This document shows positions 1 through 64,000 of a DNA stretch of 64,000 bases, in pieces. The position numbers were made by a program, and so were the translations under genes. The stretch covers positions 1-64,000 of the forward strand of contig NZ_JWHL01000008.1 of assembly GCF_018132105.1 (NCBI RefSeq), read 5' to 3'. The notes beneath the pieces were generated by a model that ran no database searches, was not told the DNA's origin, and saw only the letters and a program-made list of their open reading frames with translations. The stretch's first letter is position 1, and every line of letters begins with the position of its first letter. Origin of the DNA: Methanocalculus chunghsingensis (GTDB lineage: Archaea > Halobacteriota > Methanomicrobia > Methanomicrobiales > Methanocorpusculaceae).

Positions 1-603
1 ATGAACGCTTGTACAGTTCAGTCCCCAGCCCCATGCCTCGGTACCGCCGGGATTAACGCATTTGATTGCATATCCCTTCGTCATACGGAGAAGCCATGCA
101 ATATATGCCGCGGTATTCTCGATCTCGCCGTTCTTGAGATACTCAAGGACGAACCAGTTGTTCCCAAAGACCGGGTACGCACCCTGGTCAAGGATCGGAG
201 TGTCCCGCATCTCTTCATGGACATGCCGTGCATAGAACGGGGGCATCGCCGCCTCCATGACGGTGGTGTATCCCATGTTCGCATACTCGTAGCCGGTCTT
301 GAAGACGGTCGGGACAGAGAACCCGCCCGACATCCTGCGGACACCGCGGCCAGGTTCATAGGTCGCCTGCTTCTTGTCTTCAGGGCGGAACCACCGGCCG
401 ACATTGACCTTTGGTCCGGCGACGTGGGCGTGGATATCCACACCCCCGGCCATCACGGTCTTGCCGGCAGCATCGATCACCTTTGCAGATGCACCGACAC
501 TCTCGACAATCTTGCCGTCTTTGATGGCGATGTCCTTCTTATCTCCGTTGATCCCCAGGACCGGGTCGAAGACAAAACCATTTTTGATGAGATATTCTGC
601 CAT
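1..603 (-). CDS. fwdA: Formylmethanofuran dehydrogenase subunit A (partial)
   Basis: This is the N-terminal 201 residues of the subunit that hydrolyses or forms the formyl group on methanofuran in the first step of CO2 reduction to methane. The frame starts at ATG 603 and runs off the left edge without a stop. The amidohydrolase metal motif DIHAH supplies His58 and His60. Lys181 in GYAIKCVNPGG sits where family members carry the carboxylated lysine of the dinuclear metal site. The gene lies 5 bases behind fwdB with a purine-rich AAGGGAG upstream, so it is probably co-transcribed and perhaps translationally coupled. The remaining two thirds of the protein are outside the window. Identification is firm. 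Confidence 0.95.
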   Translation of the reverse strand, partial: MAEYLIKNGFVFDPVLGINGDKKDIAIKDGKIVESVGASAKVIDAAGKTVMAGGVDIHAHVAGPKVNVGRWFRPEDKKQATYEPGRGVRRMSGGFSVPTVFKTGYEYANMGYTTVMEAAMPPFYARHVHEEMRDTPILDQGAYPVFGNNWFVLEYLKNGEIENTAAYIAWLLRMTKGYAIKCVNPGGTEAWGWGLNCTSVH

Positions 604-608
604 TGGTT

Positions 609-1922
609 CTACACTCCCTTGCATTTCCTGACTTCACCAAGGACCATCGTGAGGAACTCCTGGTCGGTGAGCATCCCTTCCGGCGGGTCAACGACTTTGC
701 GTGACTCGATCGGAACGTTATCCATCCGGTAACAGCAGCCGCCGACCTCGACACCGACGAAGGCGACCGGGACATGCAGTTTGCAGACCGCGGTCGTCGG
801 GGTGAGATGGGGGTCGATGGCAACCGATGGGAGCTGGGCAATCTTTTTGACCGAGCTGATCGGGAAGTGTGCACCGGGGTCAGACCCGAGGACGAAGACG
901 GCATCGAGTTCATCCCGGACAAGCAGATCGTTTGAACTGGTCTCGCCGGGGTTATATCGGGCGACACCACGGGAGAGATCGACACAGAACGGGAACCCGA
1001 ACTGCCAGCCGAGGACCTCGCCTGAGCCGGTGACGTTGTAGTGGCCCCGCATCGGCATAATGGCCGCTTTGGTATAGTCGTTTAAGTCACGGGTGACTGC
1101 GATTGCGATATCGATGTTATGGTTCTTGCCCAGTGACTGGGTGACACCCATCCCGAAATAGATGATCACAAACCTGCCGCTCTTTAAGAGGTCGGCTGCT
1201 TCGTAGATCTGGTCTTTGGGGATGCCTGCAACGAAATCCGGGAGTTTTTCGCCACGGAACGCGACACGGAGAGCTGAGAGGAGTTCGTAGTCACGACCCT
1301 GTTCAAGCTGGAGATGTGCATCGGCAAGGGATGCGGTATCTGTCTTGCGTGGGTCAACGACGATGACCTTTCTGCTCTTTGAGCCCTTTCCGGTGAAGAA
1401 TCCACGGGGATAGACCGAGTACCGGGACATGTGCCGTGGGTGGGCGTGTGCCGGGTTGCATCCCCAGAAGACGACACGGTCGGCACGGTTCATCGCTTCG
1501 CCGAGGGTGCAGGATGGAATCCCGACGTCCTGGACGGCGATGAGTGATGACCCGTGGCAGACGGTCGCGGTGTTGTCCACCATGCCGCCGACAGCTTCGG
1601 CGATCTCATGGCCGACACTCTGTGCCTCACAGGAGGTTGAGGACCAGCCATACATCAGGGGCTTCTTTGCGTCACAGAGGATTTTGGCGGTGTATTTTGC
1701 CGCCTCCTCGTAGGAGACGTCGGTCCAGTTGCCGTCGTCATCCTGCATCCGGGGCCGGGTGATCCGGTCTTCTGCCTGGGAATGAAGGAACTTCTCTGCA
1801 CCGATGGCACAGGCATGATAGACCTCTTTGATCTTCCTGCCGTCATCGGAGAGCTCGATCTCAAGATCGTCACAGAGTGTTCCGCAGAAGGTGCATATTA
1901 CGTCTGATACAATATTTGCCAT
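609..1922 (-). CDS. fwdB: Formylmethanofuran dehydrogenase subunit B
   Basis: This 437-residue protein is the molybdopterin (Mo or W) catalytic subunit that reduces CO2 to formate before FwdA transfers it to methanofuran. The N-terminal CTFCGTLC cluster motif (Cys10, Cys13, Cys17, probably with Cys38) binds a 4Fe-4S centre. Cys122 in TATVCHGSS is at the metal-ligand position that is Cys or Sec in the family, so this is a cysteine isoform. Length is normal for FwdB/FmdB. It is the first gene of the unit. It is preceded by a clear TATA box and a palindrome, and followed 5 bases later by fwdA. Whether it prefers tungsten or molybdenum cannot be told from sequence. Confidence 0.95.
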   Translation of the reverse strand: MANIVSDVICTFCGTLCDDLEIELSDDGRKIKEVYHACAIGAEKFLHSQAEDRITRPRMQDDDGNWTDVSYEEAAKYTAKILCDAKKPLMYGWSSTSCEAQSVGHEIAEAVGGMVDNTATVCHGSSLIAVQDVGIPSCTLGEAMNRADRVVFWGCNPAHAHPRHMSRYSVYPRGFFTGKGSKSRKVIVVDPRKTDTASLADAHLQLEQGRDYELLSALRVAFRGEKLPDFVAGIPKDQIYEAADLLKSGRFVIIYFGMGVTQSLGKNHNIDIAIAVTRDLNDYTKAAIMPMRGHYNVTGSGEVLGWQFGFPFCVDLSRGVARYNPGETSSNDLLVRDELDAVFVLGSDPGAHFPISSVKKIAQLPSVAIDPHLTPTTAVCKLHVPVAFVGVEVGGCCYRMDNVPIESRKVVDPPEGMLTDQEFLTMVLGEVRKCKGV

Positions 1923-2010
1923 AGACTTTCCTCACATCCAGGACCGGCCCAAAAAAAACAGAGAGCAGATGGTGCTCATGACCCGGAACTCCCCGGAGAC
2001 TGGACCTGGC

Positions 2011-2067
2011 ATATGTTCGTAACCCAACGAACTGTAAGGATATAGACGAACTAAAAATATTTAAAAC
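2011..2067 (-). promoter_or_regulatory. fwd operon promoter with palindromic operator candidate
   Basis: On the minus strand an A/T-rich box (TTTAAATATTTTTA, 2053-2066) looks like a TATA element. It predicts a transcription start near 2030 and a leader of about 105 bases before fwdB. Immediately downstream lies a perfect inverted repeat GTTCGT-aaccca-ACGAAC (2015-2032), and a third ACGAAC copy at 2046-2051 abuts the TATA box. The arrangement suits a repressor site over the start point. The factor is unknown. Confidence 0.55.
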
Positions 2068-2101
2068 CTTGTATGAGGGCAGAAGAGAGATTGGGGGGTG
2101 A

Positions 2102-2347
2102 TCACCGCTCTTCGCGGTCCATCCGGATTGCCTTTTTGGGGCATTCCTGGGCACAGATCCCACATCCTTTGCAGAACTCAAGATCGATCTCAAGATCGGC
2201 ATCGATGCAGGCGTCAGGGCAGTACATCGCACAGAGGCCGCAGGCATTGCATGCCTCGCGATCGACCACCGGCCGGAATGTCCGCCATGTTCCGGTCTTT
2301 CCTGCAGCTCCCTTCCGGGGCCTGCTCATCGCAACAGGGTCACTCAT
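2102..2347 (-). CDS. porD: Pyruvate:ferredoxin oxidoreductase delta (ferredoxin) subunit
   Basis: This is an 81-residue ferredoxin-type subunit that carries electrons from the thiamine-diphosphate centre of pyruvate synthase to soluble ferredoxin. Two 4Fe-4S motifs are visible, CNACGLCAMYCP and CKGCGICAQECP, separated by an acidic stretch. The short basic N-terminal extension (about 30 residues) is typical of PorD. It is the last gene of the porBACD cluster. Its ATG overlaps the stop of porC by 4 bases, indicating coupled translation. Downstream on its strand the sequence becomes A/T-rich within about 35 bases, where the fwd promoter begins. Confidence 0.93.
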   Translation of the reverse strand: MSDPVAMSRPRKGAAGKTGTWRTFRPVVDREACNACGLCAMYCPDACIDADLEIDLEFCKGCGICAQECPKKAIRMDREER

Positions 2348-2871
2348 AGCGTCAACTCCTCATATGCAGCCTCAGCCGCCTTCACGTTCCGCTCATCCGT
2401 AAACATATCACGGATCGCGGTAAGCGCAGATTCATGGGTGATGAGACCCATCTTTGCAATCGCCCCAAGAACAGGGGTATTTAGGATCGGGCTCCCCGCG
2501 ACGACAAGATCCACGGAGAGGGCAATTCCGGTGAGATCGATTGTCATAACCTCAACCCCGGGGAGATCAACCGGATGCGGGCTGTTGATGAGAACACGGC
2601 CGCCTGGCTTCATCCCCTGAAGGACATCGACCGCATCCATGATGCTTGCATCAAGGACGATGACGAGATCAGGGGATCGGATCTGGGAGTAGATCTTGAT
2701 GGTATGATCATCGATACGGACAAACGAGACGACAGGAGCACCACGTCGTTCGGCACCATAGAACGGGGCGGCTGTTGCATGCTTTTTGTCGAGGAAGGCC
2801 GCCATCGCTATGAGACGGGCGGCAGTGACACCACCCTGTCCACCACGCGAATGGATCCGGATCTCATACAT
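2344..2871 (-). CDS. porC: Pyruvate:ferredoxin oxidoreductase gamma subunit
   Basis: This 175-residue gamma subunit contributes to the CoA-side architecture of the heterotetrameric pyruvate synthase. The N-terminal signature RIHSRGGQGGVTAARL is diagnostic of the 2-oxoacid oxidoreductase gamma domain. FYGAERRGAPV follows, as in pyruvate-type enzymes. The stop and start codons of neighbours overlap (1 base with porA, 4 with porD), so the four subunits form one tight operon. In methanogens the enzyme works in the direction acetyl-CoA plus CO2 to pyruvate for biosynthesis. Confidence 0.93.
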   Translation of the reverse strand: MYEIRIHSRGGQGGVTAARLIAMAAFLDKKHATAAPFYGAERRGAPVVSFVRIDDHTIKIYSQIRSPDLVIVLDASIMDAVDVLQGMKPGGRVLINSPHPVDLPGVEVMTIDLTGIALSVDLVVAGSPILNTPVLGAIAKMGLITHESALTAIRDMFTDERNVKAAEAAYEELTL

Positions 2872-3980
2872 CAGGCATCAACCCCGAACCAGAACTCTTC
2901 ACCCATCCGGCGATCCCTGACAAAACCGGCGATATCATCATAGGTGACCTCCTGGCCGCCAAGTCCGGCGACGACCGAGTAGATCGAGGCACCCGGATAC
3001 TTCGAGCGGATCTCAGAAGAGAGGACCCCGCCGTACCCGAATGAGTACCCCCGATCCAGGACGACGAGATCGCGTCCCCCGATATCAAGGTCAGGGAATG
3101 GCCTGAACCAGCGGATTCTCATGGAGCCTGCCTTGATACCAGCGTCCCTGAGGATATCGACTGCCACTTCGGCCTCTTTGCCAAGTGTCCCGAGTGCGAC
3201 GATGAGCACCTCGGCATCCTCGCATCGGTACTCCTCGGTCGGGCCATATTTCCGCCCGAACTGTCTGAAGAACTCCTCCTCCGCATCCCGGATGACAGCC
3301 GGCGAATTGCGCATCGCCCGCTCGATCTCCCACCGGAACCTGAAATGATCGTTTGGCCCGGTCATTGCACCATAGCCTGCCGGGTTCTCCGGATCGATCC
3401 TGTGGGGGAGCCGCATCGGAGGAATATAGTCTCCAGGCTCCACCGTCTCAAGTGACTGCATGATATGGGAGAGGACAAAACCATCGAGATTCACCATCAC
3501 CGGGAGGAGGATATCATTGTTCTCTGCAATACGGAATGCCATCAGGGTGGTATCATACGCCTCCTGAACATCGCCGACGAAGAACTGAAGCCATCCGGTG
3601 TCTCGTTGTGAGAAGGCATCGGTATGTTCTGCCCAGACATTCCATCCGGGACCGAGGGAGCGGTTGATGTTTGCCATCACGATGGGAAGGCGGGCACCTG
3701 CAGCCCAGTGGAGCATCTCATGCATATAGAGAAGCCCATGGGAGCTGGTCGCCGTGAAAGAACGGACACCGGTTATTGAGGCCCCGATACAGGCGGTCAT
3801 CGCCGAGTGTTCGCTCTCTACCGGAATATACCGGGCATCCATCTCACCTGCAGTAACATACTCTGCGATCTGCTCGACCACCTCGGTCTGGGGGGTGATC
3901 GGGTATGCCGCAACAACGGCGGGCTTTGCCGCTTTCACGGCAGCCGCAACCGCCTTGTTCCCTGTTGCTATCGTCAGCAT
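2871..3980 (-). CDS. porA: Pyruvate:ferredoxin oxidoreductase alpha subunit
   Basis: This is the 369-residue alpha subunit. The AAYPITPQTEVVE motif near residues 24-36 is the pyruvate-oxidoreductase signature, and the GARLPIVMANINRSLGPGWN region matches domain I of the family. Near residue 250 the chain enters the C-terminal transketolase-like domain (DAEVLIVALGTLGKEA). The start overlaps the porB stop by 7 bases. The substrate call (pyruvate rather than 2-oxoglutarate or 2-oxoisovalerate) rests on the YPITPQTE motif and on having separate alpha, beta, gamma and delta chains. Confidence 0.94.
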   Translation of the reverse strand: MLTIATGNKAVAAAVKAAKPAVVAAYPITPQTEVVEQIAEYVTAGEMDARYIPVESEHSAMTACIGASITGVRSFTATSSHGLLYMHEMLHWAAGARLPIVMANINRSLGPGWNVWAEHTDAFSQRDTGWLQFFVGDVQEAYDTTLMAFRIAENNDILLPVMVNLDGFVLSHIMQSLETVEPGDYIPPMRLPHRIDPENPAGYGAMTGPNDHFRFRWEIERAMRNSPAVIRDAEEEFFRQFGRKYGPTEEYRCEDAEVLIVALGTLGKEAEVAVDILRDAGIKAGSMRIRWFRPFPDLDIGGRDLVVLDRGYSFGYGGVLSSEIRSKYPGASIYSVVAGLGGQEVTYDDIAGFVRDRRMGEEFWFGVDA

Positions 3981-4855
3981 TCTCCTGCCTCCTCTTTCGC
4001 AAGCATGGCGAGATTCTTCCCGAGCTGCTGCTCAAGTTCATTCACCTGCTTCTCTGTGATCCCCTTGAACCGACCCTGAAGCGAGAGATACTCCTTCAGC
4101 GGGAGCCGCTTCTTCATCACAGCCCTGGAGGGGCCATTAATGGTAAGTTCCCCGTACTTCCTCTCCCATAGGACCCACATGCCGGTCTTCACCGCCATCT
4201 TCCCGACCGTCACCGGCATATCAGAGGGGATACGCCAGCCCGGCGGGCAGGGAACAAGGATATGAATGAACGAGGGGCCGGGCGTGGCAAGGGCGGTCTT
4301 CACCTTCTCAAAGAGATCCTTTGGATGTGCCGCAGATGCCGTCGCCTGGTAGGGGATGTTATGAGCGGCAATGATCCGATCGATATCCTTCTTCGTATCG
4401 GTCTTTCCACCCGGTGTCGTCGTCGTCCGTGCCCCTATCGGGGTTGCACCCGACCGCTGCATCCCGGTGTTTCCATATGCCTCATTATCATAGCAGATGT
4501 AGAGGAAGTTGGTGCCACGTTCAAGTGCACCCGATAGTGCCTGGATACCAATATCCACTGTTCCACCATCGCCCGCAAAGACGATGACGTTCGTCTTCTT
4601 TCCTTCACTCGCAAACGCTTCGCTCATTCCTGATGCACATGCCGCCGCAGCAGCAAATGCGATATTATACACAGGAACAGCAAATGCGGTATTTGGGTAT
4701 ATTCCCTGCAGAACACTTGTACAGCATGCCGGAACGACAAGCACCGTATCTGGTCCGGCCGCCTTGAGCACATACCTGAGTGCAAGCGCTGCGCTGCACC
4801 CGGCACAGGCCGTCGTGCATTTGAGGAGGTATTCATCCTCTGGTATCTCAGCCAT
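3974..4855 (-). CDS. porB: Pyruvate:ferredoxin oxidoreductase beta (TPP-binding) subunit
   Basis: This 293-residue beta subunit binds thiamine diphosphate and a 4Fe-4S cluster. The TPP motif GDGGTVDIG is near residue 94 and ends in the usual Asn-containing stretch (NEAYGNTGMQRSG). Cysteines in CTTACAGCS near the N-terminus, and one further on, are the expected cluster ligands. It is the first gene of the operon here (order B-A-C-D). The gene start lies 56 bases after the downstream archaellin stop, so the operon may have its own promoter in that gap. No strong TATA box was found there. Confidence 0.94.
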   Translation of the reverse strand: MAEIPEDEYLLKCTTACAGCSAALALRYVLKAAGPDTVLVVPACCTSVLQGIYPNTAFAVPVYNIAFAAAAACASGMSEAFASEGKKTNVIVFAGDGGTVDIGIQALSGALERGTNFLYICYDNEAYGNTGMQRSGATPIGARTTTTPGGKTDTKKDIDRIIAAHNIPYQATASAAHPKDLFEKVKTALATPGPSFIHILVPCPPGWRIPSDMPVTVGKMAVKTGMWVLWERKYGELTINGPSRAVMKKRLPLKEYLSLQGRFKGITEKQVNELEQQLGKNLAMLAKEEAGEC

Positions 4856-4911
4856 CCGAATCAGGGTACGTTTGTCATTCCTTTATAATGAGGCTTCGGG
4901 TTTGCGCATCA

Positions 4912-5481
4912 TCAGCCGACCCTGGTATATCTGGTTATGGCTGGTGGAAAAAGGAAAGGGATATGAAGAGGATAAACACCTGGTGCGATGATCTCGACGG
5001 TGAACCGTGACCCCGGAGAGAGATCCCGCGACATGCCGGGTTTCACCATAAAGACGACCACCTCGCCGGGTTCAAGGATTGGATTCTGATCATCGCGTAT
5101 CGGGCGGATGATCGAGAAGCGGGGAGTGGCAGGGGAAGAGGTGAAGAGGGGATCATGCGCATACATCTCTTCGTAATGGTAAAACCCTCTGAACCTGATG
5201 GAGACGGTCCTGAGATCAACCGGACGGGATCCCGGCGTCAGCTGGACCGGGATCTCAAGGTGTTCAGCCCATCTCAGATCATTATTCGTATCAACCGCAA
5301 AGATGCTTCCTGCCAGAACAAAGCCCGAGTTTCCCCGGTGAACACCCTCGATAACCTCTGTTCCGACATTCTGTGAGATTGAGAAGCCTGCGGCAAGGAT
5401 GATCTGTGAAAAGACGGCGGCGATGACGACGAAGGCGATCAGGACGACTGCAGCTTCAAGGCCGGTGAAACCGTCCTCCAC
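4912..5481 (-). CDS. Archaellin-like protein (second of a pair)
   Basis: This 189-residue protein has a class III (type IV pilin-like) signal. A short charged leader ending in Gly precedes FTGLEAAVVLIAFVVIAAVFS, the archaellin core helix that polymerises the archaellum filament after prearchaellin peptidase cleavage. The C-terminal part is a beta-rich outer domain. The start is GTG at 5481, directly abutting the TGA of the preceding archaellin gene, so the two are surely co-transcribed. No other archaellum genes (flaI, flaJ, flaH) lie in the window. A minor archaellin or a pilin role is possible. Confidence 0.85.
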   Translation of the reverse strand: MEDGFTGLEAAVVLIAFVVIAAVFSQIILAAGFSISQNVGTEVIEGVHRGNSGFVLAGSIFAVDTNNDLRWAEHLEIPVQLTPGSRPVDLRTVSIRFRGFYHYEEMYAHDPLFTSSPATPRFSIIRPIRDDQNPILEPGEVVVFMVKPGMSRDLSPGSRFTVEIIAPGVYPLHIPFLFPPAITRYTRVG

Positions 5482-6036
5482 TCATCCCACCTCATAGCGT
5501 TTGTTCCCAAGGAGCGTACCCGGAACGGTGCATGGTATGTTGACCGGCACCCCGCGGGGTGGAATGATGGTGAGGGTGAAGTCATCTCCGGTGGAGAGGC
5601 CCGCATCAGTGATGGTCAGTCTGACGCTGAGGAGTTCCCCACGGGAGAGGAGTCCCTCAGCCGATCCCCCGGATGGCCACCTGAGTTGAAGATCCGTATC
5701 CGGGACCTGGTAGATCATCCCGGTTGTATGGAGCGAGTAGTGGATACCCGAGATGGCAGCCTCCCCTCCGATAACCTCGCAGAAGAAACTGAGTGATTCC
5801 GGATTGGAAAATGCATCGGTCTTCAGAATAACCGATCCGGCCACCATCACCGAAGAGGGGGTTGTCCCGGCATCCGAGGTGACCTGGCGCGCCTTCTCGG
5901 TTGCATAAAAGCCTGATCCGAGGAGAGCATATGAAAAAACTGCCGCAACGACGACAAAGGCGATCAGAATGACCGCCGCCTCAAGGCCGGTGAATGCCTC
6001 TTCATCGTGTATAACAGAGAACAACCCTGACATCAC
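5482..6036 (-). CDS. Archaellin-like protein (first of a pair)
   Basis: This is a 184-residue archaellin. A 15-residue leader ending DEEA precedes FTGLEAAVILIAFVVVAAVFS, the hydrophobic assembly helix. The next segment (YALLGSGFYATEKARQ) matches the conserved helix end of Methanomicrobiales archaellins. It lies immediately upstream of the second archaellin with no spacer. The gap to the ABC permease gene stop (6037-6134) contains the likely promoter, with an AACTATTATC stretch on the minus strand. Length is in the usual range for archaellins of this order. The pair could form a mixed filament. Confidence 0.87.
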   Translation of the reverse strand: MMSGLFSVIHDEEAFTGLEAAVILIAFVVVAAVFSYALLGSGFYATEKARQVTSDAGTTPSSVMVAGSVILKTDAFSNPESLSFFCEVIGGEAAISGIHYSLHTTGMIYQVPDTDLQLRWPSGGSAEGLLSRGELLSVRLTITDAGLSTGDDFTLTIIPPRGVPVNIPCTVPGTLLGNKRYEVG

Positions 6037-6134
6037 CTCCGGCGGGCTCAGCCAGCCATCTGATCATCGGAGAATCCGGTAGTACATTCTGGAAAAAGAA
6101 GAGATAATAGTTGTGGATTTATCCAGGCGACCGT

Positions 6135-7322
6135 TCATTCATGCCGGAGCGCTTCGATCGGATCAGCTTCGGATGCCTTCCATGCCGGATACAATCCGGA
6201 AAGGATCGACGTCCCTACGCCAAAGACCATCCCGATCGGGATGTAAATGAGGCTTGACGGGGCGAGGAGATAGCTGGTATCCTCAAGCATCACAAGGAGT
6301 GCAAGGTATCCTCCGGCAACCGAGAGGATGCCCCCGATAATCGATCCCGCAACACCGAGGAGGAGCGACTCATAGAAGAACATACGCCTGATCTCCCGCC
6401 TGAGGGCACCGATGGAACGGAGTACCCCGATCTCCCGGTACCGCTCCATCACCGACATCATCATGACATTGAAGATGGAGACCCCTGCCACAATGAGGGA
6501 GATTCCACCGATAGCGATGGTGAAGGTCGAGATCCTGCCGAATGTCTCGAGGATGGTCGCGAGGATGGCGCGGGTATCATAGACATCCACCTCCGTCTCC
6601 CTCCGGTTCAGTGAGGTCTCGATAGAGCTCTTCACCGCTTCGATCTCCTCAAGATCACGCACCTTCACGATGACCCGATCATACCCGGAGGGCTCATACC
6701 GGTTCTCATACCATCTCTCAGAGACGACGATGGCACTGTCGGTGTTGATGTCAAACCCCATGCCCCGCTCCTCCAGAACCCCGGTCACCCTGACCGGCTG
6801 TTCATCAGAGCCGACCAGGATCCTGCTCCCGACCTTCAGCGAGTAGGTCTCTGCAAGGAGGGCCCCGATCATCGCACCTGATGATCCCCGCAGGTACTGG
6901 CCATCCTCCCGTTCAAGAAGTAGCGGAATATCGGCTGTCCGCATCCCATAGATGGGGGCGAATCCTGTCTCAGCCCCGATCCTGATCCGTTCACCCCCTG
7001 AATAGATCGGGATGACGGTATGAGGAACGGATGCACGGGTGATCCGCTCAAGCTGCCGGGAAGTGATTGTATCATCCGATGATATCCCGGCGCCACCAGG
7101 CCCGCCACCCATACCGCTCCCGCCGCTATGGGGGACGACGACGATCGTATCGCCGACCGTCGTCAGGTCTTCTGAGATGGAGAGGACAAGGGAGGAGCCG
7201 AGGATACCCATCGAGGTGATCGCAACCACACCGATGATGATCCCAAGCATCGCCAGAAGTGACCGAAGCCAGTGCAGACGAAGGTTCCGGATCGCGAAGA
7301 GGAAGAAGATCGGGCGGTTCAT
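6135..7322 (-). CDS. MacB-like ABC transporter permease
   Basis: This 395-residue FtsX/MacB-type permease has the usual layout: one N-terminal membrane helix (about residues 17-40), a large extracytoplasmic MacB_PCD domain (about 45-250), and three C-terminal helices starting near residue 270. Conserved RYREIGVLRSIGALRREI precedes the third helix, and SGLYPAWKASEADPIEALRHE is the typical family C-terminus. It is the last gene of a four-gene unit; its ATG overlaps the ATPase stop by 4 bases. Such permeases act as mechanotransmission machines for lipoprotein or peptide export rather than classic uptake. The substrate is unknown. Confidence 0.93.
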   Translation of the reverse strand: MNRPIFFLFAIRNLRLHWLRSLLAMLGIIIGVVAITSMGILGSSLVLSISEDLTTVGDTIVVVPHSGGSGMGGGPGGAGISSDDTITSRQLERITRASVPHTVIPIYSGGERIRIGAETGFAPIYGMRTADIPLLLEREDGQYLRGSSGAMIGALLAETYSLKVGSRILVGSDEQPVRVTGVLEERGMGFDINTDSAIVVSERWYENRYEPSGYDRVIVKVRDLEEIEAVKSSIETSLNRRETEVDVYDTRAILATILETFGRISTFTIAIGGISLIVAGVSIFNVMMMSVMERYREIGVLRSIGALRREIRRMFFYESLLLGVAGSIIGGILSVAGGYLALLVMLEDTSYLLAPSSLIYIPIGMVFGVGTSILSGLYPAWKASEADPIEALRHE

Positions 7323-7990
7323 GCAATCCTCCCGTCAACGATCCGGATGACGCGGTCAGCATACTCCGAGAGGGTTGGATCATGGGTCACCATGATGATC
7401 GTCTTCCCCTCCTCCTTCTGGAGGCGGACGAGGAGATCCATGATCTGCGCACCGGTCTTCGTATCGAGATTTCCTGTCGGCTCATCCGCAAGCAGAACCT
7501 CAGGATCATTGATGAGGGCACGGGCGATTGCAACCCGCTGCTGCTGGCCGCCGGAGAGTTCTGCAGGGGTATGATCGAGGCGATCGACCTCAATGCCGAC
7601 CTCGGCAAGGATATTCATGCACCGGTCGGTGCATCCCGGATCACCCCCTTTCAGGATCAGGGGAAGCCGGACATTTTCTATCGCTGAAAGAAGGGGGATT
7701 AAGTTAAACTGCTGGAAGATGAAACCGAGGTGCTCACGCCGGAGCATCGTCAGTTCATCATCGGTCATCTCCCCGATATTTCTCTCCCCGATGAAGACCT
7801 GGCCTTTTGTCGGGGTGTCGAGGCACCCCATCATATTCAGGAGAGTTGATTTTCCGGATCCGGACGGCCCCATCACTGCGATGAACTCCCCCTCCTCGAT
7901 CGAGAGGGTGACATTGTCGAGGGCGGTGACATCCCCACTCCTGAGAGAGTAGATCTTTGAGACGTCCAGAAACCGGATCGCGGGTGTCAT
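7319..7990 (-). CDS. ABC transporter ATP-binding protein (MacB/LolD type)
   Basis: This 223-residue ATPase shows Walker A GPSGSGKST (about residues 40-48), a Q-loop in FIFQQFNLIP, signature LSGGQQQR, Walker B VLLADEP and the H-loop MVTHDP. The spacing and the NLDTKTG motif place it in the LolD/MacB subfamily, the partner of the permease just downstream. Both ends overlap neighbours by 4 bases. It powers the membrane complex from the cytoplasmic side. Confidence 0.94.
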   Translation of the reverse strand: MTPAIRFLDVSKIYSLRSGDVTALDNVTLSIEEGEFIAVMGPSGSGKSTLLNMMGCLDTPTKGQVFIGERNIGEMTDDELTMLRREHLGFIFQQFNLIPLLSAIENVRLPLILKGGDPGCTDRCMNILAEVGIEVDRLDHTPAELSGGQQQRVAIARALINDPEVLLADEPTGNLDTKTGAQIMDLLVRLQKEEGKTIIMVTHDPTLSEYADRVIRIVDGRIA

Positions 7991-9117
7991 CTCTTCTTCT
8001 TTCGTGAATAGATGATCGCTCCTGCAACGATCACGACTGAGAGGAGAATGATCCCGATCATCATCGGAGAGAGGCCGCCCTCATGTTCCTGTACAGGCTG
8101 TAACCCGGATCTGATCGTCGCCATCACCGTCTCTTCATAGAGATTTCCATCATCATCGCGGTACCGGATAAGAAGGGGGATCTCTTCGGCATCTGAGGCG
8201 GCAAAGGTCACCTCGAAGGAGGAGAAGTCATCGGGATCAAGCGTTCCAACAACATAGACCCGGAACGGATCGATTGGCGTTGCCGGGGATGACGTAGTCA
8301 TCACAACAGAACGTGCAGATTCAAGTCCGGCATTTGAGACATCCCCGGTTATACGGTATCCGCCTGGAACCGATGTCACCTCGATATTCGAGACGATCGG
8401 ATCTGCCGCCTTCTTTGCAGTACCCGGGGTGATCGGGATGGTCAGCGGTACAGAGTGGGTATTCTGGCCGTTGCGATACTCTACGTTGAATGTGAGATCA
8501 CCTGTTCCAGTCGGCGTGACTGAAAACGAAGCATCCCTCGATTCACCCGGTGCAAGCGACCCGATGAAGATGGTCGTTGGAACGACATCGGCAACACCGG
8601 TGACGGGGACGACCGAAACGGATGATATGCTGTTCATCCGTGGGTTTCCAAGGGAGACGACGACAGTATCCTTCCTCCCCTCCATAAAGATGTCAGGCCG
8701 GGATGAGATGGCAGCATCGAGCGGCCGCCGGTCCACCCTGAGAAGGATCGGCTCAGAGAGGGAGCCGCCTCCCATGAAATTCATGGAGAAGCGTGGGTAG
8801 AAGATACCCTCCTCGCCCCGGACCCGGATGGTATAGGTAAACGTCATGCTGTTTCCGGCACCCAGGGCTCCTGATCCGGTATGCGGGGAGGTGAGCACCT
8901 CCACATTCTGCTGGCCGGTCAGGCGGACAGCCGAGATGCTGATCGGGAGCGTTCCGGTATTCTGAACAGTGAGCTGCAATGTCCCGGTATCCCATGGCAT
9001 AAAGACCTCGGGATCAAGGGAGATTCCGGTCACCGTCACCTGTGCCGAGGCTTCGGCTGCAACCCCTGTGGAGACAAGAGCCGCAAGGAGAACCAGTAGT
9101 ATGAGATATATCCGCAT
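7987..9117 (-). CDS. Secreted, membrane-anchored beta-sandwich protein (COG1361-like)
   Basis: This 376-residue protein has a Sec signal peptide (LILLVLLAALVSTGVAAEASA). It is followed by two or three CARDB/NEW3-like beta-sandwich repeats, recognisable by phrases such as WDTGTLQLTVQNTGTLPI, and a C-terminal helix (MMIGIILLSVVIVAGAIIY) with a basic tail. It should sit outside the cell, tethered to the membrane. Comparable S-layer-like proteins next to MacB-type ABC genes are common in methanogens. Here it probably serves as the extracytoplasmic partner of the permease, though the exact role is unknown. The start overlaps the stop of the YIP1 gene. Confidence 0.82.
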   Translation of the reverse strand: MRIYLILLVLLAALVSTGVAAEASAQVTVTGISLDPEVFMPWDTGTLQLTVQNTGTLPISISAVRLTGQQNVEVLTSPHTGSGALGAGNSMTFTYTIRVRGEEGIFYPRFSMNFMGGGSLSEPILLRVDRRPLDAAISSRPDIFMEGRKDTVVVSLGNPRMNSISSVSVVPVTGVADVVPTTIFIGSLAPGESRDASFSVTPTGTGDLTFNVEYRNGQNTHSVPLTIPITPGTAKKAADPIVSNIEVTSVPGGYRITGDVSNAGLESARSVVMTTSSPATPIDPFRVYVVGTLDPDDFSSFEVTFAASDAEEIPLLIRYRDDDGNLYEETVMATIRSGLQPVQEHEGGLSPMMIGIILLSVVIVAGAIIYSRKKKR

Positions 9118-9779
9118 CAGAGAACCCCGACTGAAATGATGGTTATGATAAGATATAATCCTACAGGGATAAAAACTGTGTATGCGGCATCCCGTGCAGT
9201 AAGCTTCCTGGCATACCGCATCCCTGAATACCAGATGTTTGCAGCCCAGATCATAAAGACGATCGAGAGGACCGTCTGGAGGAGGGTGTACTCCGCCATC
9301 GCCGGCTGGGCCATAAATGCTTCCAGGGCTGTATCAACTGCGGCAGGATCCATAAAATCACGGATCACCGGGGTGATGATCTGGTCGGCGATCATCGAGA
9401 GCCAGATGATGGCAATGCCGACCGAGGCGATGAGGGGGGCGATCCCGTATCCGACCGCCTCAAGGACCTTCTTCATCGAGCCTTCACCCTTGAAGATCAT
9501 ACTCAGCAGATAGAAGATGACCGATGCGATGATCCAGAATATGATTGCCGAAACAAATCCACCGGCGGCTCCAAAGAAGATGATGATCCCCTCATATCCC
9601 TCTGCAATCGAGGCGTACATCGGGGCCATCAGTACCGTCATCTGATACCCGAGGATCGCAGAGAGGGCTGCATATATCAGGACGATACCAAACGGCAGCC
9701 CGAGTGCAGGCTCCTTCCCTGCATGCTCTTCAAAGAACTCATCGGGCCGGAAGAGTATTTTCATGATGCTTTCTGCCAT
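9117..9779 (-). CDS. YIP1-family integral membrane protein
   Basis: This 220-residue protein has five predicted membrane helices and a short cytoplasmic N-terminus (ILFRPDEFFEEHAG), the usual start of archaeal and bacterial Yip1-domain proteins. It is the first gene of the unit with the COG1361-like protein, ATPase and permease. A GGTGGTGA ribosome site lies 8 bases before the ATG. Its function is not established in prokaryotes. The constant association with MacB-type cassettes suggests a role in the same envelope process. Confidence 0.8.
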   Translation of the reverse strand: MAESIMKILFRPDEFFEEHAGKEPALGLPFGIVLIYAALSAILGYQMTVLMAPMYASIAEGYEGIIIFFGAAGGFVSAIIFWIIASVIFYLLSMIFKGEGSMKKVLEAVGYGIAPLIASVGIAIIWLSMIADQIITPVIRDFMDPAAVDTALEAFMAQPAMAEYTLLQTVLSIVFMIWAANIWYSGMRYARKLTARDAAYTVFIPVGLYLIITIISVGVL

Positions 9780-9794
9780 AAATATTCACCACCA

Positions 9795-9830
9795 GCACCC
9801 GGGCCGGGTGCCTGAGAATGTAAAACATTC
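9795..9830 (-). terminator. Two adjacent hairpins between sensor gene and YIP1 operon
   Basis: Two perfect inverted repeats lie side by side. GAATGT-aaa-ACATTC is at 9816-9830. GCACCCGG-g-CCGGGTGC is at 9795-9811, with only one central base, so as RNA its innermost pairs must open to form a loop. They lie just downstream of the PAS sensor gene, on its strand, and 16 bases or more before the YIP1 start. A termination or leader role is plausible. No oligo-T run follows. Confidence 0.4.
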
Positions 9831-9843
9831 GTTACATTTGCAC

Positions 9844-11613
9844 TTAATGCTTCTCATCCTCATGATCGGGATCGATGGCATAATGGCGCTTCAGAAACGC
9901 CCGGACATTCTCAGACTCAACCCACCCCTGGTCAAGCCGGGAGACGATGTCGTTGATCCTTCGAACCTGCTCTGAGATCTCCAGAGCATACTCCCCATTA
10001 CCGAGGATGGTGTAGCCTTCGATAACCTGGAGGGGATTTCGAATATGATCCCCAAGGATCGCAAGCTGGGTGATATTCTCCTCGATCTGCCTGAATGCCT
10101 CCTTCTGTTGCGAGATGAGTTCCATCCTCTCGGTGATATCCCGGAGCAGCCCCTGAATACCGATGATACTCCCTCCTTTTCGGATAGGGAAGAAGGTCGC
10201 CTCGATCATTGCCTCTTTGCCATCTGATCGCAGGAACCGGAAGGTGAGATCCTCCACCCGTTCACCATTGCGGATGGTCTCAAAGGCTCTGCTTACCTTC
10301 TCCCGATCGTCATTCGCAATGAACCCGGAGAGCTGCGTCCCGATAACAGCCGTAACGGCCATACCGGCAACCCGCTGAAATGATGGTGAGAGGTACGTTA
10401 TCCTGCCATCCGGATCGATGGTGACGATCGGATCAAAGCTCCGCTCACTGATCCCGCGATACAGTTCCTCCCGCTCCCGGAGCTCAGCCTCCATCCCTCT
10501 CTGCCTCTGAAGCTCGGCCTCTTTCATAACGACGATGGTGACGAGGAAGACGCACCCGAAGAGAAGGGCGATGAGGATATAGACGGGGATCTCAACGATA
10601 GGTGGAGGCGTGTTGATGATCTCCGTTCCCGGGGGGAGATCTTCAGGGGCAATCTGATGGGCGATGAGAGCCCGATGATCGACGATCGCTTTCGTCTCAA
10701 TCTCTTCAATGACGGGGAGGTCGTCGGGATCTGCGCCATCAAGGATCTTCCGTGCAAGATCAGCAGCAATCCTCCCCTGGTCCCGTCCAATACAGAAGAC
10801 CCCCCCGATCACCCCCTCTCCAAGATAGTACTCAAAGATACCATACACAGGGGCATCCGTCCTCGCCGCAATGGAGGATCCCACCCTGTCATGCGGGATG
10901 AATGCCGCACCATCCGGATCATTGGTCAGTGCCAGGAGGAGGATAACATCCCCCCCACCATATGATCCGAGACGATTCCCGATTGCAGGAAGCGATTCCC
11001 CTTCGATATAATCAACAGATACAGAAGCAGGGAGGACAGATGCAACCCCACTGAACGTCCTCAGCGTCTGTTCTCCGGTAATACTCTTTTCATTTATCAC
11101 AACCAGCCGCTTCATATCGGGATGAAGGGTTCTGATCAGCACCAGTGTATCATGGATATTGAGACCCTCGACGACACCGGTGATTCCTGTATGCCCCTCG
11201 ATCAGCAGGGGATCATAATGGTTGATACCACAGAAGACGATCGGGATCCCGGGAAAGAGTTCATCTCTGTAATCCAGAAGAAAACGTAGTCCGGCATCAT
11301 CTGCAACGATGATGCAGTCAGGGGGGTCATCGCGGTACTTGTACCGGTACATCGCGGCGAGCTGGTCAAGATACTCAGGTGAATCGTACCGCTTCGTATC
11401 CATATACTCGGTCCGTATCTGGATTGGATCCGTTGATGTACCCAGAACCCCCTCGATACCGGCACTGATATCTGTCACCCAGACCATCTCGGGATGATAG
11501 GAGTGGAGAACAAGAACCATTCTTTCATCGGCCGAGGCTGCCGGGCAGAAGATGAACATCAGGAGGAGAAGAGATAGAAGCCACCCTCTCAGAGGAGATT
11601 CCCCCTGATCCAT
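9844..11613 (-). CDS. Solute-binding PAS sensor protein lacking an ATPase domain
   Basis: This 589-residue membrane sensor has a signal or TM helix (about 9-27), an extracytoplasmic ABC-substrate-binding-like domain (about 32-330, beginning MVLVLHSYHPEMVWV), a second TM helix (about 343-365), a cytoplasmic PAS domain (about 385-495), and a dimerisation-like helix pair with LAILGDHIRNPLQVIEGY. That last motif resembles the histidine region of methanogen sensor kinases. After it there are only about 70 residues and no HATPase_c motifs, so the protein cannot autophosphorylate by itself. It may act with a partner kinase. Its start overlaps the phosphatase gene by 25 bases. Confidence 0.85.
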   Translation of the reverse strand: MDQGESPLRGWLLSLLLLMFIFCPAASADERMVLVLHSYHPEMVWVTDISAGIEGVLGTSTDPIQIRTEYMDTKRYDSPEYLDQLAAMYRYKYRDDPPDCIIVADDAGLRFLLDYRDELFPGIPIVFCGINHYDPLLIEGHTGITGVVEGLNIHDTLVLIRTLHPDMKRLVVINEKSITGEQTLRTFSGVASVLPASVSVDYIEGESLPAIGNRLGSYGGGDVILLLALTNDPDGAAFIPHDRVGSSIAARTDAPVYGIFEYYLGEGVIGGVFCIGRDQGRIAADLARKILDGADPDDLPVIEEIETKAIVDHRALIAHQIAPEDLPPGTEIINTPPPIVEIPVYILIALLFGCVFLVTIVVMKEAELQRQRGMEAELREREELYRGISERSFDPIVTIDPDGRITYLSPSFQRVAGMAVTAVIGTQLSGFIANDDREKVSRAFETIRNGERVEDLTFRFLRSDGKEAMIEATFFPIRKGGSIIGIQGLLRDITERMELISQQKEAFRQIEENITQLAILGDHIRNPLQVIEGYTILGNGEYALEISEQVRRINDIVSRLDQGWVESENVRAFLKRHYAIDPDHEDEKH

Positions 11614-11996
11614 GCGGCAATTTCATCCCTCAGAGAGCGGAGGGCGGCAAGCTGCACCTCCTCCGGGCCCTGAAGAACGGCAGGGTCGGAGAGCGGGACC
11701 TGGATGACCTCCCCTGCCGGTGGGAGGAAGGGGGGTACCTCGTCTGTCAGGAGGATGATCCGGTCGAACCACTGATCGAGGAGTGCAGAAAGAGAGCCGG
11801 GCTTGTGATCCGGGATATCGATCCCCATCTCATCCATCACCCGGGTGACGAGCGGATTGCTTCTCGATGCAGGGGTGATCCCGGCGCTCAGGGCAATGTA
11901 GCGGCCAGGTGCAAGGTGGCGGAGGAGACCGGCCGCCATCGGGGAGCGCCCTGCATTCCTGTTGCAGACGAAGAGAATGGAAGGGATATCCGCCAC
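11589..11996 (-). CDS. Low-molecular-weight protein tyrosine phosphatase / arsenate reductase-like
   Basis: This 135-residue protein has the N-terminal P-loop CNRNAGRS (residues 11-18), matching the CX5R(S/T) catalytic signature of LMW phosphatases and ArsC-type arsenate reductases. The later segment PLSDPAVLQGPEE carries the Asp-Pro general-acid motif. No additional conserved Cys pair typical of thioredoxin-linked ArsC is obvious, which slightly favours a phosphatase. It is the upstream neighbour of the PAS sensor and overlaps it, so the two are probably co-expressed. Confidence 0.82.
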   Translation of the reverse strand: MADIPSILFVCNRNAGRSPMAAGLLRHLAPGRYIALSAGITPASRSNPLVTRVMDEMGIDIPDHKPGSLSALLDQWFDRIILLTDEVPPFLPPAGEVIQVPLSDPAVLQGPEEVQLAALRSLRDEIAAWIRGNLL

Positions 11997-12002
11997 TTCT
12001 GA

Positions 12003-12812
12003 TCACCCGGTCACCGGCCGTTCAACAGCTGTTAGTTCATGGGAGAGATCCCGGCCCAGTTTTGCCTCAATAAAACCTCCTTCCGATGGAAGGAGCATCA
12101 TGAAACGTGGGGTCTCATCAAGGAAGATAGTTCCATTCTCAAGGGAGAAGTCAACGATATGGCCCCCGATCGTACGATCATCACTGATGAAATGGAGATG
12201 ATAACCGGGAACATTCAGACCCCCCATATACTCCGGAAGGAGTGTCCCGACTGCGGTACCGGAGACGTTGGTATGGGTGGCGATATACTGATCTGCCAGT
12301 GCGTCAACAAGGCGTGGATAGGGGCGCTCCTGCCGATGGGGGGCACGGACGGTAACAGAGGAGAAAGAACCATCAATTCGTATCATATAGATCAGGTTTC
12401 CTGATCGCACCTCTGCATCAAGAAGATTCTCAAAACCGGCGTATCCGCTCGTCGATGCCCCGGTGAGGGTTCTATCAGGATCAAAGAAGGTGGTCATCGC
12501 AAGAGGAGTGAGGAGATCGGATGGTGCAATCCTGACAGTTCCGTCCCCCCGTGCCTGGTAGACGATTCCATCGACAAGGATCAGCTCGCCATCAAGCGAG
12601 TCAAAGGTTCCAATCCCTGTATCGCCATACCGGATCAGATCACCGACCGGGATGACGCCATCGTACACACTCTCAAGAAGGGCATCTATGGCAGAGACCT
12701 GATAGAACACCTCCCTGTCCTGCGGGAGGGCTGGAGAAGAGAGGAGAGATGCGGATCCGGCACCAAGAAGGATGCCGACGACGAGAGCTGCGACGAGGAA
12801 CGAATTTCGCAT
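12003..12812 (-). CDS. Alpha-acetolactate decarboxylase with N-terminal export signal
   Basis: This 269-residue member of the acetolactate decarboxylase family converts 2-acetolactate to acetoin in characterised homologues. The metal motif GYHLHFISDDRTIGGH supplies the three His ligands, and the Glu/Arg-containing C-terminal segment is also present. Unlike cytoplasmic enzymes it begins with a hydrophobic stretch (SFLVAALVVGILLGAGSASLL) like a signal peptide or membrane anchor, so it may act outside. The gene is divergent from an STAS/RsbW-like pair across a 107-base region with repeated GTATAT motifs. It ends 6 bases before the phosphatase start, so a three-gene unit is possible. Confidence 0.87.
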   Translation of the reverse strand: MRNSFLVAALVVGILLGAGSASLLSSPALPQDREVFYQVSAIDALLESVYDGVIPVGDLIRYGDTGIGTFDSLDGELILVDGIVYQARGDGTVRIAPSDLLTPLAMTTFFDPDRTLTGASTSGYAGFENLLDAEVRSGNLIYMIRIDGSFSSVTVRAPHRQERPYPRLVDALADQYIATHTNVSGTAVGTLLPEYMGGLNVPGYHLHFISDDRTIGGHIVDFSLENGTIFLDETPRFMMLLPSEGGFIEAKLGRDLSHELTAVERPVTG

Positions 12813-12814
12813 TA

Positions 12815-12857
12815 GTATAAATATACACGATCAATGTATATCAACCTTGTATATCTA
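12815..12857. promoter_or_regulatory. Divergent regulatory region with repeated GTATAT boxes
   Basis: Between the acetolactate decarboxylase and STAS genes lie an inverted pair ATATAC-(9 bases)-GTATAT (12821-12841) and a second GTATAT at 12849-12854, 13 bases on. On the minus strand the copy at 12836-12841 (GATATACATT) is about 25 bases from the decarboxylase ATG, the position of a TATA box for a leaderless transcript. The repeats could also be regulator sites. Confidence 0.4.
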
Positions 12858-12919
12858 TCGCCCTCACAGGACGCCGGAGAGAAAAGGGCTATCTTCTATC
12901 GGCTGTAATGATCAGATAG

Positions 12920-13252
12920 ATGCTGGAGATCGAAACCGGGATGGAGGAGGATATCGGGATCATCAGGCCATCCGGCCGGCTTGATGCTGCCAGCTTCACG
13001 CTTCTTGACGCGGCATTTGAGAGGCTGATCGGAGAAGGTCTCAGAATCATCATCCTCGATGCCGGAGAGCTCCTCTATACAAGCTCATCCGGTCTCCGGG
13101 TGCTCCTCTCTGCACAGAAACGGCTAAAACAGACAGGCGGGGAACTGCGGATCGCCGCTCTCAGACCCGAGATAGACGCAGTCTTCACGATGACCGGGCT
13201 GACATCCGTCTTCACCATCAGGGAGTCGGTATCCGAGGCGTTGTCAGGGTAG
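12920..13252 (+). CDS. STAS-domain protein (anti-sigma factor antagonist-like)
   Basis: This is a 110-residue single STAS domain of the SpoIIAA/RsbV type. The phosphorylation region reads TSSSGLRVLL (residues about 54-63), where bacterial antagonists have D-S-S-G. The serine is kept, and the preceding Asp is replaced by Thr/Ser. In bacteria such proteins are phosphorylated by RsbW-type kinases and release sigma factors. Archaea have no sigma factor, so the target here must differ. The next gene, 17 bases on, encodes the matching HATPase protein, supporting a partner-switch module. Confidence 0.88.
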   Translation: MLEIETGMEEDIGIIRPSGRLDAASFTLLDAAFERLIGEGLRIIILDAGELLYTSSSGLRVLLSAQKRLKQTGGELRIAALRPEIDAVFTMTGLTSVFTIRESVSEALSG

Positions 13253-13269
13253 GAAAGGAGATCCGGAAG

Positions 13270-13716
13270 ATGAAGAACACCTCTCAGGATGTGAGACCGC
13301 TGCATGTAAAGGAGATATTCCGGGCAGATATCCAAAAACTCCCTGATATGGTTCTTTTTCTCGAAGAAACACTCTCTTCGATGGGACTCTCACCCACAGA
13401 GATATTTGATCTCCAGCTGGCTGCAGATGAGATCTTTACCAATATCGCCTCCTATGCCTATGGGGCAGAGGGTGGTTCAGTGAGCATCGAGGTTATCAGA
13501 GATGCGACGACGGTCATCATCACCTTCACAGATTCGGGCATGCCGTTTAATCCGGAGAACCTTCCACCCCCGGATATCGGCCTGGATCTCAGCGACCGGA
13601 AGATCGGCGGCCTCGGTATCTATCTTGCCCGCCAGCTGACCGACCGGCTCACCTACAGGCGTGATGACGGGAAGAATATCCTCACCATTAAGAAGGCGAT
13701 CAGCCAGCCGGAATAG
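13270..13716 (+). CDS. RsbW/SpoIIAB-like serine-protein kinase (HATPase)
   Basis: This 148-residue protein has a GHKL ATPase fold. The N-box is LQLAADEIFTNIASYAYG, the G1 box is FTDSGMPFNPENLP, and the G2 box KIGGLGIYLARQLTDRLTY follows. This is the organisation of anti-sigma kinases rather than of two-component kinases, since there is no H-box domain. A strong ribosome site (AAAGGAGATC) precedes the ATG. It is coupled to the STAS gene. The likely role is partner switching controlling an unknown archaeal effector. A PP2C-type phosphatase, needed to reset the switch, is not in the window. Confidence 0.88.
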   Translation: MKNTSQDVRPLHVKEIFRADIQKLPDMVLFLEETLSSMGLSPTEIFDLQLAADEIFTNIASYAYGAEGGSVSIEVIRDATTVIITFTDSGMPFNPENLPPPDIGLDLSDRKIGGLGIYLARQLTDRLTYRRDDGKNILTIKKAISQPE

Positions 13717-13719
13717 CGG

Positions 13720-14664
13720 CTATTCCCTGCGTGCGGGACAGAGCAATACCCCGCACTCATCGCATTTTTCATGGCACGGCTCCATATGAATGGTAACGTG
13801 GCTCTTTGGAAATTCGGTCTTCAGATCCGCCTCCAGATGATCTGCGAGATCATGTGCTGTGCTCAGGAGGATATCCTGGTCAAACATCACATGAAACTCG
13901 ATGAACCGGTCAGGCCCGGATCGCCGGGTTCGAAGACCATGAAAATTGACATACCGGGTGCAGTGTTCCTTGAGGATCTCCTCTATCCGTGCGACATCCT
14001 CCTCTGGCAGCCGGGTATCAAGGATCTGTGCAAGTGCTTTTCTGACAAGTTCCACCCCGGTCCTGATGATGACAAGACCGACACCGATGGCAATAACCGC
14101 ATCGAGGAGGAGAATTCCGGTGAAATGAATCAGGATAAGTCCTGCAAAGACACCTACTGAAGTATATACATCGGTCCTCAGGTGCCAGGCGTCACTCTCG
14201 AGTGCAATCGACTCGGTCCGTCTCGCAATCTCCATCATCCGATGGGAGATGATGATGTTGGCAAGTGCCGAGACACCGACTGCCACCAGGCCAAGGCCGA
14301 TGAGGTCGGGGTTGAGGGTGCTCTCGCCTGCGATGAGGGCCCCCGCAGCCTCGTAGATAATGTATCCGGCTACAGAAAGGATCAGGACAGCCTCGATGAG
14401 TCCTGAGAGCGACTCATACTTCCCATGGCCAAACGAGTGCTGATCATCCGGCGGCCGGGCGGACTTTCTCACCGCAAAGTAGGCAATCGAGGATGCGATG
14501 ATGTCTGTTGCCGAATGCACCGCATCGGATATGATCGCCACCGATCCGGTGAAGAAGCCGATGGCGAGCTTCAGAATGACGAGGAAGGTGTTGCTGAAGA
14601 CCGCGACAAGGGCGATCCCTGTCTTCTCCCGTGAGGAGTCGTCATGGGGAGGAGATGGAGACAT
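13720..14664 (-). CDS. Cation diffusion facilitator (CDF) family transporter
   Basis: This 314-residue protein has six membrane helices and a C-terminal cytoplasmic domain. Metal-site motifs are AIISDAVHSATDI in helix 2 (HxxxD type) and SDAWHLRTDVYTS in helix 5. A His/Cys-rich tail (EPCHEKCDECGVLLC) may bind an extra metal ion. CDFs exchange Zn, Fe, Mn or Co for protons out of the cytoplasm. I use ATG 14664 because upstream in-frame codons run into the aminotransferase gene. The stop lies 3 bases from the convergent RsbW-like gene. Confidence 0.92.
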   Translation of the reverse strand: MSPSPPHDDSSREKTGIALVAVFSNTFLVILKLAIGFFTGSVAIISDAVHSATDIIASSIAYFAVRKSARPPDDQHSFGHGKYESLSGLIEAVLILSVAGYIIYEAAGALIAGESTLNPDLIGLGLVAVGVSALANIIISHRMMEIARRTESIALESDAWHLRTDVYTSVGVFAGLILIHFTGILLLDAVIAIGVGLVIIRTGVELVRKALAQILDTRLPEEDVARIEEILKEHCTRYVNFHGLRTRRSGPDRFIEFHVMFDQDILLSTAHDLADHLEADLKTEFPKSHVTIHMEPCHEKCDECGVLLCPARRE

Positions 14665-14729
14665 TGGTGTATCCCTGGTTTCTGACAGAGGAGGAAAAAG
14701 ATTTGGGAAGGGATCCTGAAAGAGGCTTC

Positions 14730-15863
14730 TTACGCCCCGCAGATCCGCTCCATTGCATCTTCCAGCCGTTCCATTGAGGTTGCATAGCTGATCCGAACCC
14801 ATCCCGGCGCTCCAAAGGCTGATCCCGGGGTCGTCGCCACATGCCGCTCTTCGAGCCATTCCGAGGCGACAGCGAGATCGTCCCCCCCGACATGGGCAAA
14901 TGCATAGAATGCACCGTCAGGGGGTGCACAGGGGTAGCCTGCACCGGAGAGGCGATCGATGACATATCTCCGGCGAACGGCAAATTCAGCCCGCATATCC
15001 TCGACACATCCCTGATCCCCGGTGAGGGCAGCAACACCGCCATACATCACAAAGGTCGTCGGGTGGGAGACCGAGTGCTGCTGGATCCGGTTCATATAGT
15101 TGATCACTGGTGCAGGCCCTGCGGCATAGCCGAGCCGCCAGCCGGTCATCGCATACGCCTTTGAGAAGCCGTTTACGGTCACGGTCCGCTCTGCCATATC
15201 CCCAATCGAGGCAAGGGAGATATGTTCGGCCCCGTCATAGACGAGCTTCTCATAGATCTCATCCGAGAGGGCGAGGATATCGTGATCAGAACAGAGATCA
15301 GCGATCATCCCGAGGGATGAACGGGAGAGGATCGACCCGGTGGGATTCGACGGGGAGTTGATGATGATCATCTTCGTTGCAGGGGTGATCAGATCCGCCA
15401 GATCCTCTCCCGGCTGAAATGTCTCAGGATCAAGAGGGTAATGGACCGCCCGGCCACCAGCCATCTGGATACAGGGCTCATAGGAGACCCAGGAGGGATC
15501 AAGGATGATCACCTCGTCGTCCGGGTTCAGGACCGCCTGGCAGAGGAGCCGGATCGCATCCTTTGCACCGGCGGTTGCGATGATATCGGCAGATGAGGCA
15601 GGAATATTGTTCTCTCTCCCGAGCTTCTCTGCTATCGCATCCAGCAGCTCCGGGATCCCGCGTGAGGGGGCATAATGGGTCTCTCCACGCCTCAGTGCCG
15701 CAATCGCCGCCTCGGTGATATGGTCAGGGGTCGCGAAGTCCGGCTCACCGATCGAGAGGCTGATGACATCGATTCCCTCCCGGGCCATCTCCTTCGCCCG
15801 GTCAGTGATAGCCATCGTTGCCGAAGGGGTGATCGCCCCTATCGCCGTTGAGAGATGCTTCAT
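14730..15863 (-). CDS. Class I aminotransferase (aspartate aminotransferase-like)
   Basis: This is a 377-residue fold-type I PLP enzyme. The cofactor lysine is in [17 protein letters not shown]; the family motif SPSNPTGS and the substrate arginine region near the C-terminus ([11 protein letters not shown]) are present. This set fits the archaeal aspartate/aromatic aminotransferase subgroup; substrate specificity cannot be fixed by eye. Its start overlaps ribH by 4 bases, placing it at the end of an operon of a class V aminotransferase, ribC and ribH. Confidence 0.9.
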
Positions 15864-16267
15864 GACAATCTCTGAACCAGTTTCACCGCCGATTCGACGG
15901 CCCTGCGGGCATAATCGACCCGTTCCTGTGCCTCAAGACGGGTCATACCCGGACCCGAGATACCAAGTGCCACCGGCTTCTCAAACTCAAGAGAGAGGTC
16001 GATGATCTTCCGGGAGGCATGCTGGACGACGATCTGATCATGCCCGGTTGCCCCTTCGATGACACAGCCGATGGTGACAACCGCATCGACATTTCCATCC
16101 TTTAACATCTTCTTGATGGCAAGCGGCATGTCATATGCACCAGGGACATATATCCGGTCAATGACTTCCGCGCCAAGGAACTTTGCATGCTCCTCTGCCT
16201 CGATCTCCATCATGTACGTGATATCGCGGTTAAACTCCGCAACGACCAATCCTAGTTTTATCGTCAT
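15860..16267 (-). CDS. ribH: 6,7-dimethyl-8-ribityllumazine synthase
   Basis: This 135-residue enzyme condenses 5-amino-6-ribitylaminouracil with dihydroxybutanone phosphate. Recognisable parts are [10 protein letters not shown] at the N-terminus, [14 protein letters not shown], and [18 protein letters not shown], the substrate loop with GATGHD. Length is typical of archaeal RibH. It follows ribC by 15 bases. The product feeds RibC. The ribitylaminouracil substrate is shared with F420 synthesis, whose CofH gene lies at 40285-41370. Confidence 0.94.
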
Positions 16268-16282
16268 AGTATCATCATCTCC

Positions 16283-17871
<1,589 letters not shown>

Positions 17872-17911
17872 CCTGATCGACCGTACTATAAGAAGATAAA
17901 GGTCTTAATAG
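17872..17911. promoter_or_regulatory. Compact divergent promoter for aminotransferase/rib operon and purE
   Basis: Only 40 bases separate the two ATGs. On the plus strand ACTATAAGA (17885-17893) is about 25 bases before the purE start, so its mRNA is probably leaderless. On the minus strand CTTTATCTTC (17893-17902) lies at a similar distance from the aminotransferase start. The two TATA elements touch, so the promoters should compete. Confidence 0.5.
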
Positions 17912-18313
17912 ATGGTGAAGCCTATGGTCGACGTAGCTGTCATCGCGGGATCAAAATCAGACGAGGCGATCGTTCGCAAAGTCTGCGTAACACTCGAAGA
18001 ATACGGTATCAGCTATGAAGAACGGGTTATTTCAGCTCACCGCGATCCTCTGGAACTCCAGGAGTATATCGGGAAGAGCGATGCCCGCGTCTTCATCGGG
18101 ATCGCCGGAATGTCCGCCGCCCTCCCCGGCGTCATCGCATCAAAGACAAAAAAACCGGTCATCGGGGTCCCTGTGAGCGGAAAAGTGATGGGTGGGCTCG
18201 ATGCACTCCTCTCGATCGCCCAGATGCCAAAGGGCGTCCCGGTCGCCTGCGTCGCAGTTGATGGCGGGGAGAATGCAGCACACCTCGCCGCGCGGATACT
18301 CGGCGTTGCATGA
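17912..18313 (+). CDS. purE: Phosphoribosylaminoimidazole carboxylase PurE-like
   Basis: This 133-residue PurE catalyses the carboxylation or mutase step in purine synthesis. Signature elements are [14 protein letters not shown], the catalytic-loop [34 protein letters not shown] and [19 protein letters not shown]. An ATG five codons later (17924) could also be used, but the first ATG fits a leaderless transcript from the TATA box at 17885. No purK is adjacent, and whether the protein acts as the N5-CAIR mutase cannot be told. Confidence 0.92.
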
Positions 18314-18450
18314 GGGAGCAGCCAGCCATGAGGGGAGGGAGTATCCTCCCACCCTGTGGTCTGTCTACAGAATGAATCTGATCCTTCATTGGTAAAAATA
18401 ACCGAAAAATAGTCTCTTCCGGAGACCAGGGAGGATAGTATTGGCGAATC

Positions 18451-19761
18451 CTACTTCTTCTGATCCCCGTCAAATATCTCCCGAACCATCTTCACCGCAC
18501 AGAGATCCCCGCACATCGAACAGGTCTCCCTCTCGGTGTCGCGATCGTGGATGGCACGTGCATGGTCAGGGAAGAGCATTTCAGCATACTGCCCCTCCCA
18601 ATCGAGATCACGCCGGGCAATCGCCATGCGTTCCTCTTCAGGGCATCCGGAAACCCCGCCGCGCCGGGAGATATCCCCGACATGGGCGGCGATCCGTGCG
18701 ACCCGTGTCCCCTCGATGATCTCGCGTTCATCAGGGAGGGCAAGATGCTCGGCCGGAGAGACCATGCAGAGGAAATCTGCCCCTGCTGATGCCGCAATAG
18801 CGCCCCCGATGGCGCCGACGACGTGATCATACCCGGTTGCAATATCGGTGACGAGCGGGCCGAGGAGGTAGAGCGGCGCATGGTCGGTCACCTCTTTGAT
18901 GACCTTCACATTCCATGCAACCTCATGGATCGGGATATGACCGGGCCCCTCGATCATCCGCTGTACCCCGGCCTGCAGCGCGATACGGGCCTGCCTGCCA
19001 AGGGTCAGGTACTCGGTCGTCTTGGCAAGCCTGCTCGCATCGACGAGTGCTCCGGGTCGCATTCCATCACCAAGACTCAGGGTGACATCCTCTTCGGCAA
19101 GGATCTCAAGGAGGTAATCGAACTCCTTTGCAAGAGGGTTCTCCTCACCCGTTGCCGCCATCCATGCGACATGGAACGCCCCACCCCGTGATACGACACC
19201 GAGTGTCCTTGGATCGAGCCGGAGTGCCTCGAATGCATCAAGATTCACACCGGAGTGGAGGGTCATGAAATCAACACCCTGCCTGGCCTGCTCCCGGATC
19301 ACCGAGAAGAGAATATCAGCAGTGAGATCGGCTGCAGATCCGGCACGGCGGACCGCTTCGTAGATCGGAACCGTTCCAACAGGGATATCGAGGGAGAGGA
19401 TCTTCCGACGCATCTCCCTGAGATCTCCGGCAGTTGAAAGATCCATCAGGGCGTCCGCACCTGCATCGATGGCGGCGGCAGCCTTGACCATCTCGAGATC
19501 GGGATCACATCTTCCCTGTGAGGTCCCGATATTCACATTAACCTTGACGCGGCACCCTTCCCCGATAGGGATCAGACGGGCATTCCGCCGCGGGTTGGCA
19601 GGAATGACAATACGCCCTCGCTGAACTGCTTCTGCCATCCTCTCCGGGGAGATACCTTCAGTCCTGGCAACCGCTGTGAGCTCCGGAGGGGGATCAGAGC
19701 GGCACTGCCTGATGAGTGCATGCATAAGAACCATCTGTCTGGAGAGCTTATTATCCTGCAT
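18451..19761 (-). CDS. thiC: Phosphomethylpyrimidine synthase (ThiC)
   Basis: This 436-residue non-canonical radical SAM enzyme turns aminoimidazole ribotide into the pyrimidine part of thiamine. The C-terminal cluster motif CSMCGDLC is of the archaeal CX2CX3C form. GEGCRVKVNVNIGTSQG and EGPGHIPIHEVAWN are family landmarks. Starting at 19761 the ATG overlaps the divergent hydrolase start by two bases. Downstream ATGs at 19734 and 19725 would give an N-terminus closer to homologues (ALIRQCRSDPPPELTAVA), so the true start may be one of these. No TPP riboswitch was recognised. Confidence 0.95.
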   Translation of the reverse strand: MQDNKLSRQMVLMHALIRQCRSDPPPELTAVARTEGISPERMAEAVQRGRIVIPANPRRNARLIPIGEGCRVKVNVNIGTSQGRCDPDLEMVKAAAAIDAGADALMDLSTAGDLREMRRKILSLDIPVGTVPIYEAVRRAGSAADLTADILFSVIREQARQGVDFMTLHSGVNLDAFEALRLDPRTLGVVSRGGAFHVAWMAATGEENPLAKEFDYLLEILAEEDVTLSLGDGMRPGALVDASRLAKTTEYLTLGRQARIALQAGVQRMIEGPGHIPIHEVAWNVKVIKEVTDHAPLYLLGPLVTDIATGYDHVVGAIGGAIAASAGADFLCMVSPAEHLALPDEREIIEGTRVARIAAHVGDISRRGGVSGCPEEERMAIARRDLDWEGQYAEMLFPDHARAIHDRDTERETCSMCGDLCAVKMVREIFDGDQKK

Positions 19762-20362
19762 GCCCGTCCAGTGGATACCCGGGAGCGGCTGGCAGGCGAA
19801 CTCCTATCTTATCGGAGATATTCTGATCGATGCAGGGGTTCTCCCGATGGCTCTTGAACAATATAAAGACAGGATTGAGACGATCATTCTGACACACGGA
19901 CACTTCGACCATACAGCCCATCTCGCTCAGATCAAGGCGATGTGCAGTGCAACGGTCTGTATCCATGAGGAGGATGCAGGTGCCCTCAGATCCGAGGCTG
20001 AGAGCCTCTCGTTTCACTTCGGCGCACGCCCCCCAATGATCATACCCGATCGGATCCTCAGCGACGGAGACCAGATCGGGCCACTCAGGGTCATCCATAC
20101 CCCCGGCCATACCAGGGGAAGCATCTGCCTCTATCATGAGGAAGAGGCGGCACTCATCTCCGGTGATACCGTCTTCCCCGGGGGATCATTCGGGAGGACC
20201 GACTTTCCCGGTGGAAACGCCGGAGACCTGAAACGATCGGTCGAAAAGCTCGCAATGCTCCGGGTTGAGTCGCTCTGGCCAGGCCATGAGCAGCCGGTGA
20301 AGAGTGGCGCAGGAAGACATCTGCTTGCCACCCGGCAGTGCCTCCAGTCCTATCATGGATAA
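19760..20362 (+). CDS. Metallo-beta-lactamase-fold hydrolase (glyoxalase II-like)
   Basis: This is a 200-residue MBL-fold protein. The zinc motif THGHFDHT (HxHxDH), a further His in HTPGHTRGS, Asp in LISGDTVFPGG, and the final His in LWPGHEQPV make the full two-metal set. I start at ATG 19760 (MPVQWIPGSGWQAN), because homologues begin just before the first strand and longer forms overlap thiC heavily. Small MBL hydrolases of this sort include glyoxalase II-like thioesterases; the substrate is unknown. Its stop overlaps the next gene by 8 bases. Confidence 0.88.
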   Translation: MPVQWIPGSGWQANSYLIGDILIDAGVLPMALEQYKDRIETIILTHGHFDHTAHLAQIKAMCSATVCIHEEDAGALRSEAESLSFHFGARPPMIIPDRILSDGDQIGPLRVIHTPGHTRGSICLYHEEEAALISGDTVFPGGSFGRTDFPGGNAGDLKRSVEKLAMLRVESLWPGHEQPVKSGAGRHLLATRQCLQSYHG

Positions 20363-20780
20363 GGGAATCTATACACTCGTGCTCGAATCCAAAGGCGCCG
20401 ATATAGAGATTGGAGCGCTTGGCAATCTCACGATACCCGGAGGATACCTCATCTATGTCGGATCCGCCCTCGGGCCGGGGGGGCTTGGACGGATCAGCCG
20501 CCACAAAACGACCGCCCATGACGGGAGGCGGCCGCACTGGCACATCGACTACCTCCTCCAGCATCCTTCAACCCGGTTGATTGCATCGGTTGCTGCACCG
20601 ACAACCGAACGTCTTGAGTGCACCCTTGCAGATCTGGTGGGCGGCCCGTCAATACCGGGTTTCGGGGCCTCCGACTGCCGGTGTCGGTCCCACCTCTTTA
20701 TCCGTTTGGATGATCCGGCTTCAGAACTTGCAGATATCTTCTCGTCAATCGGACTCATGGCCACGATCAGAAGATATTAG
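20355..20780 (+). CDS. DUF123 / GIY-YIG-like nuclease-family protein
   Basis: This 141-residue protein matches the DUF123 family, which is related to GIY-YIG nucleases. YTLVLESKGADIEIGALG opens the domain, GGYLIYVGSALGPGGLGRISRHK corresponds to the GIY-YIG core, and RPHWHIDYLL follows. ATG 20355 is chosen over an upstream in-frame ATG since it gives the conserved start and overlaps the hydrolase stop by 8 bases, a coupling arrangement. In some archaea this domain is fused to endonuclease III. Biochemical function is not established. Confidence 0.85.
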   Translation: MDKGIYTLVLESKGADIEIGALGNLTIPGGYLIYVGSALGPGGLGRISRHKTTAHDGRRPHWHIDYLLQHPSTRLIASVAAPTTERLECTLADLVGGPSIPGFGASDCRCRSHLFIRLDDPASELADIFSSIGLMATIRRY

Positions 20781-20789
20781 AGATCAGAG

Positions 20790-21359
20790 ATGAAGGATAC
20801 CTCTATGAAGGTACTTGGCATATCAGGGAGTATGCGGCGCGAGGGGAATACCGCCATTCTGGTCCAGGAGATCCTCAGGCATGTCGCGCAAAAGGGTGTT
20901 CCAACCGAGTTCATCTCACTCTCAGGCAAAGAGATCAAACCCTGCATCGGGTGTGAGAAATGTAAGGAAGAGAAATGCTGTGTCATTAAAAATGATGACT
21001 GGCATGAGATCATCGAGAAGATGGTCAATGCAGATCTTCTGATCATCGGATCGCCCACATACTATTTTGATGTCTGCGGACAGGTGAAAAACCTCATCGA
21101 CCGGACCTACTCGCTCTGGCATGACCGCAAGCTTGCCGGAAAGAAGGCGGTTGCAATCGCGGTCTGTGCAGACAAGGGAGGAACCCGGACACTTGAGACA
21201 CTTGAAGCCTTCCTCTCGACCCATGAGTACGGGTATATCGGCCATATCATCGGAAGGGGATTCTATCCAGGTGATGTCCGGGAGGATAGCATCGCAATGG
21301 GATCGGCAGAACCGATTGCCGATAAGATCGTCTCCTACTTTGGAACACTCGATGACTGA
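20790..21359 (+). CDS. Iron-sulfur flavoprotein (NADPH-dependent FMN reductase family)
   Basis: This 189-residue flavodoxin-fold protein has LGISGSMRREGNTAIL as the FMN phosphate loop and the compact cysteine motif CIGCEKCKEEKCC, which matches the 4Fe-4S motif of methanogen iron-sulfur flavoproteins (Isf). GSPTYYFDVCGQVKNLIDR is the second flavin-contact segment. Isf proteins transfer electrons from ferredoxin and are linked to oxygen or peroxide defence. A second ATG at 20805 preceded by AAGGA is an alternative start. It follows the DUF123 gene by 9 bases. Confidence 0.9.
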   Translation: MKDTSMKVLGISGSMRREGNTAILVQEILRHVAQKGVPTEFISLSGKEIKPCIGCEKCKEEKCCVIKNDDWHEIIEKMVNADLLIIGSPTYYFDVCGQVKNLIDRTYSLWHDRKLAGKKAVAIAVCADKGGTRTLETLEAFLSTHEYGYIGHIIGRGFYPGDVREDSIAMGSAEPIADKIVSYFGTLDD

Positions 21360-21372
21360 GGGGGAGGGTCCA

Positions 21373-21672
21373 ATGCAACACCTCACAATACCCCTCGAGA
21401 AGCGGATGGCGGACGGATACTCGATCCCGGTTGGCGGTGTTCATCTCATCTTTGTTACAGCAGGCGATGGGTTGATCGGATGTGGGGCCTTCGATATCGC
21501 CGCGCTTGAAAAGTTCGGGGTACCTGCAGCAAAGATGCAGGCGATGACCGGGCCTGCCATCACCTCAATTGAGGAGATCCTCTATGCAGAAGTCAAAGAG
21601 GCAAATACACATGCAGTTGGAAAAGGAATTGTCAAAGGAATGATAGGAAAAGAAGCCCTCGAGCTCCTCTGA
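21373..21672 (+). CDS. DUF1805 domain protein
   Basis: This 99-residue protein belongs to the DUF1805 (YunC-like) family. Recognisable segments are GVHLIFVTAGDGLIGCGAFD and GPAITSIEEILYAEVKEAN. ATG 21373 is preferred because GGGGAGGG lies 4-10 bases upstream; an ATG at 21352 overlapping the flavoprotein stop is possible. No function is established. It ends a four-gene plus-strand run starting with the MBL hydrolase. Confidence 0.8.
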   Translation: MQHLTIPLEKRMADGYSIPVGGVHLIFVTAGDGLIGCGAFDIAALEKFGVPAAKMQAMTGPAITSIEEILYAEVKEANTHAVGKGIVKGMIGKEALELL

Positions 21673-21678
21673 TGCAGA

Positions 21679-22254
21679 TCAGAGGCCGAGGTTTTCAAGG
21701 AAGAGCTGGTGGAGTCTCAGATCTCCACTGAGTTCGGGATGGAACGAGAAGGCCATATGAAGGCCATGCCTGATTGCAATATATCCTTGTGGAAGCTTCG
21801 CCAGTACTTCTGTTTTGTATCCGACACGGGTTGCCACAGGTGCACGAATGAAGACTGCATGGAATGGATCTGCAAGTCCGACGCAGTCAATATCGGCCTC
21901 AAATGACTCACGCTGGCGTCCGAAAGCATTCCGCTTCACCGTCATATCCATGATGCCGAGTGGCTCAAAGAGGCTGTCATCCTCGACTTCTGTAGCAAGG
22001 AGAACCATCCCGGCACAGGTGGCAAAAATCCCCCCATCGTACTCCTGAAGGGGGCGCTGCATCCCTGCATTCTGGATCAGTCGGTTAATCGTTGTTGATT
22101 CCCCTCCTGGGAGTGCGATGCCGTCAAAGTCCGGTATCTCGGATGCTGTACGGAAGGCAGATACCTCCCCCCGATCACCAAGCGCTAAGCGAAATGCCTC
22201 CAGGTGCTCGGAGACATCGCCCTGAAGTGCAAGGACTCCAATCCTACCAGCCAC
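21679..22254 (-). CDS. pdxT: Pyridoxal 5'-phosphate synthase glutaminase subunit
   Basis: This 191-residue class I glutamine amidotransferase supplies ammonia to PdxS. The nucleophile is in [11 protein letters not shown], the oxyanion GGES loop is [12 protein letters not shown], and the His/Glu pair is in [11 protein letters not shown]. The start overlaps pdxS by 11 bases, as expected for a two-subunit enzyme made in fixed ratio. Confidence 0.95.
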
Positions 22255-23140
22255 GGGTCTGCAACACCTCGTCCGGACGGAGCGTATGGATGTCGATGCC
22301 CTTCATCGCCTCACCAAGGCCACGGCTCACTTCTGCAATAACCTTGGGATCATTGAAGTGATGGACCGTCTCAACGATCGCCCGTGCCATCTTCTCAGGA
22401 TTCTCTGACTTGAAGATCCCTGAACCGACGAAGACGCCGTCTGCACCAAGCTGCATCATCAGTGCGGCATCGGAGGGTGTTGCAATACCGCCTGCAGAGA
22501 AGTTCACAACCGGAAGACGCCCGCGGACTGCTGCATCCTCGACGAGCTCGACCGGGGCCTCAATCTTCCGGGCATACGCCGCCCGCTCCTGGGTATCCAT
22601 CCCGGAGATAAGCCGGATCTCGGACTGAATGGCCCGCATATGCCTGACGGCTTCGACGACGTTGCCGGTCCCGGCCTCACCCTTCGTCCGGATCATCGCT
22701 GCCCCCTCGTTGATCCGCCTGAGCGCCTCACCAAGATTGCGTGCCCCACAGACGAACGGCACCGAGAAGACCTTCTTATCGACATGGAACTCCTCATCTG
22801 CCGGTGTCAGCACTTCAGATTCATCGATCATATCGACACCAAGCTCCTGGAGCACCTGCGCCTCGACGAAGTGGCCGATCCTGACCTTCCCCATGACCGG
22901 GATCGAGACCGCTTCGGTGATCTCGACGATCCTGGTTGGATCTGCCATCCTGGCGACACCCCCCATCTTCCTGATATCCGAAGGAACACGTTCAAGCGCC
23001 ATTACCGCAACCGCACCGGCTTCTTCTGCGATTATTGCCTCTTCAGCAGAGACGACATCCATGATGACGCCGCCCTTCTGCATCGATGCAAAACCCCGCT
23101 TCAGAAGTTCCGTCCCAAACCTCAGCTCTTCAAGTTTCAT
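22244..23140 (-). CDS. pdxS: Pyridoxal 5'-phosphate synthase lyase subunit
   Basis: This 298-residue TIM-barrel enzyme builds PLP from ribose 5-phosphate, glyceraldehyde 3-phosphate and ammonia. Family blocks are [35 protein letters not shown] (with an active-site lysine), [13 protein letters not shown] and [19 protein letters not shown] box about 25-35 bases upstream and an inverted repeat mark its promoter. The PLP produced serves the two aminotransferases and the lysine aminomutase in this window. Confidence 0.96.
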
Positions 23141-23162
23141 CCCTGTTTATTGGATCAGGCAA

Positions 23163-23204
23163 GACTATAAAACATAACATCCCGGAGAATCGAACCACTC
23201 TCCG
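23163..23204 (-). promoter_or_regulatory. pdxST promoter with upstream inverted repeat
   Basis: On the minus strand ATGTTTTATAGTC (23163-23175) is a good TATA element about 23-35 bases before the pdxS ATG at 23140, predicting a near-leaderless mRNA. Just upstream is CGGAGA-(10 bases)-TCTCCG (23183-23204 on the plus strand), a possible activator or repressor site. Confidence 0.5.
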
Positions 23205-23210
23205 ATGGTA

Positions 23211-23245
23211 TCCCGAGATATCGAATATCAGACTCGGGAAAAAAT
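23211..23245 (-). terminator. Likely end of the cohesin-dockerin operon
   Basis: Twelve bases after the last gene of the cluster its strand reads a T6 run (23240-23245). It is followed by the inverted repeat TCCCGAG-(15 bases)-CTCGGGA (23211-23239 on the plus strand). Oligo-T is the usual archaeal termination signal. The hairpin could equally belong to the pdxS promoter region. Confidence 0.4.
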
Positions 23246-23257
23246 TTGAGATACTAT

Positions 23258-25543
23258 TTATCCAAGTTGTATCGCACCCACATAATGATACGCAATTTTT
23301 GCAGCATCACTGTGATTTACCGGATCGGAAAGAGGATCCGTTAATTTCGCCCTGGGATCCTGGTCAATGAGTCCGACCGCAATGTATGCCACTCTTGCAA
23401 CATCTCCGATATCCACCCTGCCGTTGCCATTCAGATCACCTCTCGGATTGACAATAATATACTCATTTCGTGTCAGCGTATCGTTTCCGGCATGATTTGA
23501 TACCGTGAGGGATACCCGGTATCTTCCCGGGATTTCGAAGATCGTTATGGGATGCTGATCACGGACGATTGTTTTGTCACCAAAACTCCATTCCCAATTG
23601 TCCGGGTAGCCGGTTGACCGATCGGTGAAAGTTACAGTAAGAGGGGCAGGACCAACGAGCAGATCTGCAGCAAAATCGGCAACAGGAGGGGAAGGGGGAG
23701 TTGATGGTGAAAATACAAAGACGGCGTTATGGGTTGCATCTGTCACATAGAGATCACCACGGCTATCAACGGCAATTCCGGACGGAGATGAGAGGCGACC
23801 AGTGCCAAATGATCCGATATATGTTCCGTTCTGATGAAATGCGATAATTCTTCCATTTCCGGCATCTGCGATGAACAGTTCTCCATAAGGAGATATGGCA
23901 ACATCGCGGGGCGCTGTCAGCCCCCCATCACCTTCAAGCGAAGGGCCGTAGGTGCGGATCTGGACCCCGGATCGATCATAAGCAACCACGCGGTTATTCC
24001 CGGAGTCGGAAACATAGAGGGTATCATCACGATCAAACCGGACACCCTGCGGGGATCTGAACTCTCCATCACCCGACCCCTGTGAGCCGAAATGGCGGAT
24101 AAAGCCACCCTCAGAGTTAAAGAGATCAATCCTGTGGTTTCCTGTATCAGCAATAGCAAGAACCCCGGATCGGTTTATGGCAATGCCGCCGGGAAATGAG
24201 AGCTCTCCCTGGAGAGATCCCCTCTCACCAAATGAACGAAGGAACTGCATATCCGAGTCAAATATCCGGATTTGGTGGTTCCCTGTATCAGCCACATAGA
24301 GCCGGCCGGCTTCATCATAGGAGACGCCGACAGGTCCGCCCAGGTTTTCTCCCGGAGCACCGGTGATCTCCTGGACGAAGGTGCCTTCAGAAGAAAAGAT
24401 CATGATCCGGTTATTCAGCATATCTGCGACAGAGACGATGCCTGATGAGGATATGGCGATGCCACGAGGAGAACTCAGAAACGATCCCCAGCTCCTCCGG
24501 AAGAGATAATATTCGGGATCAGCGGGAGAGGTGACGGTGATATACCCCTCTCGTGTTGAACGATTACTCCCTATGTCTTTCCCGGTGGTGAGGCTGACGG
24601 TATAGGTACCGACATCTTCATAGATCTTTGTTGGATGCTGTTCTTCAGAGGCTGTTCCATCTCCAAAATCCCAGAGCCAGAAGTCCGGATCTCCGGTGGA
24701 ATGATCGGTAAAAGCAACAAGGAGTGGTGCAGCCCCGCTGGTCGGATCTCCAAGAAAATGTGCAGTGGGTGGAAGAGGTGTTTCCTGAACGTGGATAAAG
24801 TCTTCTTTTGTGAGGATACTACTCCCCCCGGTATTCGACACCGTCAGGGATACAGTATAGAGTCCGGGTATGGTGTATATCTTTGTCGGGTGCTGTTCCA
24901 TTGAACCGGTTGCATCTCCAAAATCCCATAAAAATTCATCAGGATTCCCATCTGACTGATCCATAAAGCGGACAGATAAAGGGGCAACACCTGCAACCGG
25001 ATCAGCACTGAATCGTGCAGCAGGCTTCTGGGGAGGAACAGGGACATCCCCGACATTGAGAACAGCCGAGGAGACGATCGGATCATATTTGCCTGGTCCC
25101 AGGGGATCGATACTATCTACCTGGATCTGCAGAGGAGTATATCCACGTGCAATCGCCCGGACAGAGATGGTGATCAGGAGAACCTCCCCTGTCCCGGCAG
25201 CACCGGTAAGATCAACTGCCTTGCATCTGACCAATTGACCGGGAAGGGTACTGTTCTCCGGGAGATCCGCCCACCCGGGAAAGAGGACTGACGTTATCTC
25301 GCCGATTTCTGGATCATCAATCTGGATGATGAATTCGTACCCTGAAATTCCATCAGGAGCATCCTCTACCAGAAATGAATATTCGACCAGATCGCCAACT
25401 TCAGCAACCAGATATTCGGGATCAGGGATGATCGAGATGGGAACTCCATTGTTCTGGATTGAAGGGGCCTCATCGGCGCCTGCCGAAGCTGTCAGACATA
25501 GGCAGGCAAGAAGAAGAAAGAGGAGATGAGAAGAGATCTTCAC
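23258..25543 (-). CDS. Exported cohesin-like/PKD/NHL/PKD/dockerin protein
   Basis: This 761-residue surface protein has, in order: a signal peptide (LLFLLLACLCLTASAGA), a cohesin-like beta-sandwich (about 40-165, with ISGYEFIIQI, VLFPGWADL and VRCKAVDL), two PKD domains (about 175-335, WDFGDATG and WDFGDGTA), six NHL repeats (about 345-615, e.g. RLYVADTGNHQIRIF), a third PKD domain, and a C-terminal dockerin. The first dockerin loop DLNGNGRVDIGD is intact; the second (NHSDAAKIAYHYVG) has lost most calcium ligands. GTG 25543 is chosen because it directly follows the upstream stop with CGGAG before it. It is the last gene of the cluster. Confidence 0.85.
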   Translation of the reverse strand: MKISSHLLFLLLACLCLTASAGADEAPSIQNNGVPISIIPDPEYLVAEVGDLVEYSFLVEDAPDGISGYEFIIQIDDPEIGEITSVLFPGWADLPENSTLPGQLVRCKAVDLTGAAGTGEVLLITISVRAIARGYTPLQIQVDSIDPLGPGKYDPIVSSAVLNVGDVPVPPQKPAARFSADPVAGVAPLSVRFMDQSDGNPDEFLWDFGDATGSMEQHPTKIYTIPGLYTVSLTVSNTGGSSILTKEDFIHVQETPLPPTAHFLGDPTSGAAPLLVAFTDHSTGDPDFWLWDFGDGTASEEQHPTKIYEDVGTYTVSLTTGKDIGSNRSTREGYITVTSPADPEYYLFRRSWGSFLSSPRGIAISSSGIVSVADMLNNRIMIFSSEGTFVQEITGAPGENLGGPVGVSYDEAGRLYVADTGNHQIRIFDSDMQFLRSFGERGSLQGELSFPGGIAINRSGVLAIADTGNHRIDLFNSEGGFIRHFGSQGSGDGEFRSPQGVRFDRDDTLYVSDSGNNRVVAYDRSGVQIRTYGPSLEGDGGLTAPRDVAISPYGELFIADAGNGRIIAFHQNGTYIGSFGTGRLSSPSGIAVDSRGDLYVTDATHNAVFVFSPSTPPSPPVADFAADLLVGPAPLTVTFTDRSTGYPDNWEWSFGDKTIVRDQHPITIFEIPGRYRVSLTVSNHAGNDTLTRNEYIIVNPRGDLNGNGRVDIGDVARVAYIAVGLIDQDPRAKLTDPLSDPVNHSDAAKIAYHYVGAIQLG

Positions 25544-25544
25544 G

Positions 25545-26336
25545 CTAATTCTCCGGATCACGACCATGCAGAGATCCAATCAACAGCAGGGCGATGAGAG
25601 ATCCCAGAATGGGAAGGAATAGCCCTCCGGGAGATTTCTGAAGATCCGGTTCATCGACCGAAACCACCTGATCCTCCATATGACCAGATTCGGAATCCAG
25701 AGGGGTCACTTGATCTGCTACAGGCTCGGGAGTCTCTTCCGGCGTTGCGACTGTTGTGATACCAGGAGTCATGGCAGGTGTGGGTGTGGGAGTGGGAGTC
25801 GCGGTAACAACAGGTGTTGAAGATGAGGACCCCCCTCCACCGGAACCACCGGATGCCGGAGAAGCACTAACACCGACAGTCACAGGAATGACAATGGGTG
25901 AACCATTATACAGATCGCCAAAGTCATCTTCAAGGATATGCGGAGTGATGGTTATGGTTGCCATACCATTGGCAACGCCGGCAAGAGAGAGGACTGCAAA
26001 CTGAAATGAACCCTCTCCAGGTTCTGCCAGCTGGGAGAGATCAACACCCCTTATATGACCGGTTTCTGTGCCTGGAGATACAAATTCTTCCAGCATCACC
26101 CATTCCGCGAAGGTTACATCGGCAACATCAAGGATATGCGGATCCGTCACTTCAAGATTGAGATGGAACCCTGATATCCCATCTGTAGCACCGGTGATTC
26201 CGATCGTCAGAGGAATTTGCTGACCAACACCGAGAGAAAGACTCCCGGCTGGCGATACAATAACATCAGCCCCGAGGGCAGGTGTTACCAGAAAGCATAG
26301 AGAGACGATAATTACTGATACAATATTTATTCTCAT
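25545..26336 (-). CDS. Membrane-anchored cohesin-like protein
   Basis: This 263-residue protein has a signal peptide (VSVIIVSLCFLVTPALG), one cohesin-like domain (about 25-155, with DGISGFHLNLEVTDP and DVTFAEWVML), and a Gly/Ser then Pro/Thr-rich linker (about 160-225). A C-terminal hydrophobic helix (LFLPILGSLIALLLIGSL) follows, with a short charged end. It has no dockerin. It is thus the only member of the cluster that looks fixed in the membrane, and could be the cell-surface base to which dockerin proteins bind. Its stop is one base before the GTG of the next gene and its start 4 bases after the previous stop, so the three genes are translated as one unit. Confidence 0.8.
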   Translation of the reverse strand: MRINIVSVIIVSLCFLVTPALGADVIVSPAGSLSLGVGQQIPLTIGITGATDGISGFHLNLEVTDPHILDVADVTFAEWVMLEEFVSPGTETGHIRGVDLSQLAEPGEGSFQFAVLSLAGVANGMATITITPHILEDDFGDLYNGSPIVIPVTVGVSASPASGGSGGGGSSSSTPVVTATPTPTPTPAMTPGITTVATPEETPEPVADQVTPLDSESGHMEDQVVSVDEPDLQKSPGGLFLPILGSLIALLLIGSLHGRDPEN

Positions 26337-26340
26337 AAAA

Positions 26341-28227
26341 TCATCCTACCCACCCATTTAGGATTACAACATCATTAAAGCCGATATATCCATTTGCATC
26401 ATAGTCATAATGCAGAATGCGGCCATGATCACCATCGCGTATCGGCCCGATGTTGCGATAATACACCACGACATCATTAAAGCCCAGTCGTCCATTTCCA
26501 TCAAGATCATTATAATGCATCCCCTGAATGAAAGGTTCAGAATTGGAGCTGGGAGAGATACTCCTCTGATCCGGGAAATCGCCCTCAAGTCCTCCGGGGA
26601 ACGGGAGCCGATCCTTAACGATAATCTCCGAAGAAATAACAACCGAACGATATAAATTCCCCTGTTTATCCTCAACCTCGAAAACCGGTCCATCGACCTC
26701 ATCCAGAATACCCAGAATATACTCTCCGGTTGTAGAGGTGCGTATTGTGAGGTCGAGAAGATGGATGGTTCCATGTCCGGAATCACCATTCAGATCGATG
26801 GCACGACACCATACAGTACTCGATGGGAGAAGAGAGAGATCATTGAACTGTGCCCATGTGGGGAAGGTAAGATCAACAATCGGCAATAGATCAAGGAATG
26901 GGTTCTCTGTTCCCACGGTAACAGTGAGATTATATCCGGAGAGATCATCGGGAACCTGCCCCTCCGGAACTCTCAGGAACAGGCTGAATGAGTGATCCTT
27001 GTCAGGAACAGAGATGATCTTGTCGGGTACGAAATAGAGTTCCGGTGCAGGCGTTACCCGTATCAGGTCGGTCATGGTCACCGTACTCCTCCCCTCCTCA
27101 TTTTCAACCGTCAGGCTGACTGTATACAGACCGGGAGTTGTATAGGTATGTCGGGGATTTTCAACATCGGAAGTCGCACCGTCACCAAAATCCCAATGCC
27201 AGCTTAAAGGAGCCCGTTCAACCAGCTCCTGCCGGGTATAGGTGAACTGGATGGAGAGCGGAACGGAGTTTGTCGTATCCAGACGGGTATGGCTGAAACC
27301 GGCTATCGGAGGAAGAGGGTTACCTCTTGGAGCAAAGATTGCGATCCGGGCATTTCCCGTATCAACCGCATATACATACGGAGTTCTCCCGGTCTGGCCA
27401 ACCATCCTCACCGCAACACCACGGGGGAAACGAAGGTGATCAGAACCGAATATGGCAAGAATGTCGCCCGTATCATTCCACTTTTTTATCTGGCGGGCAT
27501 TATAATCAACATTATAGATATCCCCTGCATCAGAAACCGTGATACCATAACCACCGGTCGTCCACTGGTTTATATACTCGCCATCGGGAGCGAATTTCTG
27601 AATCCGACTATTTATCTCATCCATTACATAGAGATTTCCCATATTGTCAACCGTAACCCCGCTCGGATACCTGAATCTCCCTTCAGAGGTACCTGATCCA
27701 CCTAAAAAACGTATATGTGTCCCTGATTTAGTGAATATCTGGATCCTGTTGTTCCCGGTATCAGCGATATAGATGTATGCGGCATCAACTGCAATCCCTG
27801 AAGGCTGGAGCAAACCATATTCACCGGAACCATATGATCCAAAAGATAAGAGGTGGGATCCATTTTGGGCAAAGACCTGAACCCGGTTGTTGCCGGTATC
27901 TGCTACATAGATCCTCCCACTATCATCGACGGCAACGCCCCGGGGTTGTGAAAAGCCGCCATCAGCAACCCCTTCTCCCCCCCACTGACGAATAAAGCTG
28001 CCATAACCATCAAACATCTGGATACGATGGTTATCGGTATCAGCTACATAGATATTCCCCTGGATGTCCACAGCAATACCAATCGGTGTCAGGAACTCCC
28101 CATCACCCGATCCGGATGTCCCAAACGACCCGATGAAAATATACTCCTCCAGTGCGGATGAAGGGGTGCCGGCAATGAGTGCCAGCCCGAACAGTAGTAC
28201 AAAAATGATTTTTTTCCCTGGTATCAT
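26341..28227 (-). CDS. Exported NHL/PKD/cohesin-like/dockerin protein
   Basis: This 628-residue protein has a signal peptide (IIFVLLFGLALIAGTPSSA), a six-bladed NHL propeller (about 28-305, e.g. RIYVADTGNNRVQVF), a PKD domain (about 312-400, WHWDFGDGATSD), a cohesin-like domain (about 405-545, with LSGYNLTVTV, LTFPTWAQF and VWCRAIDL) and a C-terminal dockerin with two intact F-hand-like loops, DLDGNGRLGFND and DYDANGYIGFND. The module order differs from the two longest cluster members, which begin with the cohesin-like domain. No catalytic module is seen. The role is probably structural or adhesive at the cell surface. Confidence 0.85.
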   Translation of the reverse strand: MIPGKKIIFVLLFGLALIAGTPSSALEEYIFIGSFGTSGSGDGEFLTPIGIAVDIQGNIYVADTDNHRIQMFDGYGSFIRQWGGEGVADGGFSQPRGVAVDDSGRIYVADTGNNRVQVFAQNGSHLLSFGSYGSGEYGLLQPSGIAVDAAYIYIADTGNNRIQIFTKSGTHIRFLGGSGTSEGRFRYPSGVTVDNMGNLYVMDEINSRIQKFAPDGEYINQWTTGGYGITVSDAGDIYNVDYNARQIKKWNDTGDILAIFGSDHLRFPRGVAVRMVGQTGRTPYVYAVDTGNARIAIFAPRGNPLPPIAGFSHTRLDTTNSVPLSIQFTYTRQELVERAPLSWHWDFGDGATSDVENPRHTYTTPGLYTVSLTVENEEGRSTVTMTDLIRVTPAPELYFVPDKIISVPDKDHSFSLFLRVPEGQVPDDLSGYNLTVTVGTENPFLDLLPIVDLTFPTWAQFNDLSLLPSSTVWCRAIDLNGDSGHGTIHLLDLTIRTSTTGEYILGILDEVDGPVFEVEDKQGNLYRSVVISSEIIVKDRLPFPGGLEGDFPDQRSISPSSNSEPFIQGMHYNDLDGNGRLGFNDVVVYYRNIGPIRDGDHGRILHYDYDANGYIGFNDVVILNGWVG

Positions 28228-28363
28228 CGATGATCACATCCATTCATTCCATGGAGTCCGGACAGTGCTTCATGATGAACTGCCTGACCGCCCTCTATCA
28301 GAATGCATACTCGTTTCTCTCTCCCCTCGGCAATAGATCCCATCTGACGTTCTCTCTTCAGTA

Positions 28364-30655
28364 TCATATACCATCTCCGCCCGGTGGCCCGGTCATCCCC
28401 AGATATGCGTAGGCAATATAGGCTGCATCAGCTCCATCCACCACTCCGTCTTCGTTGAAGTCGGCCTCCTTAACACCCTCACCATATCCTGCTGCCATAT
28501 AGGCGACCCGTGAGAGATCCCCGATATCGATCCGTCCATTTCTGTTCAGATCACCCCTGAGGTGGACAGTGATGAAGTCATTTTGAACCATGGTTGCCAT
28601 TCCTCCCTGATTACCGGCAGTAAGTGAGACGGTGTACGTGCCTGGAGAGGAATATATCTTTTCAGGATACCGGGAGACATTCATCGTCCCATCTCCGAGA
28701 TTCCAGTTCCATGAGGTGACACGCCCCATAGAGATATCATCAAACCGAACCGTAAGCGGGGCATATCCTGAACGGGGAGTGGCAGTGAAGGCTGGAGATG
28801 GTGGAGCAACAGGACCATGATAGGTGATGATGGCAACCCTGTGGAGGCTGCTGTCGGTAATATAGAGAGTCCCATTACAATCGACGGCGATGCCGGAAGG
28901 GGAGGTGATATCAACCGAAGAGGGGGCCTCATTGTTGATTATATGAAGAATCTCTCCATTCAGATCCATGGCAACGATCCTGGTGTTCCCCGTATCAGCG
29001 ACATAGAAAAACCCTTCCGGGCTCCATGCCAGATCCCTGGGACGGTTCAGCTGATCATCACCGGCGTCATACTCCCCAAATACCCGGAAATCCAGAGAGA
29101 GGTCGATAGCGACGATACGGTTATTCTCCCGATCTGCTATATAGATCGTCTCTGAGGGATCGATTGTCATCCCTTGTGGGTACTGGAACTGCCAGATGCC
29201 GCTCCCATACGATCCTCGACTCCAGACAAGATCTCCATCCGGATTAAAGAGCTGGATCCGATGGTTCGATGTGTCGGAGACATACATGAATCCTGAACGG
29301 TTCACCACCACATCGCCAGGGAAGAGAAGCTCCCCATGTTCCGACCCCCGTGATCCAATCTCTCTCTGATAACTTCCGGAAGAATCAAAGGTGATAATCC
29401 GGTGGTTTCCTGCATCAGCAAGGTAGATGTCACCCTTCGCATCGACACAAAGACCAACCGGAACACTCAGATCTGCTCCTATACTCTTTATGACACTTCC
29501 TTCATTATCAAAGATCATAACCCGGTTATTCTGCCTGTCGGCAACGATGATCTCCCCGGCAGGAGAGACGGCGATTCCGGCTGGATCCCGAAACCGGACG
29601 GGTGAAAAGCCATATGATCCAAATGTTCTGCTGAGGAGATATCCGGGTTCGGTCCTGAAGATAACGGTATTGGAGATACCTTCGCTATACCCTCCCAGTA
29701 CCACCAGTCGGATCTGATAGTCGGTATATGGAGCCAGGCCATCCAGAATGGTCTCCCCGGCATCAGGGGGAATCGGGGTATGATTACCTGCTTCCCATCT
29801 TGTTCCGCCATCTGTACTCACCTCAGGGTGTACTGATTGTGCATCAACAGCAGGAGTCCAGGTGAGGTGTGCGGATCCGGATGTAGTGTTTATCACCGTC
29901 AGATCGGTGACGGGGATCACAGGTCTGGGGGTTGGGGTCGGAGCAGGCGTCGGCGTCGGAACCGGAGTGGGAGTGGCCGTAGGTGTCGGCTCAGGAGTCG
30001 GAGCAGGCGTCGGCGTCGGAACCGGAGTGGGAGTGGCCGTAGGTGTCGGCTCAGGGGTCGGAGCAGGCGTCGGCGTCGGCGTCGGAACCGGAGTGGGAGT
30101 GGCCGTAGGTGTCGGCTCAGGGGTCGGAGCAGGCCTGACGACCACCTCAACTGGTGTCAGGTGAGGTAGATACAGGCCACCCTGTCGATCATCAATCAGG
30201 GATTCTTCGGATAGATGAACCGTTGTATTGCCAGGCGAGAGAGCATGCAGGGTAAATGAGATGAGGGTGACATTGCCGGTTCCCCCTGCCCCCGTAAGAT
30301 CTATCGCCTTGCACCAGACCGCATCAGCAGGAGATCCACTCTTCTGGTAGGTGGAAAGATACGCCCATTCCGGAAAGGCAATTTGATCTATCTCAACAAT
30401 ACCCGGTTCACCGAGATACATGCTGATGTTGTATCCGGCAAACCCACTCCGGGCTGGATCCAGGTAGAGTGTTATCGCCAGCTTCTCACCAGAAGTTAGC
30501 GAAAGGATCCCCGGCTCTGCTATGATGACCGGGGGAAGATCCCCTTCGTCCATGGGATTGGGGTTCAGGGATAACAGACCGGAGTGGGCAGAAGCAGATG
30601 TACAGATTGAGAGAAGGCAGAGAGAAACCAGCAGAAGCAGATACCATAAAGGCAT
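28364..30655 (-). CDS. Exported cohesin-like/FN3/NHL/PKD/dockerin protein
   Basis: This 763-residue protein has a signal peptide ([21 protein letters not shown]), a cohesin-like domain (about 30-170, [27 protein letters not shown]), a Pro/Thr linker of near-perfect repeats (about 175-250), a fibronectin type III domain, six NHL repeats, a PKD domain (WNWNLGDGT) and a dockerin with both calcium loops intact ([24 protein letters not shown]). ATG 30655 gives the signal peptide at the N-terminus; the frame is open up to 30823 and earlier ATGs cannot be excluded. The linker is encoded by 60-base tandem repeats. Confidence 0.84.
29941..30126. repeat. Three tandem 60-66 bp repeats encoding the Pro/Thr linker
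   Basis: Copies run 29941-30000, 30001-30060 and 30061-30126. The first two differ at a single base and the third has an extra 6 bases. They encode a PTPxP-type linker in the exported cohesin-dockerin protein. Such high identity in a synonymous-tolerant region points to recent duplication and probable length variation between strains. Confidence 0.9.
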
Positions 30656-30887
30656 CCCGAGAGATACGAAGCGAGACCGGAATAGCAGGTTTTTTGGTTC
30701 CCTTTTGAGAGAATACACTCCATTGTTTCGGGATTCATACCCCCCGGTACAGGATACCATGACATTCTCTGGTCGTATCCTAAGCGGCGTTGAAGGGGAA
30801 ATAGTATTATCAACCCGTATCATTTTCTCTATTTAATCGTGAAGCCTTCATCTCCGGGAAAAGAGAGAGGGGATCAGGATTCTCTCC

Positions 30888-32747
30888 TCATGACCATTCC
30901 AACGCATTATACAGGGTTATAACGTCATTAAACCCAATCCATCCATTCTCATCATAATCAAAATAATCGATATCCCCATGCTCTCCTTCCTTGATCGTAT
31001 TCATATAGTTATAGAAGATGACAATATCATTGAACCCGATAAACCCGTTTCCATCGAGATCCTCATAGGTTCCCGATATTTTCCCCCTCATGGTCGGATT
31101 TGGAAATGAACCAAATGGCAGGACATCAGAGATGCGTATCTGCTTTGATTGAACAATAACCCCATTATTTGGTTGGTATGTCCGTCCTTCACGATCCTGA
31201 ATTGCACGCGGACCGCCGCCCACCATCATCATCGCATTTCCTCGCGTTGTGCCACCCTCAACCGTCAGATCCAGTAGATGTATCTCCCTGCTCGCCACGA
31301 CATCGGAGCGTATATCGGTTGCTGTACAGGTAACAACGACAGATGGAAGGTTTGAGACGTGATCAAAATGAGCCCATGCAGGGAACTCCACATCAATGTA
31401 TTCTGCAACCCCGTTATCTGTAAGAGAGAGTGTCAGATTGAATCCCGAGAGAACACCGGATCCTCCGGCTGGATAGACAAGCCAGAGCCCGAACTTCTCG
31501 GTCTGTCCGGGTCCCAACCGGATCTCGTATCTGTCCTCCAGAGTATAGGGCCGGAACTCAAGATACGGCATCACAGGAGCCTCAGTGACCGTGATACAAT
31601 TCGTCTTCACCTCTGTTGAGCTCCCCTCGTTATTTGTAACCGTCAGGGTTATTGTATAGGTTCCCGGTGTTTCGTACCGATATTGGGGGTTTTGCTCGGT
31701 GAGTACTGTTCCGTCTCCCAGATCCCATCTCCATGATGTCGGGTTATTGAAAGATTCGTCTGTAAACCAGACATTAAGGGGTGCTGATCCATGGGTTGGC
31801 GATGCGGTAAACCCTGCAACCGGAGGAAGAGGATATCCTGCCGGTACCCAGATGGACACCCGGTTATTCCCGGTATCTGCAACATAAACAAAAGGCGTCA
31901 GGCCAAGTCCTCCGGATCTTCGGACTGCAACACCACGGGGGCTTGAGAATTCTGCATCTCCTGCACCACCGGATCCAAACACAAGGAGCGTCTCACCTTC
32001 AGGGGTCTGCTTGATGATCCGATCATTGGCGGGATCGGCGAGATACACCAGGTTATTGTCATCAGCAGCGATGCCATATCCTGGTGTATCCCAGGCCCTC
32101 TGGAATGTGCCAGCAGTATTAAAACACTGAATCCGGCCGTTCAGGTCATCGATAACATAGATATAACCTGATTCATTCACCATCACGTCAACAGGATTGA
32201 GAAACTGCCCCTCACCGGTTCCGGGACCTCCAAAAGACTCAAAGACCCCGCTTATACGGTTAATCTTCTGTATCCTGTTATTACCGGAGTCTGCAACATA
32301 AATCCAGTTGATTGTATCGACCGCAATACCGGTCGGGCTGGTGAGCTGTCCCGCACCATCTCCATATGAACCATAGGAACGCTGATACACACCTTCCGAG
32401 TCATACACGACAATCCGGTGGTTGTTGGTATCCGCAACATAGACCCGATCGCCCCGATCGACTGCGATCCCCTTTGGATACTGAAACTCCAGTTCACCGG
32501 TTCCAAATGAACCCCATTCCCTGATGAAAGTACCGGCCTGATCAAACTTGACAACCCGGCTGTTATATGTATCAGCAACATAGACATTACCGGTCGAATC
32601 GATGGCAACATCGTACGGGCGATCAAATGGCGAATCCAGTACCTCAAACGACTTGAAAAAGATATACTCCTCCTCTGCCAGACATGGTGAACAGAGGAGG
32701 CCAAGACCGAGAATTACTCCAAGGTATATCAATGTAGTACACTTCAT
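30888..32747 (-). CDS. Exported NHL/PKD/cohesin-like/dockerin protein
   Basis: This 619-residue protein has a signal peptide (LIYLGVILGLGLLCSPCLA), six NHL repeats (about 30-305, e.g. RVYVADTNNHRIVVY), a PKD domain (WRWDLGDGT), a cohesin-like domain (about 410-545, LSGFNLTLSL, VEFPAWAHF, VTCTATDI) and a dockerin with two intact loops (DLDGNGFIGFND, DYDENGWIGFND). ATG 32747 is chosen over the ATG at 32792 since it begins the signal peptide and has AGGAT upstream. It is closely related in layout to the 26341-28227 and 34635-36578 genes, suggesting tandem duplication. Confidence 0.85.
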   Translation of the reverse strand: MKCTTLIYLGVILGLGLLCSPCLAEEEYIFFKSFEVLDSPFDRPYDVAIDSTGNVYVADTYNSRVVKFDQAGTFIREWGSFGTGELEFQYPKGIAVDRGDRVYVADTNNHRIVVYDSEGVYQRSYGSYGDGAGQLTSPTGIAVDTINWIYVADSGNNRIQKINRISGVFESFGGPGTGEGQFLNPVDVMVNESGYIYVIDDLNGRIQCFNTAGTFQRAWDTPGYGIAADDNNLVYLADPANDRIIKQTPEGETLLVFGSGGAGDAEFSSPRGVAVRRSGGLGLTPFVYVADTGNNRVSIWVPAGYPLPPVAGFTASPTHGSAPLNVWFTDESFNNPTSWRWDLGDGTVLTEQNPQYRYETPGTYTITLTVTNNEGSSTEVKTNCITVTEAPVMPYLEFRPYTLEDRYEIRLGPGQTEKFGLWLVYPAGGSGVLSGFNLTLSLTDNGVAEYIDVEFPAWAHFDHVSNLPSVVVTCTATDIRSDVVASREIHLLDLTVEGGTTRGNAMMMVGGGPRAIQDREGRTYQPNNGVIVQSKQIRISDVLPFGSFPNPTMRGKISGTYEDLDGNGFIGFNDIVIFYNYMNTIKEGEHGDIDYFDYDENGWIGFNDVITLYNALEWS

Positions 32748-32843
32748 ATCCTGACACCCGCGTTTATTAAACAATCCATTGTTTATCAGCAACCTAAACC
32801 ATTCCAGATACCTGTCATCATCCTTTCAGCACCCTGCCGGTTT

Positions 32844-34556
32844 TCAGACCATCTCGTAGAGCACCACCACATCATTAAACCCGATTCGGCCGTTTCCATC
32901 ATAATCAAAGAGCTCTATCTGGCCAAAGTCTCCGAGTCGCAACACCTCGATATTTTCATAGAATAAGATGACATCATTAAACCCGATTCTTCCATTGCCA
33001 TCAAGATCCTCATAAAGCCGATCTCCGGTCATATCCTGGGGTTTTGGAAAGAATCCTCCTTGAGGCTTTGGAAAATGGCGAAGGAGATTAATATAATCAC
33101 TTTTTGTGATGGTATCAGATCCGCCGCCATTTCTGACCATGAGGCTGACAGTATAGATTCCCGGGGTAGTGTAGCTGTATACCGGGTTTTCAAGGGTTGA
33201 TTCACCGCCATCACCAAACATCCAGTGCCACTCATCGATGGTTCCTGATGAGAGATCACTAAATGAGATAGAGAGGGGAGCATTGCCTTCTCTGATATCG
33301 GCATCGAATGCTGCCGATGGAGGTGGCGGATGTGCGGTGATGATGGAGTCCGTGATTATATGATCCTCCCCACCTGCATTCGTGACGGTGAGAGAGATCG
33401 AATAGGTGCCAGGATCCTGATAGACATGAACCGGATGCTGCTCTGATGAGGTTGTCCCATCCCCGAAATCCCAGAGCCATGCATCAACGGTACCTGTCGA
33501 TCGATCCGTCAGTGTAACAGGGAATGGGATAATTCCTTCAGTCTGATTGACAAAAAAATCAGCCTGGGGAGGGGGTGGCATCTCTTTGACCGTAATCGAT
33601 CGATCTTGAAGGGCCGGGCAGTACAGTCCACCCTGACGATCATCGATAAGATGCCCCTCAAGAATACCAATCCCGGCCTCTCCCGGCGCGACTGCACGGA
33701 CGGTCATCATGACAAGGGCCACTTCTCCTGTTCCGGAATCACCGGCCAGATCAACCGCCTTGCACCAGACACTCTCTGCTGGAAGCGGTCCATGCTCCGG
33801 CATATTTGCCCATGAAGGGAAGGAGACCGATGTGATCTCAAGAACCGAGGAGTCAGAGACAAAACCCGTAATATTATAGCCGGAAATGCCCTGATCCGCG
33901 TTCTCCATCACCACGGTATAGACAGCCGTCTGCCCGACGGAGAGTTCGTCCTCATCCCCTGCAAGAAGAACAGAGGATGTATCCGGTTGAGGGCTGGGTG
34001 TTGGTTCAGGAGTCGGAATGGGGGTGGGCTCAGGAGTTGGTGTCGGTCCGGGATCTGACCCAACATGCAGAAGAGCAGAGATGGGAGGGGGATATTCCCG
34101 ATAACCGGCTGCATCATCGAGATACCCCTCCCCGGAACGAATCCTGATTCCGGTCATCCCGGGGGCATCAGCCCTGATACGAAGAGTCAGGACGGTAATA
34201 TCCGAACCGCCGGGGCCGTCCCCGAGATCTGCACCCCTGCACCAGACCTCATCACCCGGAAGTGAACTCTGCTGCCGTAGATCAACCCATGAAGGGAAGA
34301 TTACCTCAACAATCTCCCCAACATCGGGGTTATCAAGATAAAAGCTTATATTAAATCCAATGAGACCATTCGGGGCAGTTATCGCCTTCAGGGTAACATC
34401 AATACTATCTCCCGTCCCTGCGGTAACCTCAGCCGGAATGAAGGCCATCTCATAGGATGATCCGGATGAGGACTCCGGAGAGACCAGAACTGCCGAACCA
34501 CCGGGTACAAGAAGCAAAGAGACTATGATAATCAGGAGCCAGACTGCCGGTTTCAT
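32844..34556 (-). CDS. Exported double cohesin-like/double PKD/dockerin protein
   Basis: This 570-residue protein has a signal peptide (LLIIIVSLLLVPGGSA), a first cohesin-like domain (about 35-165, LIGFNISFYL, VIFPSWVDL, VWCRGADL), a Pro/Thr linker (about 173-195), a second cohesin-like domain (about 200-325, ISGYNITGFV, VSFPSWANM, VWCKAVDL), two PKD domains (WLWDFGDGT, WHWMFGDGG) and a dockerin with two intact loops (DLDGNGRIGFND, DYDGNGRIGFND). It is the only member with two cohesin-like domains and no NHL propeller, so it would be the branching scaffoldin if the pairing model holds. Confidence 0.86.
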   Translation of the reverse strand: MKPAVWLLIIIVSLLLVPGGSAVLVSPESSSGSSYEMAFIPAEVTAGTGDSIDVTLKAITAPNGLIGFNISFYLDNPDVGEIVEVIFPSWVDLRQQSSLPGDEVWCRGADLGDGPGGSDITVLTLRIRADAPGMTGIRIRSGEGYLDDAAGYREYPPPISALLHVGSDPGPTPTPEPTPIPTPEPTPSPQPDTSSVLLAGDEDELSVGQTAVYTVVMENADQGISGYNITGFVSDSSVLEITSVSFPSWANMPEHGPLPAESVWCKAVDLAGDSGTGEVALVMMTVRAVAPGEAGIGILEGHLIDDRQGGLYCPALQDRSITVKEMPPPPQADFFVNQTEGIIPFPVTLTDRSTGTVDAWLWDFGDGTTSSEQHPVHVYQDPGTYSISLTVTNAGGEDHIITDSIITAHPPPPSAAFDADIREGNAPLSISFSDLSSGTIDEWHWMFGDGGESTLENPVYSYTTPGIYTVSLMVRNGGGSDTITKSDYINLLRHFPKPQGGFFPKPQDMTGDRLYEDLDGNGRIGFNDVILFYENIEVLRLGDFGQIELFDYDGNGRIGFNDVVVLYEMV

Positions 34557-34634
34557 GCCAGTATCACCATCCCTGTCCCTGCCAGATGCATAATCATAAC
34601 GAGCAATAGTTGAGAGTGAGAGGAGATTCTCCCA

Positions 34635-36578
34635 TCACTCGATTGCACGGTAGAGCGTCCTCATATCATTTGTCGTAATTCCGCCAACACCATCATAGTT
34701 ATAGTAATCAACTGTACCATGATTGCCGGTAGCGATTGCATCCATATTATTCCAGAAGATGACGACATCATTGAAGCCGATTCTCCCGTTTCCATCGAGA
34801 TCTTCATAGGTATTTGCAATAATACCACGTGCCGTTGGCGAGGGGAAGAGGCCTCCTGATGGCCGGGGGAATGACAGGACCCCTTCAACATTGATGACGG
34901 CATCATTGACAACCGGCCGATAGATCCCTCCTTCACGATCAGCGATATGGATCTCATCACCGGAATCACCCGGTATCGAAGTCTTCTCAATCGTCAGTAC
35001 TGTTGATCCGCTTCCGCTATCGGCAACAACCACCAGATCGAAGAGATGAAGAGAGTCTCTTCCTGATTCACCATTCAGATCAACCGCTGTCACCCAGACA
35101 CTGCTTCCAGGGAGCGCGGCATATTCGGTCTGGAATTCATAGGCATTCCAGAGAGGGGACGGGCGGACATCTGTGATCTTCACATTATCATTTGAGAGGC
35201 TGAGCGTGATATTAAACCCGGAGAGATCATTCGGGGTATGTCCTGCCGGAATATCGAGCCAGAGACCGATGATCTGCTCCTGGCCGATCGTCAGATCCAT
35301 CTGATCGGGATCGAAGGTGAGATGGGGAGCGGCAGTCACACTGAAGAGATCAGATTTGGTGATCGTGTCGGTCCCTTCTCCGTTTCTCACTGTCAGGCGG
35401 ACCGAGTACGTTCCTACATCGGTGAATTCATGCGTGTAGTTACGCTGTTCATAAGACTGGGTCTCATAGAGGATACCCCATGGACCTCCATCTCTGGAGA
35501 CCTCCCATCGCCATGTTGTCGGCTTTCTCCCCTCAGGATCTGAACTGGATGTATCGTTGAGCCATACCCCATGAGGCACAGATGCCGGAGTGATACTCTC
35601 GAATTCAAAATCAGCGATAGGAGGGAGGGTTGAACCTTCAGGCGCCCAGATCGAGATTCTGTTATTGCCGGTATCTGCCACATAAATAAATGGAGTCCTT
35701 CCAGGCGTTGCCAGAACCCGCTTGATCCCGATATCACGGGGCTCATCCAGCTGACTGATCCCGGGATCATCACCAAACGCTGTTATTGATCCACCTACGT
35801 TGTCTGTTACCCTGATCAGATTCGAAGTCCAGTCTGTTGAGAAGATGTTGTTCTCCTCATTTATCAGGATACCATACCCATCGGAAGCCCAGCTTCTCTG
35901 GTAGACGCCATTGATATCAAAGACCTGAACCCGGAAGTTCTGCTGATCCATCACATATATATTCATTGACGAATCGACCGAGATGCCGACCGGATATCGG
36001 AATGTTCCATTAATGGTTCCCGCCTGGCCAAAAGCCCTCACAAAGCTGCCATCTTTATTAAGTATCTGGATGCGATGATTCTCGGTATCAGCAACATAGA
36101 GATAGGTATCATCGACCGCAACAGCACCCGGACTCTTCATCTCTCCATTCGCACTTCCAAATGAGCCGAATGTTCGCCATTGCCCACCTGCCCGATCGAT
36201 GCGGACAATCCGGTGATTCTTTGTATCAGCAATGTAGATGAAACCCTGGTTATCGACGACAATCCCTTTTGGTTCATGGAACTGGCGCTCCCCGGACCCC
36301 TGGGTTCCAATTGACCATTCCACAGTTCCAAATGGATCAAACTTCACCACCCGGTGATTCTGGGTATCTGCAACATAGACATTTCCATCATCCAGGGAGT
36401 CAACCGCAACACCATAGGGATTTGCAAGGGGAATTCCTCCGGACTGTCCGCTCCCTGCCATTGTTCCATTGAAGGAATCGACATAGATATGAGCAGCAGT
36501 CGTTGTTCCGGGAATAAGAAAGACAAGAAGGAGCCATATCATCGCCCCTGTAACCAGATATCGTGATGTTGTACTCAT
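34635..36578 (-). CDS. Exported NHL/PKD/cohesin-like/dockerin protein (first gene of cluster)
   Basis: This 647-residue protein has a signal peptide (GAMIWLLLVFLIPGTTTAA), six NHL repeats (about 35-310), a longer PKD domain (WRWEVSRDGG), a cohesin-like domain (about 420-570, LSGFNITLSL, VWVTAVDL with Val replacing the usual Cys) and a dockerin. The first loop DLDGNGRIGFND is intact; the second (NYDGVGGITTND) lacks the first Asp and the fifth-position ligand. ATG 36578 follows GAGAGGTG and begins the signal peptide. TATA elements upstream mark it as the promoter-proximal gene of the cluster. Confidence 0.85.
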   Translation of the reverse strand: MSTTSRYLVTGAMIWLLLVFLIPGTTTAAHIYVDSFNGTMAGSGQSGGIPLANPYGVAVDSLDDGNVYVADTQNHRVVKFDPFGTVEWSIGTQGSGERQFHEPKGIVVDNQGFIYIADTKNHRIVRIDRAGGQWRTFGSFGSANGEMKSPGAVAVDDTYLYVADTENHRIQILNKDGSFVRAFGQAGTINGTFRYPVGISVDSSMNIYVMDQQNFRVQVFDINGVYQRSWASDGYGILINEENNIFSTDWTSNLIRVTDNVGGSITAFGDDPGISQLDEPRDIGIKRVLATPGRTPFIYVADTGNNRISIWAPEGSTLPPIADFEFESITPASVPHGVWLNDTSSSDPEGRKPTTWRWEVSRDGGPWGILYETQSYEQRNYTHEFTDVGTYSVRLTVRNGEGTDTITKSDLFSVTAAPHLTFDPDQMDLTIGQEQIIGLWLDIPAGHTPNDLSGFNITLSLSNDNVKITDVRPSPLWNAYEFQTEYAALPGSSVWVTAVDLNGESGRDSLHLFDLVVVADSGSGSTVLTIEKTSIPGDSGDEIHIADREGGIYRPVVNDAVINVEGVLSFPRPSGGLFPSPTARGIIANTYEDLDGNGRIGFNDVVIFWNNMDAIATGNHGTVDYYNYDGVGGITTNDMRTLYRAIE

Positions 36579-36591
36579 CGAACACCTCTCA

Positions 36592-36708
36592 AAGTATAAA
36601 GTATTATAAGCATTCATTGAAGATGCGATCAGCTCCACAGCTTTTGTGAAATGCATGACCCCCTCTGCAAGTATCGCAGATATTAGTTCAAAATAATATA
36701 AAGATTGT
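36592..36708 (-). promoter_or_regulatory. Promoter region of the cohesin-dockerin cluster
   Basis: Two TATA-like elements face the cluster on the minus strand. TTATAATAC at 36601-36609, about 25-30 bases before the ATG, and CTTTATATTATTT near 36696-36708, would give short and about 100-base leaders respectively. The gap between genes (36579-36834) is strongly A/T-rich compared with its surroundings; nothing else was recognised in it. Confidence 0.5.
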
Positions 36709-36834
36709 GGATATGATTATGCGAGTATAAGGTCAGCATCACAGATTAGTGATGATTTCCTGGCTGATTCAAACACCCATAAATGAAGTAAAAAGGCAAC
36801 AGGAAAGTGAATATTTTTATTAATTTTTTATATT

Positions 36835-37761
36835 TTATAAAATAAATAGAAGATGATTCTGATTGGCAAGATGGAGGCATAGGATGGCAGCCAGAAGACC
36901 AAGCACCGTCGCCCCCCGTACCGCGGCGATGACACATCGCCCCCCTGTCTTAAGACTTTGTGTACAGTCCCCAATCCTATAGCTCCCCGGCTTCTCAAAC
37001 CGGATCCCACACCCTCCTGCGATGAGTGCCATCGGGATCCCGCCATTGAACCCCGGACGCTTCCCTGCATCACGCCGGAGTACCAGATATGCCTCCCTCC
37101 CCCGTCTGCGGGCTGTAAACCAGAGGAGGAGGAGGCATCCGGTGATACGTGCCGGGATATAACTGAGGATATCATCGGCACGGGCAGAAAACCAGCCAAG
37201 ACGTTCGCGATCATCCCGGTATCCGAGCATCGCATCCATCGTATTGGCAGCCCGGTACATCGCAGCACCGGGAAGACCAAGAAGGGCAAACCAGAAGAGC
37301 GGGGCGATGATCGAGTCAACAAGGTTTTCAGCAACCGACTCATACGCTGCTGAACGGACCTCTTCATCCGAGAGGAGGGCAGTCTTTCGGGAGACCATCA
37401 TCCCTGCTGCCCTCTGCCCCTCACCGCTCCCACGCGAGAGCCCCTCTTCGACCGATATGGCATGCTCTTCAAGTGAACGCCATGCAAAAGTTGATTTCAA
37501 AAACACTGGTGCAATCAGAATATAGAGCCACCAGGGAGCATACCATTCAAGGAGGAGTGCCGGGATCACCGCGATGGCGGCGGTTGCAATCCAGAAGATG
37601 AGACCCGCCACCCGCTGGAGGGATCGGCGGTATGCAGTTGGTCTTCCCCACCATCCAATAAATCTTCCGAGGAGGGCTACCGGATGATATGGCGTATGGG
37701 GATCACCCACAGCCCGATCAAGAAAGACTGCCAGGATCAGAATGATTCCGGCGAACGGCAT
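36835..37761 (-). CDS. cbiB: Adenosylcobinamide-phosphate synthase (CbiB/CobD)
   Basis: This 308-residue polytopic membrane protein attaches the aminopropanol arm during cobalamin (and methanogen corrinoid) synthesis. Typical blocks are DRAVGDPHTPYHPVALLGRFIGWW, AYESVAENLVDSIIAPLFW and GFNGGIPMALIAGG. ATG 37761 (MPFAGIILILAVFLD) is chosen because homologues start at this first helix; the longer open frame is improbable Cys/His-rich sequence. The start overlaps the preceding membrane-protein gene by 25 bases. Corrinoid is needed by the methyltransferase of methanogenesis. Confidence 0.92.
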   Translation of the reverse strand: MPFAGIILILAVFLDRAVGDPHTPYHPVALLGRFIGWWGRPTAYRRSLQRVAGLIFWIATAAIAVIPALLLEWYAPWWLYILIAPVFLKSTFAWRSLEEHAISVEEGLSRGSGEGQRAAGMMVSRKTALLSDEEVRSAAYESVAENLVDSIIAPLFWFALLGLPGAAMYRAANTMDAMLGYRDDRERLGWFSARADDILSYIPARITGCLLLLWFTARRRGREAYLVLRRDAGKRPGFNGGIPMALIAGGCGIRFEKPGSYRIGDCTQSLKTGGRCVIAAVRGATVLGLLAAILCLHLANQNHLLFIL

Positions 37762-38285
37762 GCAGTGACGACCCCGGCAAGAAGGAGGAGAACGATGAGT
37801 GCTGTGGCAAATGCATCCACAGGCGCAAGGAGTGCGCCACGGAAGGAGAGCCAGATGAGATAGATGATGCATGCCAGGATACAGGGGATCAGGGCAAGGA
37901 GTGGCGGAGACCTCTTCAGCAGGGACTCTTCAACCACGATGATCTCAGGATCTTCACAGACGATAGGGCATGCCTTGCTCACCACGACCTTCACCCGTGT
38001 CGTTCTTGCTCCATATCCGGTGATTATATCAAGGGTAAAGATACCGTCCCCTGAGGATTCACGAATAGGGATAGCGATCTCGATGACGCCATCCACAAAG
38101 ATATTCTCATGAAAAAAGTCGGTGAATGCCTGTCCGTTCTGTGTTCTGATCGTTGCATGGGTGGGGGAGCCGTGGTTCTCAAACCGGATTCTAAGGTCAC
38201 TCCCTGCATCGACGGGTACCTCACGTGCCGAGACCTCGATGCTGTTTACTCCCTTCCGATTCAGATGCACATCAATGACAGTCAT
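37737..38285 (-). CDS. Membrane protein with N-terminal beta-sandwich domain
   Basis: I do not recognise a named family with certainty. This 182-residue protein has an N-terminal Ig/CARDB-like beta domain of about 115 residues (LRIRFENHGSPTHATIRT). Two C-terminal hydrophobic helices follow (LALIPCILACIIYLIWLSF and ATALIVLLLLAGVVTACR). It has no signal peptide, so topology is unclear. Similar short proteins occur beside purA or cbiB in related archaea as far as I recall. It sits in an operon after purA and trm112 and overlaps cbiB. Confidence 0.75.
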   Translation of the reverse strand: MTVIDVHLNRKGVNSIEVSAREVPVDAGSDLRIRFENHGSPTHATIRTQNGQAFTDFFHENIFVDGVIEIAIPIRESSGDGIFTLDIITGYGARTTRVKVVVSKACPIVCEDPEIIVVEESLLKRSPPLLALIPCILACIIYLIWLSFRGALLAPVDAFATALIVLLLLAGVVTACRSPESF

Positions 38286-38294
38286 ACAGGCAGA

Positions 38295-38480
38295 CTACTC
38301 CCCTTCTGGTTCGGGTGGAAGAAGGTTTGGAATCCCCTCATGGATCGGATAGTCGACAGAACATGCCGGACACCGGAGGCTTCCTTCCATAATCTCCTCC
38401 CCGTCCTCTTCAGTAACAGAGAGCTCAATCTCACCCTTACAGACCGGACAACAGAGGATATCCATCAACCAACGCTTCAT
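38295..38480 (-). CDS. Trm112-family methyltransferase activator
   Basis: This 61-residue zinc-ribbon protein has CPVCKG and CPACS knuckles about 27 residues apart and a YPIHEGIPNLLP tail, the Trm112 signature. In archaea and eukaryotes Trm112 stabilises several RNA and protein methyltransferases. Its start overlaps the purA stop by 4 bases. Confidence 0.9.
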   Translation of the reverse strand: MKRWLMDILCCPVCKGEIELSVTEEDGEEIMEGSLRCPACSVDYPIHEGIPNLLPPEPEGE

Positions 38481-39487
38481 TTCTTCTTCCTCAGATCAAT
38501 GATTTGTGAGAGTTCTGGTCCGGTCGAGATGATTGTGACGGGACGTCCCACATCCACCTCTACCTGATGGATGAAATCTTTTGCGGTCTGGCTGAGCTGA
38601 TCATACTCAGTTGCTCCATAACAATCGGGATCAACACGGTCGATGCCGGTGATGGCAACCTGGGTGCAGCCGTTGATCATCGCCGAATACCGTGCCATGT
38701 CACCGTCCCAGTTTCCGATCCTCCGTTCGCGGTGAGTGACGGTCCCAAACTCCTGAATACCCATGGAATGGGATGCCTCAAGACTCATCTCTGTTGAGAA
38801 GGGACCCTCACCGACCCGTGTCGGGAATGCCTTGAAGACGACGATGACATCATCAACCCGTGTCGGACCGACACCCGTGTCAGCTGCAATCTGGGATGCC
38901 GAGGTATCCTTGCTCGTCACATAGGGGTACGTCCCATAATAAAGCGAGATTCCAAAACCCTGGGTTCCTTCGATGAGAACGGTCTCGCCATTATCAATCG
39001 CCTGATTTACCAGTTCTGCAACATCAGCGATATACGGAGCAAGTTCGGGGATATCCTTTGCCTGTTTTGAGAGGCGGAGTACCCGGTCCGAGTTTGCAGG
39101 ACCGCATCCGGATCCGGTGCTTCCGATCTTCTTTGCCAGATGCTCACTCGATTTGTCACGGGCAATATGCTCCTCATCGATGATGCCGCATCTCCCATCA
39201 ACAAAGACGCGCCCGGAGACACCGACTTCATCTATCTCCTTCTGAAGGACTCTGGGGTCAACGAGGACACCAGGACCGATACAGAGTTTTGCATCAGGAT
39301 AGACGAAACCGGACGGAATCATCCGGACACCATATTCCTTCTCCCCTACTTTAACTGTATGGCCGGCGTTTGGACCAACACCGCCACGAGAAATAACTGT
39401 TGGATGGTCCTGATGAGCGATATGGGCAACGATCTTGCCTTTACCCTCATCACCAAAGAAACCACCTACGATGATCGTACAGGACAT
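38477..39487 (-). CDS. purA: Adenylosuccinate synthetase
   Basis: This 336-residue enzyme joins IMP and aspartate using GTP in AMP synthesis. GGFFGDEGKGKIVAHIA is the GTP loop and catalytic Asp region; GPNAGHTV and GTQGFGISLYYGTYPYVTS are family motifs. The length is about 90 residues shorter than bacterial PurA, which is normal for archaeal enzymes. A TATA-like ACTTTATCAC at about 39519-39528 on the minus strand supports a promoter in the divergent gap with the signal peptidase gene. Confidence 0.95.
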   Translation of the reverse strand: MSCTIIVGGFFGDEGKGKIVAHIAHQDHPTVISRGGVGPNAGHTVKVGEKEYGVRMIPSGFVYPDAKLCIGPGVLVDPRVLQKEIDEVGVSGRVFVDGRCGIIDEEHIARDKSSEHLAKKIGSTGSGCGPANSDRVLRLSKQAKDIPELAPYIADVAELVNQAIDNGETVLIEGTQGFGISLYYGTYPYVTSKDTSASQIAADTGVGPTRVDDVIVVFKAFPTRVGEGPFSTEMSLEASHSMGIQEFGTVTHRERRIGNWDGDMARYSAMINGCTQVAITGIDRVDPDCYGATEYDQLSQTAKDFIHQVEVDVGRPVTIISTGPELSQIIDLRKKK

Positions 39488-39609
39488 AATCGTATCATTA
39501 GATTTCTGTTTGGGTAGGTGATAAAGTAGCCCCCCGTCACCATACAGACAAGCCCCATCAGATCATAAGAGGAAACCATCAAGAGTGAGCCTGTACATAT
39601 AATTTGACA

Positions 39610-40281
39610 ATGACGAGATCGACGAAGAAGGATCCGAGAGATGAAACTGACACATCCCTGATAGAGAGATTCAGGAGCAGTGACCATCCGGCTGTATCGC
39701 TTGGCCGTGATCTCGTCTGGGTTGCCCTTGTCGTGGGGGGAATCGCCCTTCTCCTCTTCCTCGTCTTTGGAACATGGCCTGCCGTTGTAACGATCGAGTC
39801 AGGGAGCATGCTCCCGGAGATGCAGATAGGGGATCTCGTCTTCGTTGCCGCGCCGGATCGCTTCGGATCCCTTGTGACGGCGGAAGAGGGTGCAGGAATC
39901 GGGCATACCTCGTTTGGACATCCGGGAGATGTCATCATATTCCGGCCAAACGGCAATGAGCAGGTCCACCCGATCATCCATCGTGCAATCATATGGATCG
40001 ATAGCGATACCGCAGCATCTGAACTTGGCCTCGAGAATACTGATGGAGGTATCATTACAAAAGGTGATAACAACCCGGTCATCGACCAGGTGACGATTCA
40101 CCCGGGCCTTGGGAGGATCGAGCCGGTCAGGGATGAATGGATCATCGGAAAGGCGGTCTTTCGGATCCCTCTCATCGGGTACCTTCCACTCAACATCTGG
40201 AAATTTGCAGCCGTCGTCGTCGCCATTATTATCATCCAGGAACTGATCGCATCAAGGAGACGAAGGAGTGAGGAGAGATAA
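39610..40281 (+). CDS. Signal peptidase I (archaeal/ER type)
   Basis: This 223-residue protein has an N-terminal membrane helix (about 35-55), catalytic Ser in ESGSMLPEM, His in HPIIHRAI where bacteria have Lys, and Asp residues in KGDNNPVID. This is the Ser-His-Asp arrangement of archaeal and ER Sec11-type enzymes. A C-terminal helix (FAAVVVAIIIIQELIA) ends with a basic tail. It would process the many Sec signals of the surface proteins in this window. The start is ATG 39610; an in-frame TTG two codons upstream is possible. Confidence 0.93.
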   Translation: MTRSTKKDPRDETDTSLIERFRSSDHPAVSLGRDLVWVALVVGGIALLLFLVFGTWPAVVTIESGSMLPEMQIGDLVFVAAPDRFGSLVTAEEGAGIGHTSFGHPGDVIIFRPNGNEQVHPIIHRAIIWIDSDTAASELGLENTDGGIITKGDNNPVIDQVTIHPGLGRIEPVRDEWIIGKAVFRIPLIGYLPLNIWKFAAVVVAIIIIQELIASRRRRSEER

Positions 40282-40284
40282 ACG

Positions 40285-41370
40285 ATGATACAGACAAAGC
40301 AAATACTCGACGACTGCCTGGGGGGCCACCGGCTTACCCCTGAAGAGGGCCTCCATCTGCTCAACGTCAAAGGACGGGAGATATTTGATGTCTCTGCAGC
40401 TGCAGATGAGCTTCGCCTGAGAAAGATCGGGGATCGGGTCACCTATGTCAGAAACCAGAATATCCATATAACGAATATCTGTAAAAATCTCTGCGGATTC
40501 TGCGCCTTCGGGAAGAGAAAAGGGGACCCCGATGCCTTCTTCGATGATCCCGCAAGGATCCGGCAGAAGGTTCAGCTCGCCCTTACCCGGGAGATCACCG
40601 AGATCTGCCTCCTCTCGGGCGTTCACCCCGATTATACCATCGACAGCTATGAAGATATCATCCGGACCGTCCATGAGACCGCTCCCGGCATCGATATCCA
40701 TACCGCAAGCCCCGATGAGGTTCATTACATCGCACGAAAGAGCGGGGTTTCAACAGGTGAAGTGCTTGAGCGGCTGAGGGATGCAGGGCTTGGAACCCTC
40801 CAGGGAACCGCTGCTGAGATCCTCGTCGATAGTGTCCGGAAGGTGATCTGCCCGGCGAAGGTGGATACAGCCACTTGGATTCGGATCATCAAAGAGGCGC
40901 ATGACATGGGGATCATGAGCACATCAACGATCATGTATGGATCCGCAGAGAACCCACGGGATCGGATCACCCACCTTGATATTCTGCGAACCATCCAGGA
41001 CGAGACCGGAGGGTTCACCGAACTTGTCCCCCTCTCCTATCTCCACCAGAACACGGCACTCTATGAGAAGGGGCTTGCTCCGGCAGGAGCAACCGGCCGG
41101 GAAGACCTCCTGATGATCGCCGTATCCCGCCTCTTCCTGGATAACTTCGATCATATTCAGGTTCCATGGGGGAAGTTTGGGATCAAGCTCACCCAGATCG
41201 CACTCCTTGCCGGGGGGGATGACCTTGGAGGAACGATGTTCTCCGATGATGTCTCCGTTGAGGCAGGCGGGAGCGAGGCAGGATACCTTGATCCAAAGGT
41301 GATGAGCCGGATCTCAGAAGATATCGGCCGAAAGCTTGTCCAGAGGACGACAAAGTACAAACTACTCTGA
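40285..41370 (+). CDS. cofH: 5-amino-6-(D-ribitylamino)uracil--L-tyrosine 4-hydroxyphenyl transferase
   Basis: This 361-residue radical SAM enzyme makes the F0 chromophore precursor of coenzyme F420 together with CofG. The cluster motif is CKNLCGFC (CX3CX2C), followed by AFGKRKGDPDAFF. LSGVHPDY and HIQVPWGKFG are CofH-type. A good ribosome site (GAGGAGAGA) is 9-14 bases before the ATG and the gene follows the signal peptidase by 3 bases. T-rich sequence after the stop (about 41385-41400) is a likely terminator. Its uracil substrate is the riboflavin intermediate made for ribH. Confidence 0.94.
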   Translation: MIQTKQILDDCLGGHRLTPEEGLHLLNVKGREIFDVSAAADELRLRKIGDRVTYVRNQNIHITNICKNLCGFCAFGKRKGDPDAFFDDPARIRQKVQLALTREITEICLLSGVHPDYTIDSYEDIIRTVHETAPGIDIHTASPDEVHYIARKSGVSTGEVLERLRDAGLGTLQGTAAEILVDSVRKVICPAKVDTATWIRIIKEAHDMGIMSTSTIMYGSAENPRDRITHLDILRTIQDETGGFTELVPLSYLHQNTALYEKGLAPAGATGREDLLMIAVSRLFLDNFDHIQVPWGKFGIKLTQIALLAGGDDLGGTMFSDDVSVEAGGSEAGYLDPKVMSRISEDIGRKLVQRTTKYKLL

Positions 41371-41450
41371 GAAGAATCCCTTATCCTTTTTCCCCCTTTT
41401 CGCCTCTTCAGAGGAGCGACGAAATGAATCTTTTCTGCACACTCGAGAAT

Positions 41451-41728
41451 AAAAAAAAGGAAGAGAGAGAGAGAGAGAGGTGATTGATACATGCCCGCAC
41501 GGCACAGGAAATATTGACTGGTGGGAAGGTGGCGTGCCCCCGGTCTGATCGAAAGTGGTGACCCGAAGTGATCAGAGAACAATTGTGTGTGATCGCTTGA
41601 GAGGTGTGTAGCCGGGTCTATGGGTGAATTGTGTGCCTTGAATTCATGTGGGTGATCAAGACCGGGGGCAGGACGCACGCCTTCATCTGCTGGATGGGCG
41701 ATATCCGAATCGGACCGATCCGGATTGT
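41451..41728 (-). ncRNA. Candidate structured non-coding RNA
   Basis: The 478-base stretch between cofH and the sensor gene holds no credible reading frame. On the minus strand a TATA element (41752-41761) predicts a start near 41728 and a T8 run at 41451-41458 a stop, giving about 278 bases. Within it, 41654-41681 and 41531-41550 pair as GGCGUG/CACGCC, CCCCC/GGGGG, GGUCU/AGACC and GAUC/GAUC: 20 Watson-Crick pairs with a 7-base and a 1-base bulge, closing a 103-base loop. Inside the loop lies a TGAATT/AATTCA hairpin (41625-41646). I see no RNase P or SRP RNA motif. The strand is inferred from promoter and terminator only. Confidence 0.45.
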
Positions 41729-41765
41729 CCATTACGATCATCGATATTTGAGAATATAAAGATTT
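41703..41765 (-). promoter_or_regulatory. Promoter and 23-base palindrome of the candidate RNA
   Basis: On the minus strand GAAATCTTTATATTC (41752-41766) resembles a BRE plus TATA box. About 27 bases downstream, at the predicted start, lies a 23-base quasi-palindrome with arms ATCCGAATCGG and CCGATCCGGAT (41703-41725) that match in 10 of 11 positions. The position suits a repressor site. Confidence 0.45.
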
Positions 41766-41848
41766 CTCTCAATGCCATGCATTGATGCTCATTGTGACGC
41801 CGTGCAATGTCGAAATGGTTTTATCGAAATCCAACGATATCCTGAGTA

Positions 41849-44008
41849 ATGCCATCGTACCCTGCTGAGGTCACCCGTATCACCGAACTGCTGAGAGGTA
41901 ATCCGCGCGGGATGTCTGTCGGTGAGATCGCTGATGCCATCTCGATTAACCGAAACACCGCGGCCCGGTACCTGGATATGCTCCTCATCGGGGGGCAGGT
42001 GGAGATGCGGACATTCGGCAAGGCAAAGGTCTTCTTCCTCTCCCAGAGGGTACCGATTGGAGCGATGCTCAACATAGCCTCGGATCTCGTCATGGTCCTC
42101 GATCAGCATGCCTCCCTCATCCTGGCAAATGATCAGATCCTCGCATTCTGCGGTGCAATACGCGAGGAGGTCATCGGAAAGAGCCTTGATGAGACACCGC
42201 TCATCATCTTCTCCCATCCGGCACTGAAGAACTATATCAGAGAGAGTAACGGGAGATCCGGATCAGATGAGGTGATCCGCCTGATGAAAGGAGGAAATGA
42301 ACACCTCTTCCGGCAGAAGGTCTTTCCAACCGTCTTTGATGACGGCACACCCGGCATCACCGTCATCCTTGAGGATATCACCGAACAGAAGAAGGCAGAG
42401 GAGGCGCTCCGGCAGAGCGAAGAGCTCTTCCGGACACTTGTATCTGATATCAGCGATGTGATCTGGTCAACGGATGAGACCGGTACCATCACCTATATCA
42501 GCCCGCGATCAGAGGCGGTCTGCGGGATTGTTCCTGAAGAGATGAACGGGAGGAAGTTCACCGACTTTATGGATCCCCTCGAGGCACGGGAGTTTCGAAG
42601 AAGGCTCCAACCATCCATCAGTGCCGGACAGCCCTGGCCGCTGATCGAATGCAGCTTCCGACGGCCGGACGGGGCCGCGATCATCATTGAACTCTCAGGA
42701 GCACCGATCACCTTATCAGATGCAGAGGGCAACCCCGTCTTCCTCGGATACAGGGGTGCCTTCAGAAACGTCACTGAAAGAAACCGGGCCCTCAAGCATG
42801 TGAAACAATGGAAGACCTTTCTCAACTCCATTGTAGAGAACATCCCCGATATCGTCACCGTCGAGGAGCTGGAGAATCACACCCTCGTCTTCTTCAACCG
42901 TGCAGCTGAGGAGTTCATCGGAGTCCCGAGGGAGTTTCTCACCGGGCAGAAGGCTGAGAAGATCTTCCCGGATCTCCTCGCCGGATCATGGCAGGAGACG
43001 ACGGCGACCGTCATGGCATCAGGAGAGACCCTTGAACTGGTCGTGGAGATCAGAGACGACGGAAATGGATCCAGAACCCTCAGTACAAAGAAGATTCCGA
43101 TCTTCTCTTCATGCGGAGATATGCGCTACATTCTCAGCATCAGCAGGGATATCACCGAAGAGCGGCAGGAAGCCGAACGTATTCTTATTGAGCGGGACCT
43201 TGCCCTCCGCTTTGAGGGGGCGGCCTCATTCAGGGAGGCGGCCGTACCCTGTCTTGATGCGTTTCTCGCAGTCTCCGGCATGAAGGCTGGAAGAGTCTTC
43301 CGGCGCAACGGAAGCGATGAGATACGATCACTTGGATGTGCCGGGGAGGATCTCCTCCCGGAGACCCTCCCCCCAGATGCAGATGAGTATCTTTATGGAG
43401 AAATCCGGCATCTTGAGAGGCCATCCCCGGAGATCTTTGGATCCGGCATAGAATCGCTTCTGATCATTCCTATCGTGCGCGAGGAGGCGATCTCCCTCTC
43501 CGTTATTCTTGGATCAGATCATGAGAGGGTGATGCGACCGGAAATCAATTCCAGGATACTCTCCCTTCAGGCACTGACAAAGACCGGGTTTTCACGCCTC
43601 ATTGCAGAAGAAAGGCTGAAAGAAGAACGCGATTGTGCTAACAGTTATCTCCAGCTGGCCGGTGTCCTGATCGCCGTCATCAGCCGGGACGGAACCGTAC
43701 GGATGATCAACAAAAAGGGATCGGCAATCCTTGGGTACACAGAAGATGAACTCATCGGTGCCGACTGGTTTGAAACCGTCGTCCCTGAGAATATCCGGGA
43801 TCAGCTGCGGGAGAGGTTCAACCACCTCGTCGAATCCGGCGTTGAGCCGCGATCACGTGAGAGGAACCCCATCATCGATCGAAAAGGGGAGATTCGCGAG
43901 ATCTGGTGGCATAATACAGTTATCAGGGATGAATCCGGGACCATTACCGCTGTCGTATCGGCAGGGGAAGAAGAACGTTCAGAACCTTTTTCTTTGAACA
44001 GAGGCTAA
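41849..44008 (+). CDS. HTH/multi-PAS sensor histidine kinase, N-terminal part (frameshifted)
   Basis: This 719-residue product begins with a winged-helix HTH (about 1-65, MSVGEIADAISINRNTAARYL). It continues with PAS domains at about 66-175, 186-300 and 305-430, a GAF-like region (about 440-585), and a fourth PAS domain to the end. The last 14 residues after the PAS core are out of family. The missing continuation (another PAS, GAF, kinase core) is in the -1 frame directly after, starting at the T5 run 43987-43991. One added T would join the two into one protein of about 1270 residues. A TATA-like GGTTTTATCG about 27 bases before the ATG suggests a leaderless mRNA. Confidence 0.85.
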   Translation: MPSYPAEVTRITELLRGNPRGMSVGEIADAISINRNTAARYLDMLLIGGQVEMRTFGKAKVFFLSQRVPIGAMLNIASDLVMVLDQHASLILANDQILAFCGAIREEVIGKSLDETPLIIFSHPALKNYIRESNGRSGSDEVIRLMKGGNEHLFRQKVFPTVFDDGTPGITVILEDITEQKKAEEALRQSEELFRTLVSDISDVIWSTDETGTITYISPRSEAVCGIVPEEMNGRKFTDFMDPLEAREFRRRLQPSISAGQPWPLIECSFRRPDGAAIIIELSGAPITLSDAEGNPVFLGYRGAFRNVTERNRALKHVKQWKTFLNSIVENIPDIVTVEELENHTLVFFNRAAEEFIGVPREFLTGQKAEKIFPDLLAGSWQETTATVMASGETLELVVEIRDDGNGSRTLSTKKIPIFSSCGDMRYILSISRDITEERQEAERILIERDLALRFEGAASFREAAVPCLDAFLAVSGMKAGRVFRRNGSDEIRSLGCAGEDLLPETLPPDADEYLYGEIRHLERPSPEIFGSGIESLLIIPIVREEAISLSVILGSDHERVMRPEINSRILSLQALTKTGFSRLIAEERLKEERDCANSYLQLAGVLIAVISRDGTVRMINKKGSAILGYTEDELIGADWFETVVPENIRDQLRERFNHLVESGVEPRSRERNPIIDRKGEIREIWWHNTVIRDESGTITAVVSAGEEERSEPFSLNRG

Positions 44009-45660
44009 AAGAGATCATCAGCGAAACCTTCCCTGGAAACGAACAATATTATCATGCGGCCAGTAACGATCCCGGCAAGCCCGGAGAGGCGCCGATAGAT
44101 GCGGCAGCACTTTATCGTGAGATCTTTCTATCAGCACCGGAGATCATCCTTCTCCTTGATCGGGATCGGATCGCCGAAGCCAACACTGCTGCTGGCGAGT
44201 TCTTCGGGGTACCACCTGACCAGCTCATAGGAAGAACACCTGCCGAACTCTCCCCGGAATATCAGCCTGACGGGATAAGAGCTGAAGACAAGATGCATCA
44301 TCTTCTTGGAGAGGCCGGGAAGGGGCCGATAAAAGCCTTCTGGGTTCATCGTGCTGCAGGCGGAATCGAGCGGGAGACGAGTGTCACCCTCACGCCAATC
44401 CGGGTTGGTAAGAGGAGCCGGATCGTTGCCACCGTCAGGGATGTGACCCCGCTCCTTGATGCCGGGCGGAGGATTGAATCCCAGAACCGCCTCCTGACGA
44501 TGACAAACACCGTTATCACTGCAATCCACCGTGAAGAGAAGCTCGAGGATGCCCTGACGATCATTGCTGATGAGCTCAATAGCATATTCGGGCTCTCGAT
44601 CATTTCGATATATCTCACAGACCATGATGCGGGTGAAGCAGCTCTCATGGTCATACGTGCTCCGCAAGACTGCCTTGATGAACTTTCGGAATATGAACGG
44701 TTACCTCTCGATAAAGAGCCATATGCTGCCGTCTACCAGAGAGGAGAGGCGATCTTCTGTGATATTCTGAATCTCAAATGCCCCGAGGTCACCGGATTTG
44801 CAGAGTATGCCACGAGAATCGCACCCACCAGAGCAATCATCATCCCCCTCATAGCAGACGGGACGATCCATGGATCGATCAACATCTACAAAATTGGAGA
44901 GGAGATCGTTGATCCGGATGAACAGTCTCATCTTATCGGTATCGGAAGGGAGATAGGAGGCGCTATCCAGGCGCAAAGAATCAAGGAGGAGGTGAGGGAT
45001 GCTCATGATATGGCTAACCTCTTCCTTGACATCCTCATCCATGATGTCAATAACGCCCATATGGCAATCGAGGCGGGACTCGACCTTATGATGGATGCCG
45101 AGGGCGAGGAGAGGTGCCAGCATGCAGGGATCATCCGATCAGCACTGAAGTCAGCCGCAGAGATCCATCAGAATGTTATGATGATCCGGCGGATCAGGGA
45201 GAGAGGCGGCGAGAGCTTCAGGCCGGTCGCCCTTGATCCAATCATCAAAGGAGCTGTACCACCGCGTACTAACTTCAGGTTGACGGAGTCCGGCGTATCC
45301 GTCATTGCAGATGACCTCATCTCAGGGATATTTACGAACCTCTTCTCAAATGCGAAGAAGCACGGAGGACCAGATGTCATGATCGAGGTTACCACTGAGA
45401 TGAGAGGTGACAGGGTCATCATCACCGTGGCAGACGATGGTCCGGGCATCCCGGATCAGGATAAGAGGCGCCTCTTTGAGCGGTACACCAGACTATCCAC
45501 TGTATCGCGTGGACTTGGAATAGGGCTCTTCCTCTGCAGGACCCTTGCATCCCGGTATGGGGGAGGTATCCGGGTAGATAACAGGATTCCAGGGCATCCG
45601 GAGAAGGGATCGGCATTTATCCTCACCCTGAGGTCCTCAGAGATGCGTGATCAGTTATGA
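43990..45660 (+). CDS. Sensor histidine kinase, C-terminal part (frameshifted)
   Basis: This open frame of 556 codons holds a PAS domain (about 40-155), a GAF domain (about 170-330), a dimerisation domain with the phospho-acceptor region LIHDVNNAHMAIE, and a HATPase domain with LFSNAKKHGG (N box), VADDGPGIPD (G1), RGLGIGLFLCRTL (G2). There is no start codon or ribosome site before ATG 44293, which falls inside the PAS domain, so this is not a separate gene. It is the end of the kinase whose start is at 41849. If the indel is real the gene is broken; if it is a sequencing slip the kinase is whole. Its stop overlaps the YgiQ start (ATGA). Confidence 0.8.
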   Translation, partial: FFEQRLKEIISETFPGNEQYYHAASNDPGKPGEAPIDAAALYREIFLSAPEIILLLDRDRIAEANTAAGEFFGVPPDQLIGRTPAELSPEYQPDGIRAEDKMHHLLGEAGKGPIKAFWVHRAAGGIERETSVTLTPIRVGKRSRIVATVRDVTPLLDAGRRIESQNRLLTMTNTVITAIHREEKLEDALTIIADELNSIFGLSIISIYLTDHDAGEAALMVIRAPQDCLDELSEYERLPLDKEPYAAVYQRGEAIFCDILNLKCPEVTGFAEYATRIAPTRAIIIPLIADGTIHGSINIYKIGEEIVDPDEQSHLIGIGREIGGAIQAQRIKEEVRDAHDMANLFLDILIHDVNNAHMAIEAGLDLMMDAEGEERCQHAGIIRSALKSAAEIHQNVMMIRRIRERGGESFRPVALDPIIKGAVPPRTNFRLTESGVSVIADDLISGIFTNLFSNAKKHGGPDVMIEVTTEMRGDRVIITVADDGPGIPDQDKRRLFERYTRLSTVSRGLGIGLFLCRTLASRYGGGIRVDNRIPGHPEKGSAFILTLRSSEMRDQL

Positions 45661-47576
45661 ACCCGATACCGGAGCCAGCGTTCCTTCCGATGACACCCAG
45701 AGAGAAGGAGAAGCTCGGGATCGAGAGATTTGACATCATCATCGTCTCCGGGGATGCCTACGTCGATCATCCCTCCTTTGCCGCCGCGATCCTTGGCAGG
45801 AACCTCTGGGGTGCCGGATATACCGTCGGGATCATCGCCCAGCCGGACTGGCGATCAGATCATGATCTCACACAACTTGGCATCCCCCGCTTCTTCTTCG
45901 CCATATCTGCCGGGAATGTCGACTCGATGGTCAATGCATTCAGCCCGAACAAGAAGCGGCGAAGAGAGGATGCCTATTCTCCCGGCGGCATTCCCCGACG
46001 GCCCGATAGGGCAACGATCGTCTATGCAAACCTGCTCCGATCCATCGCTCCCGGCACCGGTATCGTGATTGGAGGGATTGAGGCGAGTCTCCGGCGGTTC
46101 GCACACTATGACTACTGGTCAGACAGCGTGCGCCAGTCGATCCTGGCAGACGCCCCCGCCGATCTCCTCGTCTATGGAATGGGAGAGGAGACCCTGATCG
46201 CCATCGCGGACCGGATGGCGGCAGGAGAAGCGATTCGATCCATCCGGGATCTCAGGGGAACCTGCTGGACGATGCCGGTTGCAGAGTTCAGAACGACCGA
46301 TACCACCGGAATGGTTCTCCTCCCCGGTTATCCCGGGGTTCGGGATGACCCCGCTGCCTATGCACGGGCCTATGCCGCATACGCAGAAGAGCAGGATCCC
46401 GTCCGTGGCAGGACCATCGCCCAGCCACATCCAAAGACGGTCATCATCCAGAACCCGCCCCGCCTTCCCCCGACGACTGCCACGATCGATGCAATCTATG
46501 ACCACCCCTTCACCCGATCTGCCCATCCCTCCTATAAAGAACCAATACCTGCACTTGAAACGGTCCGATTCTCGGTTATCAGCCATCGGGGATGTTTTGG
46601 AAACTGCTCGTTCTGCGCACTCGCTCATCACCAGGGGAGGATCGTCACCTCCAGGAGCGAAGACATGATAGCAGCCGAGATTGAGGATATCACCCGGATG
46701 CGATCCTTCAAAGGGACGATTCAGGATGTCGGGGGGCCGTCGGCAAATATGTACGGCCTCTCCTGCCCGAAATGGCTGAAGAGAGGGACCTGCCCGGATC
46801 GGGATTGCGGACCGGACTGCCCGTCACTGACCATCGATCATACGCCCCTTGTCCGTCTCCTGAAACGGCTGCGGGAGATACCGGGGGTAAAACATCTCTT
46901 CTGCGGATCAGGAGTCCGGTTCGATCTCGCCATCGCTGACCGATCAGAGTACATCGAAGAACTGGTCCGCCACCATGTCTCCGGCCAGTTAAAGGTCGCA
47001 CCCGAACATATCACCCCTCATGTGACACGACTGATGAACAAGCCGGACAAGGACTCATTCGAAGAATTTCGTAAGAGATTTGCTGAAATCCAACCCAAAG
47101 GCAAGGGGAAGCAGTACCTGATTCCCTACTGGATCTCATCACACCCGGGATGTACTATTCCGGATATGATCGAGCTGGCCAAATATATCAGGCAGACCGG
47201 ACTTGCCCCACAACAGGTTCAGGACTTTACGCCGACCCCGATGACGCGATCGACCGCGATGTACCACACAGGGATCGATCCGATGACCGGGGAGGAGGTT
47301 CATGTCCCGAAAGGACGTGAACGGCAGATCCAGCGTGCTCTTCTCAGATATATGGATCCCGCCAATTATCCACTCGTCCGTGAAGGACTCATCTCTGCCG
47401 GGAGGAGGGATCTCATCGGGGAAGGGAAAGAGTGTCTCGTCCCGCCGGAGAGGAGGGAAAGAGCATTATCCGGAAAAGGCTATACCTCATCACATGTACA
47501 GAACAGCAGTCGCAGTACTCCTCATCGCCGTTCTCCTGCTCCCAAACGCAGCGGCCATGGAAGCGGTGATCGGTGA
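45657..47576 (+). CDS. YgiQ/UPF0313 family radical SAM protein
   Basis: This 639-residue protein has an N-terminal B12-binding-like half (FDIIIVSGDAYVDHPSF, GGIEASLRRFAHYDYW) and a radical SAM core with CFGNCSFCALAHHQGR (CX3CX2C). Extra cysteines in LSCPKWLKRGTCPDRDC are a regular feature of the family. Function is unassigned. The ATG overlaps the kinase stop by 4 bases. The last 28 codons overlap the PEGA gene start by 83 bases; the Ser/Arg-rich tail they encode is probably specific to this overlap rather than conserved. Confidence 0.9.
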   Translation: MNPIPEPAFLPMTPREKEKLGIERFDIIIVSGDAYVDHPSFAAAILGRNLWGAGYTVGIIAQPDWRSDHDLTQLGIPRFFFAISAGNVDSMVNAFSPNKKRRREDAYSPGGIPRRPDRATIVYANLLRSIAPGTGIVIGGIEASLRRFAHYDYWSDSVRQSILADAPADLLVYGMGEETLIAIADRMAAGEAIRSIRDLRGTCWTMPVAEFRTTDTTGMVLLPGYPGVRDDPAAYARAYAAYAEEQDPVRGRTIAQPHPKTVIIQNPPRLPPTTATIDAIYDHPFTRSAHPSYKEPIPALETVRFSVISHRGCFGNCSFCALAHHQGRIVTSRSEDMIAAEIEDITRMRSFKGTIQDVGGPSANMYGLSCPKWLKRGTCPDRDCGPDCPSLTIDHTPLVRLLKRLREIPGVKHLFCGSGVRFDLAIADRSEYIEELVRHHVSGQLKVAPEHITPHVTRLMNKPDKDSFEEFRKRFAEIQPKGKGKQYLIPYWISSHPGCTIPDMIELAKYIRQTGLAPQQVQDFTPTPMTRSTAMYHTGIDPMTGEEVHVPKGRERQIQRALLRYMDPANYPLVREGLISAGRRDLIGEGKECLVPPERRERALSGKGYTSSHVQNSSRSTPHRRSPAPKRSGHGSGDR

Positions 47577-47922
47577 GACGGGTCGCCTTACTCTCACTGA
47601 GGAACGGGGCTCGCTTCAGGTGACCGTCTCGCCATATGGTGCACAGGTGGAGATCGACTCTGAATACCAGGGAGAGACACCACTTGGCATATCGCTGCCT
47701 CCGGGAGGCTATCATCTGGTGGTCACCCATGACGGATACGAACCCCTGATCATGGATATTACCATCTATGATGGCCGGACGACATCTCTGGTGACAAATC
47801 TCACCCCGGTCCTGATGCCTGAACCTCCGGAGACGACAGTTCCACCGGCGACTGAAGCGGCAGGATGGTGGACTGCACTTGCGGGAGCCGGGCTTCTTAT
47901 CGGGTACAGGCTGAGACGTTAG
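47494..47922 (+). CDS. Small exported PEGA-domain protein
   Basis: This 142-residue protein has a signal peptide (AVAVLLIAVLLLPNAAA), one PEGA domain (about 45-105, QVTVSPYGAQVEIDSEYQGETPLGI), a Pro/Glu/Thr linker and a short C-terminal helix followed by arginines (WWTALAGAGLLIGYRLRR), like an archaeal membrane or archaeosortase-type anchor. ATG 47494 begins the signal peptide. PEGA domains are thought to be surface-layer or adhesion modules. It converges with cheW and overlaps it by 4 bases. Confidence 0.82.
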   Translation: MYRTAVAVLLIAVLLLPNAAAMEAVIGETGRLTLTEERGSLQVTVSPYGAQVEIDSEYQGETPLGISLPPGGYHLVVTHDGYEPLIMDITIYDGRTTSLVTNLTPVLMPEPPETTVPPATEAAGWWTALAGAGLLIGYRLRR

Positions 47923-48404
47923 GTTCGGGCAGCATCGGCAAAGAAATTCTCAAGGAGGCGTTTCATATCAAGCCAGAGGATGAGGCTGGTCAGCTCATCC
48001 TCCTCCCCTCCCCCTTCCCGTCTGATCTTGATGATGCCCCGGAGATAGTCCGTCACCTCATCGCCGTATCCTTCCCGGGAGAGATCGATATCAGACTCCG
48101 GAACATGCATCACCGAATGAACATCATCAACGATCATCCCGACATTGGATCCTTGTGATGTCTCCGGGACGAGGACGATGATCTTCCGATCCCCATCCAT
48201 CTTTTCAGGAACGGAGAGAAGTTCATTTAAGGAGAGGATCGTCGTTATCTCACCCCGGAGGTTCATAATTCCTTTAATATAGGGCGGTGTCCGGGGGATC
48301 TCTGTGATCGGCTTCATCTCGACGATCTCGCGGACGAGATGGATATCAAGTGCATAATGTTCCCCGCCAAGTTCAAAATCAACAATCTCGATATATCCAT
48401 CCAT
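47919..48404 (-). CDS. cheW: Chemotaxis coupling protein CheW
   Basis: This is a 161-residue CheW domain linking receptors to CheA. Typical blocks are FELGGEHYALDIHLVREIVEM, IPRTPPYIKGIMNLRGEITTILSL and VGMIVDDVHSVMHVP. A Glu/Gly-rich insertion (RREGGGEEDE) lies near the C-terminus. No cheA, cheY or receptor gene is in the window. A TATA element (AATTTATATG at 48481-48490, minus strand) lies about 80 bases before the ATG. Confidence 0.93.
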   Translation of the reverse strand: MDGYIEIVDFELGGEHYALDIHLVREIVEMKPITEIPRTPPYIKGIMNLRGEITTILSLNELLSVPEKMDGDRKIIVLVPETSQGSNVGMIVDDVHSVMHVPESDIDLSREGYGDEVTDYLRGIIKIRREGGGEEDELTSLILWLDMKRLLENFFADAART

Positions 48405-48480
48405 ACAAAATCACCATCCGCACCCTCTGCCGGGATAATAACTGATCAGAAGGTCTATGAGAAATTGTACACCCCCCAAT

Positions 48481-48526
48481 CATATAAATTGATCCTGAGC
48501 AGAAAGATGCGATAGCTATATATTTT
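48481..48526. promoter_or_regulatory. Divergent promoters of cheW and the large PEGA gene
   Basis: On the minus strand AATTTATATG (48481-48490) serves cheW. On the plus strand CTATATATTTT (48516-48526) lies 32-42 bases before the PEGA gene ATG at 48558, predicting a leader of about 10-15 bases. Confidence 0.55.
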
Positions 48527-48557
48527 CCTTTTATCATCTGTTATACTGGGAAATTCC

Positions 48558-49874
48558 ATGCAGAAAGAACTCTCTCTTATCATCATTGCAATGGCAGTAC
48601 TGCTCATTGCATCGGCAACCCCGGCCGCCGCCCAGCTCGGTGGCGATGTCGGGATCATCTCGGTCACATCTGATCCGAGCGGGGCCAATGTGAACTACGA
48701 TGGCCAGTATGAAGGAAGCACCCCTGTTGATATCAAAATCTATACAACAGGGACTCCGGGCGGACAGATCGTCGTCTCGATGTCCGGATACAAGACATAC
48801 TCCACTCCGGCACCATCAGTCGGTGCAGGAGAGACAGCCTATGTCCATGCAGTCCTCCAGCCGATAGCACCAACGCCGACACCCTCACCAGAGGGATACT
48901 TCTCCATCGACTCTCAGCCACGCGGAGCTACTGTAAGGATTGATGGCCATTATGTCGGAACAACACCCATTACCCGGAGCGTCACATCAGGGACCACCCA
49001 CCGGGTTCAGATAGAGCTTGCCGGGTATGAATCCTGGGCAGGGACATATACTGCATACTCCGGGCAGACGAGCCCCATCTATGCAGCCCTGACACCAAAC
49101 CCCCCATCCACCGGATTCCTCGCAGTCACCTCCAATCCATCAGGGGCTGATGTCTATGTTGATGGGAGCTACCGGGGATATGCGCCGATGACGGTTGGAA
49201 ACCTCAACGTCGGATCGCATACCATTGAACTTCGCCTGGCAGGATACAGTGCCTACAGGTCGAACATACAGATTTACGCAGGACAGACAACAAACGTAAA
49301 TGCCCAGCTCTCAAGGACGACCCCGACAACAGGTTCGATTGGTGTACAGTCATTCCCCTCAGGAGCATCCATCTACCTTGACGGAAATTTCCAGGGGACA
49401 ACCTTTGCAAACGACTACTTTGATATCATCGATATCCCGGTCGGTACACATTCGATCACCCTGAGAAAGCCGGGATACAACGACTACACAACAAGTGCCA
49501 CCGTGACCGGCGGGACCCTGAAGTACGTAACGGCAACCCTGACACCGGCCTCATCCCCGGCGACGACCGGCAAAGTGAGCTTCAATTCCGCACCAGGCGG
49601 TGCCGAGGTCTATCTTGACAACCTCTTCCGCGGATATGCACCGGTCATCGTCCCTGATATTGAACCCGGGACTCATTCGGTGACAGTAAAGATGCAGGGG
49701 TATACTGACTGGACGAGCACCGTTGCAGTGACTGCCGGTGAGACCGCACAGGTCGTTGCGACACTCAACCCACAGGCGGCACCGACACCCGAGCCGGCTG
49801 CAGCACTTCCGATCACCGCCATCGGGGCAGTTGCTCTCCTTGGCATGATCTTCGTCGTTGCACGGCGGAGATAA
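48558..49874 (+). CDS. Exported protein with five PEGA repeats and C-terminal anchor
   Basis: This 438-residue protein has a signal peptide (LIIIAMAVLLIASATPAAA) and then five PEGA domains of about 70 residues, each with a core like SNPSGADVYVDGSYRGYAPM and a GYxxY/W turn. Short Thr/Pro linkers separate them (e.g. APTPTPSPEG). The C-terminus has the pattern APTPEP, hydrophobic helix (LPITAIGAVALLGMIFVVA), RRR, like a sortase-type or membrane anchor of archaeal surface proteins. It is likely a stalk-like surface protein, with the repeats probably arisen by internal duplication. Its partners are unknown. Confidence 0.88.
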   Translation: MQKELSLIIIAMAVLLIASATPAAAQLGGDVGIISVTSDPSGANVNYDGQYEGSTPVDIKIYTTGTPGGQIVVSMSGYKTYSTPAPSVGAGETAYVHAVLQPIAPTPTPSPEGYFSIDSQPRGATVRIDGHYVGTTPITRSVTSGTTHRVQIELAGYESWAGTYTAYSGQTSPIYAALTPNPPSTGFLAVTSNPSGADVYVDGSYRGYAPMTVGNLNVGSHTIELRLAGYSAYRSNIQIYAGQTTNVNAQLSRTTPTTGSIGVQSFPSGASIYLDGNFQGTTFANDYFDIIDIPVGTHSITLRKPGYNDYTTSATVTGGTLKYVTATLTPASSPATTGKVSFNSAPGGAEVYLDNLFRGYAPVIVPDIEPGTHSVTVKMQGYTDWTSTVAVTAGETAQVVATLNPQAAPTPEPAAALPITAIGAVALLGMIFVVARRR

Positions 49875-49931
49875 AAACCTACAGAACCTTTTTTTCTGAT
49901 ACGGTACCATCAGAGAATCTGAGGTACCTGT

Positions 49932-50396
49932 ATGTCACCATCCGATGAACCCGAGGGAAACCCGGCTCCAGTCAGCTCGATTATGACCCGTGTTATCCGG
50001 ACCATCACCCCGGAGACGCCCGTCCGTGACCTCATCATCCTTGGATCTGAGGAAGGATGCGGCGATCTTCCGGTAACAACTCCTGAGGGAATCTTTCTTG
50101 GCGTCGTCACCCCGCTTGATCTGATCGGATCAATCCTCCCTTCGATCGGTGTACGGAGCGGGGGATCGCACCGGTGCATCACCTGCCATCTGAAGAAAGA
50201 GGGGGCAACAGCACGTGAGATCATGAGCAGAGGCCATATCACCATTCATCAGGACGATTCGGTCATCAACGCGATGAAACAGATGGAGCGAAACCGTCAT
50301 GGAGATCTCATCGTCACCGACGACGCAGGCAGGGTGACGGGAAGGATCGAGATATGCCACATCATCAGGCATCTCCGGCTTGTCGGTGAGCTTTGA
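49932..50396 (+). CDS. CBS-domain protein
   Basis: This 154-residue protein has two CBS motifs, one starting about residue 13 (VSSIMTRVIRTITPETPVRDLI) and one about 95 (AREIMSRGHITIHQDDSVINAM). They are separated by a segment with CITCH. Paired CBS motifs normally bind adenine nucleotides and regulate partners. The convergent antiporter gene overlaps its 3' end by 32 bases, and the two could be functionally linked, though CBS control of antiporters here is only a guess. Confidence 0.85.
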   Translation: MSPSDEPEGNPAPVSSIMTRVIRTITPETPVRDLIILGSEEGCGDLPVTTPEGIFLGVVTPLDLIGSILPSIGVRSGGSHRCITCHLKKEGATAREIMSRGHITIHQDDSVINAMKQMERNRHGDLIVTDDAGRVTGRIEICHIIRHLRLVGEL

Positions 50397-51522
50397 ACCC
50401 CCATCGTAAGAAAACAGGCGAGATGAGGACAGTTATAACCACCATCATCGTTACTGTGGCATAGAGGCTGTCTGTAATAAACCCTCCTGCAAGAGCAACC
50501 GTCGCGACGACGAGGGCCATCTCACCGCGTGGCGTGATACCAATACCAACTAGCAGTGCACTGAGGGAATCAGGGAGGAACCGGCGTGAGCCGAGATATC
50601 CCCCGAGGATCTTACTGATGAATGCCACCACAATAAGCGGAAGGAGGAGCGGATCGATGAATGTACTGACAGAGATAAGAAGCGAGAGGCCGATGGAGGC
50701 AAAGAATATGGTGATGAGGAAGCCCCCCGCCAGATCCGAGAGGCTTCCCTCAATTGTACGGTCGGGCCGTATCCGGTCGCTGAGTGCCAGACCGACGAAG
50801 AATGCCCCGATGGCAAGATGAAGCCCGAGAAGAGATGTCAGGGCCGCCCCTCCAAGTGCCAGACAGATGACTGCTGAGAATGCAGTCTCATGGGATGCCC
50901 CCCGCCTGATACGTCCATAGAAAGATCCAAGGAGAGACGGGGCCACAGTGACCATCAGAATGATGAAGATGATGCCTGCGGCCGCCACCCCAAGTACCGT
51001 GACGATACCGTCTCCAAATGCGATCGCCATCAGAAATGCCAGCAGCAGGATACCGATGATATCATCGATGACTGCGGTTGTTATGATGATGCTTCCAACC
51101 GGAGTACTCAGGGCATGTTCATCGACGAGGGTCCGAATTGATATCCCGATGGAGGTGATCGAGAGGACGACACCGAGAAAGATCGCAGTGAGGGAATCCA
51201 TTCCAAAGAAGAGACCAAGGGCGGAACCGAGGAGGAGAGGGATCATGATGCCCCCAACAGCAGTCGCCGATCCCGCCATCTCGGCAGATGCGAGGTTTTT
51301 GAGATCAGTCTGCACCCCGGAGAGGAAGAGAAGAAGGATCAGACCGAGATCGGCAAGTGCTTCAATGACAACACCAGGTTCGATGAGCCCAAGGATTGAC
51401 GGACCAAGGATAAGACCCGCTCCTATCTCGCCGACAAGTCCGGGGTATCCGATACGCTCGGCCAGCTCTCCTGCTGCCTTCGCTACTGCAAGGAGAAGGA
51501 GTATCTCAAGAACGGGTATCAT
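50365..51522 (-). CDS. Cation/proton antiporter (CPA2/Kef-NapA type)
   Basis: This 385-residue protein has about 12 membrane helices. ERIGYPGLVGEIGAGLILGPSILG near the N-terminus and TTAVIDDIIGILLLAF with the paired Asp of helix 5 are the CPA2 signatures. It has no C-terminal TrkA-N domain. It exchanges Na+ or K+ for H+, useful for the salt tolerance also suggested by the acetyl-beta-lysine genes. Ion preference is not certain. Confidence 0.9.
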   Translation of the reverse strand: MIPVLEILLLLAVAKAAGELAERIGYPGLVGEIGAGLILGPSILGLIEPGVVIEALADLGLILLLFLSGVQTDLKNLASAEMAGSATAVGGIMIPLLLGSALGLFFGMDSLTAIFLGVVLSITSIGISIRTLVDEHALSTPVGSIIITTAVIDDIIGILLLAFLMAIAFGDGIVTVLGVAAAGIIFIILMVTVAPSLLGSFYGRIRRGASHETAFSAVICLALGGAALTSLLGLHLAIGAFFVGLALSDRIRPDRTIEGSLSDLAGGFLITIFFASIGLSLLISVSTFIDPLLLPLIVVAFISKILGGYLGSRRFLPDSLSALLVGIGITPRGEMALVVATVALAGGFITDSLYATVTMMVVITVLISPVFLRWGFKAHRQAGDA

Positions 51523-51582
51523 CGTCCCTCTGCTATTATCAGGATAGAATAAAAAGTACTGCCGCCATATCTCCGTTCAGAT

Positions 51583-53622
51583 ATGGCTGAGAAGGTTGTT
51601 TCCGGACGTGAGGCATACTCCATCCTTGCAGAATATGGAATACGGGTGCCGGAAGAGGAGCTTGCCGGAGATGAAGATGAAGCGGCAGCGATTGGCGGCA
51701 GGATCGGGTATCCGGTCGTTCTGAAGATCGAGTCCCCGGATATCGTGCATAAGAGTGATGTTGCCGGTGTTATCGTTGGGATAGAGGGTGAGGAACAGCT
51801 CCGGGAAGGATACCGGGATCTCCTTATGAGGGTAAAGAGGCTGCGGCCAGATGCCCGGATCACCGGGGTTCGGATCGAGGAGGAGGTGCCTGCGGGCCTT
51901 GAGATACTCATCGGGGGATCAACGGATCCCACCTTTGGAAAGACGATAACCGTTGGTATGGGCGGCAAACTCGTAGAACTCCTCCGGGATACCGCGATCC
52001 GGGTCCTCCCCATCGATGAGGAGGAGATCCGATCAATGATACGGGAGATACGGGGGTACCGCCTCATCGAAGGATTCCGGGATGAACCACCCCGGGATGA
52101 AGAGGCTCTCATTTCTGTGATCAACGCAGCCGGACGCCTCTTCCTTGACCATCCCGAGTATACCGAATTTGACATCAATCCTCTCATTCTCCATGAGAAA
52201 GGGGCTGTTGCCGTGGATATCAGGTTTATCACAGGAGACGTTTTAAATGAGGATATTCCGGAGATCCGGCCTCTTTCGGACTGCATTCTGAAGGCAGGTT
52301 CGATCGCAGTCATCGGTGCATCTCCAAACCAGACGAAGATCGGCTATACCATCACCCGGAACCTCCTCCCGTTTCCCGGTGAGCTCTATCCGGTTAACCC
52401 AAAGCATGACCGAATCCTCGGGAGAAGGGCATACCCGGCGATCACCGATATTCCCGGGGCTGTCGATATGGCGGTGATTGCAGTTCCCGCCAGAATTGTT
52501 CCGGGGATCATCAAAGAGTGCGGAGAGAAAGGGGTGAAGGTTGCCGTTGTCATCTCCTATGGATTTAAAGAGGCAGGGGCTGAAGGAGAACGGCTTGAAG
52601 AGGAGATGCTTGCCATCGCCCGGTCATATGATCTTCGAATCGTCGGGCCAAACAGCCTTGGTATCATGGTGCCGCCTGCTGAGATCAACACAACCTTCGG
52701 GAATAATTCTCCGCGGCCGGGACCTTTTGGATTCATATCACAGAGCGGGGCATTGATCACCACCATCGTTGACTGGGCCGCTGCAGAGGAGATCGGGTTC
52801 TCTGCGGTGATCAGTGTCGGCAACCAGTCTGATATCGGATTCGTCGAGTATATCGATCTCCTCTCCCGGGATGATGGAACCGGGGCCATTGTCCTCTATA
52901 TCGAGGAGATCCGGGATGGAAAAAGGTTTCTGGAGTCGGTTCGCCAGGTTGCCGGGATGAAGCCGGTGATCGCCATCAAGGCAGGGAGTTCCCGGATCGG
53001 CCAGGCTGCCGCGGCATCGCATACCGGATCACTTACCGGGGATTACCAGACATACAGGGCAGCATTCCGGCAGGCAGGCGTCGTTCCCGCAGAGTCGATC
53101 CGATCAGCATTTCAGATCGGCGGGATCATCGCCGACCAGGGATACCCGAAGGGGAGGCGGGGAGTGGTCATAACAAGCGCTGGAGGATTTGCAGTCCTCT
53201 CATCTGATTATGCCGATGCCGCCGGAGTTGAACTGATCGATCTCCCGGCAGAGGCACACCAGCGAATGGACGAGGTCCTCCCTCCCGGATGGAGCGGACG
53301 AAACCCCGTCGATATGATCGGTGACGCGACGGCGGGGAGGTTCGCCGCCGTCCTCGATATCCTCCTTGAGAATCAGGATTTCTGGGATATCGCAATCATT
53401 ATCTCCGCACCAACGGCGATTGCCGATCCCAGACAGATCGCCCTTGAGATCGTCCGGTTCTCAGATCATACGGATAATATGGTTCTTGCCGCCTTTCCGG
53501 GAGGAGACTCGGTCCGGCCTGCCATCCCGGTCCTGAGACGGGGGAGCGTTCCGGTCTTTTCAGAGGTCTGGGATCTCTTCCAATCCCTTGGAGAGCTCCC
53601 GGGGAGAGGAGAACGCTCCTGA
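51583..53622 (+). CDS. ADP-forming acyl-CoA (acetate--CoA) synthetase, beta-alpha fusion
   Basis: This 679-residue enzyme interconverts acyl-CoA plus ADP and phosphate with acid plus ATP. The ATP-grasp beta part comes first (about 1-225, GRIGYPVVLKIESPDIVHKSD). The alpha part follows (from about 235, IAVIGASPNQTKIGYTITRNL), with the phospho-histidine in AAASHTGSLTGD. The order is opposite to the alpha-beta fusions found in many archaea. An ATG at 51583 fits the conserved start. The substrate could be acetate or an aryl acid. Confidence 0.92.
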   Translation: MAEKVVSGREAYSILAEYGIRVPEEELAGDEDEAAAIGGRIGYPVVLKIESPDIVHKSDVAGVIVGIEGEEQLREGYRDLLMRVKRLRPDARITGVRIEEEVPAGLEILIGGSTDPTFGKTITVGMGGKLVELLRDTAIRVLPIDEEEIRSMIREIRGYRLIEGFRDEPPRDEEALISVINAAGRLFLDHPEYTEFDINPLILHEKGAVAVDIRFITGDVLNEDIPEIRPLSDCILKAGSIAVIGASPNQTKIGYTITRNLLPFPGELYPVNPKHDRILGRRAYPAITDIPGAVDMAVIAVPARIVPGIIKECGEKGVKVAVVISYGFKEAGAEGERLEEEMLAIARSYDLRIVGPNSLGIMVPPAEINTTFGNNSPRPGPFGFISQSGALITTIVDWAAAEEIGFSAVISVGNQSDIGFVEYIDLLSRDDGTGAIVLYIEEIRDGKRFLESVRQVAGMKPVIAIKAGSSRIGQAAAASHTGSLTGDYQTYRAAFRQAGVVPAESIRSAFQIGGIIADQGYPKGRRGVVITSAGGFAVLSSDYADAAGVELIDLPAEAHQRMDEVLPPGWSGRNPVDMIGDATAGRFAAVLDILLENQDFWDIAIIISAPTAIADPRQIALEIVRFSDHTDNMVLAAFPGGDSVRPAIPVLRRGSVPVFSEVWDLFQSLGELPGRGERS

Positions 53623-53626
53623 AGAC

Positions 53627-54460
53627 TCAATGATGCAGGGGAGAGAGAAGAGCCGCCGGAAGATCCTCTCTTCTCGTCACCACAGTCGATGACTGTTCGA
53701 GCATCAGGTTGACATGCTCATGATGACCTGCACTCCGGAAGTCGGTCCGGAGAGCAACAACCGGGATCCCAAGGGCATGGGCATACCCCATCTCCCATGC
53801 GGTCCCTGAGTCCGCATCCGCACCATCGACGATACCAACCACCCAGTCGGTACTCCTGAGCGCCTCGGCATGAGATGCAAAGATCTCCTGCATCGTCTGA
53901 TGATGCCGGGATGCCGAGTCATCACCCGCCTCCTGGGGGAGATAGACCTCAAAGCAGTGGGTGGCAAGGATATCACGGATGAACTCATTGTACCTCCGTT
54001 CCGCTTCCGAAAAGAGTGGGGCGGCGAGATAGACCCTGTACCGGGCGAAGTCATAGACATCTGTTGACGGGATATCGGGGAATCGTGAGAGGAACGCTCC
54101 CCGATGGTCTATCTTCCCTTCAGGGCTGTACCATGTGGTATTCACCCCGCATGCAGGTGAGGAGTCAACCCCGACGATGCAGAGCGGCTCACCCTTTTCA
54201 AGAATGATCTGCCGAACCTCAGATTCGAGCCGGTCGAGGAGGGAAGAGAATTCAGGCGTATCGAGCCGTTCGGTGTATGTCCCGGGGGGACGGTTCCTCC
54301 CAAGGTACAGCGTCTCAGCACAGGGAAGTGGAACGATCTCAAGCCCGAATACCGAACATCGCCTGAGGCATCGTTCATATGCCCTGAGATCCTCTTCCCG
54401 TGTAATCCCCTCTGCCCGGAGGGAGGGATCCAGAATACAGGGGGCGATCATGACGTACAT
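53627..54460 (-). CDS. TudS-like desulfidase domain fused to nucleoside 2-deoxyribosyltransferase-like domain
   Basis: This 277-residue protein joins two domains. The first (about 1-130) has PCILDP with Cys8, LPCAET with Cys47 and GVDSSPACGVNTT with Cys104, a three-cysteine pattern like TudS/DUF523 enzymes, which hold a 4Fe-4S cluster and remove sulfur from thiobases. The second (about 140-277) reads RVYLAAPLFSEAERRYN, DWVVGIVDGADADSGTAWEMGYA, matching nucleoside 2-deoxyribosyltransferases with the catalytic Glu in WEMG. A role in salvage or repair of thiolated nucleosides is an inference. ATG 54451 is an alternative start. Confidence 0.78.
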   Translation of the reverse strand: MYVMIAPCILDPSLRAEGITREEDLRAYERCLRRCSVFGLEIVPLPCAETLYLGRNRPPGTYTERLDTPEFSSLLDRLESEVRQIILEKGEPLCIVGVDSSPACGVNTTWYSPEGKIDHRGAFLSRFPDIPSTDVYDFARYRVYLAAPLFSEAERRYNEFIRDILATHCFEVYLPQEAGDDSASRHHQTMQEIFASHAEALRSTDWVVGIVDGADADSGTAWEMGYAHALGIPVVALRTDFRSAGHHEHVNLMLEQSSTVVTRREDLPAALLSPLHH

Positions 54461-54535
54461 AGATTATATCTGTCCTGATCCCAGATGGATTGATCGCGGC
54501 TCTTGATGAGAGATGAGAACAGATACTGATCCAGC

Positions 54536-55030
54536 ATGATTCCCCTGATCGCATATCGTGACAACACCTGCGCCCCACGGAAGTGTACAGTGAAACGGCT
54601 GGAGCGCTTTGGGATGATCCGGATCGTCCCCTCGTTTAAGCAGGTGCCGAGAGGAACCCTCCTCCTCGACCCGACCGCCGGAGTTGTCATCTCACCTGCT
54701 GACCGGAGGTGGGTCCGGTCGATAACAGCCCTCGACTGTTCCTGGGAGGTGCTTGAGCGGGAGGAGATGGCACGGTTCCGGGGCCGGAGAGCGCTCCCGT
54801 TCCTGGTTGCGGCAAACCCGGTTAATTTCGGGAAGCCTTTTGTCCTCTCCTCGGTGGAGGCACTCGCAGCAGCACTCATTATTCTTGGAGAGAAGGGGCA
54901 GGCAGAAGAGATCCTCGCAAAAGTCCCGTTTGGGATCAGGTTCCTTGAGGTGAATGCCGAACCCCTTGCCGACTATGCAGCAGCAGGTGATAGTGCCGGG
55001 GTGCTTGCAGCCCAGGCAGAGTATCTCTGA
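54536..55030 (+). CDS. tsr3: 16S rRNA aminocarboxypropyltransferase Tsr3
   Basis: This 164-residue protein transfers an aminocarboxypropyl group from SAM to a modified small-subunit rRNA uridine. Family blocks are CAPRKCTVKRLERFG, LLLDPTAGVVISPAD, ALDCSWEVLE and ALPFLVAANPVNFGKP followed by LSSVEALAAALIILG. Length is normal for archaeal Tsr3. It stands alone on the plus strand and abuts the convergent membrane protein gene with no spacer. Confidence 0.93.
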   Translation: MIPLIAYRDNTCAPRKCTVKRLERFGMIRIVPSFKQVPRGTLLLDPTAGVVISPADRRWVRSITALDCSWEVLEREEMARFRGRRALPFLVAANPVNFGKPFVLSSVEALAAALIILGEKGQAEEILAKVPFGIRFLEVNAEPLADYAAAGDSAGVLAAQAEYL

Positions 55031-56941
55031 TTATTCTTCCTTATCAGGATCATAGTCGGGATCAATATCCTGGCGTACCCATGTCACGAGATCCTTCATA
55101 TCACAGATCTTCCTGTACTGATCCTCGACCATGAGATAGATGATCAGCCCGGCAACCATGACAAGCGACATTGCCGGGAAGGTATGCCGTATCACATCAA
55201 GGACCTCGGAGGTGGGGTGGCCGAGGGTGAGAAGAGGGAGGATGACAAGGATGTGGAGGGCTTCGACACCGACACCGAGGATGGCGAGCCGAAGCGGTGT
55301 GAACGTCTTCCAGTACCTTCTGGCAATACCCCCGATGATCCCTGCCGCGACCGTTGCAACCGCACAGGGGAGCGCAGTCCAGCCACCAAGCGAATACCGG
55401 TAGCCCCCACCAATCAGACCGGCTGCCGCTCCGGCAAGGGGACCGCCGATCAGACCGGCAAGAACCGGGCCAAGGTCCCTGAAGTTCAGAATGACATCAT
55501 CTATCTGGAAGCCCCGTAAAGTCCCGTAAATCGAGAGTACTCCAAAGATCAGGACCAGCCAGAGAAGATCGGTTCTCGTCGCAACACCTTTTCGGTATGC
55601 CTCGGCGAGATCAGAACGGACAAAAAAGTACAGGACGAGTAAGACGATTGCAAGCCTCTCCATGAGAGGAAGACCAAAATCAAGCAGGCTCTTCTCCTGG
55701 AGGAGGGCTATGAGAAGATAGAGGCCGGATCCGGCAGCCATTACGGCAAGCCAGAGCCGTGATCCCTGGTACTTTTTTGGAAGGCGGTTATCGATATAGA
55801 TGAGAGCAAACCCGATGACCGCAAAGAGGATCGATGCAAAGATTGAGACGTTTTTTATCAGGTATTCAGGTTTTGAGATGAAGAACGCAGCGAAGATCAT
55901 GGCAGAGAAGCCAAGGAGGATCAGGCGGTACATCCTCTTCGGGGGTATCCTGACTCCCCCCGCTTCCCGCAGAATTCCGCAGACAGCACGGGCCCTGCCG
56001 TCAATTCCCGATATAACCGCACCTGCAAGAAGGATGAATGAGGAGAAGATGATGACGGGGGCGGCATAGGGGATCGTCATGAGGATATGACCGGAGACCG
56101 CAACGGCAGAGTTAGCCATCTCAAGGTGAGGTGCCCCCTGGTAAGAAGCACCAATCGAGAGGAATACAAAGCTCATAAAAGCGATGAATCCAAAGCCGAT
56201 GAGGAGATCATCCCGGACGATCCGCATCTTCTTCGGAAGATCATCGGTACAGGGCTTCCCACCGGTCTTTTCATGAAGCCAGACAGAGTAAAGGAGGATA
56301 TTGAGGCCGGCGCCGACGGCACCGAGAAGTGCCATCTTCCAGAGGAGGTTGTTCTCATCGATATACGGGATAAAACCCTCTGCAACCTCAGTGAAGGGGA
56401 TATGGAGTGCAGTCAGGCTGAAGATGAATCCGATGAAGAGGAGCAGGACCATCCCAAGGATCAGATGTTCGAACCGCTCATATGACCCTTTCCAGAGGAT
56501 GACGATGATGGCAGCCAGGGTGAGGGTTGCGATTATCTGGATAGGGATATCAAAGGGAATGAGATAGTAGAGAAAATGTGCCCCGATGATAAGAAAACCT
56601 CCGTACGCAACCATCTCAAGGACATAGATGATCGTGATGAAGGTAACCTCCCAGTTCCGGGGACCTGGAATAGACCGGAGGCCGGAGAAGATCGTCTTTC
56701 CTGTTGCAAGGGTATACCGGGCAATACCATATGCAAAGGCATATTTATAGATGAGCGCGACAGCACATATCCAGAGGAGCGAGTATCCCGTCGCCTTCCC
56801 TGCCCCGAAGATCTCAACGATCCCCGATTCTCCCGAGACCTCTATTGCAAGGATAAGGACAGGACCCAGGAAAAAGAGGCGCTCCGCAATTCGTCTCCGT
56901 AGCGTTGATCCGGTTGTTTCAGGAGCAGATATCTTCCGCAC
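55031..56941 (-). CDS. Nramp-like transporter fused to a LytS-type 5TM sensor domain
   Basis: This 636-residue membrane protein has about 16 helices. The first part (about 1-410) is related to the Nramp family (LFFLGPVLILAIEVSGESGIVEI, ALIYKYAFAYGIARYTLATGKTI). The metal-binding DPGN of helix 1 reads VSGES and the MPH motif of helix 6 is absent (GAVGAGLNILLYSV), so the ion is probably not Mn or Fe. The last part (about 440-610) holds NFRDLGPVLAGLIGGPLAGA and GLIGGGYRYSLGG, the 5TMR-LYT sensing domain signature. No kinase follows; the short acidic tail ends the chain. Function is unknown. Confidence 0.78.
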   Translation of the reverse strand: MRKISAPETTGSTLRRRIAERLFFLGPVLILAIEVSGESGIVEIFGAGKATGYSLLWICAVALIYKYAFAYGIARYTLATGKTIFSGLRSIPGPRNWEVTFITIIYVLEMVAYGGFLIIGAHFLYYLIPFDIPIQIIATLTLAAIIVILWKGSYERFEHLILGMVLLLFIGFIFSLTALHIPFTEVAEGFIPYIDENNLLWKMALLGAVGAGLNILLYSVWLHEKTGGKPCTDDLPKKMRIVRDDLLIGFGFIAFMSFVFLSIGASYQGAPHLEMANSAVAVSGHILMTIPYAAPVIIFSSFILLAGAVISGIDGRARAVCGILREAGGVRIPPKRMYRLILLGFSAMIFAAFFISKPEYLIKNVSIFASILFAVIGFALIYIDNRLPKKYQGSRLWLAVMAAGSGLYLLIALLQEKSLLDFGLPLMERLAIVLLVLYFFVRSDLAEAYRKGVATRTDLLWLVLIFGVLSIYGTLRGFQIDDVILNFRDLGPVLAGLIGGPLAGAAAGLIGGGYRYSLGGWTALPCAVATVAAGIIGGIARRYWKTFTPLRLAILGVGVEALHILVILPLLTLGHPTSEVLDVIRHTFPAMSLVMVAGLIIYLMVEDQYRKICDMKDLVTWVRQDIDPDYDPDKEE

Positions 56942-56977
56942 TCCAGATTATGTGTCGTCTTCTGGTATAAGGTACGA

Positions 56978-57460
56978 TTATCTGCATACACGGTAGCCTG
57001 CCGCATGTACCATCCGGATAATCACCCGATCCCACTCGGAATCGCTGAGTTCCGCATGCAGAGCCATCTCTTCCCGAAAGAGGCGGAGAAGATCGGAGTC
57101 CTCAGAGGCGAGGTGTCGTGACGCCATAATTCTCCCAACCCGCCTCCCATCCCGATCGAGGATCAGAATCCGCCAGCAGCCATAATCACGGCAGATTTCA
57201 GGCCGGGTTGCATGGACACAACAGTACCCCTTCCCGTTCTCCCTGGCAAAGCGGAAGAATGGGCAGGCTTCCGGGCGGTCAACAAGGGTCCGGCGGTCAT
57301 TGAAGAGGGAAAGCATCCCGGGGGCGACGGTGACGGTCGTCCGCTCACCGGTATACTCGTTTCTCACGACATACCGGTGATCGCCAAGATCCTGGATAAT
57401 CCGATGGACGAGCCCGAGGTGACTGCAACAGTCCCCACATTGATTGCATTCAAAAGCCAG
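56978..57460 (-). CDS. YkgJ-family cysteine-cluster protein with unclear start
   Basis: This protein should begin with the cluster motif FECNQCGDCCSHLGLVH, and later has CPFF, CCVHATRPEICRDYGC, the full cysteine set of the YkgJ (Fe-S or Zn) family. The motif lies upstream of the first ATG, GTG or TTG in frame, GTG 57367, so that ordinary start would delete it. The frame is open back into the methyltransferase gene. I give CTG 57460, which has GGGAGG 9 bases before it, as a hypothetical start (160 residues). Another non-standard codon is possible. It lies directly after the methyltransferase and is likely coupled to it. Confidence 0.6.
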   Translation of the reverse strand: MAFECNQCGDCCSHLGLVHRIIQDLGDHRYVVRNEYTGERTTVTVAPGMLSLFNDRRTLVDRPEACPFFRFARENGKGYCCVHATRPEICRDYGCWRILILDRDGRRVGRIMASRHLASEDSDLLRLFREEMALHAELSDSEWDRVIIRMVHAAGYRVCR

Positions 57461-57483
57461 ATGGATCAGCCTCCCGATATCTC

Positions 57484-58224
57484 TCAGTTCTGCTTCCGGA
57501 AGATCCAGCAGGCCCAGCCGAAGGCCTCCCTCCCGTAGACGAGGTACTCATCTTGGATCCGGGAGAGGTACTCCTCAATAAGAGGGCGATCACGATGATC
57601 CGGATGGGTATGAATCCAGTCGAGACAATTTTGCCAGATTGCGCTCTCGTAGGCATCGTGATCGGCCTCTGTTGCCCGGACGAGACCGGCAAGTGTAAGG
57701 CCGGAGTCCCGGGCTGTTGAGACGAGGCCGTATTCGGTTGGAATCTCCGGCCATTGGACAGCAAATTCCGGGGAGACCCGATCTGATCGCCAGTAGCGAT
57801 CGCCGATGACGACCACCCCCCCGGGTGCGGTCATCTCTGCAAGGTGGGGAATAGCGCCATCAGTACCACCGAAGATGAAGGCAGAGCCGAGGGCGACGGT
57901 GCAGTCTGCAGCTCTATCAGGAGTCCATACAGCGGCATCCCCTTCGATGATCTGAATCTGGCCACCAGCATCGGATACCTCTCTCCGGGCTCTGAGGACC
58001 GAGCTCTTCCGCTCCTCGATCCCGACACCCGAAATCCCGTATGCCTCATGCCAGAGGGCAAGCAGGGTCCCGTTCCCGCAACCGATATCATAGACGAGCT
58101 TGCCTGGAGAGAGACGGGCACGTGATCCTGCACGGAGGAGCATCTCCGAAGTCGTCGGGTTCATCAGCGGAAGACTGGCCTGGGCGATTGATTCTATCTC
58201 GGTCTCGTTCATCTGTTCATTCAT
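57484..58224 (-). CDS. SAM-dependent methyltransferase
   Basis: This is a 246-residue class I methyltransferase with motif I VYDIGCGNGTLLAL and a following acidic strand end (GVGIEERKS). Its C-terminal region is rich in Trp and Asp (ESAIWQNCLDWIHTHPDH). The exact substrate is unknown. A second ATG (58212) is possible. It ends next to the YkgJ-family gene, whose frame begins inside or just after its end. Confidence 0.88.
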   Translation of the reverse strand: MNEQMNETEIESIAQASLPLMNPTTSEMLLRAGSRARLSPGKLVYDIGCGNGTLLALWHEAYGISGVGIEERKSSVLRARREVSDAGGQIQIIEGDAAVWTPDRAADCTVALGSAFIFGGTDGAIPHLAEMTAPGGVVVIGDRYWRSDRVSPEFAVQWPEIPTEYGLVSTARDSGLTLAGLVRATEADHDAYESAIWQNCLDWIHTHPDHRDRPLIEEYLSRIQDEYLVYGREAFGWACWIFRKQN

Positions 58225-58279
58225 CCTGTGGTTTCTGTATAGACGTACTCCGGCTTAATGAGGTGTTACCGGAAAGGAG

Positions 58280-59203
58280 TCAGCGATCCAGAGATCCCTC
58301 TCTCCATGCGATCACCCCTGCACCTATCAATGGTGCATCTCCGCCGAGGGGGCTGATCAGACAATCAGGAACCGGGAGATACCGATCCACCCGGCTCACC
58401 ATCGCAGGAACGAAGGCCGGATGGTTCCGAACCACCGGGCCATCAAAGATGACAGCCTCCGGGTTATATGCTGCGATGATGGTGGAGAGACCCCGGCCGC
58501 AGACGGTTGCAAGCTCTTTTTTGAATTTGGAGGCTACCGGGTCCATGGAGGAGAGGATCGCATCGGCAGAGTCCGGAACGGATCCGATCTCCCCCTCTTC
58601 CTCAAGGAAACGTGCATAGAAACGGGGAATACCGGTTCCGGAAGCATATGCCTCAAAGTGGCCTCTTCCGCCACAACCGCAGATGAGGCCATACCGTCCG
58701 TCAACATAGAAATGCCCGACCTCGCCGCCGTTGCCACCTGCACCGGAGAGGAGGCGGCCACCGGAGATGACGCTCCCTCCGATCCCGGATGAGAAGGTGA
58801 GATAAACGAGATCTCTCAGGTCCCGACCGGCACCAGAAGCCGCTTCTGCGAGAGCGCCGGCCCGGCAGTCATTGATGAGGGTGACAGGACGGCCGAACCG
58901 CTCTTTAACCGGGGAGACGATCTCGATCCGGTCAAATGCCATATTCGGTGAGGCAACGACCGATCCTGACCTGAGATCCAGGGGACCGGCAGAGGCGATC
59001 CCGATTCTGCTATTCGGAGGGGTCTCAGGAAGGATCTGATCGAGGATCGCAATCACCGCCTCGGTCACGACGGCCCCGGAACGACCGGCAGTCGGTGTCC
59101 GCATCCGGATGAGAGACGATAGGGAGCCATGCTGATCGATGAGGCCGCCCCGAATCCAGGTCGCACCAATATCGATCCCCGCCCGCAGATCAGGATCATG
59201 CAT
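58280..59203 (-). CDS. ROK-family sugar kinase
   Basis: This 307-residue kinase has the ATP-phosphate motif GIDIGATWIRGGLID at the start. The ROK zinc motif CGCGGRGHFEAYASG lies near residues 180-194, with an upstream His (GHFYVDG). Catalytic Asp in TLINDCRAGALAEA is present. The family phosphorylates glucose, N-acetylglucosamine or related sugars, or acts as a regulator; there is no HTH here, so it is an enzyme. It is monocistronic between the methyltransferase and a small exported protein. Confidence 0.91.
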   Translation of the reverse strand: MHDPDLRAGIDIGATWIRGGLIDQHGSLSSLIRMRTPTAGRSGAVVTEAVIAILDQILPETPPNSRIGIASAGPLDLRSGSVVASPNMAFDRIEIVSPVKERFGRPVTLINDCRAGALAEAASGAGRDLRDLVYLTFSSGIGGSVISGGRLLSGAGGNGGEVGHFYVDGRYGLICGCGGRGHFEAYASGTGIPRFYARFLEEEGEIGSVPDSADAILSSMDPVASKFKKELATVCGRGLSTIIAAYNPEAVIFDGPVVRNHPAFVPAMVSRVDRYLPVPDCLISPLGGDAPLIGAGVIAWREGSLDR

Positions 59204-59261
59204 ACTATCTGGTTACTACGATGAGCAGTTGTATTATCGTTATTGATTGAGAGTGTACTGT

Positions 59262-59534
59262 ATGGCGATCTATCATATTCTCATGCTACCCATCCTCCTC
59301 TGCATCCTCTGCACTGGTACAGTATCGGCAACAGAATATCCGGCGGGACCCACCGGGACCCTCGAAGGGCTCGATGAGTTTATCGGCTGGCTCTCCGACC
59401 TTGGAAGAACCCTGATCGATATCTTTCGGGATGCGATGGAGGTGATCGGCCTTGGCAATGAGACCTCTGTCGCTGAGATGATCGAGAGACTCGAAGGTGG
59501 CCTGGAGATGGTTAACCAGGCGAAGGGTTCGTAA
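59262..59534 (+). CDS. Small exported protein of unknown function
   Basis: This 90-residue protein has a signal peptide (ILMLPILLCILCTGTVSA) and an amphipathic, acidic remainder (GLDEFIGWLSDLGRTLIDIF) with no family I recognise. ATG 59262 is chosen over the upstream TTG. It overlaps the 3' end of the convergent ablB by 23 bases. Confidence that it is a real gene rests on the clear signal peptide and the good codon pattern. Confidence 0.6.
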   Translation: MAIYHILMLPILLCILCTGTVSATEYPAGPTGTLEGLDEFIGWLSDLGRTLIDIFRDAMEVIGLGNETSVAEMIERLEGGLEMVNQAKGS

Positions 59535-60369
59535 GAAGGGATCGGTACCAGACATTCATACTCTCAAATCCTCCTCCAATCTGGGTATTGTTCGGGAGGG
59601 TGCCGGCAAACTGGTACCCTCCACGTGCAAAGAGGATATTCACCGCAGGCTCCTCGCCACGGCAGATGGTGTAGGCAAGATGATAGCCGTCATCCCGTAC
59701 AACCCCTTCCATATGTCTCAGGAGAGCACCGGCAACACCGAGCCCCCTCGCCTCCGGGAGGGTCGCAAAGTCAGTCATCTCGACCGTTCCGGAATCAGGG
59801 TCAAGTTCTGCCGACGAGGCGGCGAGGAGGGTCTCTCCGTTCATCACCATAAAGAAACGGGTCTCCCCGCTCTCTATCGAGGTCTGTATGAAGCCGGGAT
59901 CATCTATCGGAAACGGGTAGCTCGGAAAGACCGTTCCATAGAGCTCTGCAAGCGCCTCAGCATCGGAAAGGTCTGCCTCATGGATCAGATATCCCTCCTT
60001 TAATGGATTATGGCCTGAACCTGCCCGTTCTAAGGCAGTCCCGAGTGCTACGGCTACCCCTTCCTCATTATACTCCCTCCGCGAGGGATCGGTGTACTTC
60101 CCCATGAAGAGACAGGTATCACCATTTCTGAAGTAGCCGGGGATTCTCGCCTCAACGCCGAACCCCTCCCTCTCAAATGCAGGTGCAGCCGGACCCGGGA
60201 TCTTTGCGAAGACCTTGCTATACCCCTCTTCTTCAAGCGTCTCCCGGATCCAACCAAGAATGAGGGCGGTATCCTCAGGATCGAGTTTCATCAGGTAGAT
60301 CCGATTGTTATAGCTTCCATGCTGGATGAGGCTTCGGCCCACCCTGATGACCGGATCACTCCTCTTCAT
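59512..60369 (-). CDS. ablB: Beta-lysine N6-acetyltransferase
   Basis: This 285-residue GNAT acetyltransferase makes N-epsilon-acetyl-beta-lysine, a methanogen compatible solute, from the product of AblA. The N-terminal part ([21 protein letters not shown]) is family-specific. The acetyl-CoA motif [20 protein letters not shown] is near residues 219-238. ATG 60369 starts at the conserved N-terminus and overlaps the ablA stop by 14 bases; a longer frame reaches 60459. Confidence 0.93.
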
Positions 60370-61675
60370 CCTCTCTCCGTGCCATCCGTTCCGAGTCGGC
60401 AGGGACGAGTGCCGTCGCTTCATCATAATCTGAGAGGAGCTTTGCGATCCCGACGACATGCTGCTCGTCTCCGGCCTCGAGTTTCAGCTGGAGTGAACAG
60501 TCCTTGCAGTTGCGATCACAGAAGATCGAGGTATAGTTGTCAGGCTCCCGGTAGGTGGTGATCACCCCTTCAAAGTTCCTGAGGATCACCTTGTTGGTGG
60601 AGTACGATATGAGATATGTCGGCATCACCGGGATCTTCCCGCCGCCACCAGGTGCGTCGATGACATAGGTTGGAACCGCAAAGCCGCTTGTATGGCCGAT
60701 GAGGTTCTCCATGATCTCAATCCCCTTCCCGACCGGGGTCCGGAAGTGCGAGAGACCCTCAGAGAGATCACACTGGTAGAGATAGTACGGCCGGACCCTG
60801 TTTTTGACGAGCTTCTGGACGAGCGACTTCATGATCCTCGGGCAGTCATTCACTCCGGCGAGGAGGACCGACTGGTTGCCGAGTGGAATCCCGGCATCCG
60901 CGAGTTTCGCAAGTGCCTTCTCAGCACTCGGGGTGATCTCCTGGGGATGATTAAAATGGGTATTGAGCCAGATCGGCTGATGTTTTTTGAGGACATTCAC
61001 CAGACCATCAGTTATTCTGAATGGAAGGACGACAGGGGTTCTCGACCCGATCCGGATCACCTCGACATGCGGAATCGCCCGAAGTTGGGTGAGGATCCTA
61101 TCAAGGAGATCATCGGGGAGCATGAGTGGATCACCGCCCGAGAGGAGGACATCCCGGACCTCGGGATGCTCACGAATATAGGTGATACCCACCTCCATCT
61201 CCTCCCATGTCGGGATTCTGTCCCGATCTCCGACTTTCCGCTTCCGTGTACAATGACGGCAGTACATTGCGCAGACATTTGAGACAAGGAAGAGGACGCG
61301 ATCCGGATACCGGTGTGTGATCCCCGGAACCGGGCTGTCGCTATCTTCGGCAAGGGGATCTTCAAGCTCACACTCTTCCACCCTCAGTTCATCAGGAACC
61401 GGAACGGCCTGCCGGAAGATGGGATCATTGGCATAATCCTCGGTCTTGATGAGCGAGAGATAGTATGGTGTTGCAGCAAGGGGAAACTTATCTATCGTCT
61501 CCTGCAGCTTCTCCCGCTCTTCCGGGGGGAAGGTGATGCCGAGAACCTTCTCAAGCATCGAGAGGCTCCGGACGGTATGGGCGATCTGCCAGCGCCAGTC
61601 CCTCCACTGTGGTGCATCCTCTCCGATCGAGTTGTGATATTCTCCGGATTTGTAGTTTTGTGAAGATAATTCCAT
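60356..61675 (-). CDS. ablA: Lysine 2,3-aminomutase
   Basis: This 439-residue PLP-dependent radical SAM enzyme converts L-lysine to L-beta-lysine. Cluster motif CAMYCRHC, strand GGDPLMLPD, and the PLP lysine in [13 protein letters not shown] are clear. With ablB it forms the two-gene osmolyte pathway used under salt stress. A C-terminal cysteine group (CDRNCKDC) is also present. The TATA element CCTTTAAGAA lies 36-45 bases upstream. Presence of this pair suggests a salt-tolerant methanogen. Confidence 0.95.
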
Positions 61676-61710
61676 ATTACTTTCAACTCACTACTAGTAC
61701 GATCTTAGTC

Positions 61711-61720
61711 TTCTTAAAGG
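61711..61720 (-). promoter_or_regulatory. ablA promoter TATA box
   Basis: On the minus strand CCTTTAAGAA lies about 36 bases before the ablA ATG, giving a predicted start near 61690 and a 10-20 base leader. The rest of 61676-61956 is A/T-rich and contains TATA-like runs (about 61785-61800) that may serve the plus-strand cupin gene. No reading frame was supported there. Confidence 0.45.
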
Positions 61721-61956
61721 TGACGTAAAACCCGTATAATGGCCATTTTCAAAAATTGTCCTTTTTTTGCAATTATATTATTTTGATTATTTAATTTTAT
61801 TTCTGCATCAGAGGTGCTCGTAATGCGGAAACTGCTATTAAAGGGATCTGGTTTTCCAATATCAAAAATGAACGTCTCTCATCGGGCAATCATCCCATCA
61901 GGGCGAGAAATGGATACATCAGAAGCTTGATATGCGGACAGCACCACTTCTCAACT

Positions 61957-62490
61957 ATGTCAGAAGAGAGAGACGACGCAATCATCGGAGTTCCGATCAA
62001 GCCACGGGATATGATCACCTATCAGTCCGAGACGATTATATCAAGGGTGGTGATGATGAGCAGGCAGGGGACGGTGACACTCTTTGCCTTTGATGAGGGC
62101 CAGGGACTCTCAGAACATACCGCACCCTTTGATGCACTTGCCTTCTCGCTTGATGGCGAAGCGGAGATCACCATCGCCGGAACACCCCATCACCTCAGGG
62201 AGGGGGAGATGATCATCATGCCTGCCAATATCCCCCATGCAGTCCGGCCAATCCACCGGTTCAAGATGATGCTCATCATGATCCATGCTAAGAATGGAGA
62301 GGAGAAGGAGGAATCTCCTGCCCGTGACGAACAGAATACTCTGAGCGAAGAAGAAGCTGGAAACAAGAAAGAGGAGAAGAAGGCAGAAAAGGAGAAGAAG
62401 AAGGATAAAAAGAAGAAGAAAGCAGAGAAGAAGGCGAAAAAAGAGAAGAAGAAGGATAAAAAGAAGAAGAAAGCAGAGAAGAAGAAGTAA
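61957..62490 (+). CDS. Cupin-domain protein with lysine-rich C-terminal tail
   Basis: This 177-residue protein has a cupin domain over about 1-110. The first motif is GLSEHTAPFDALAFSLDGEAEI and the second motif includes GEMIIMPANIPHAVRP, giving His and Glu metal ligands. The last 60 residues are almost only Lys and Glu, ending with two perfect 14-residue repeats. Metal-binding or sugar-sensing functions are typical of small cupins; the tail may bind nucleic acid or acidic surfaces. The ATG at 61957 has no strong ribosome site. Confidence 0.8.
   Translation: MSEERDDAIIGVPIKPRDMITYQSETIISRVVMMSRQGTVTLFAFDEGQGLSEHTAPFDALAFSLDGEAEITIAGTPHHLREGEMIIMPANIPHAVRPIHRFKMMLIMIHAKNGEEKEESPARDEQNTLSEEEAGNKKEEKKAEKEKKKDKKKKKAEKKAKKEKKKDKKKKKAEKKK
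62392..62484. repeat. Two perfect 42-bp repeats encoding the Lys-rich tail
   Basis: Identical 42-base copies lie at 62392-62433 and 62443-62484, separated by 9 bases. They sit in an almost pure purine (plus strand) tract and would make the tail length unstable by slippage. Confidence 0.85.
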
Positions 62491-62566
62491 CGCCTGAACA
62501 ATAGCTCCATCAAACACCTCCATTGACCAGAACCGTTTATACTGAAAAGAAGCAATACCATAACCA

Positions 62567-63325
62567 ATGATCACCGTTGGACTGCTCGGGTGCGGCAATA
62601 TCGGGCATATCATCGCAAAACACCAGAAATCATTCAGTATAACAGCAGTCTATGACCAGATAGAGGCAAGGGCAGACGAGCTGGCAGCAGCATCCGATGC
62701 CCGGGCCTATACCGATTTTACAACATTTCTCTCCGCAGACTTTGATATCGTCGTCGAAGCAGCCTCGGTTGCCGCCGCGCAGGAGTACGGTGAAGTGATA
62801 CTCAGATCCGGCCGTGACTTCGTGGTGATGAGTGTGGGGGCACTCTCGGATACGGAATTCCGTGAGAGGCTTGTCCGAACCGCAAAAGAGATGGGTAAGA
62901 AGATCTATGTCCCATCCGGTGCGGTGATGGGCCTTGACAACATCAAGGTCGGGCAGATATCTGCCATTGATACCTTCCTCCTCAGGACGACGAAGAGCCC
63001 GGCATCCCTCTCCATCAGGGCAGATGTACCAACGATGATCTTCTCAGGAAAGGCACATGAATGCATCAGGGATTATCCAAAGAACGTAAACGTCTCTGAG
63101 GCATTGACCCTGGCTGCCGGCCACGAGGTCGATGTTGAACTCTGGGTCGATCCGGATGTGGATCGGAACATCCATGAGATATTCATTGAAGGTGAATTTG
63201 GGGATGCATATATCAGGGTACGAAACATTCCAAGCCCCGAAAACCCTGCAACAAGCTATCTTGCCGCACTCTCGATACTGACACTGCTCGAAAATCTTGA
63301 TAATCCGCTGGTGATCGGAACATGA
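62567..63325 (+). CDS. nadX: L-aspartate dehydrogenase
   Basis: This 252-residue enzyme oxidises aspartate to iminoaspartate for NAD synthesis, replacing L-aspartate oxidase in anaerobes. The Rossmann motif VGLLGCGNIGHIIA is at the N-terminus. VPSGAVMGLDNIK and NVNVSEALTLAAG are family blocks, and His in DRNIHEIFIEG is the likely catalytic residue. It overlaps nadA by 4 bases (ATGA). Confidence 0.94.
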   Translation: MITVGLLGCGNIGHIIAKHQKSFSITAVYDQIEARADELAAASDARAYTDFTTFLSADFDIVVEAASVAAAQEYGEVILRSGRDFVVMSVGALSDTEFRERLVRTAKEMGKKIYVPSGAVMGLDNIKVGQISAIDTFLLRTTKSPASLSIRADVPTMIFSGKAHECIRDYPKNVNVSEALTLAAGHEVDVELWVDPDVDRNIHEIFIEGEFGDAYIRVRNIPSPENPATSYLAALSILTLLENLDNPLVIGT

Positions 63326-64000
63326 CAACAGAAGAAGAGATCAGATGGCTGAAGAAGGAGAAGAATGCCCTCATCCTCGCACATAACTACCAGTTGCCGG
63401 AGATTCAGGATGTTGCAGATATCGTTGGCGACAGTCTTGAACTTGCTGTAGTGGCAGCTGAGGCTGAAGAGTCGATACTGATAGTCTGTGGTGTCCTCTT
63501 CATGGCTGAAACAGCAAAGCTCCTCTCCCCTGAAAAGACCGTCCTGATTCCAATCCCGGATGCCGGCTGTCCGCTCGCCGATCATCTCACCCCGGAGATG
63601 GTGCTGGAAGCACGAAAGAAGTATCCTGATGCTGCCGTCGTCGTCTATGTCAACTCGACAGCGGCCGTCAAAGCAGTAGCCGATATCACCTGTACATCAG
63701 CAAATGCCGCCGATGTCGTCAGATCACTACCGGAGAAGACGATCCTCTTCGGCCCGGATGCAAACCTCGCCTCTTATGTACAGAAACAGGTTCCCGAGAA
63801 GGAGATCATCCCGCTTCCTGCCGAAGGGCACTGCTATGTTCATACAGCCTTCACCGTTCCCCAGATCGAAGAGGCGCGATCCCAAGGATGCCGGATCGTC
63901 TGCCATCCTGAATGCCGCCCCGAAGTTCAGGAACGATCCGATCTCGTCACATCAACAGGCGGAATGGTGAGGCATGCAGATGAATGTGAGACATGGTTTG
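63322..64000 (+). CDS. nadA: Quinolinate synthase (partial)
   Basis: This is the first 226 residues of NadA, the 4Fe-4S enzyme that condenses iminoaspartate with dihydroxyacetone phosphate. LAHNYQLPEIQDVADIVGDS opens the first domain. CGVLFMAETAKLLSP contains the first cluster cysteine, and NSTAAVKAVADITCTSANA follows. The gene runs past the window end. Coupling to nadX is clear from the ATGA overlap. Confidence 0.93.
   Translation, partial: MTTEEEIRWLKKEKNALILAHNYQLPEIQDVADIVGDSLELAVVAAEAEESILIVCGVLFMAETAKLLSPEKTVLIPIPDAGCPLADHLTPEMVLEARKKYPDAAVVVYVNSTAAVKAVADITCTSANAADVVRSLPEKTILFGPDANLASYVQKQVPEKEIIPLPAEGHCYVHTAFTVPQIEEARSQGCRIVCHPECRPEVQERSDLVTSTGGMVRHADECETWF

Follow-up and report, generated by a model that had tools for sequence, protein, structure and literature searches.

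Within the window, here meaning the entire 64,000-nucleotide stretch of DNA that was analysed, seven consecutive intact open reading frames (P1 to P7) occupy positions 23258 to 36656 of the minus strand (Table 1), with intergenic gaps of -35 to +136 bp. All seven products begin with a hydrophobic segment resembling a signal peptide, and NHL, PKD and one FN3 domain passed the Pfam cut-offs, in keeping with the original prediction of a minus-strand set of seven exported proteins built from cohesin, NHL, PKD, FN3 and dockerin modules, whose end at 36578 coincides with the ATG at which the last gene probably begins. Altogether, the cluster encodes eight cohesin-like and six dockerin-like domains; P6 has two cohesins, and six proteins carry both modules, as had been anticipated, P2 alone being devoid of a dockerin. 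The host is indeed a methanogen, mcrA being present, and a sequence match to Methanogenium cariaci places it in the order Methanomicrobiales. A bacterial promoter scan returned matches no better than those in shuffled sequences.

Table 1. Features of the cohesin-dockerin cluster and its boundaries (positions within the window).
Feature	Position	Strand	Description
Left boundary of block	23189..23190	.	Identity with sister genome G012 ends (alignment)
Block	23190..36830	.	Missing at the site in 6/6 sister genomes examined, in which pdxS and cbiB are direct neighbours; right edge inexact
P1	23258..25579	-	773 aa; signal, cohesin, 2 PKD, 6 NHL, PKD, dockerin type A (Pfam and domain profiles)
P1 dockerin type A	23267..23443	-	Profile A3, 102.8 bits; first Ca loop intact, second lost
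P1 cohesin (cohW type)	25046..25435	-	Profile A1, 161 bits
P2	25545..26336	-	263 aa; signal, cohesin, Gly/Ser-Pro/Thr linker, C-terminal membrane helix; without dockerin; putative surface anchor
P2 cohesin (putative anchor)	25866..26267	-	140.2 bits
P3	26341..28227	-	628 aa; signal, 5 NHL, PKD, cohesin, dockerin type B
P3 dockerin type B	26344..26517	-	108.8 bits; both Ca loops intact
P3 cohesin	26611..27042	-	159 bits; AlphaFold model of cohesin-docB stretch matches PDB cohesins
P4	28364..30823	-	819 aa; signal, cohesin, Pro/Thr linker, FN3, 6 NHL, PKD, dockerin type A
P4 dockerin type A	28391..28558	-	PF00404 27.9 bits, A3 105.9 bits; both Ca loops intact
P4 cohesin	30134..30526	-	161.6 bits
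P5	30888..32792	-	634 aa; signal, 6 NHL, PKD, cohesin, dockerin type B
P5 dockerin type B	30897..31070	-	114 bits; both Ca loops intact; AlphaFold model, 27 PDB dockerins first
P5 cohesin	31125..31562	-	142.5 bits
P6	32844..34556	-	570 aa; signal, two cohesins, 2 PKD, dockerin type B; possible branching element
P6 dockerin type B	32847..33017	-	110.1 bits; both Ca loops intact
P6 cohesin 2	33582..33974	-	175.3 bits
P6 cohesin 1	34059..34451	-	160.7 bits
P7	34635..36656	-	ORF 673 aa, probable start 36578; signal, 5 NHL, PKD, cohesin, dockerin type B
P7 dockerin type B	34638..34811	-	112.6 bits; second Ca loop without position-5 ligand
P7 cohesin	34884..35324	-	150.6 bits

The search against the Pfam cohesin (PF00963) and dockerin (PF00404) models that the original prediction had proposed was run on the cluster, and no cohesin-like domain exceeded the cut-off, the best E-value being 2 (P6). 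Among 58 domains of this cohesin type (cohW) from the window and its relatives, two matched PF00963 at E <= 0.1; a profile comparison with canonical cohesins reached only 61.6%, and a sequence search of the PDB with cohesin profiles yielded nothing useful. Dockerin_1 (PF00404) surpassed its cut-off of 22.9 in P4 alone, with P5 and P1 remaining sub-threshold, while the dockerins of P3 and P6 matched EF-hand models only, and weakly, and that of P7 matched neither. With Pfam matches mostly absent or sub-threshold, cohesin and dockerin calls would therefore be unsafe from sequence alone.

Predicted structures of one cohesin-dockerin stretch and one dockerin bore out both folds. The AlphaFold model of the P3 stretch (pLDDT 79.6) retrieved cohesins as its 19 best matches in a fold search of the PDB, with TMt up to 0.76, including the Archaeoglobus fulgidus cohesin 2xdh (E 7.6e-07, TMt 0.73), which supports a cohesin jelly-roll fold for the cohesin-like domains of the cluster. 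Two types of dockerin are present, type A (docA) in P1 and P4 and type B (docB) in P3, P5, P6 and P7. By sequence, docB scores against EF-hands as well as or better than against dockerins; in a family of 34 members, PF00404 was matched at E <= 0.01 in 24 and EF-hand_1 in 31, and a PDB sequence search with docB profiles returned calmodulin and other EF-hand proteins in place of dockerins, a result which the fold search reversed. The 27 best PDB matches of the P5 docB model (pLDDT 76.4) were all dockerins, with a probability of 0.96 as against 0.04 for calmodulin, the individual Foldseek E-values being weak (0.13). A dockerin fold with two Ca loop-helix motifs is thus supported by the model, and the docB loops lie 34 residues apart, the spacing typical of dockerins.

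The two dockerin types appear to keep different company, docB going with cohW and docA with ordinary cohesins, as judged from co-occurrence in a sample of 232 genomes, to which shared ancestry and a lifestyle rich in surface proteins also contribute. The presence of docB was strongly associated with that of cohW (80/4/15/133, p = 3e-41) and not with PF00963 (p = 0.14), while strong docA matches followed PF00963 (p = 3e-6) and not cohW (p = 0.64). The docB/cohW association persisted when counted by genus (24/1/2/13, p = 1e-7) and within a single genus, g34, where cohW occurred in 6/6 docB genomes versus 1 of the other 31-33 (p about 3e-6). A strict rule whereby cohW binds docB exclusively is weakened by G058 and G060-G063, in which profile searches detected cohW and docA and no docB, so that some cohW cohesins may bind docA; the cohesins of G060, G062 and G063 group in one supported clade with seven of the eight cohesins of the window. 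The six proteins that carry both modules have the layout of candidate adaptor scaffoldins, and P1 and P4 unite a cohW cohesin with the dockerin type that tracks the other cohesin class. Since docA tracks ordinary cohesins, these two proteins could bridge two cohesin-dockerin systems, the second of which, comprising ordinary cohesins and anchors, is located on contig C8 of the same genome.

P2 is the putative surface anchor. Its C-terminal 17 residues have a hydropathy of 2.42, and a C-terminal hydrophobic helix is common to P2 and its counterparts in relatives; NCBIfam named no sorting signal on any of them. Proteins of 240-275 aa combining cohW with a transmembrane segment lie beside cohW-docB proteins in six genomes (G087, G086, G144, G156, G084 and G011), scaffolds with 2-3 cohesins were found in G086 and G087, and an NHL-cohW-docB protein in G196. 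A putative anchor accompanied by propeller/PKD-cohesin-dockerin adaptors and a multi-cohesin scaffold is a recurrent arrangement across the Methanomicrobiales. The original prediction is supported by the predicted folds as to the cohesin and dockerin modules and overlooked both the putative anchor and the division of the dockerins into two types.

The cluster is a member of the already known non-cellulosomal archaeal cohesin-dockerin systems. A cohesin and a dockerin outside any cellulosome are known from A. fulgidus (PDB 2xdh; Bayer 1999 and Peer 2009, both cited by PMC9012536), which shares with the cluster the cohesin fold, an archaeal host and the lack of a cellulase context, whereas the cluster possesses eight cohesins, six dockerins of two types and a dedicated putative membrane anchor, its cohesins lying below Pfam detection. 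ANME proteins likewise join a dockerin with cohesins (up to five) and have been tentatively tied to surface attachment and cell contact (PMC9012536, PMC5244752); their named cargo includes ABC substrate-binding and S-layer proteins, in place of the NHL propellers seen here, and the cluster differs further in its dedicated cohesin-TM protein, the putative anchor, and in having two types of dockerin that co-occur with different cohesins. With bacterial cellulosomes, whose adaptor scaffoldins have been described (PMC4959524), it has in common a putative cell-anchoring cohesin, cohesin-dockerin adaptors and multi-cohesin elements, but it has neither cellulases nor a cellulose-binding module, its anchor would be a C-terminal membrane helix and its cargo consists of propellers. 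The role of archaeal cohesins and dockerins outside cellulosomes has usually been approached through scattered modules; here, a putative anchor, adaptors and branch and two dockerin types come together in a compact and complete-looking set. Given that Pfam barely detects cohW, which is present in 95 of the 232 genomes of the order and also in other families of the phylum, Pfam-type domain surveys have probably undercounted such systems.

We consider it rather probable that the products of the cluster form a calcium-dependent surface assembly of cohesins and dockerins which holds NHL propeller and PKD proteins on the methanogen cell, possibly for adhesion or as part of a matrix. The P2 cohesin, which the C-terminal helix of P2 would tether to the membrane, would serve as the socket for docB of P3, P5, P6 and P7, and docB would plug equally into cohesins on the other proteins; the single-cohesin adaptors would lengthen the structure and the two-cohesin P6 would branch it, while P1 and P4, having the same cohesin type with docA, would provide the link to the ordinary-cohesin system. 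The NHL propellers would be displayed as ligand- or partner-binding cargo. The evidence favours such retention on an anchored cohesin, with adaptors, over the general self-assembling lattice or filament that had been suggested. A sparer and somewhat doubtful reading dispenses with polymers altogether, each dockerin protein docking singly on the anchored cohesin, and the cohesins of P1 and P3 to P7 receiving other proteins. The dockerins of bacterial cellulosomes do not, as a rule, bind a cohesin within the same protein, and in genera g35 and g38 there are 18-29 or more docB modules to 0-5 cohW, as expected of a tether; in the window's genome, however, all four docB modules found by profile search reside in the cluster, on proteins with a cohesin of their own, and there are eight cohesins to four docB modules, so that some chaining, at the least, would be easy. 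Little probability is assigned to the view that the cluster is a set of ordinary modular adhesins, whose modules serve for stabilisation or adhesion and do not bind one another. Many archaeal surface proteins contain PKD, NHL and EF-loop domains, and a cohesin fold by itself does not prove dockerin binding, yet both the double dissociation in co-occurrence and the recurrent anchor/adaptor/scaffold architecture are hard to explain without pairing.

The question of enzymes bears on two further readings. No glycoside hydrolase or carbohydrate-binding domain was found by Pfam in the cluster, nor in the docA proteins scanned, and the cellulosome hallmarks (polysaccharide hydrolases bearing dockerins, and a scaffold that binds cellulose) were likewise missing from both. 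Cellulosome-like degradation of polysaccharides, with which only the module types are shared, was accordingly rejected as extremely improbable, in line with the non-cellulosomal setting originally proposed. The assertion that catalytic modules are lacking holds for the cluster itself and is weakened for the system as a whole, given that docA is borne elsewhere in the genome by a subtilase (S8, E 2.4e-54) and by a papain-like protease (C1, E 2.2e-22) that also contains lectin-like and Kelch domains. An extracellular enzyme scaffold, with the propellers as accessories and the assembly mainly recruiting these proteases through docA, would also accord with the S8-cohW-docB, M10-docB, calcineurin-like phosphoesterase and GDSL lipase-CBM6-docB proteins of relatives, but we deem it unlikely in view of the absence of any protease from the cluster (Pfam) and of the proteases' docA, which tracks the other cohesin type.

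Lastly, the cluster was probably gained recently, because it is absent at this site from all six sister genomes examined, a point that the original prediction, whose observation of the cluster is confirmed with the corrections given above, had overlooked. A bolder and tentative extension of the surface-assembly reading would see a horizontally gained, self-contained kit for a calcium-switchable branched surface network with two orthogonal cohesin-dockerin codes, spliced by P1 and P4 onto a second network; if orthogonal, the two dockerin types would offer new specificities for designer protein scaffolds. The order has cultured members, and the genome has sisters lacking the cluster at the site, which makes loss, gain and binding accessible to testing. 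Searches for repeats inside either edge region and for a tRNA marking the block found none; its G+C content is 50.5%, versus 56.3% and 54.6% in the flanks.

The interval 23258-36656 was found to be filled by seven intact minus-strand open reading frames, encoding P1 to P7. Neighbouring frames overlap by up to 35 bp or lie up to 136 bp apart, so they may be co-transcribed. A signal-like hydrophobic N-terminus is present on all seven products, and Pfam assigned NHL repeats to five of them (P1, P3, P4, P5, and P7), PKD domains to six, and FN3 to P4. The original prediction had six proteins uniting a cohesin and a dockerin, which holds for P1 and P3 to P7; the seventh, P2, pairs its cohesin with a membrane helix and is a predicted surface anchor. 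Dockerins of two types are encoded, docA and docB. Both calcium loops are kept in the docB of P3, P5, and P6, one ligand is missing from the second loop in that of P7, and the second loop is lost in the docA of P1.

Pfam recognised the predicted domains in part only, with Dockerin_1 above the cut-off in P4 alone and cohesin in none of the proteins. A profile was built from the eight suspected cohesins of the cluster (the class cohW); searched against the 2.13-Mb, 99.5%-complete genome, it recovered all eight, together with two weaker matches on contig C20, and showed distant similarity to ordinary cohesins (hhalign 61.6%, collinear across 95 columns). The predicted structures backed both folds. 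For an AlphaFold model of the P3 cohesin and dockerin (16 sequences, pLDDT 79.6), the top 19 PDB matches were all cohesins, including those of C. perfringens, C. thermocellum, A. cellulolyticus, and the archaeon A. fulgidus. At the sequence level docB resembles EF-hands; the top 27 PDB matches to its model (34 sequences, pLDDT 76.4) were nonetheless all dockerins, with calmodulin ranking far behind. Single-match E-values were weak (best 0.13), as expected of so small a domain, and the argument is drawn from the consistency of the match list. The folds and architecture of the cluster modules are thereby supported.

Coordinates and module order of the proteins and sites discussed (window positions unless a locus is named)
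Feature	Position	Strand	Modules or remark
Probably acquired block	~23190..36830		between pdxS and cbiB
P1	23258..25579	-	cohesin N-terminal, then propeller and PKD, docA last
P2		-	cohesin, low-complexity linker, C-terminal membrane helix; no dockerin
P3, P5		-	propeller-PKD-cohesin-docB
P4		-	as P1
P6		-	cohesin-cohesin-PKD-PKD-docB
P7	34635..36656 (probable start 36578)	-	as P3
Hairpin	23182-23205		across left block edge
docA protein, same genome	L139:508-5508	-	subtilase
docA protein, same genome	L023:11105-15193	-	papain-like protease, lectin-like, Kelch
1744-aa exported protein	L018:13184-18418	-	contig C8, near docA-system anchors
docB-tagged protein, relative	L088:6893-9142		GDSL lipase with CBM6
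Cohesin-bearing proteins	L079:12036-14282; L081:4488-7868; L107:7858-11199		dockerin-like variant

All four docB copies of the genome lie inside the cluster; docA occurs ten times, twice in the cluster and eight times across five other contigs, with one further match that is far weaker. Association tests covered 232 genomes of the order; a relative in this order, G103, is Methanogenium cariaci by exact sequence, and the order is thereby identified as Methanomicrobiales. In these tests, which correct only in part for ancestry, docB was strongly associated with cohW (both 80, docB only 4, cohW only 15, neither 133; p = 3e-41), also at genus level (24/1/2/13, p = 1e-7) and within genus g34 (p about 3e-6; 37-39 genomes, as inferred from numbering), and not with Pfam-type cohesins (PF00963; p = 0.14). 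Strong docA matches, at a cut-off (best E-value about 1e-13) chosen after the table was seen, tracked Pfam-type cohesins (p = 3e-6) and showed no association with cohW (p = 0.64); with all docA matches the former association kept its direction but was weaker (p = 0.002) and that with cohW was negative (p = 0.02). An exception is formed by G058 and G060-G063, in which cohW and docA were found and docB was not detected (L106, L107, L112, L122, and L123); seven of the eight window cohesins lie in a supported clade that also contains cohesins of G060, G062, and G063. Pairing of the P1 and P4 docA with the second cohesin system of the genome is therefore proposed hypothetically.

The cluster most likely encodes a calcium-dependent surface assembly, in which P2 would be the anchor, the docB proteins adaptors, P6 a branch point, P1 and P4 possible bridges, and the propellers cargo that serves to adhere or to build a matrix; we infer that the modules bind and pair, that calcium is required, and that the proteins polymerise. 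Non-cellulosomal cohesin-dockerin systems are already known in archaea (PMC9012536, PMC5244752), as are bacterial adaptor scaffoldins (PMC4959524); a search of titles and abstracts returned no account of such a kit from Methanomicrobiales.

The cluster is absent from the site in all six sister genomes examined, where pdxS directly adjoins cbiB. The closest, G012 (PdxS 97% identical), aligns to position 23189 and diverges beyond; the block has a G+C content of 50.5% versus 56.3% and 54.6% in the flanks, and, among all matching genomes listed, docB occurs within family f1 in the window's genome only. The block was probably gained recently, independent losses in the sister genomes being a formal and less probable alternative. 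Neither repeat nor tRNA was found in the edge regions searched. A hairpin across the left edge, partly within sequence common to G012, may be a terminator or an insertion relic. A supported clade unites seven window cohesins with cohesins from families f4 and f3, and the P2 cohesin is placed, with weak support, among other anchors. Those of P3, P5, and P7 make up a single supported clade, a pattern consistent with duplication.

The presence of mcrA identifies the organism as a methanogen. Its parallel docA system has cohesin anchors on contig C8 (L018 and L019). Since proteases elsewhere in the genome bear docA, the predicted lack of catalytic modules fits the cluster only. The 1744-aa protein joins a pair of cohesins to a macroglobulin-type thioester domain (motif GCPEQ) and, at its C-terminus, to a dockerin of a third type; such a protein may capture targets covalently, here in an archaeon. 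Sister genome G018 encodes a similarly built protein of 1733 aa (L108).

The same kit was found again in several Methanomicrobiales families, with 240-275 aa anchors adjoining cohesin-docB proteins (L079, L081, L084, L117, L118, and L121), two- or three-cohesin scaffolds (L079 and L081), and an NHL-cohesin-docB protein (L115). Cargo domains differ among relatives: subtilase, matrixin, Kelch, calcineurin-like phosphoesterase, and the GDSL lipase. In G196 and G212-G218, each genome has 18-29 or more docB modules versus at most five cohW; docB there looks like a general surface-retention tag, and by sequence these methanogens would possess a large dockerin-tagged exoproteome, one that includes the GDSL lipase with CBM6. 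The cohW class also reaches into further families of the phylum, with 105 positive genomes in a sample of 394. Three cohesin-bearing proteins, from L079, L081, and L107, end in a dockerin-like variant with the motif GDA[LM]FIAQYNVG.

Follow-up and report, generated by a model that had tools for sequence, protein, structure and literature searches.

Background

Cohesins and dockerins of non-cellulolytic archaea have been called enigmatic. In Archaeoglobus fulgidus, a 506-aa protein (ORF2375) is composed of a propeller, a cohesin nearly identical to PDB structure 2XDH and a dockerin, and the next gene (ORF2376) encodes a protein of 190 aa that matches cohesin (E 5.5e-21) and PGF-CTERM (E 5.1e-6). 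A 2011 paper on A. fulgidus reportedly found this single dockerin to be bound by both cohesins, an arrangement that would permit chains. PMC9705933 states, citing Voronov-Goldman 2011, that the cohesin of ORF2376 (residues 29-162) binds the dockerin of ORF2375 (residues 432-506) strongly and specifically. Archaeal cohesin-dockerin proteins related to those described below are already known (PMC9012536, PMC5244752); in the papers searched, we found no description of a recurring module of an anchor and its partners.

Here we analyse a window of 64,000 nucleotides from Methanocalculus chunghsingensis (contig NZ_JWHL01000008.1). We put at roughly three in four the probability that the product of one of its genes, gene A, is the foot on which an archaeal cohesin-dockerin assembly stands at the cell surface, the base of a chain built from its class II neighbours.

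A predicted anchor protein within a seven-gene cluster

Gene A and its six neighbours are arranged along the direction of transcription as G, F, E, D, C, A, B, with the following features:

34635..36656, minus strand: gene G; NHL propeller, PKD, cohesin-like domain, class II dockerin
32844..34556, minus strand: gene F; two cohesin-like domains, two PKD, class II dockerin; a candidate branching scaffold
30888..32792, minus strand: gene E; NHL propeller, PKD, cohesin-like domain, class II dockerin
28364..30823, minus strand: gene D; cohesin-like domain, fn3, NHL propeller, PKD, class I dockerin
26341..28227, minus strand: gene C; NHL propeller, PKD, cohesin-like domain, class II dockerin
26344..26526, minus strand: class II (FNDVV) dockerin of C
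25545..26336, minus strand: gene A, predicted anchor protein of 263 aa with an ATG start (ORF, Pfam, hydropathy, loop pattern)
26268..26336, minus strand: predicted signal peptide of A, residues 1-23, MRINIVSVIIVSLCFLVTPALGA (hydropathy; cleavage site by eye)
25860..26267, minus strand: cohesin-like domain of A, about residues 24-159 (alignment, AlphaFold model, PDB fold matches)
25635..25859, minus strand: linker of A, about residues 160-234, rich in Ser/Gly/Thr/Pro and then acidic (sequence)
25548..25634, minus strand: C-terminal tail of A, with an SPGG motif, a hydrophobic helix (235-258) and a short polar end (hydropathy)
23258..25579, minus strand: gene B; N-terminal cohesin-like domain, PKD, NHL propeller, PKD, class I dockerin

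Hydropathy identifies two hydrophobic stretches in A, residues 1-29 and 235-258, with signal peptide cleavage predicted between ALGA and the following D. The six neighbours have only an N-terminal hydrophobic stretch and none at the C-terminus by hydropathy, and all of them end in dockerin-like double calcium loops; A alone among the seven lacks a dockerin. Hydropathy and loop patterns of the seven proteins therefore confirm what an earlier note on this DNA had claimed, that only A lacks a dockerin and carries a C-terminal hydrophobic helix. The note had also described A as overlapping or abutting dockerin genes, and indeed gene C ends 4 nt before A and the ORF of B overlaps the end of A; B starts at 25579 at most, plausibly with the ATG at 25567. 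Promoter and terminator scans of the cluster with bacterial-type models gave chance-level results only, so the operon structure is judged from spacing only.

Two dockerin classes are distinguished. The class II (FNDVV) dockerin occurs at four places in the genome, namely C, E, F and G, and the class I (VAY/DAA) dockerin of B (23261-23440) and D (28388-28561) is found at ten sites spread over six contigs. The second calcium loop of the B dockerin is degenerate (Pfam E 0.093), and this dockerin may, to judge from its sequence, bind weakly or not at all. A second cohesin-dockerin cluster of the same genome, with Pfam-recognised cohesins, lies at 9231-24514 of contig C8; a subtilase and a TED-like protein carry dockerins there, which are lacking from the tailed cohesin proteins (312 and 1057 aa). 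The simplest reading is that the window cluster and the C8 cluster are two parallel systems.

The window cluster (23258-36656) has a G+C content of 0.507, compared with 0.563 and 0.546 in its flanks, and elsewhere in the genus and family the cohesin type of A is absent from the sampled genomes or gives a single match. Horizontal gain or a retained island is a possible source of this pattern.

The domain of A as a divergent cohesin

The window contains eight domains of the A type, two in F and one in each of the other six proteins; that of A is approximately 130 residues long, and its match in a search of the host genome spans 25866-26264. Sequence libraries recognize it poorly: no Pfam cohesin model matches A at E<=1, searches of Pfam and NCBIfam yielded no informative match for the protein, and a sequence search of the PDB returns no match with the eight window domains and weak cohesin matches only with 68 relatives. 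The Pfam Cohesin model (PF00963) matches 7 of these 68 relatives, with a best E of 8.5e-8.

Structure and profile comparisons are more informative. An AlphaFold model of the A domain, built on the eight window domain sequences, has a pLDDT of 81.6 and a pTM of 0.76, and in a Foldseek search of the PDB its matches at ranks 1-33 are all cohesins (TM up to 0.73), including 1AOH, 1OHZ and the archaeal 2XDH of A. fulgidus (TM 0.72); non-cohesin beta-sandwich proteins also match, at lower rank. A profile of the 68 relatives across the order aligns with Pfam-confirmed Archaeoglobus-type cohesins over 127 columns (96% probability, E 3.7e-9), whereas a window-only profile matches accepted archaeal cohesins more weakly (53% probability). 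These fold and profile tests outweigh the absence of a PF00963 match: as judged from model and alignment, the domain is a divergent cohesin missed by sequence libraries, and the label "cohesin-like" chosen in the earlier note was apt. In the beta5-beta6 region of the model, A differs from its window neighbours (for example, VWCKA is replaced by GHIRG), and such a difference could give A another dockerin preference.

The anchor type across the order and phylum

Among 150 genomes surveyed in the order, 53 contain the cohesin family of A. Forty loci were taken from the order, partly chosen for the presence of small and large ORFs together, and we counted all complete cohesin ORFs of these loci, of two additional host-genome loci and of the window, with C-terminal helices and dockerins assigned by hydropathy and loop pattern. 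The resulting 88 cohesin ORFs comprise 46 with a dockerin only, 24 with a helix only, 18 with neither and none with both (Fisher p 1.5e-10). An unselected repeat on 30 loci from genomes outside the order, which were the automatic best matches of a phylum-wide PF00963 search, gave a similar partition of 42 cohesin ORFs: 17 with a dockerin only, 17 with a helix only, 8 with neither and none with both (p 4e-6). The anchor protein type, which combines a signal peptide, one cohesin, a linker and a C-terminal helix with the lack of a dockerin and is encoded beside a cohesin-dockerin gene, is conserved across the order and the phylum.

The genomic pairing of anchors with dockerin genes is also widespread. 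A dockerin ORF on the same strand adjoins 17 of the 24 anchors of the order (71%), often with a 4-nt overlap, and the other 7 have no such neighbour; the corresponding background is 35 among the 358 non-cohesin ORFs of these loci (9.8%; p 3e-11). In a quick tree of 103 cohesin domains from a short alignment, in which the deeper forks are unsure, the anchor label changes 8 times, compared with 21.7 times by shuffling, which indicates that the label follows common descent; A belongs to a group of 12 domains (support 92), 11 of which are from anchors.

Searched with gene A alone, the named genomes gave no relatives, and with the cohesin-dockerin tail they gave three loci only. At four loci outside the order, some apparently haloarchaeal (L157, L158, L159, L160), the two-gene pair is present as a dockerin protein of about 870-900 aa beside a tailed protein of 222-276 aa. 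One incomplete genome, that of Methanogenium cariaci (L093, L094, L104), has 26 matches of the A cohesin family, several of them in short or broken-looking ORFs and some ending in a GGYW-containing region.

Predicted attachment of A to the cell surface

The tail of A has no match to PGF-CTERM models at E<=1, and neither it nor the tails of its relatives match any sorting-signal family. Membership of A in the PGF-CTERM family was rejected on this HMM evidence. A related possibility is that the tail is nevertheless a signal for archaeosortase A, which would cut it and leave A linked to lipid rather than spanning the membrane, with the anchoring role unchanged. The host encodes archaeosortase A (TIGR04125 E 1e-80, contig C24) and true PGF-CTERM proteins; PGF-type tails are found in the anchors of A. 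fulgidus, the Archaeoglobus group and some others; and relatives that group with A in the tree (G027; M. cariaci) carry APGF or TPGF ahead of the helix, where A has SPGG (SPGGLF). Set against these points are the missing PGF-CTERM match and the tails of most anchors in the order, which have KKRE-like ends and no PGF motif, and we regard processing by archaeosortase as a serious possibility towards which we do not quite lean. Archaeosortase cuts such tails yet leaves the protein lipid-linked, so cleavage of the tail would by itself leave the anchor reading intact: A would be held at the surface whether the tail stays as a helix or is replaced by lipid.

Proposed assembly and alternative readings

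The reading of A as the surface foot of an assembly is the best explanation of the fold, architecture, conservation, genomic pairing and dockerin classes described above, from which we infer membrane attachment, binding, class specificity and chain growth. The signal peptide of A would direct its export, and the C-terminal helix would secure it on the outer side of the membrane, staying in place as a transmembrane anchor or giving way to a lipid through archaeosortase A, with the flexible linker carrying the single cohesin outward. As its ligand this cohesin would most probably take a class II (FNDVV) dockerin, from C, E, F or G; by position, that of C is the likeliest partner. The cohesins of C, E, F (two) and G would offer the next socket, so that a chain could grow outward from the membrane; since A lacks a dockerin, it could only be the base of such a chain. 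Because a lone cohesin module can accommodate no more than one dockerin at any moment, tethering six proteins would require many copies of A or daisy-chaining. Membrane anchoring of dockerin partners by A is well supported by inference.

Two other accounts would remove A from any assembly with its neighbours. Archaeal surface proteins often have C-terminal tails of this kind, and A might be no more than one of these, anchored by its tail and unconnected with the adjacent genes; we consider this very improbable, given that anchors adjoin dockerin genes so much more frequently than other ORFs of the same loci do (71% versus 9.8%) and that A shares its cohesin family with the neighbours. The dockerins might instead be used intramolecularly, with A binding something else, such as the S-layer, a glycan or an Ig-like partner. 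Cohesin and dockerin are indeed adjacent within C, E and G, the beta-sandwich matches to the A model extend beyond cohesins, though lower in rank, and the model of the cohesin-dockerin end of C has a pLDDT of 40, so no docking geometry is claimed. Conservation of the anchor-dockerin gene pairing in the order and the phylum argues for binding between proteins, as does the intermolecular binding in A. fulgidus reported in PMC9705933, and intramolecular use appears improbable.

How many of the neighbours A serves is a closer question. The earlier note had A tethering the other six proteins, which is too broad: one cohesin holds one dockerin, and class II dockerins are found in C, E, F and G only. 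B and D, with a class I dockerin that recurs at ten places genome-wide, may, on sequence grounds, dock elsewhere than on A. In the strictest form of this reading A anchors the class II proteins only, with B and D docking, for example, in the C8 cluster, where two of the class I dockerins sit beside tailed cohesin proteins; the dockerin neighbours of anchors in the order, too, are mostly class II. B nevertheless lies directly downstream of A, as class I-like proteins lie directly downstream of the anchors in G027 and G033, and the dockerins beside A. fulgidus-type anchors are not of the FNDVV type. We give the exclusive restriction of A to class II somewhat less than an even chance.

A dockerin-free anchor paired with cohesin-dockerin proteins, from Archaeoglobus to methanogens and others, offers a simple structural logic, and the anchor-partner pairs are a defined set for binding tests. 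The anchor module would also account for the display of large beta-propeller proteins on the surface of archaea that lack a rigid wall. It is a further and doubtful step to suppose that self-propagating surface chains anchored at the base are common among archaea of the phylum; such chains would be seeded by a membrane-held cohesin and extended by propeller/PKD cohesin-dockerin units, with private cohesin-dockerin classes separating parallel chains.

Comparison with known systems

The anchoring scaffoldins of bacterial cellulosomes resemble A in lacking a dockerin, in combining a cohesin with a cell-surface anchor (predicted in A) and in holding dockerin proteins (proposed for A), but they are attached through S-layer-homology or sortase anchors, whereas A is predicted to use a membrane helix or an archaeosortase tail. 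They hold enzyme complexes, whereas the six partners of A contain NHL, PKD, fn3 and related domains only, with no hydrolase domain recognised by Pfam. Of the parallel with these scaffoldins drawn in the earlier note, A shows the cohesin fold in its model, together with a hydrophobic tail that may serve as the surface anchor, but dockerin-bearing glycoside hydrolases are missing from the cluster; with no hydrolases among the six partners by Pfam, the interpretation of the cluster as a cellulosome was rejected.

Surface proteins processed through PGF-CTERM and archaeosortase A share with A the signal peptide, the Thr/Pro linker and the C-terminal helix, and their sortase, ArtA, is present in the host; unlike theirs, the tail of A matches no PGF-CTERM model. 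The cohesin, dockerin and scaffoldin-like proteins of ANME archaea, as described in PMC9012536, likewise include archaeal multi-cohesin proteins with a dockerin, and attachment to the S-layer is proposed there; the passages on dockerins and cohesins describe proteins combining S-layer and dockerin domains rather than an anchoring cohesin protein encoded beside cohesin-dockerin genes.

The closest counterpart is the gene pair of A. fulgidus. Its cohesins are recognised by Pfam and its tail is clearly PGF-CTERM, whereas A is silent in Pfam and has a non-canonical tail, and the window type differs further in its longer linker, NHL/PKD partners, FNDVV dockerins and seven genes. ORF2376 and A are nevertheless alike in having a signal peptide, a single cohesin, a C-terminal hydrophobic tail and no dockerin, and in both genomes a propeller-cohesin-dockerin gene lies directly adjacent on the same strand, here represented by C and B.
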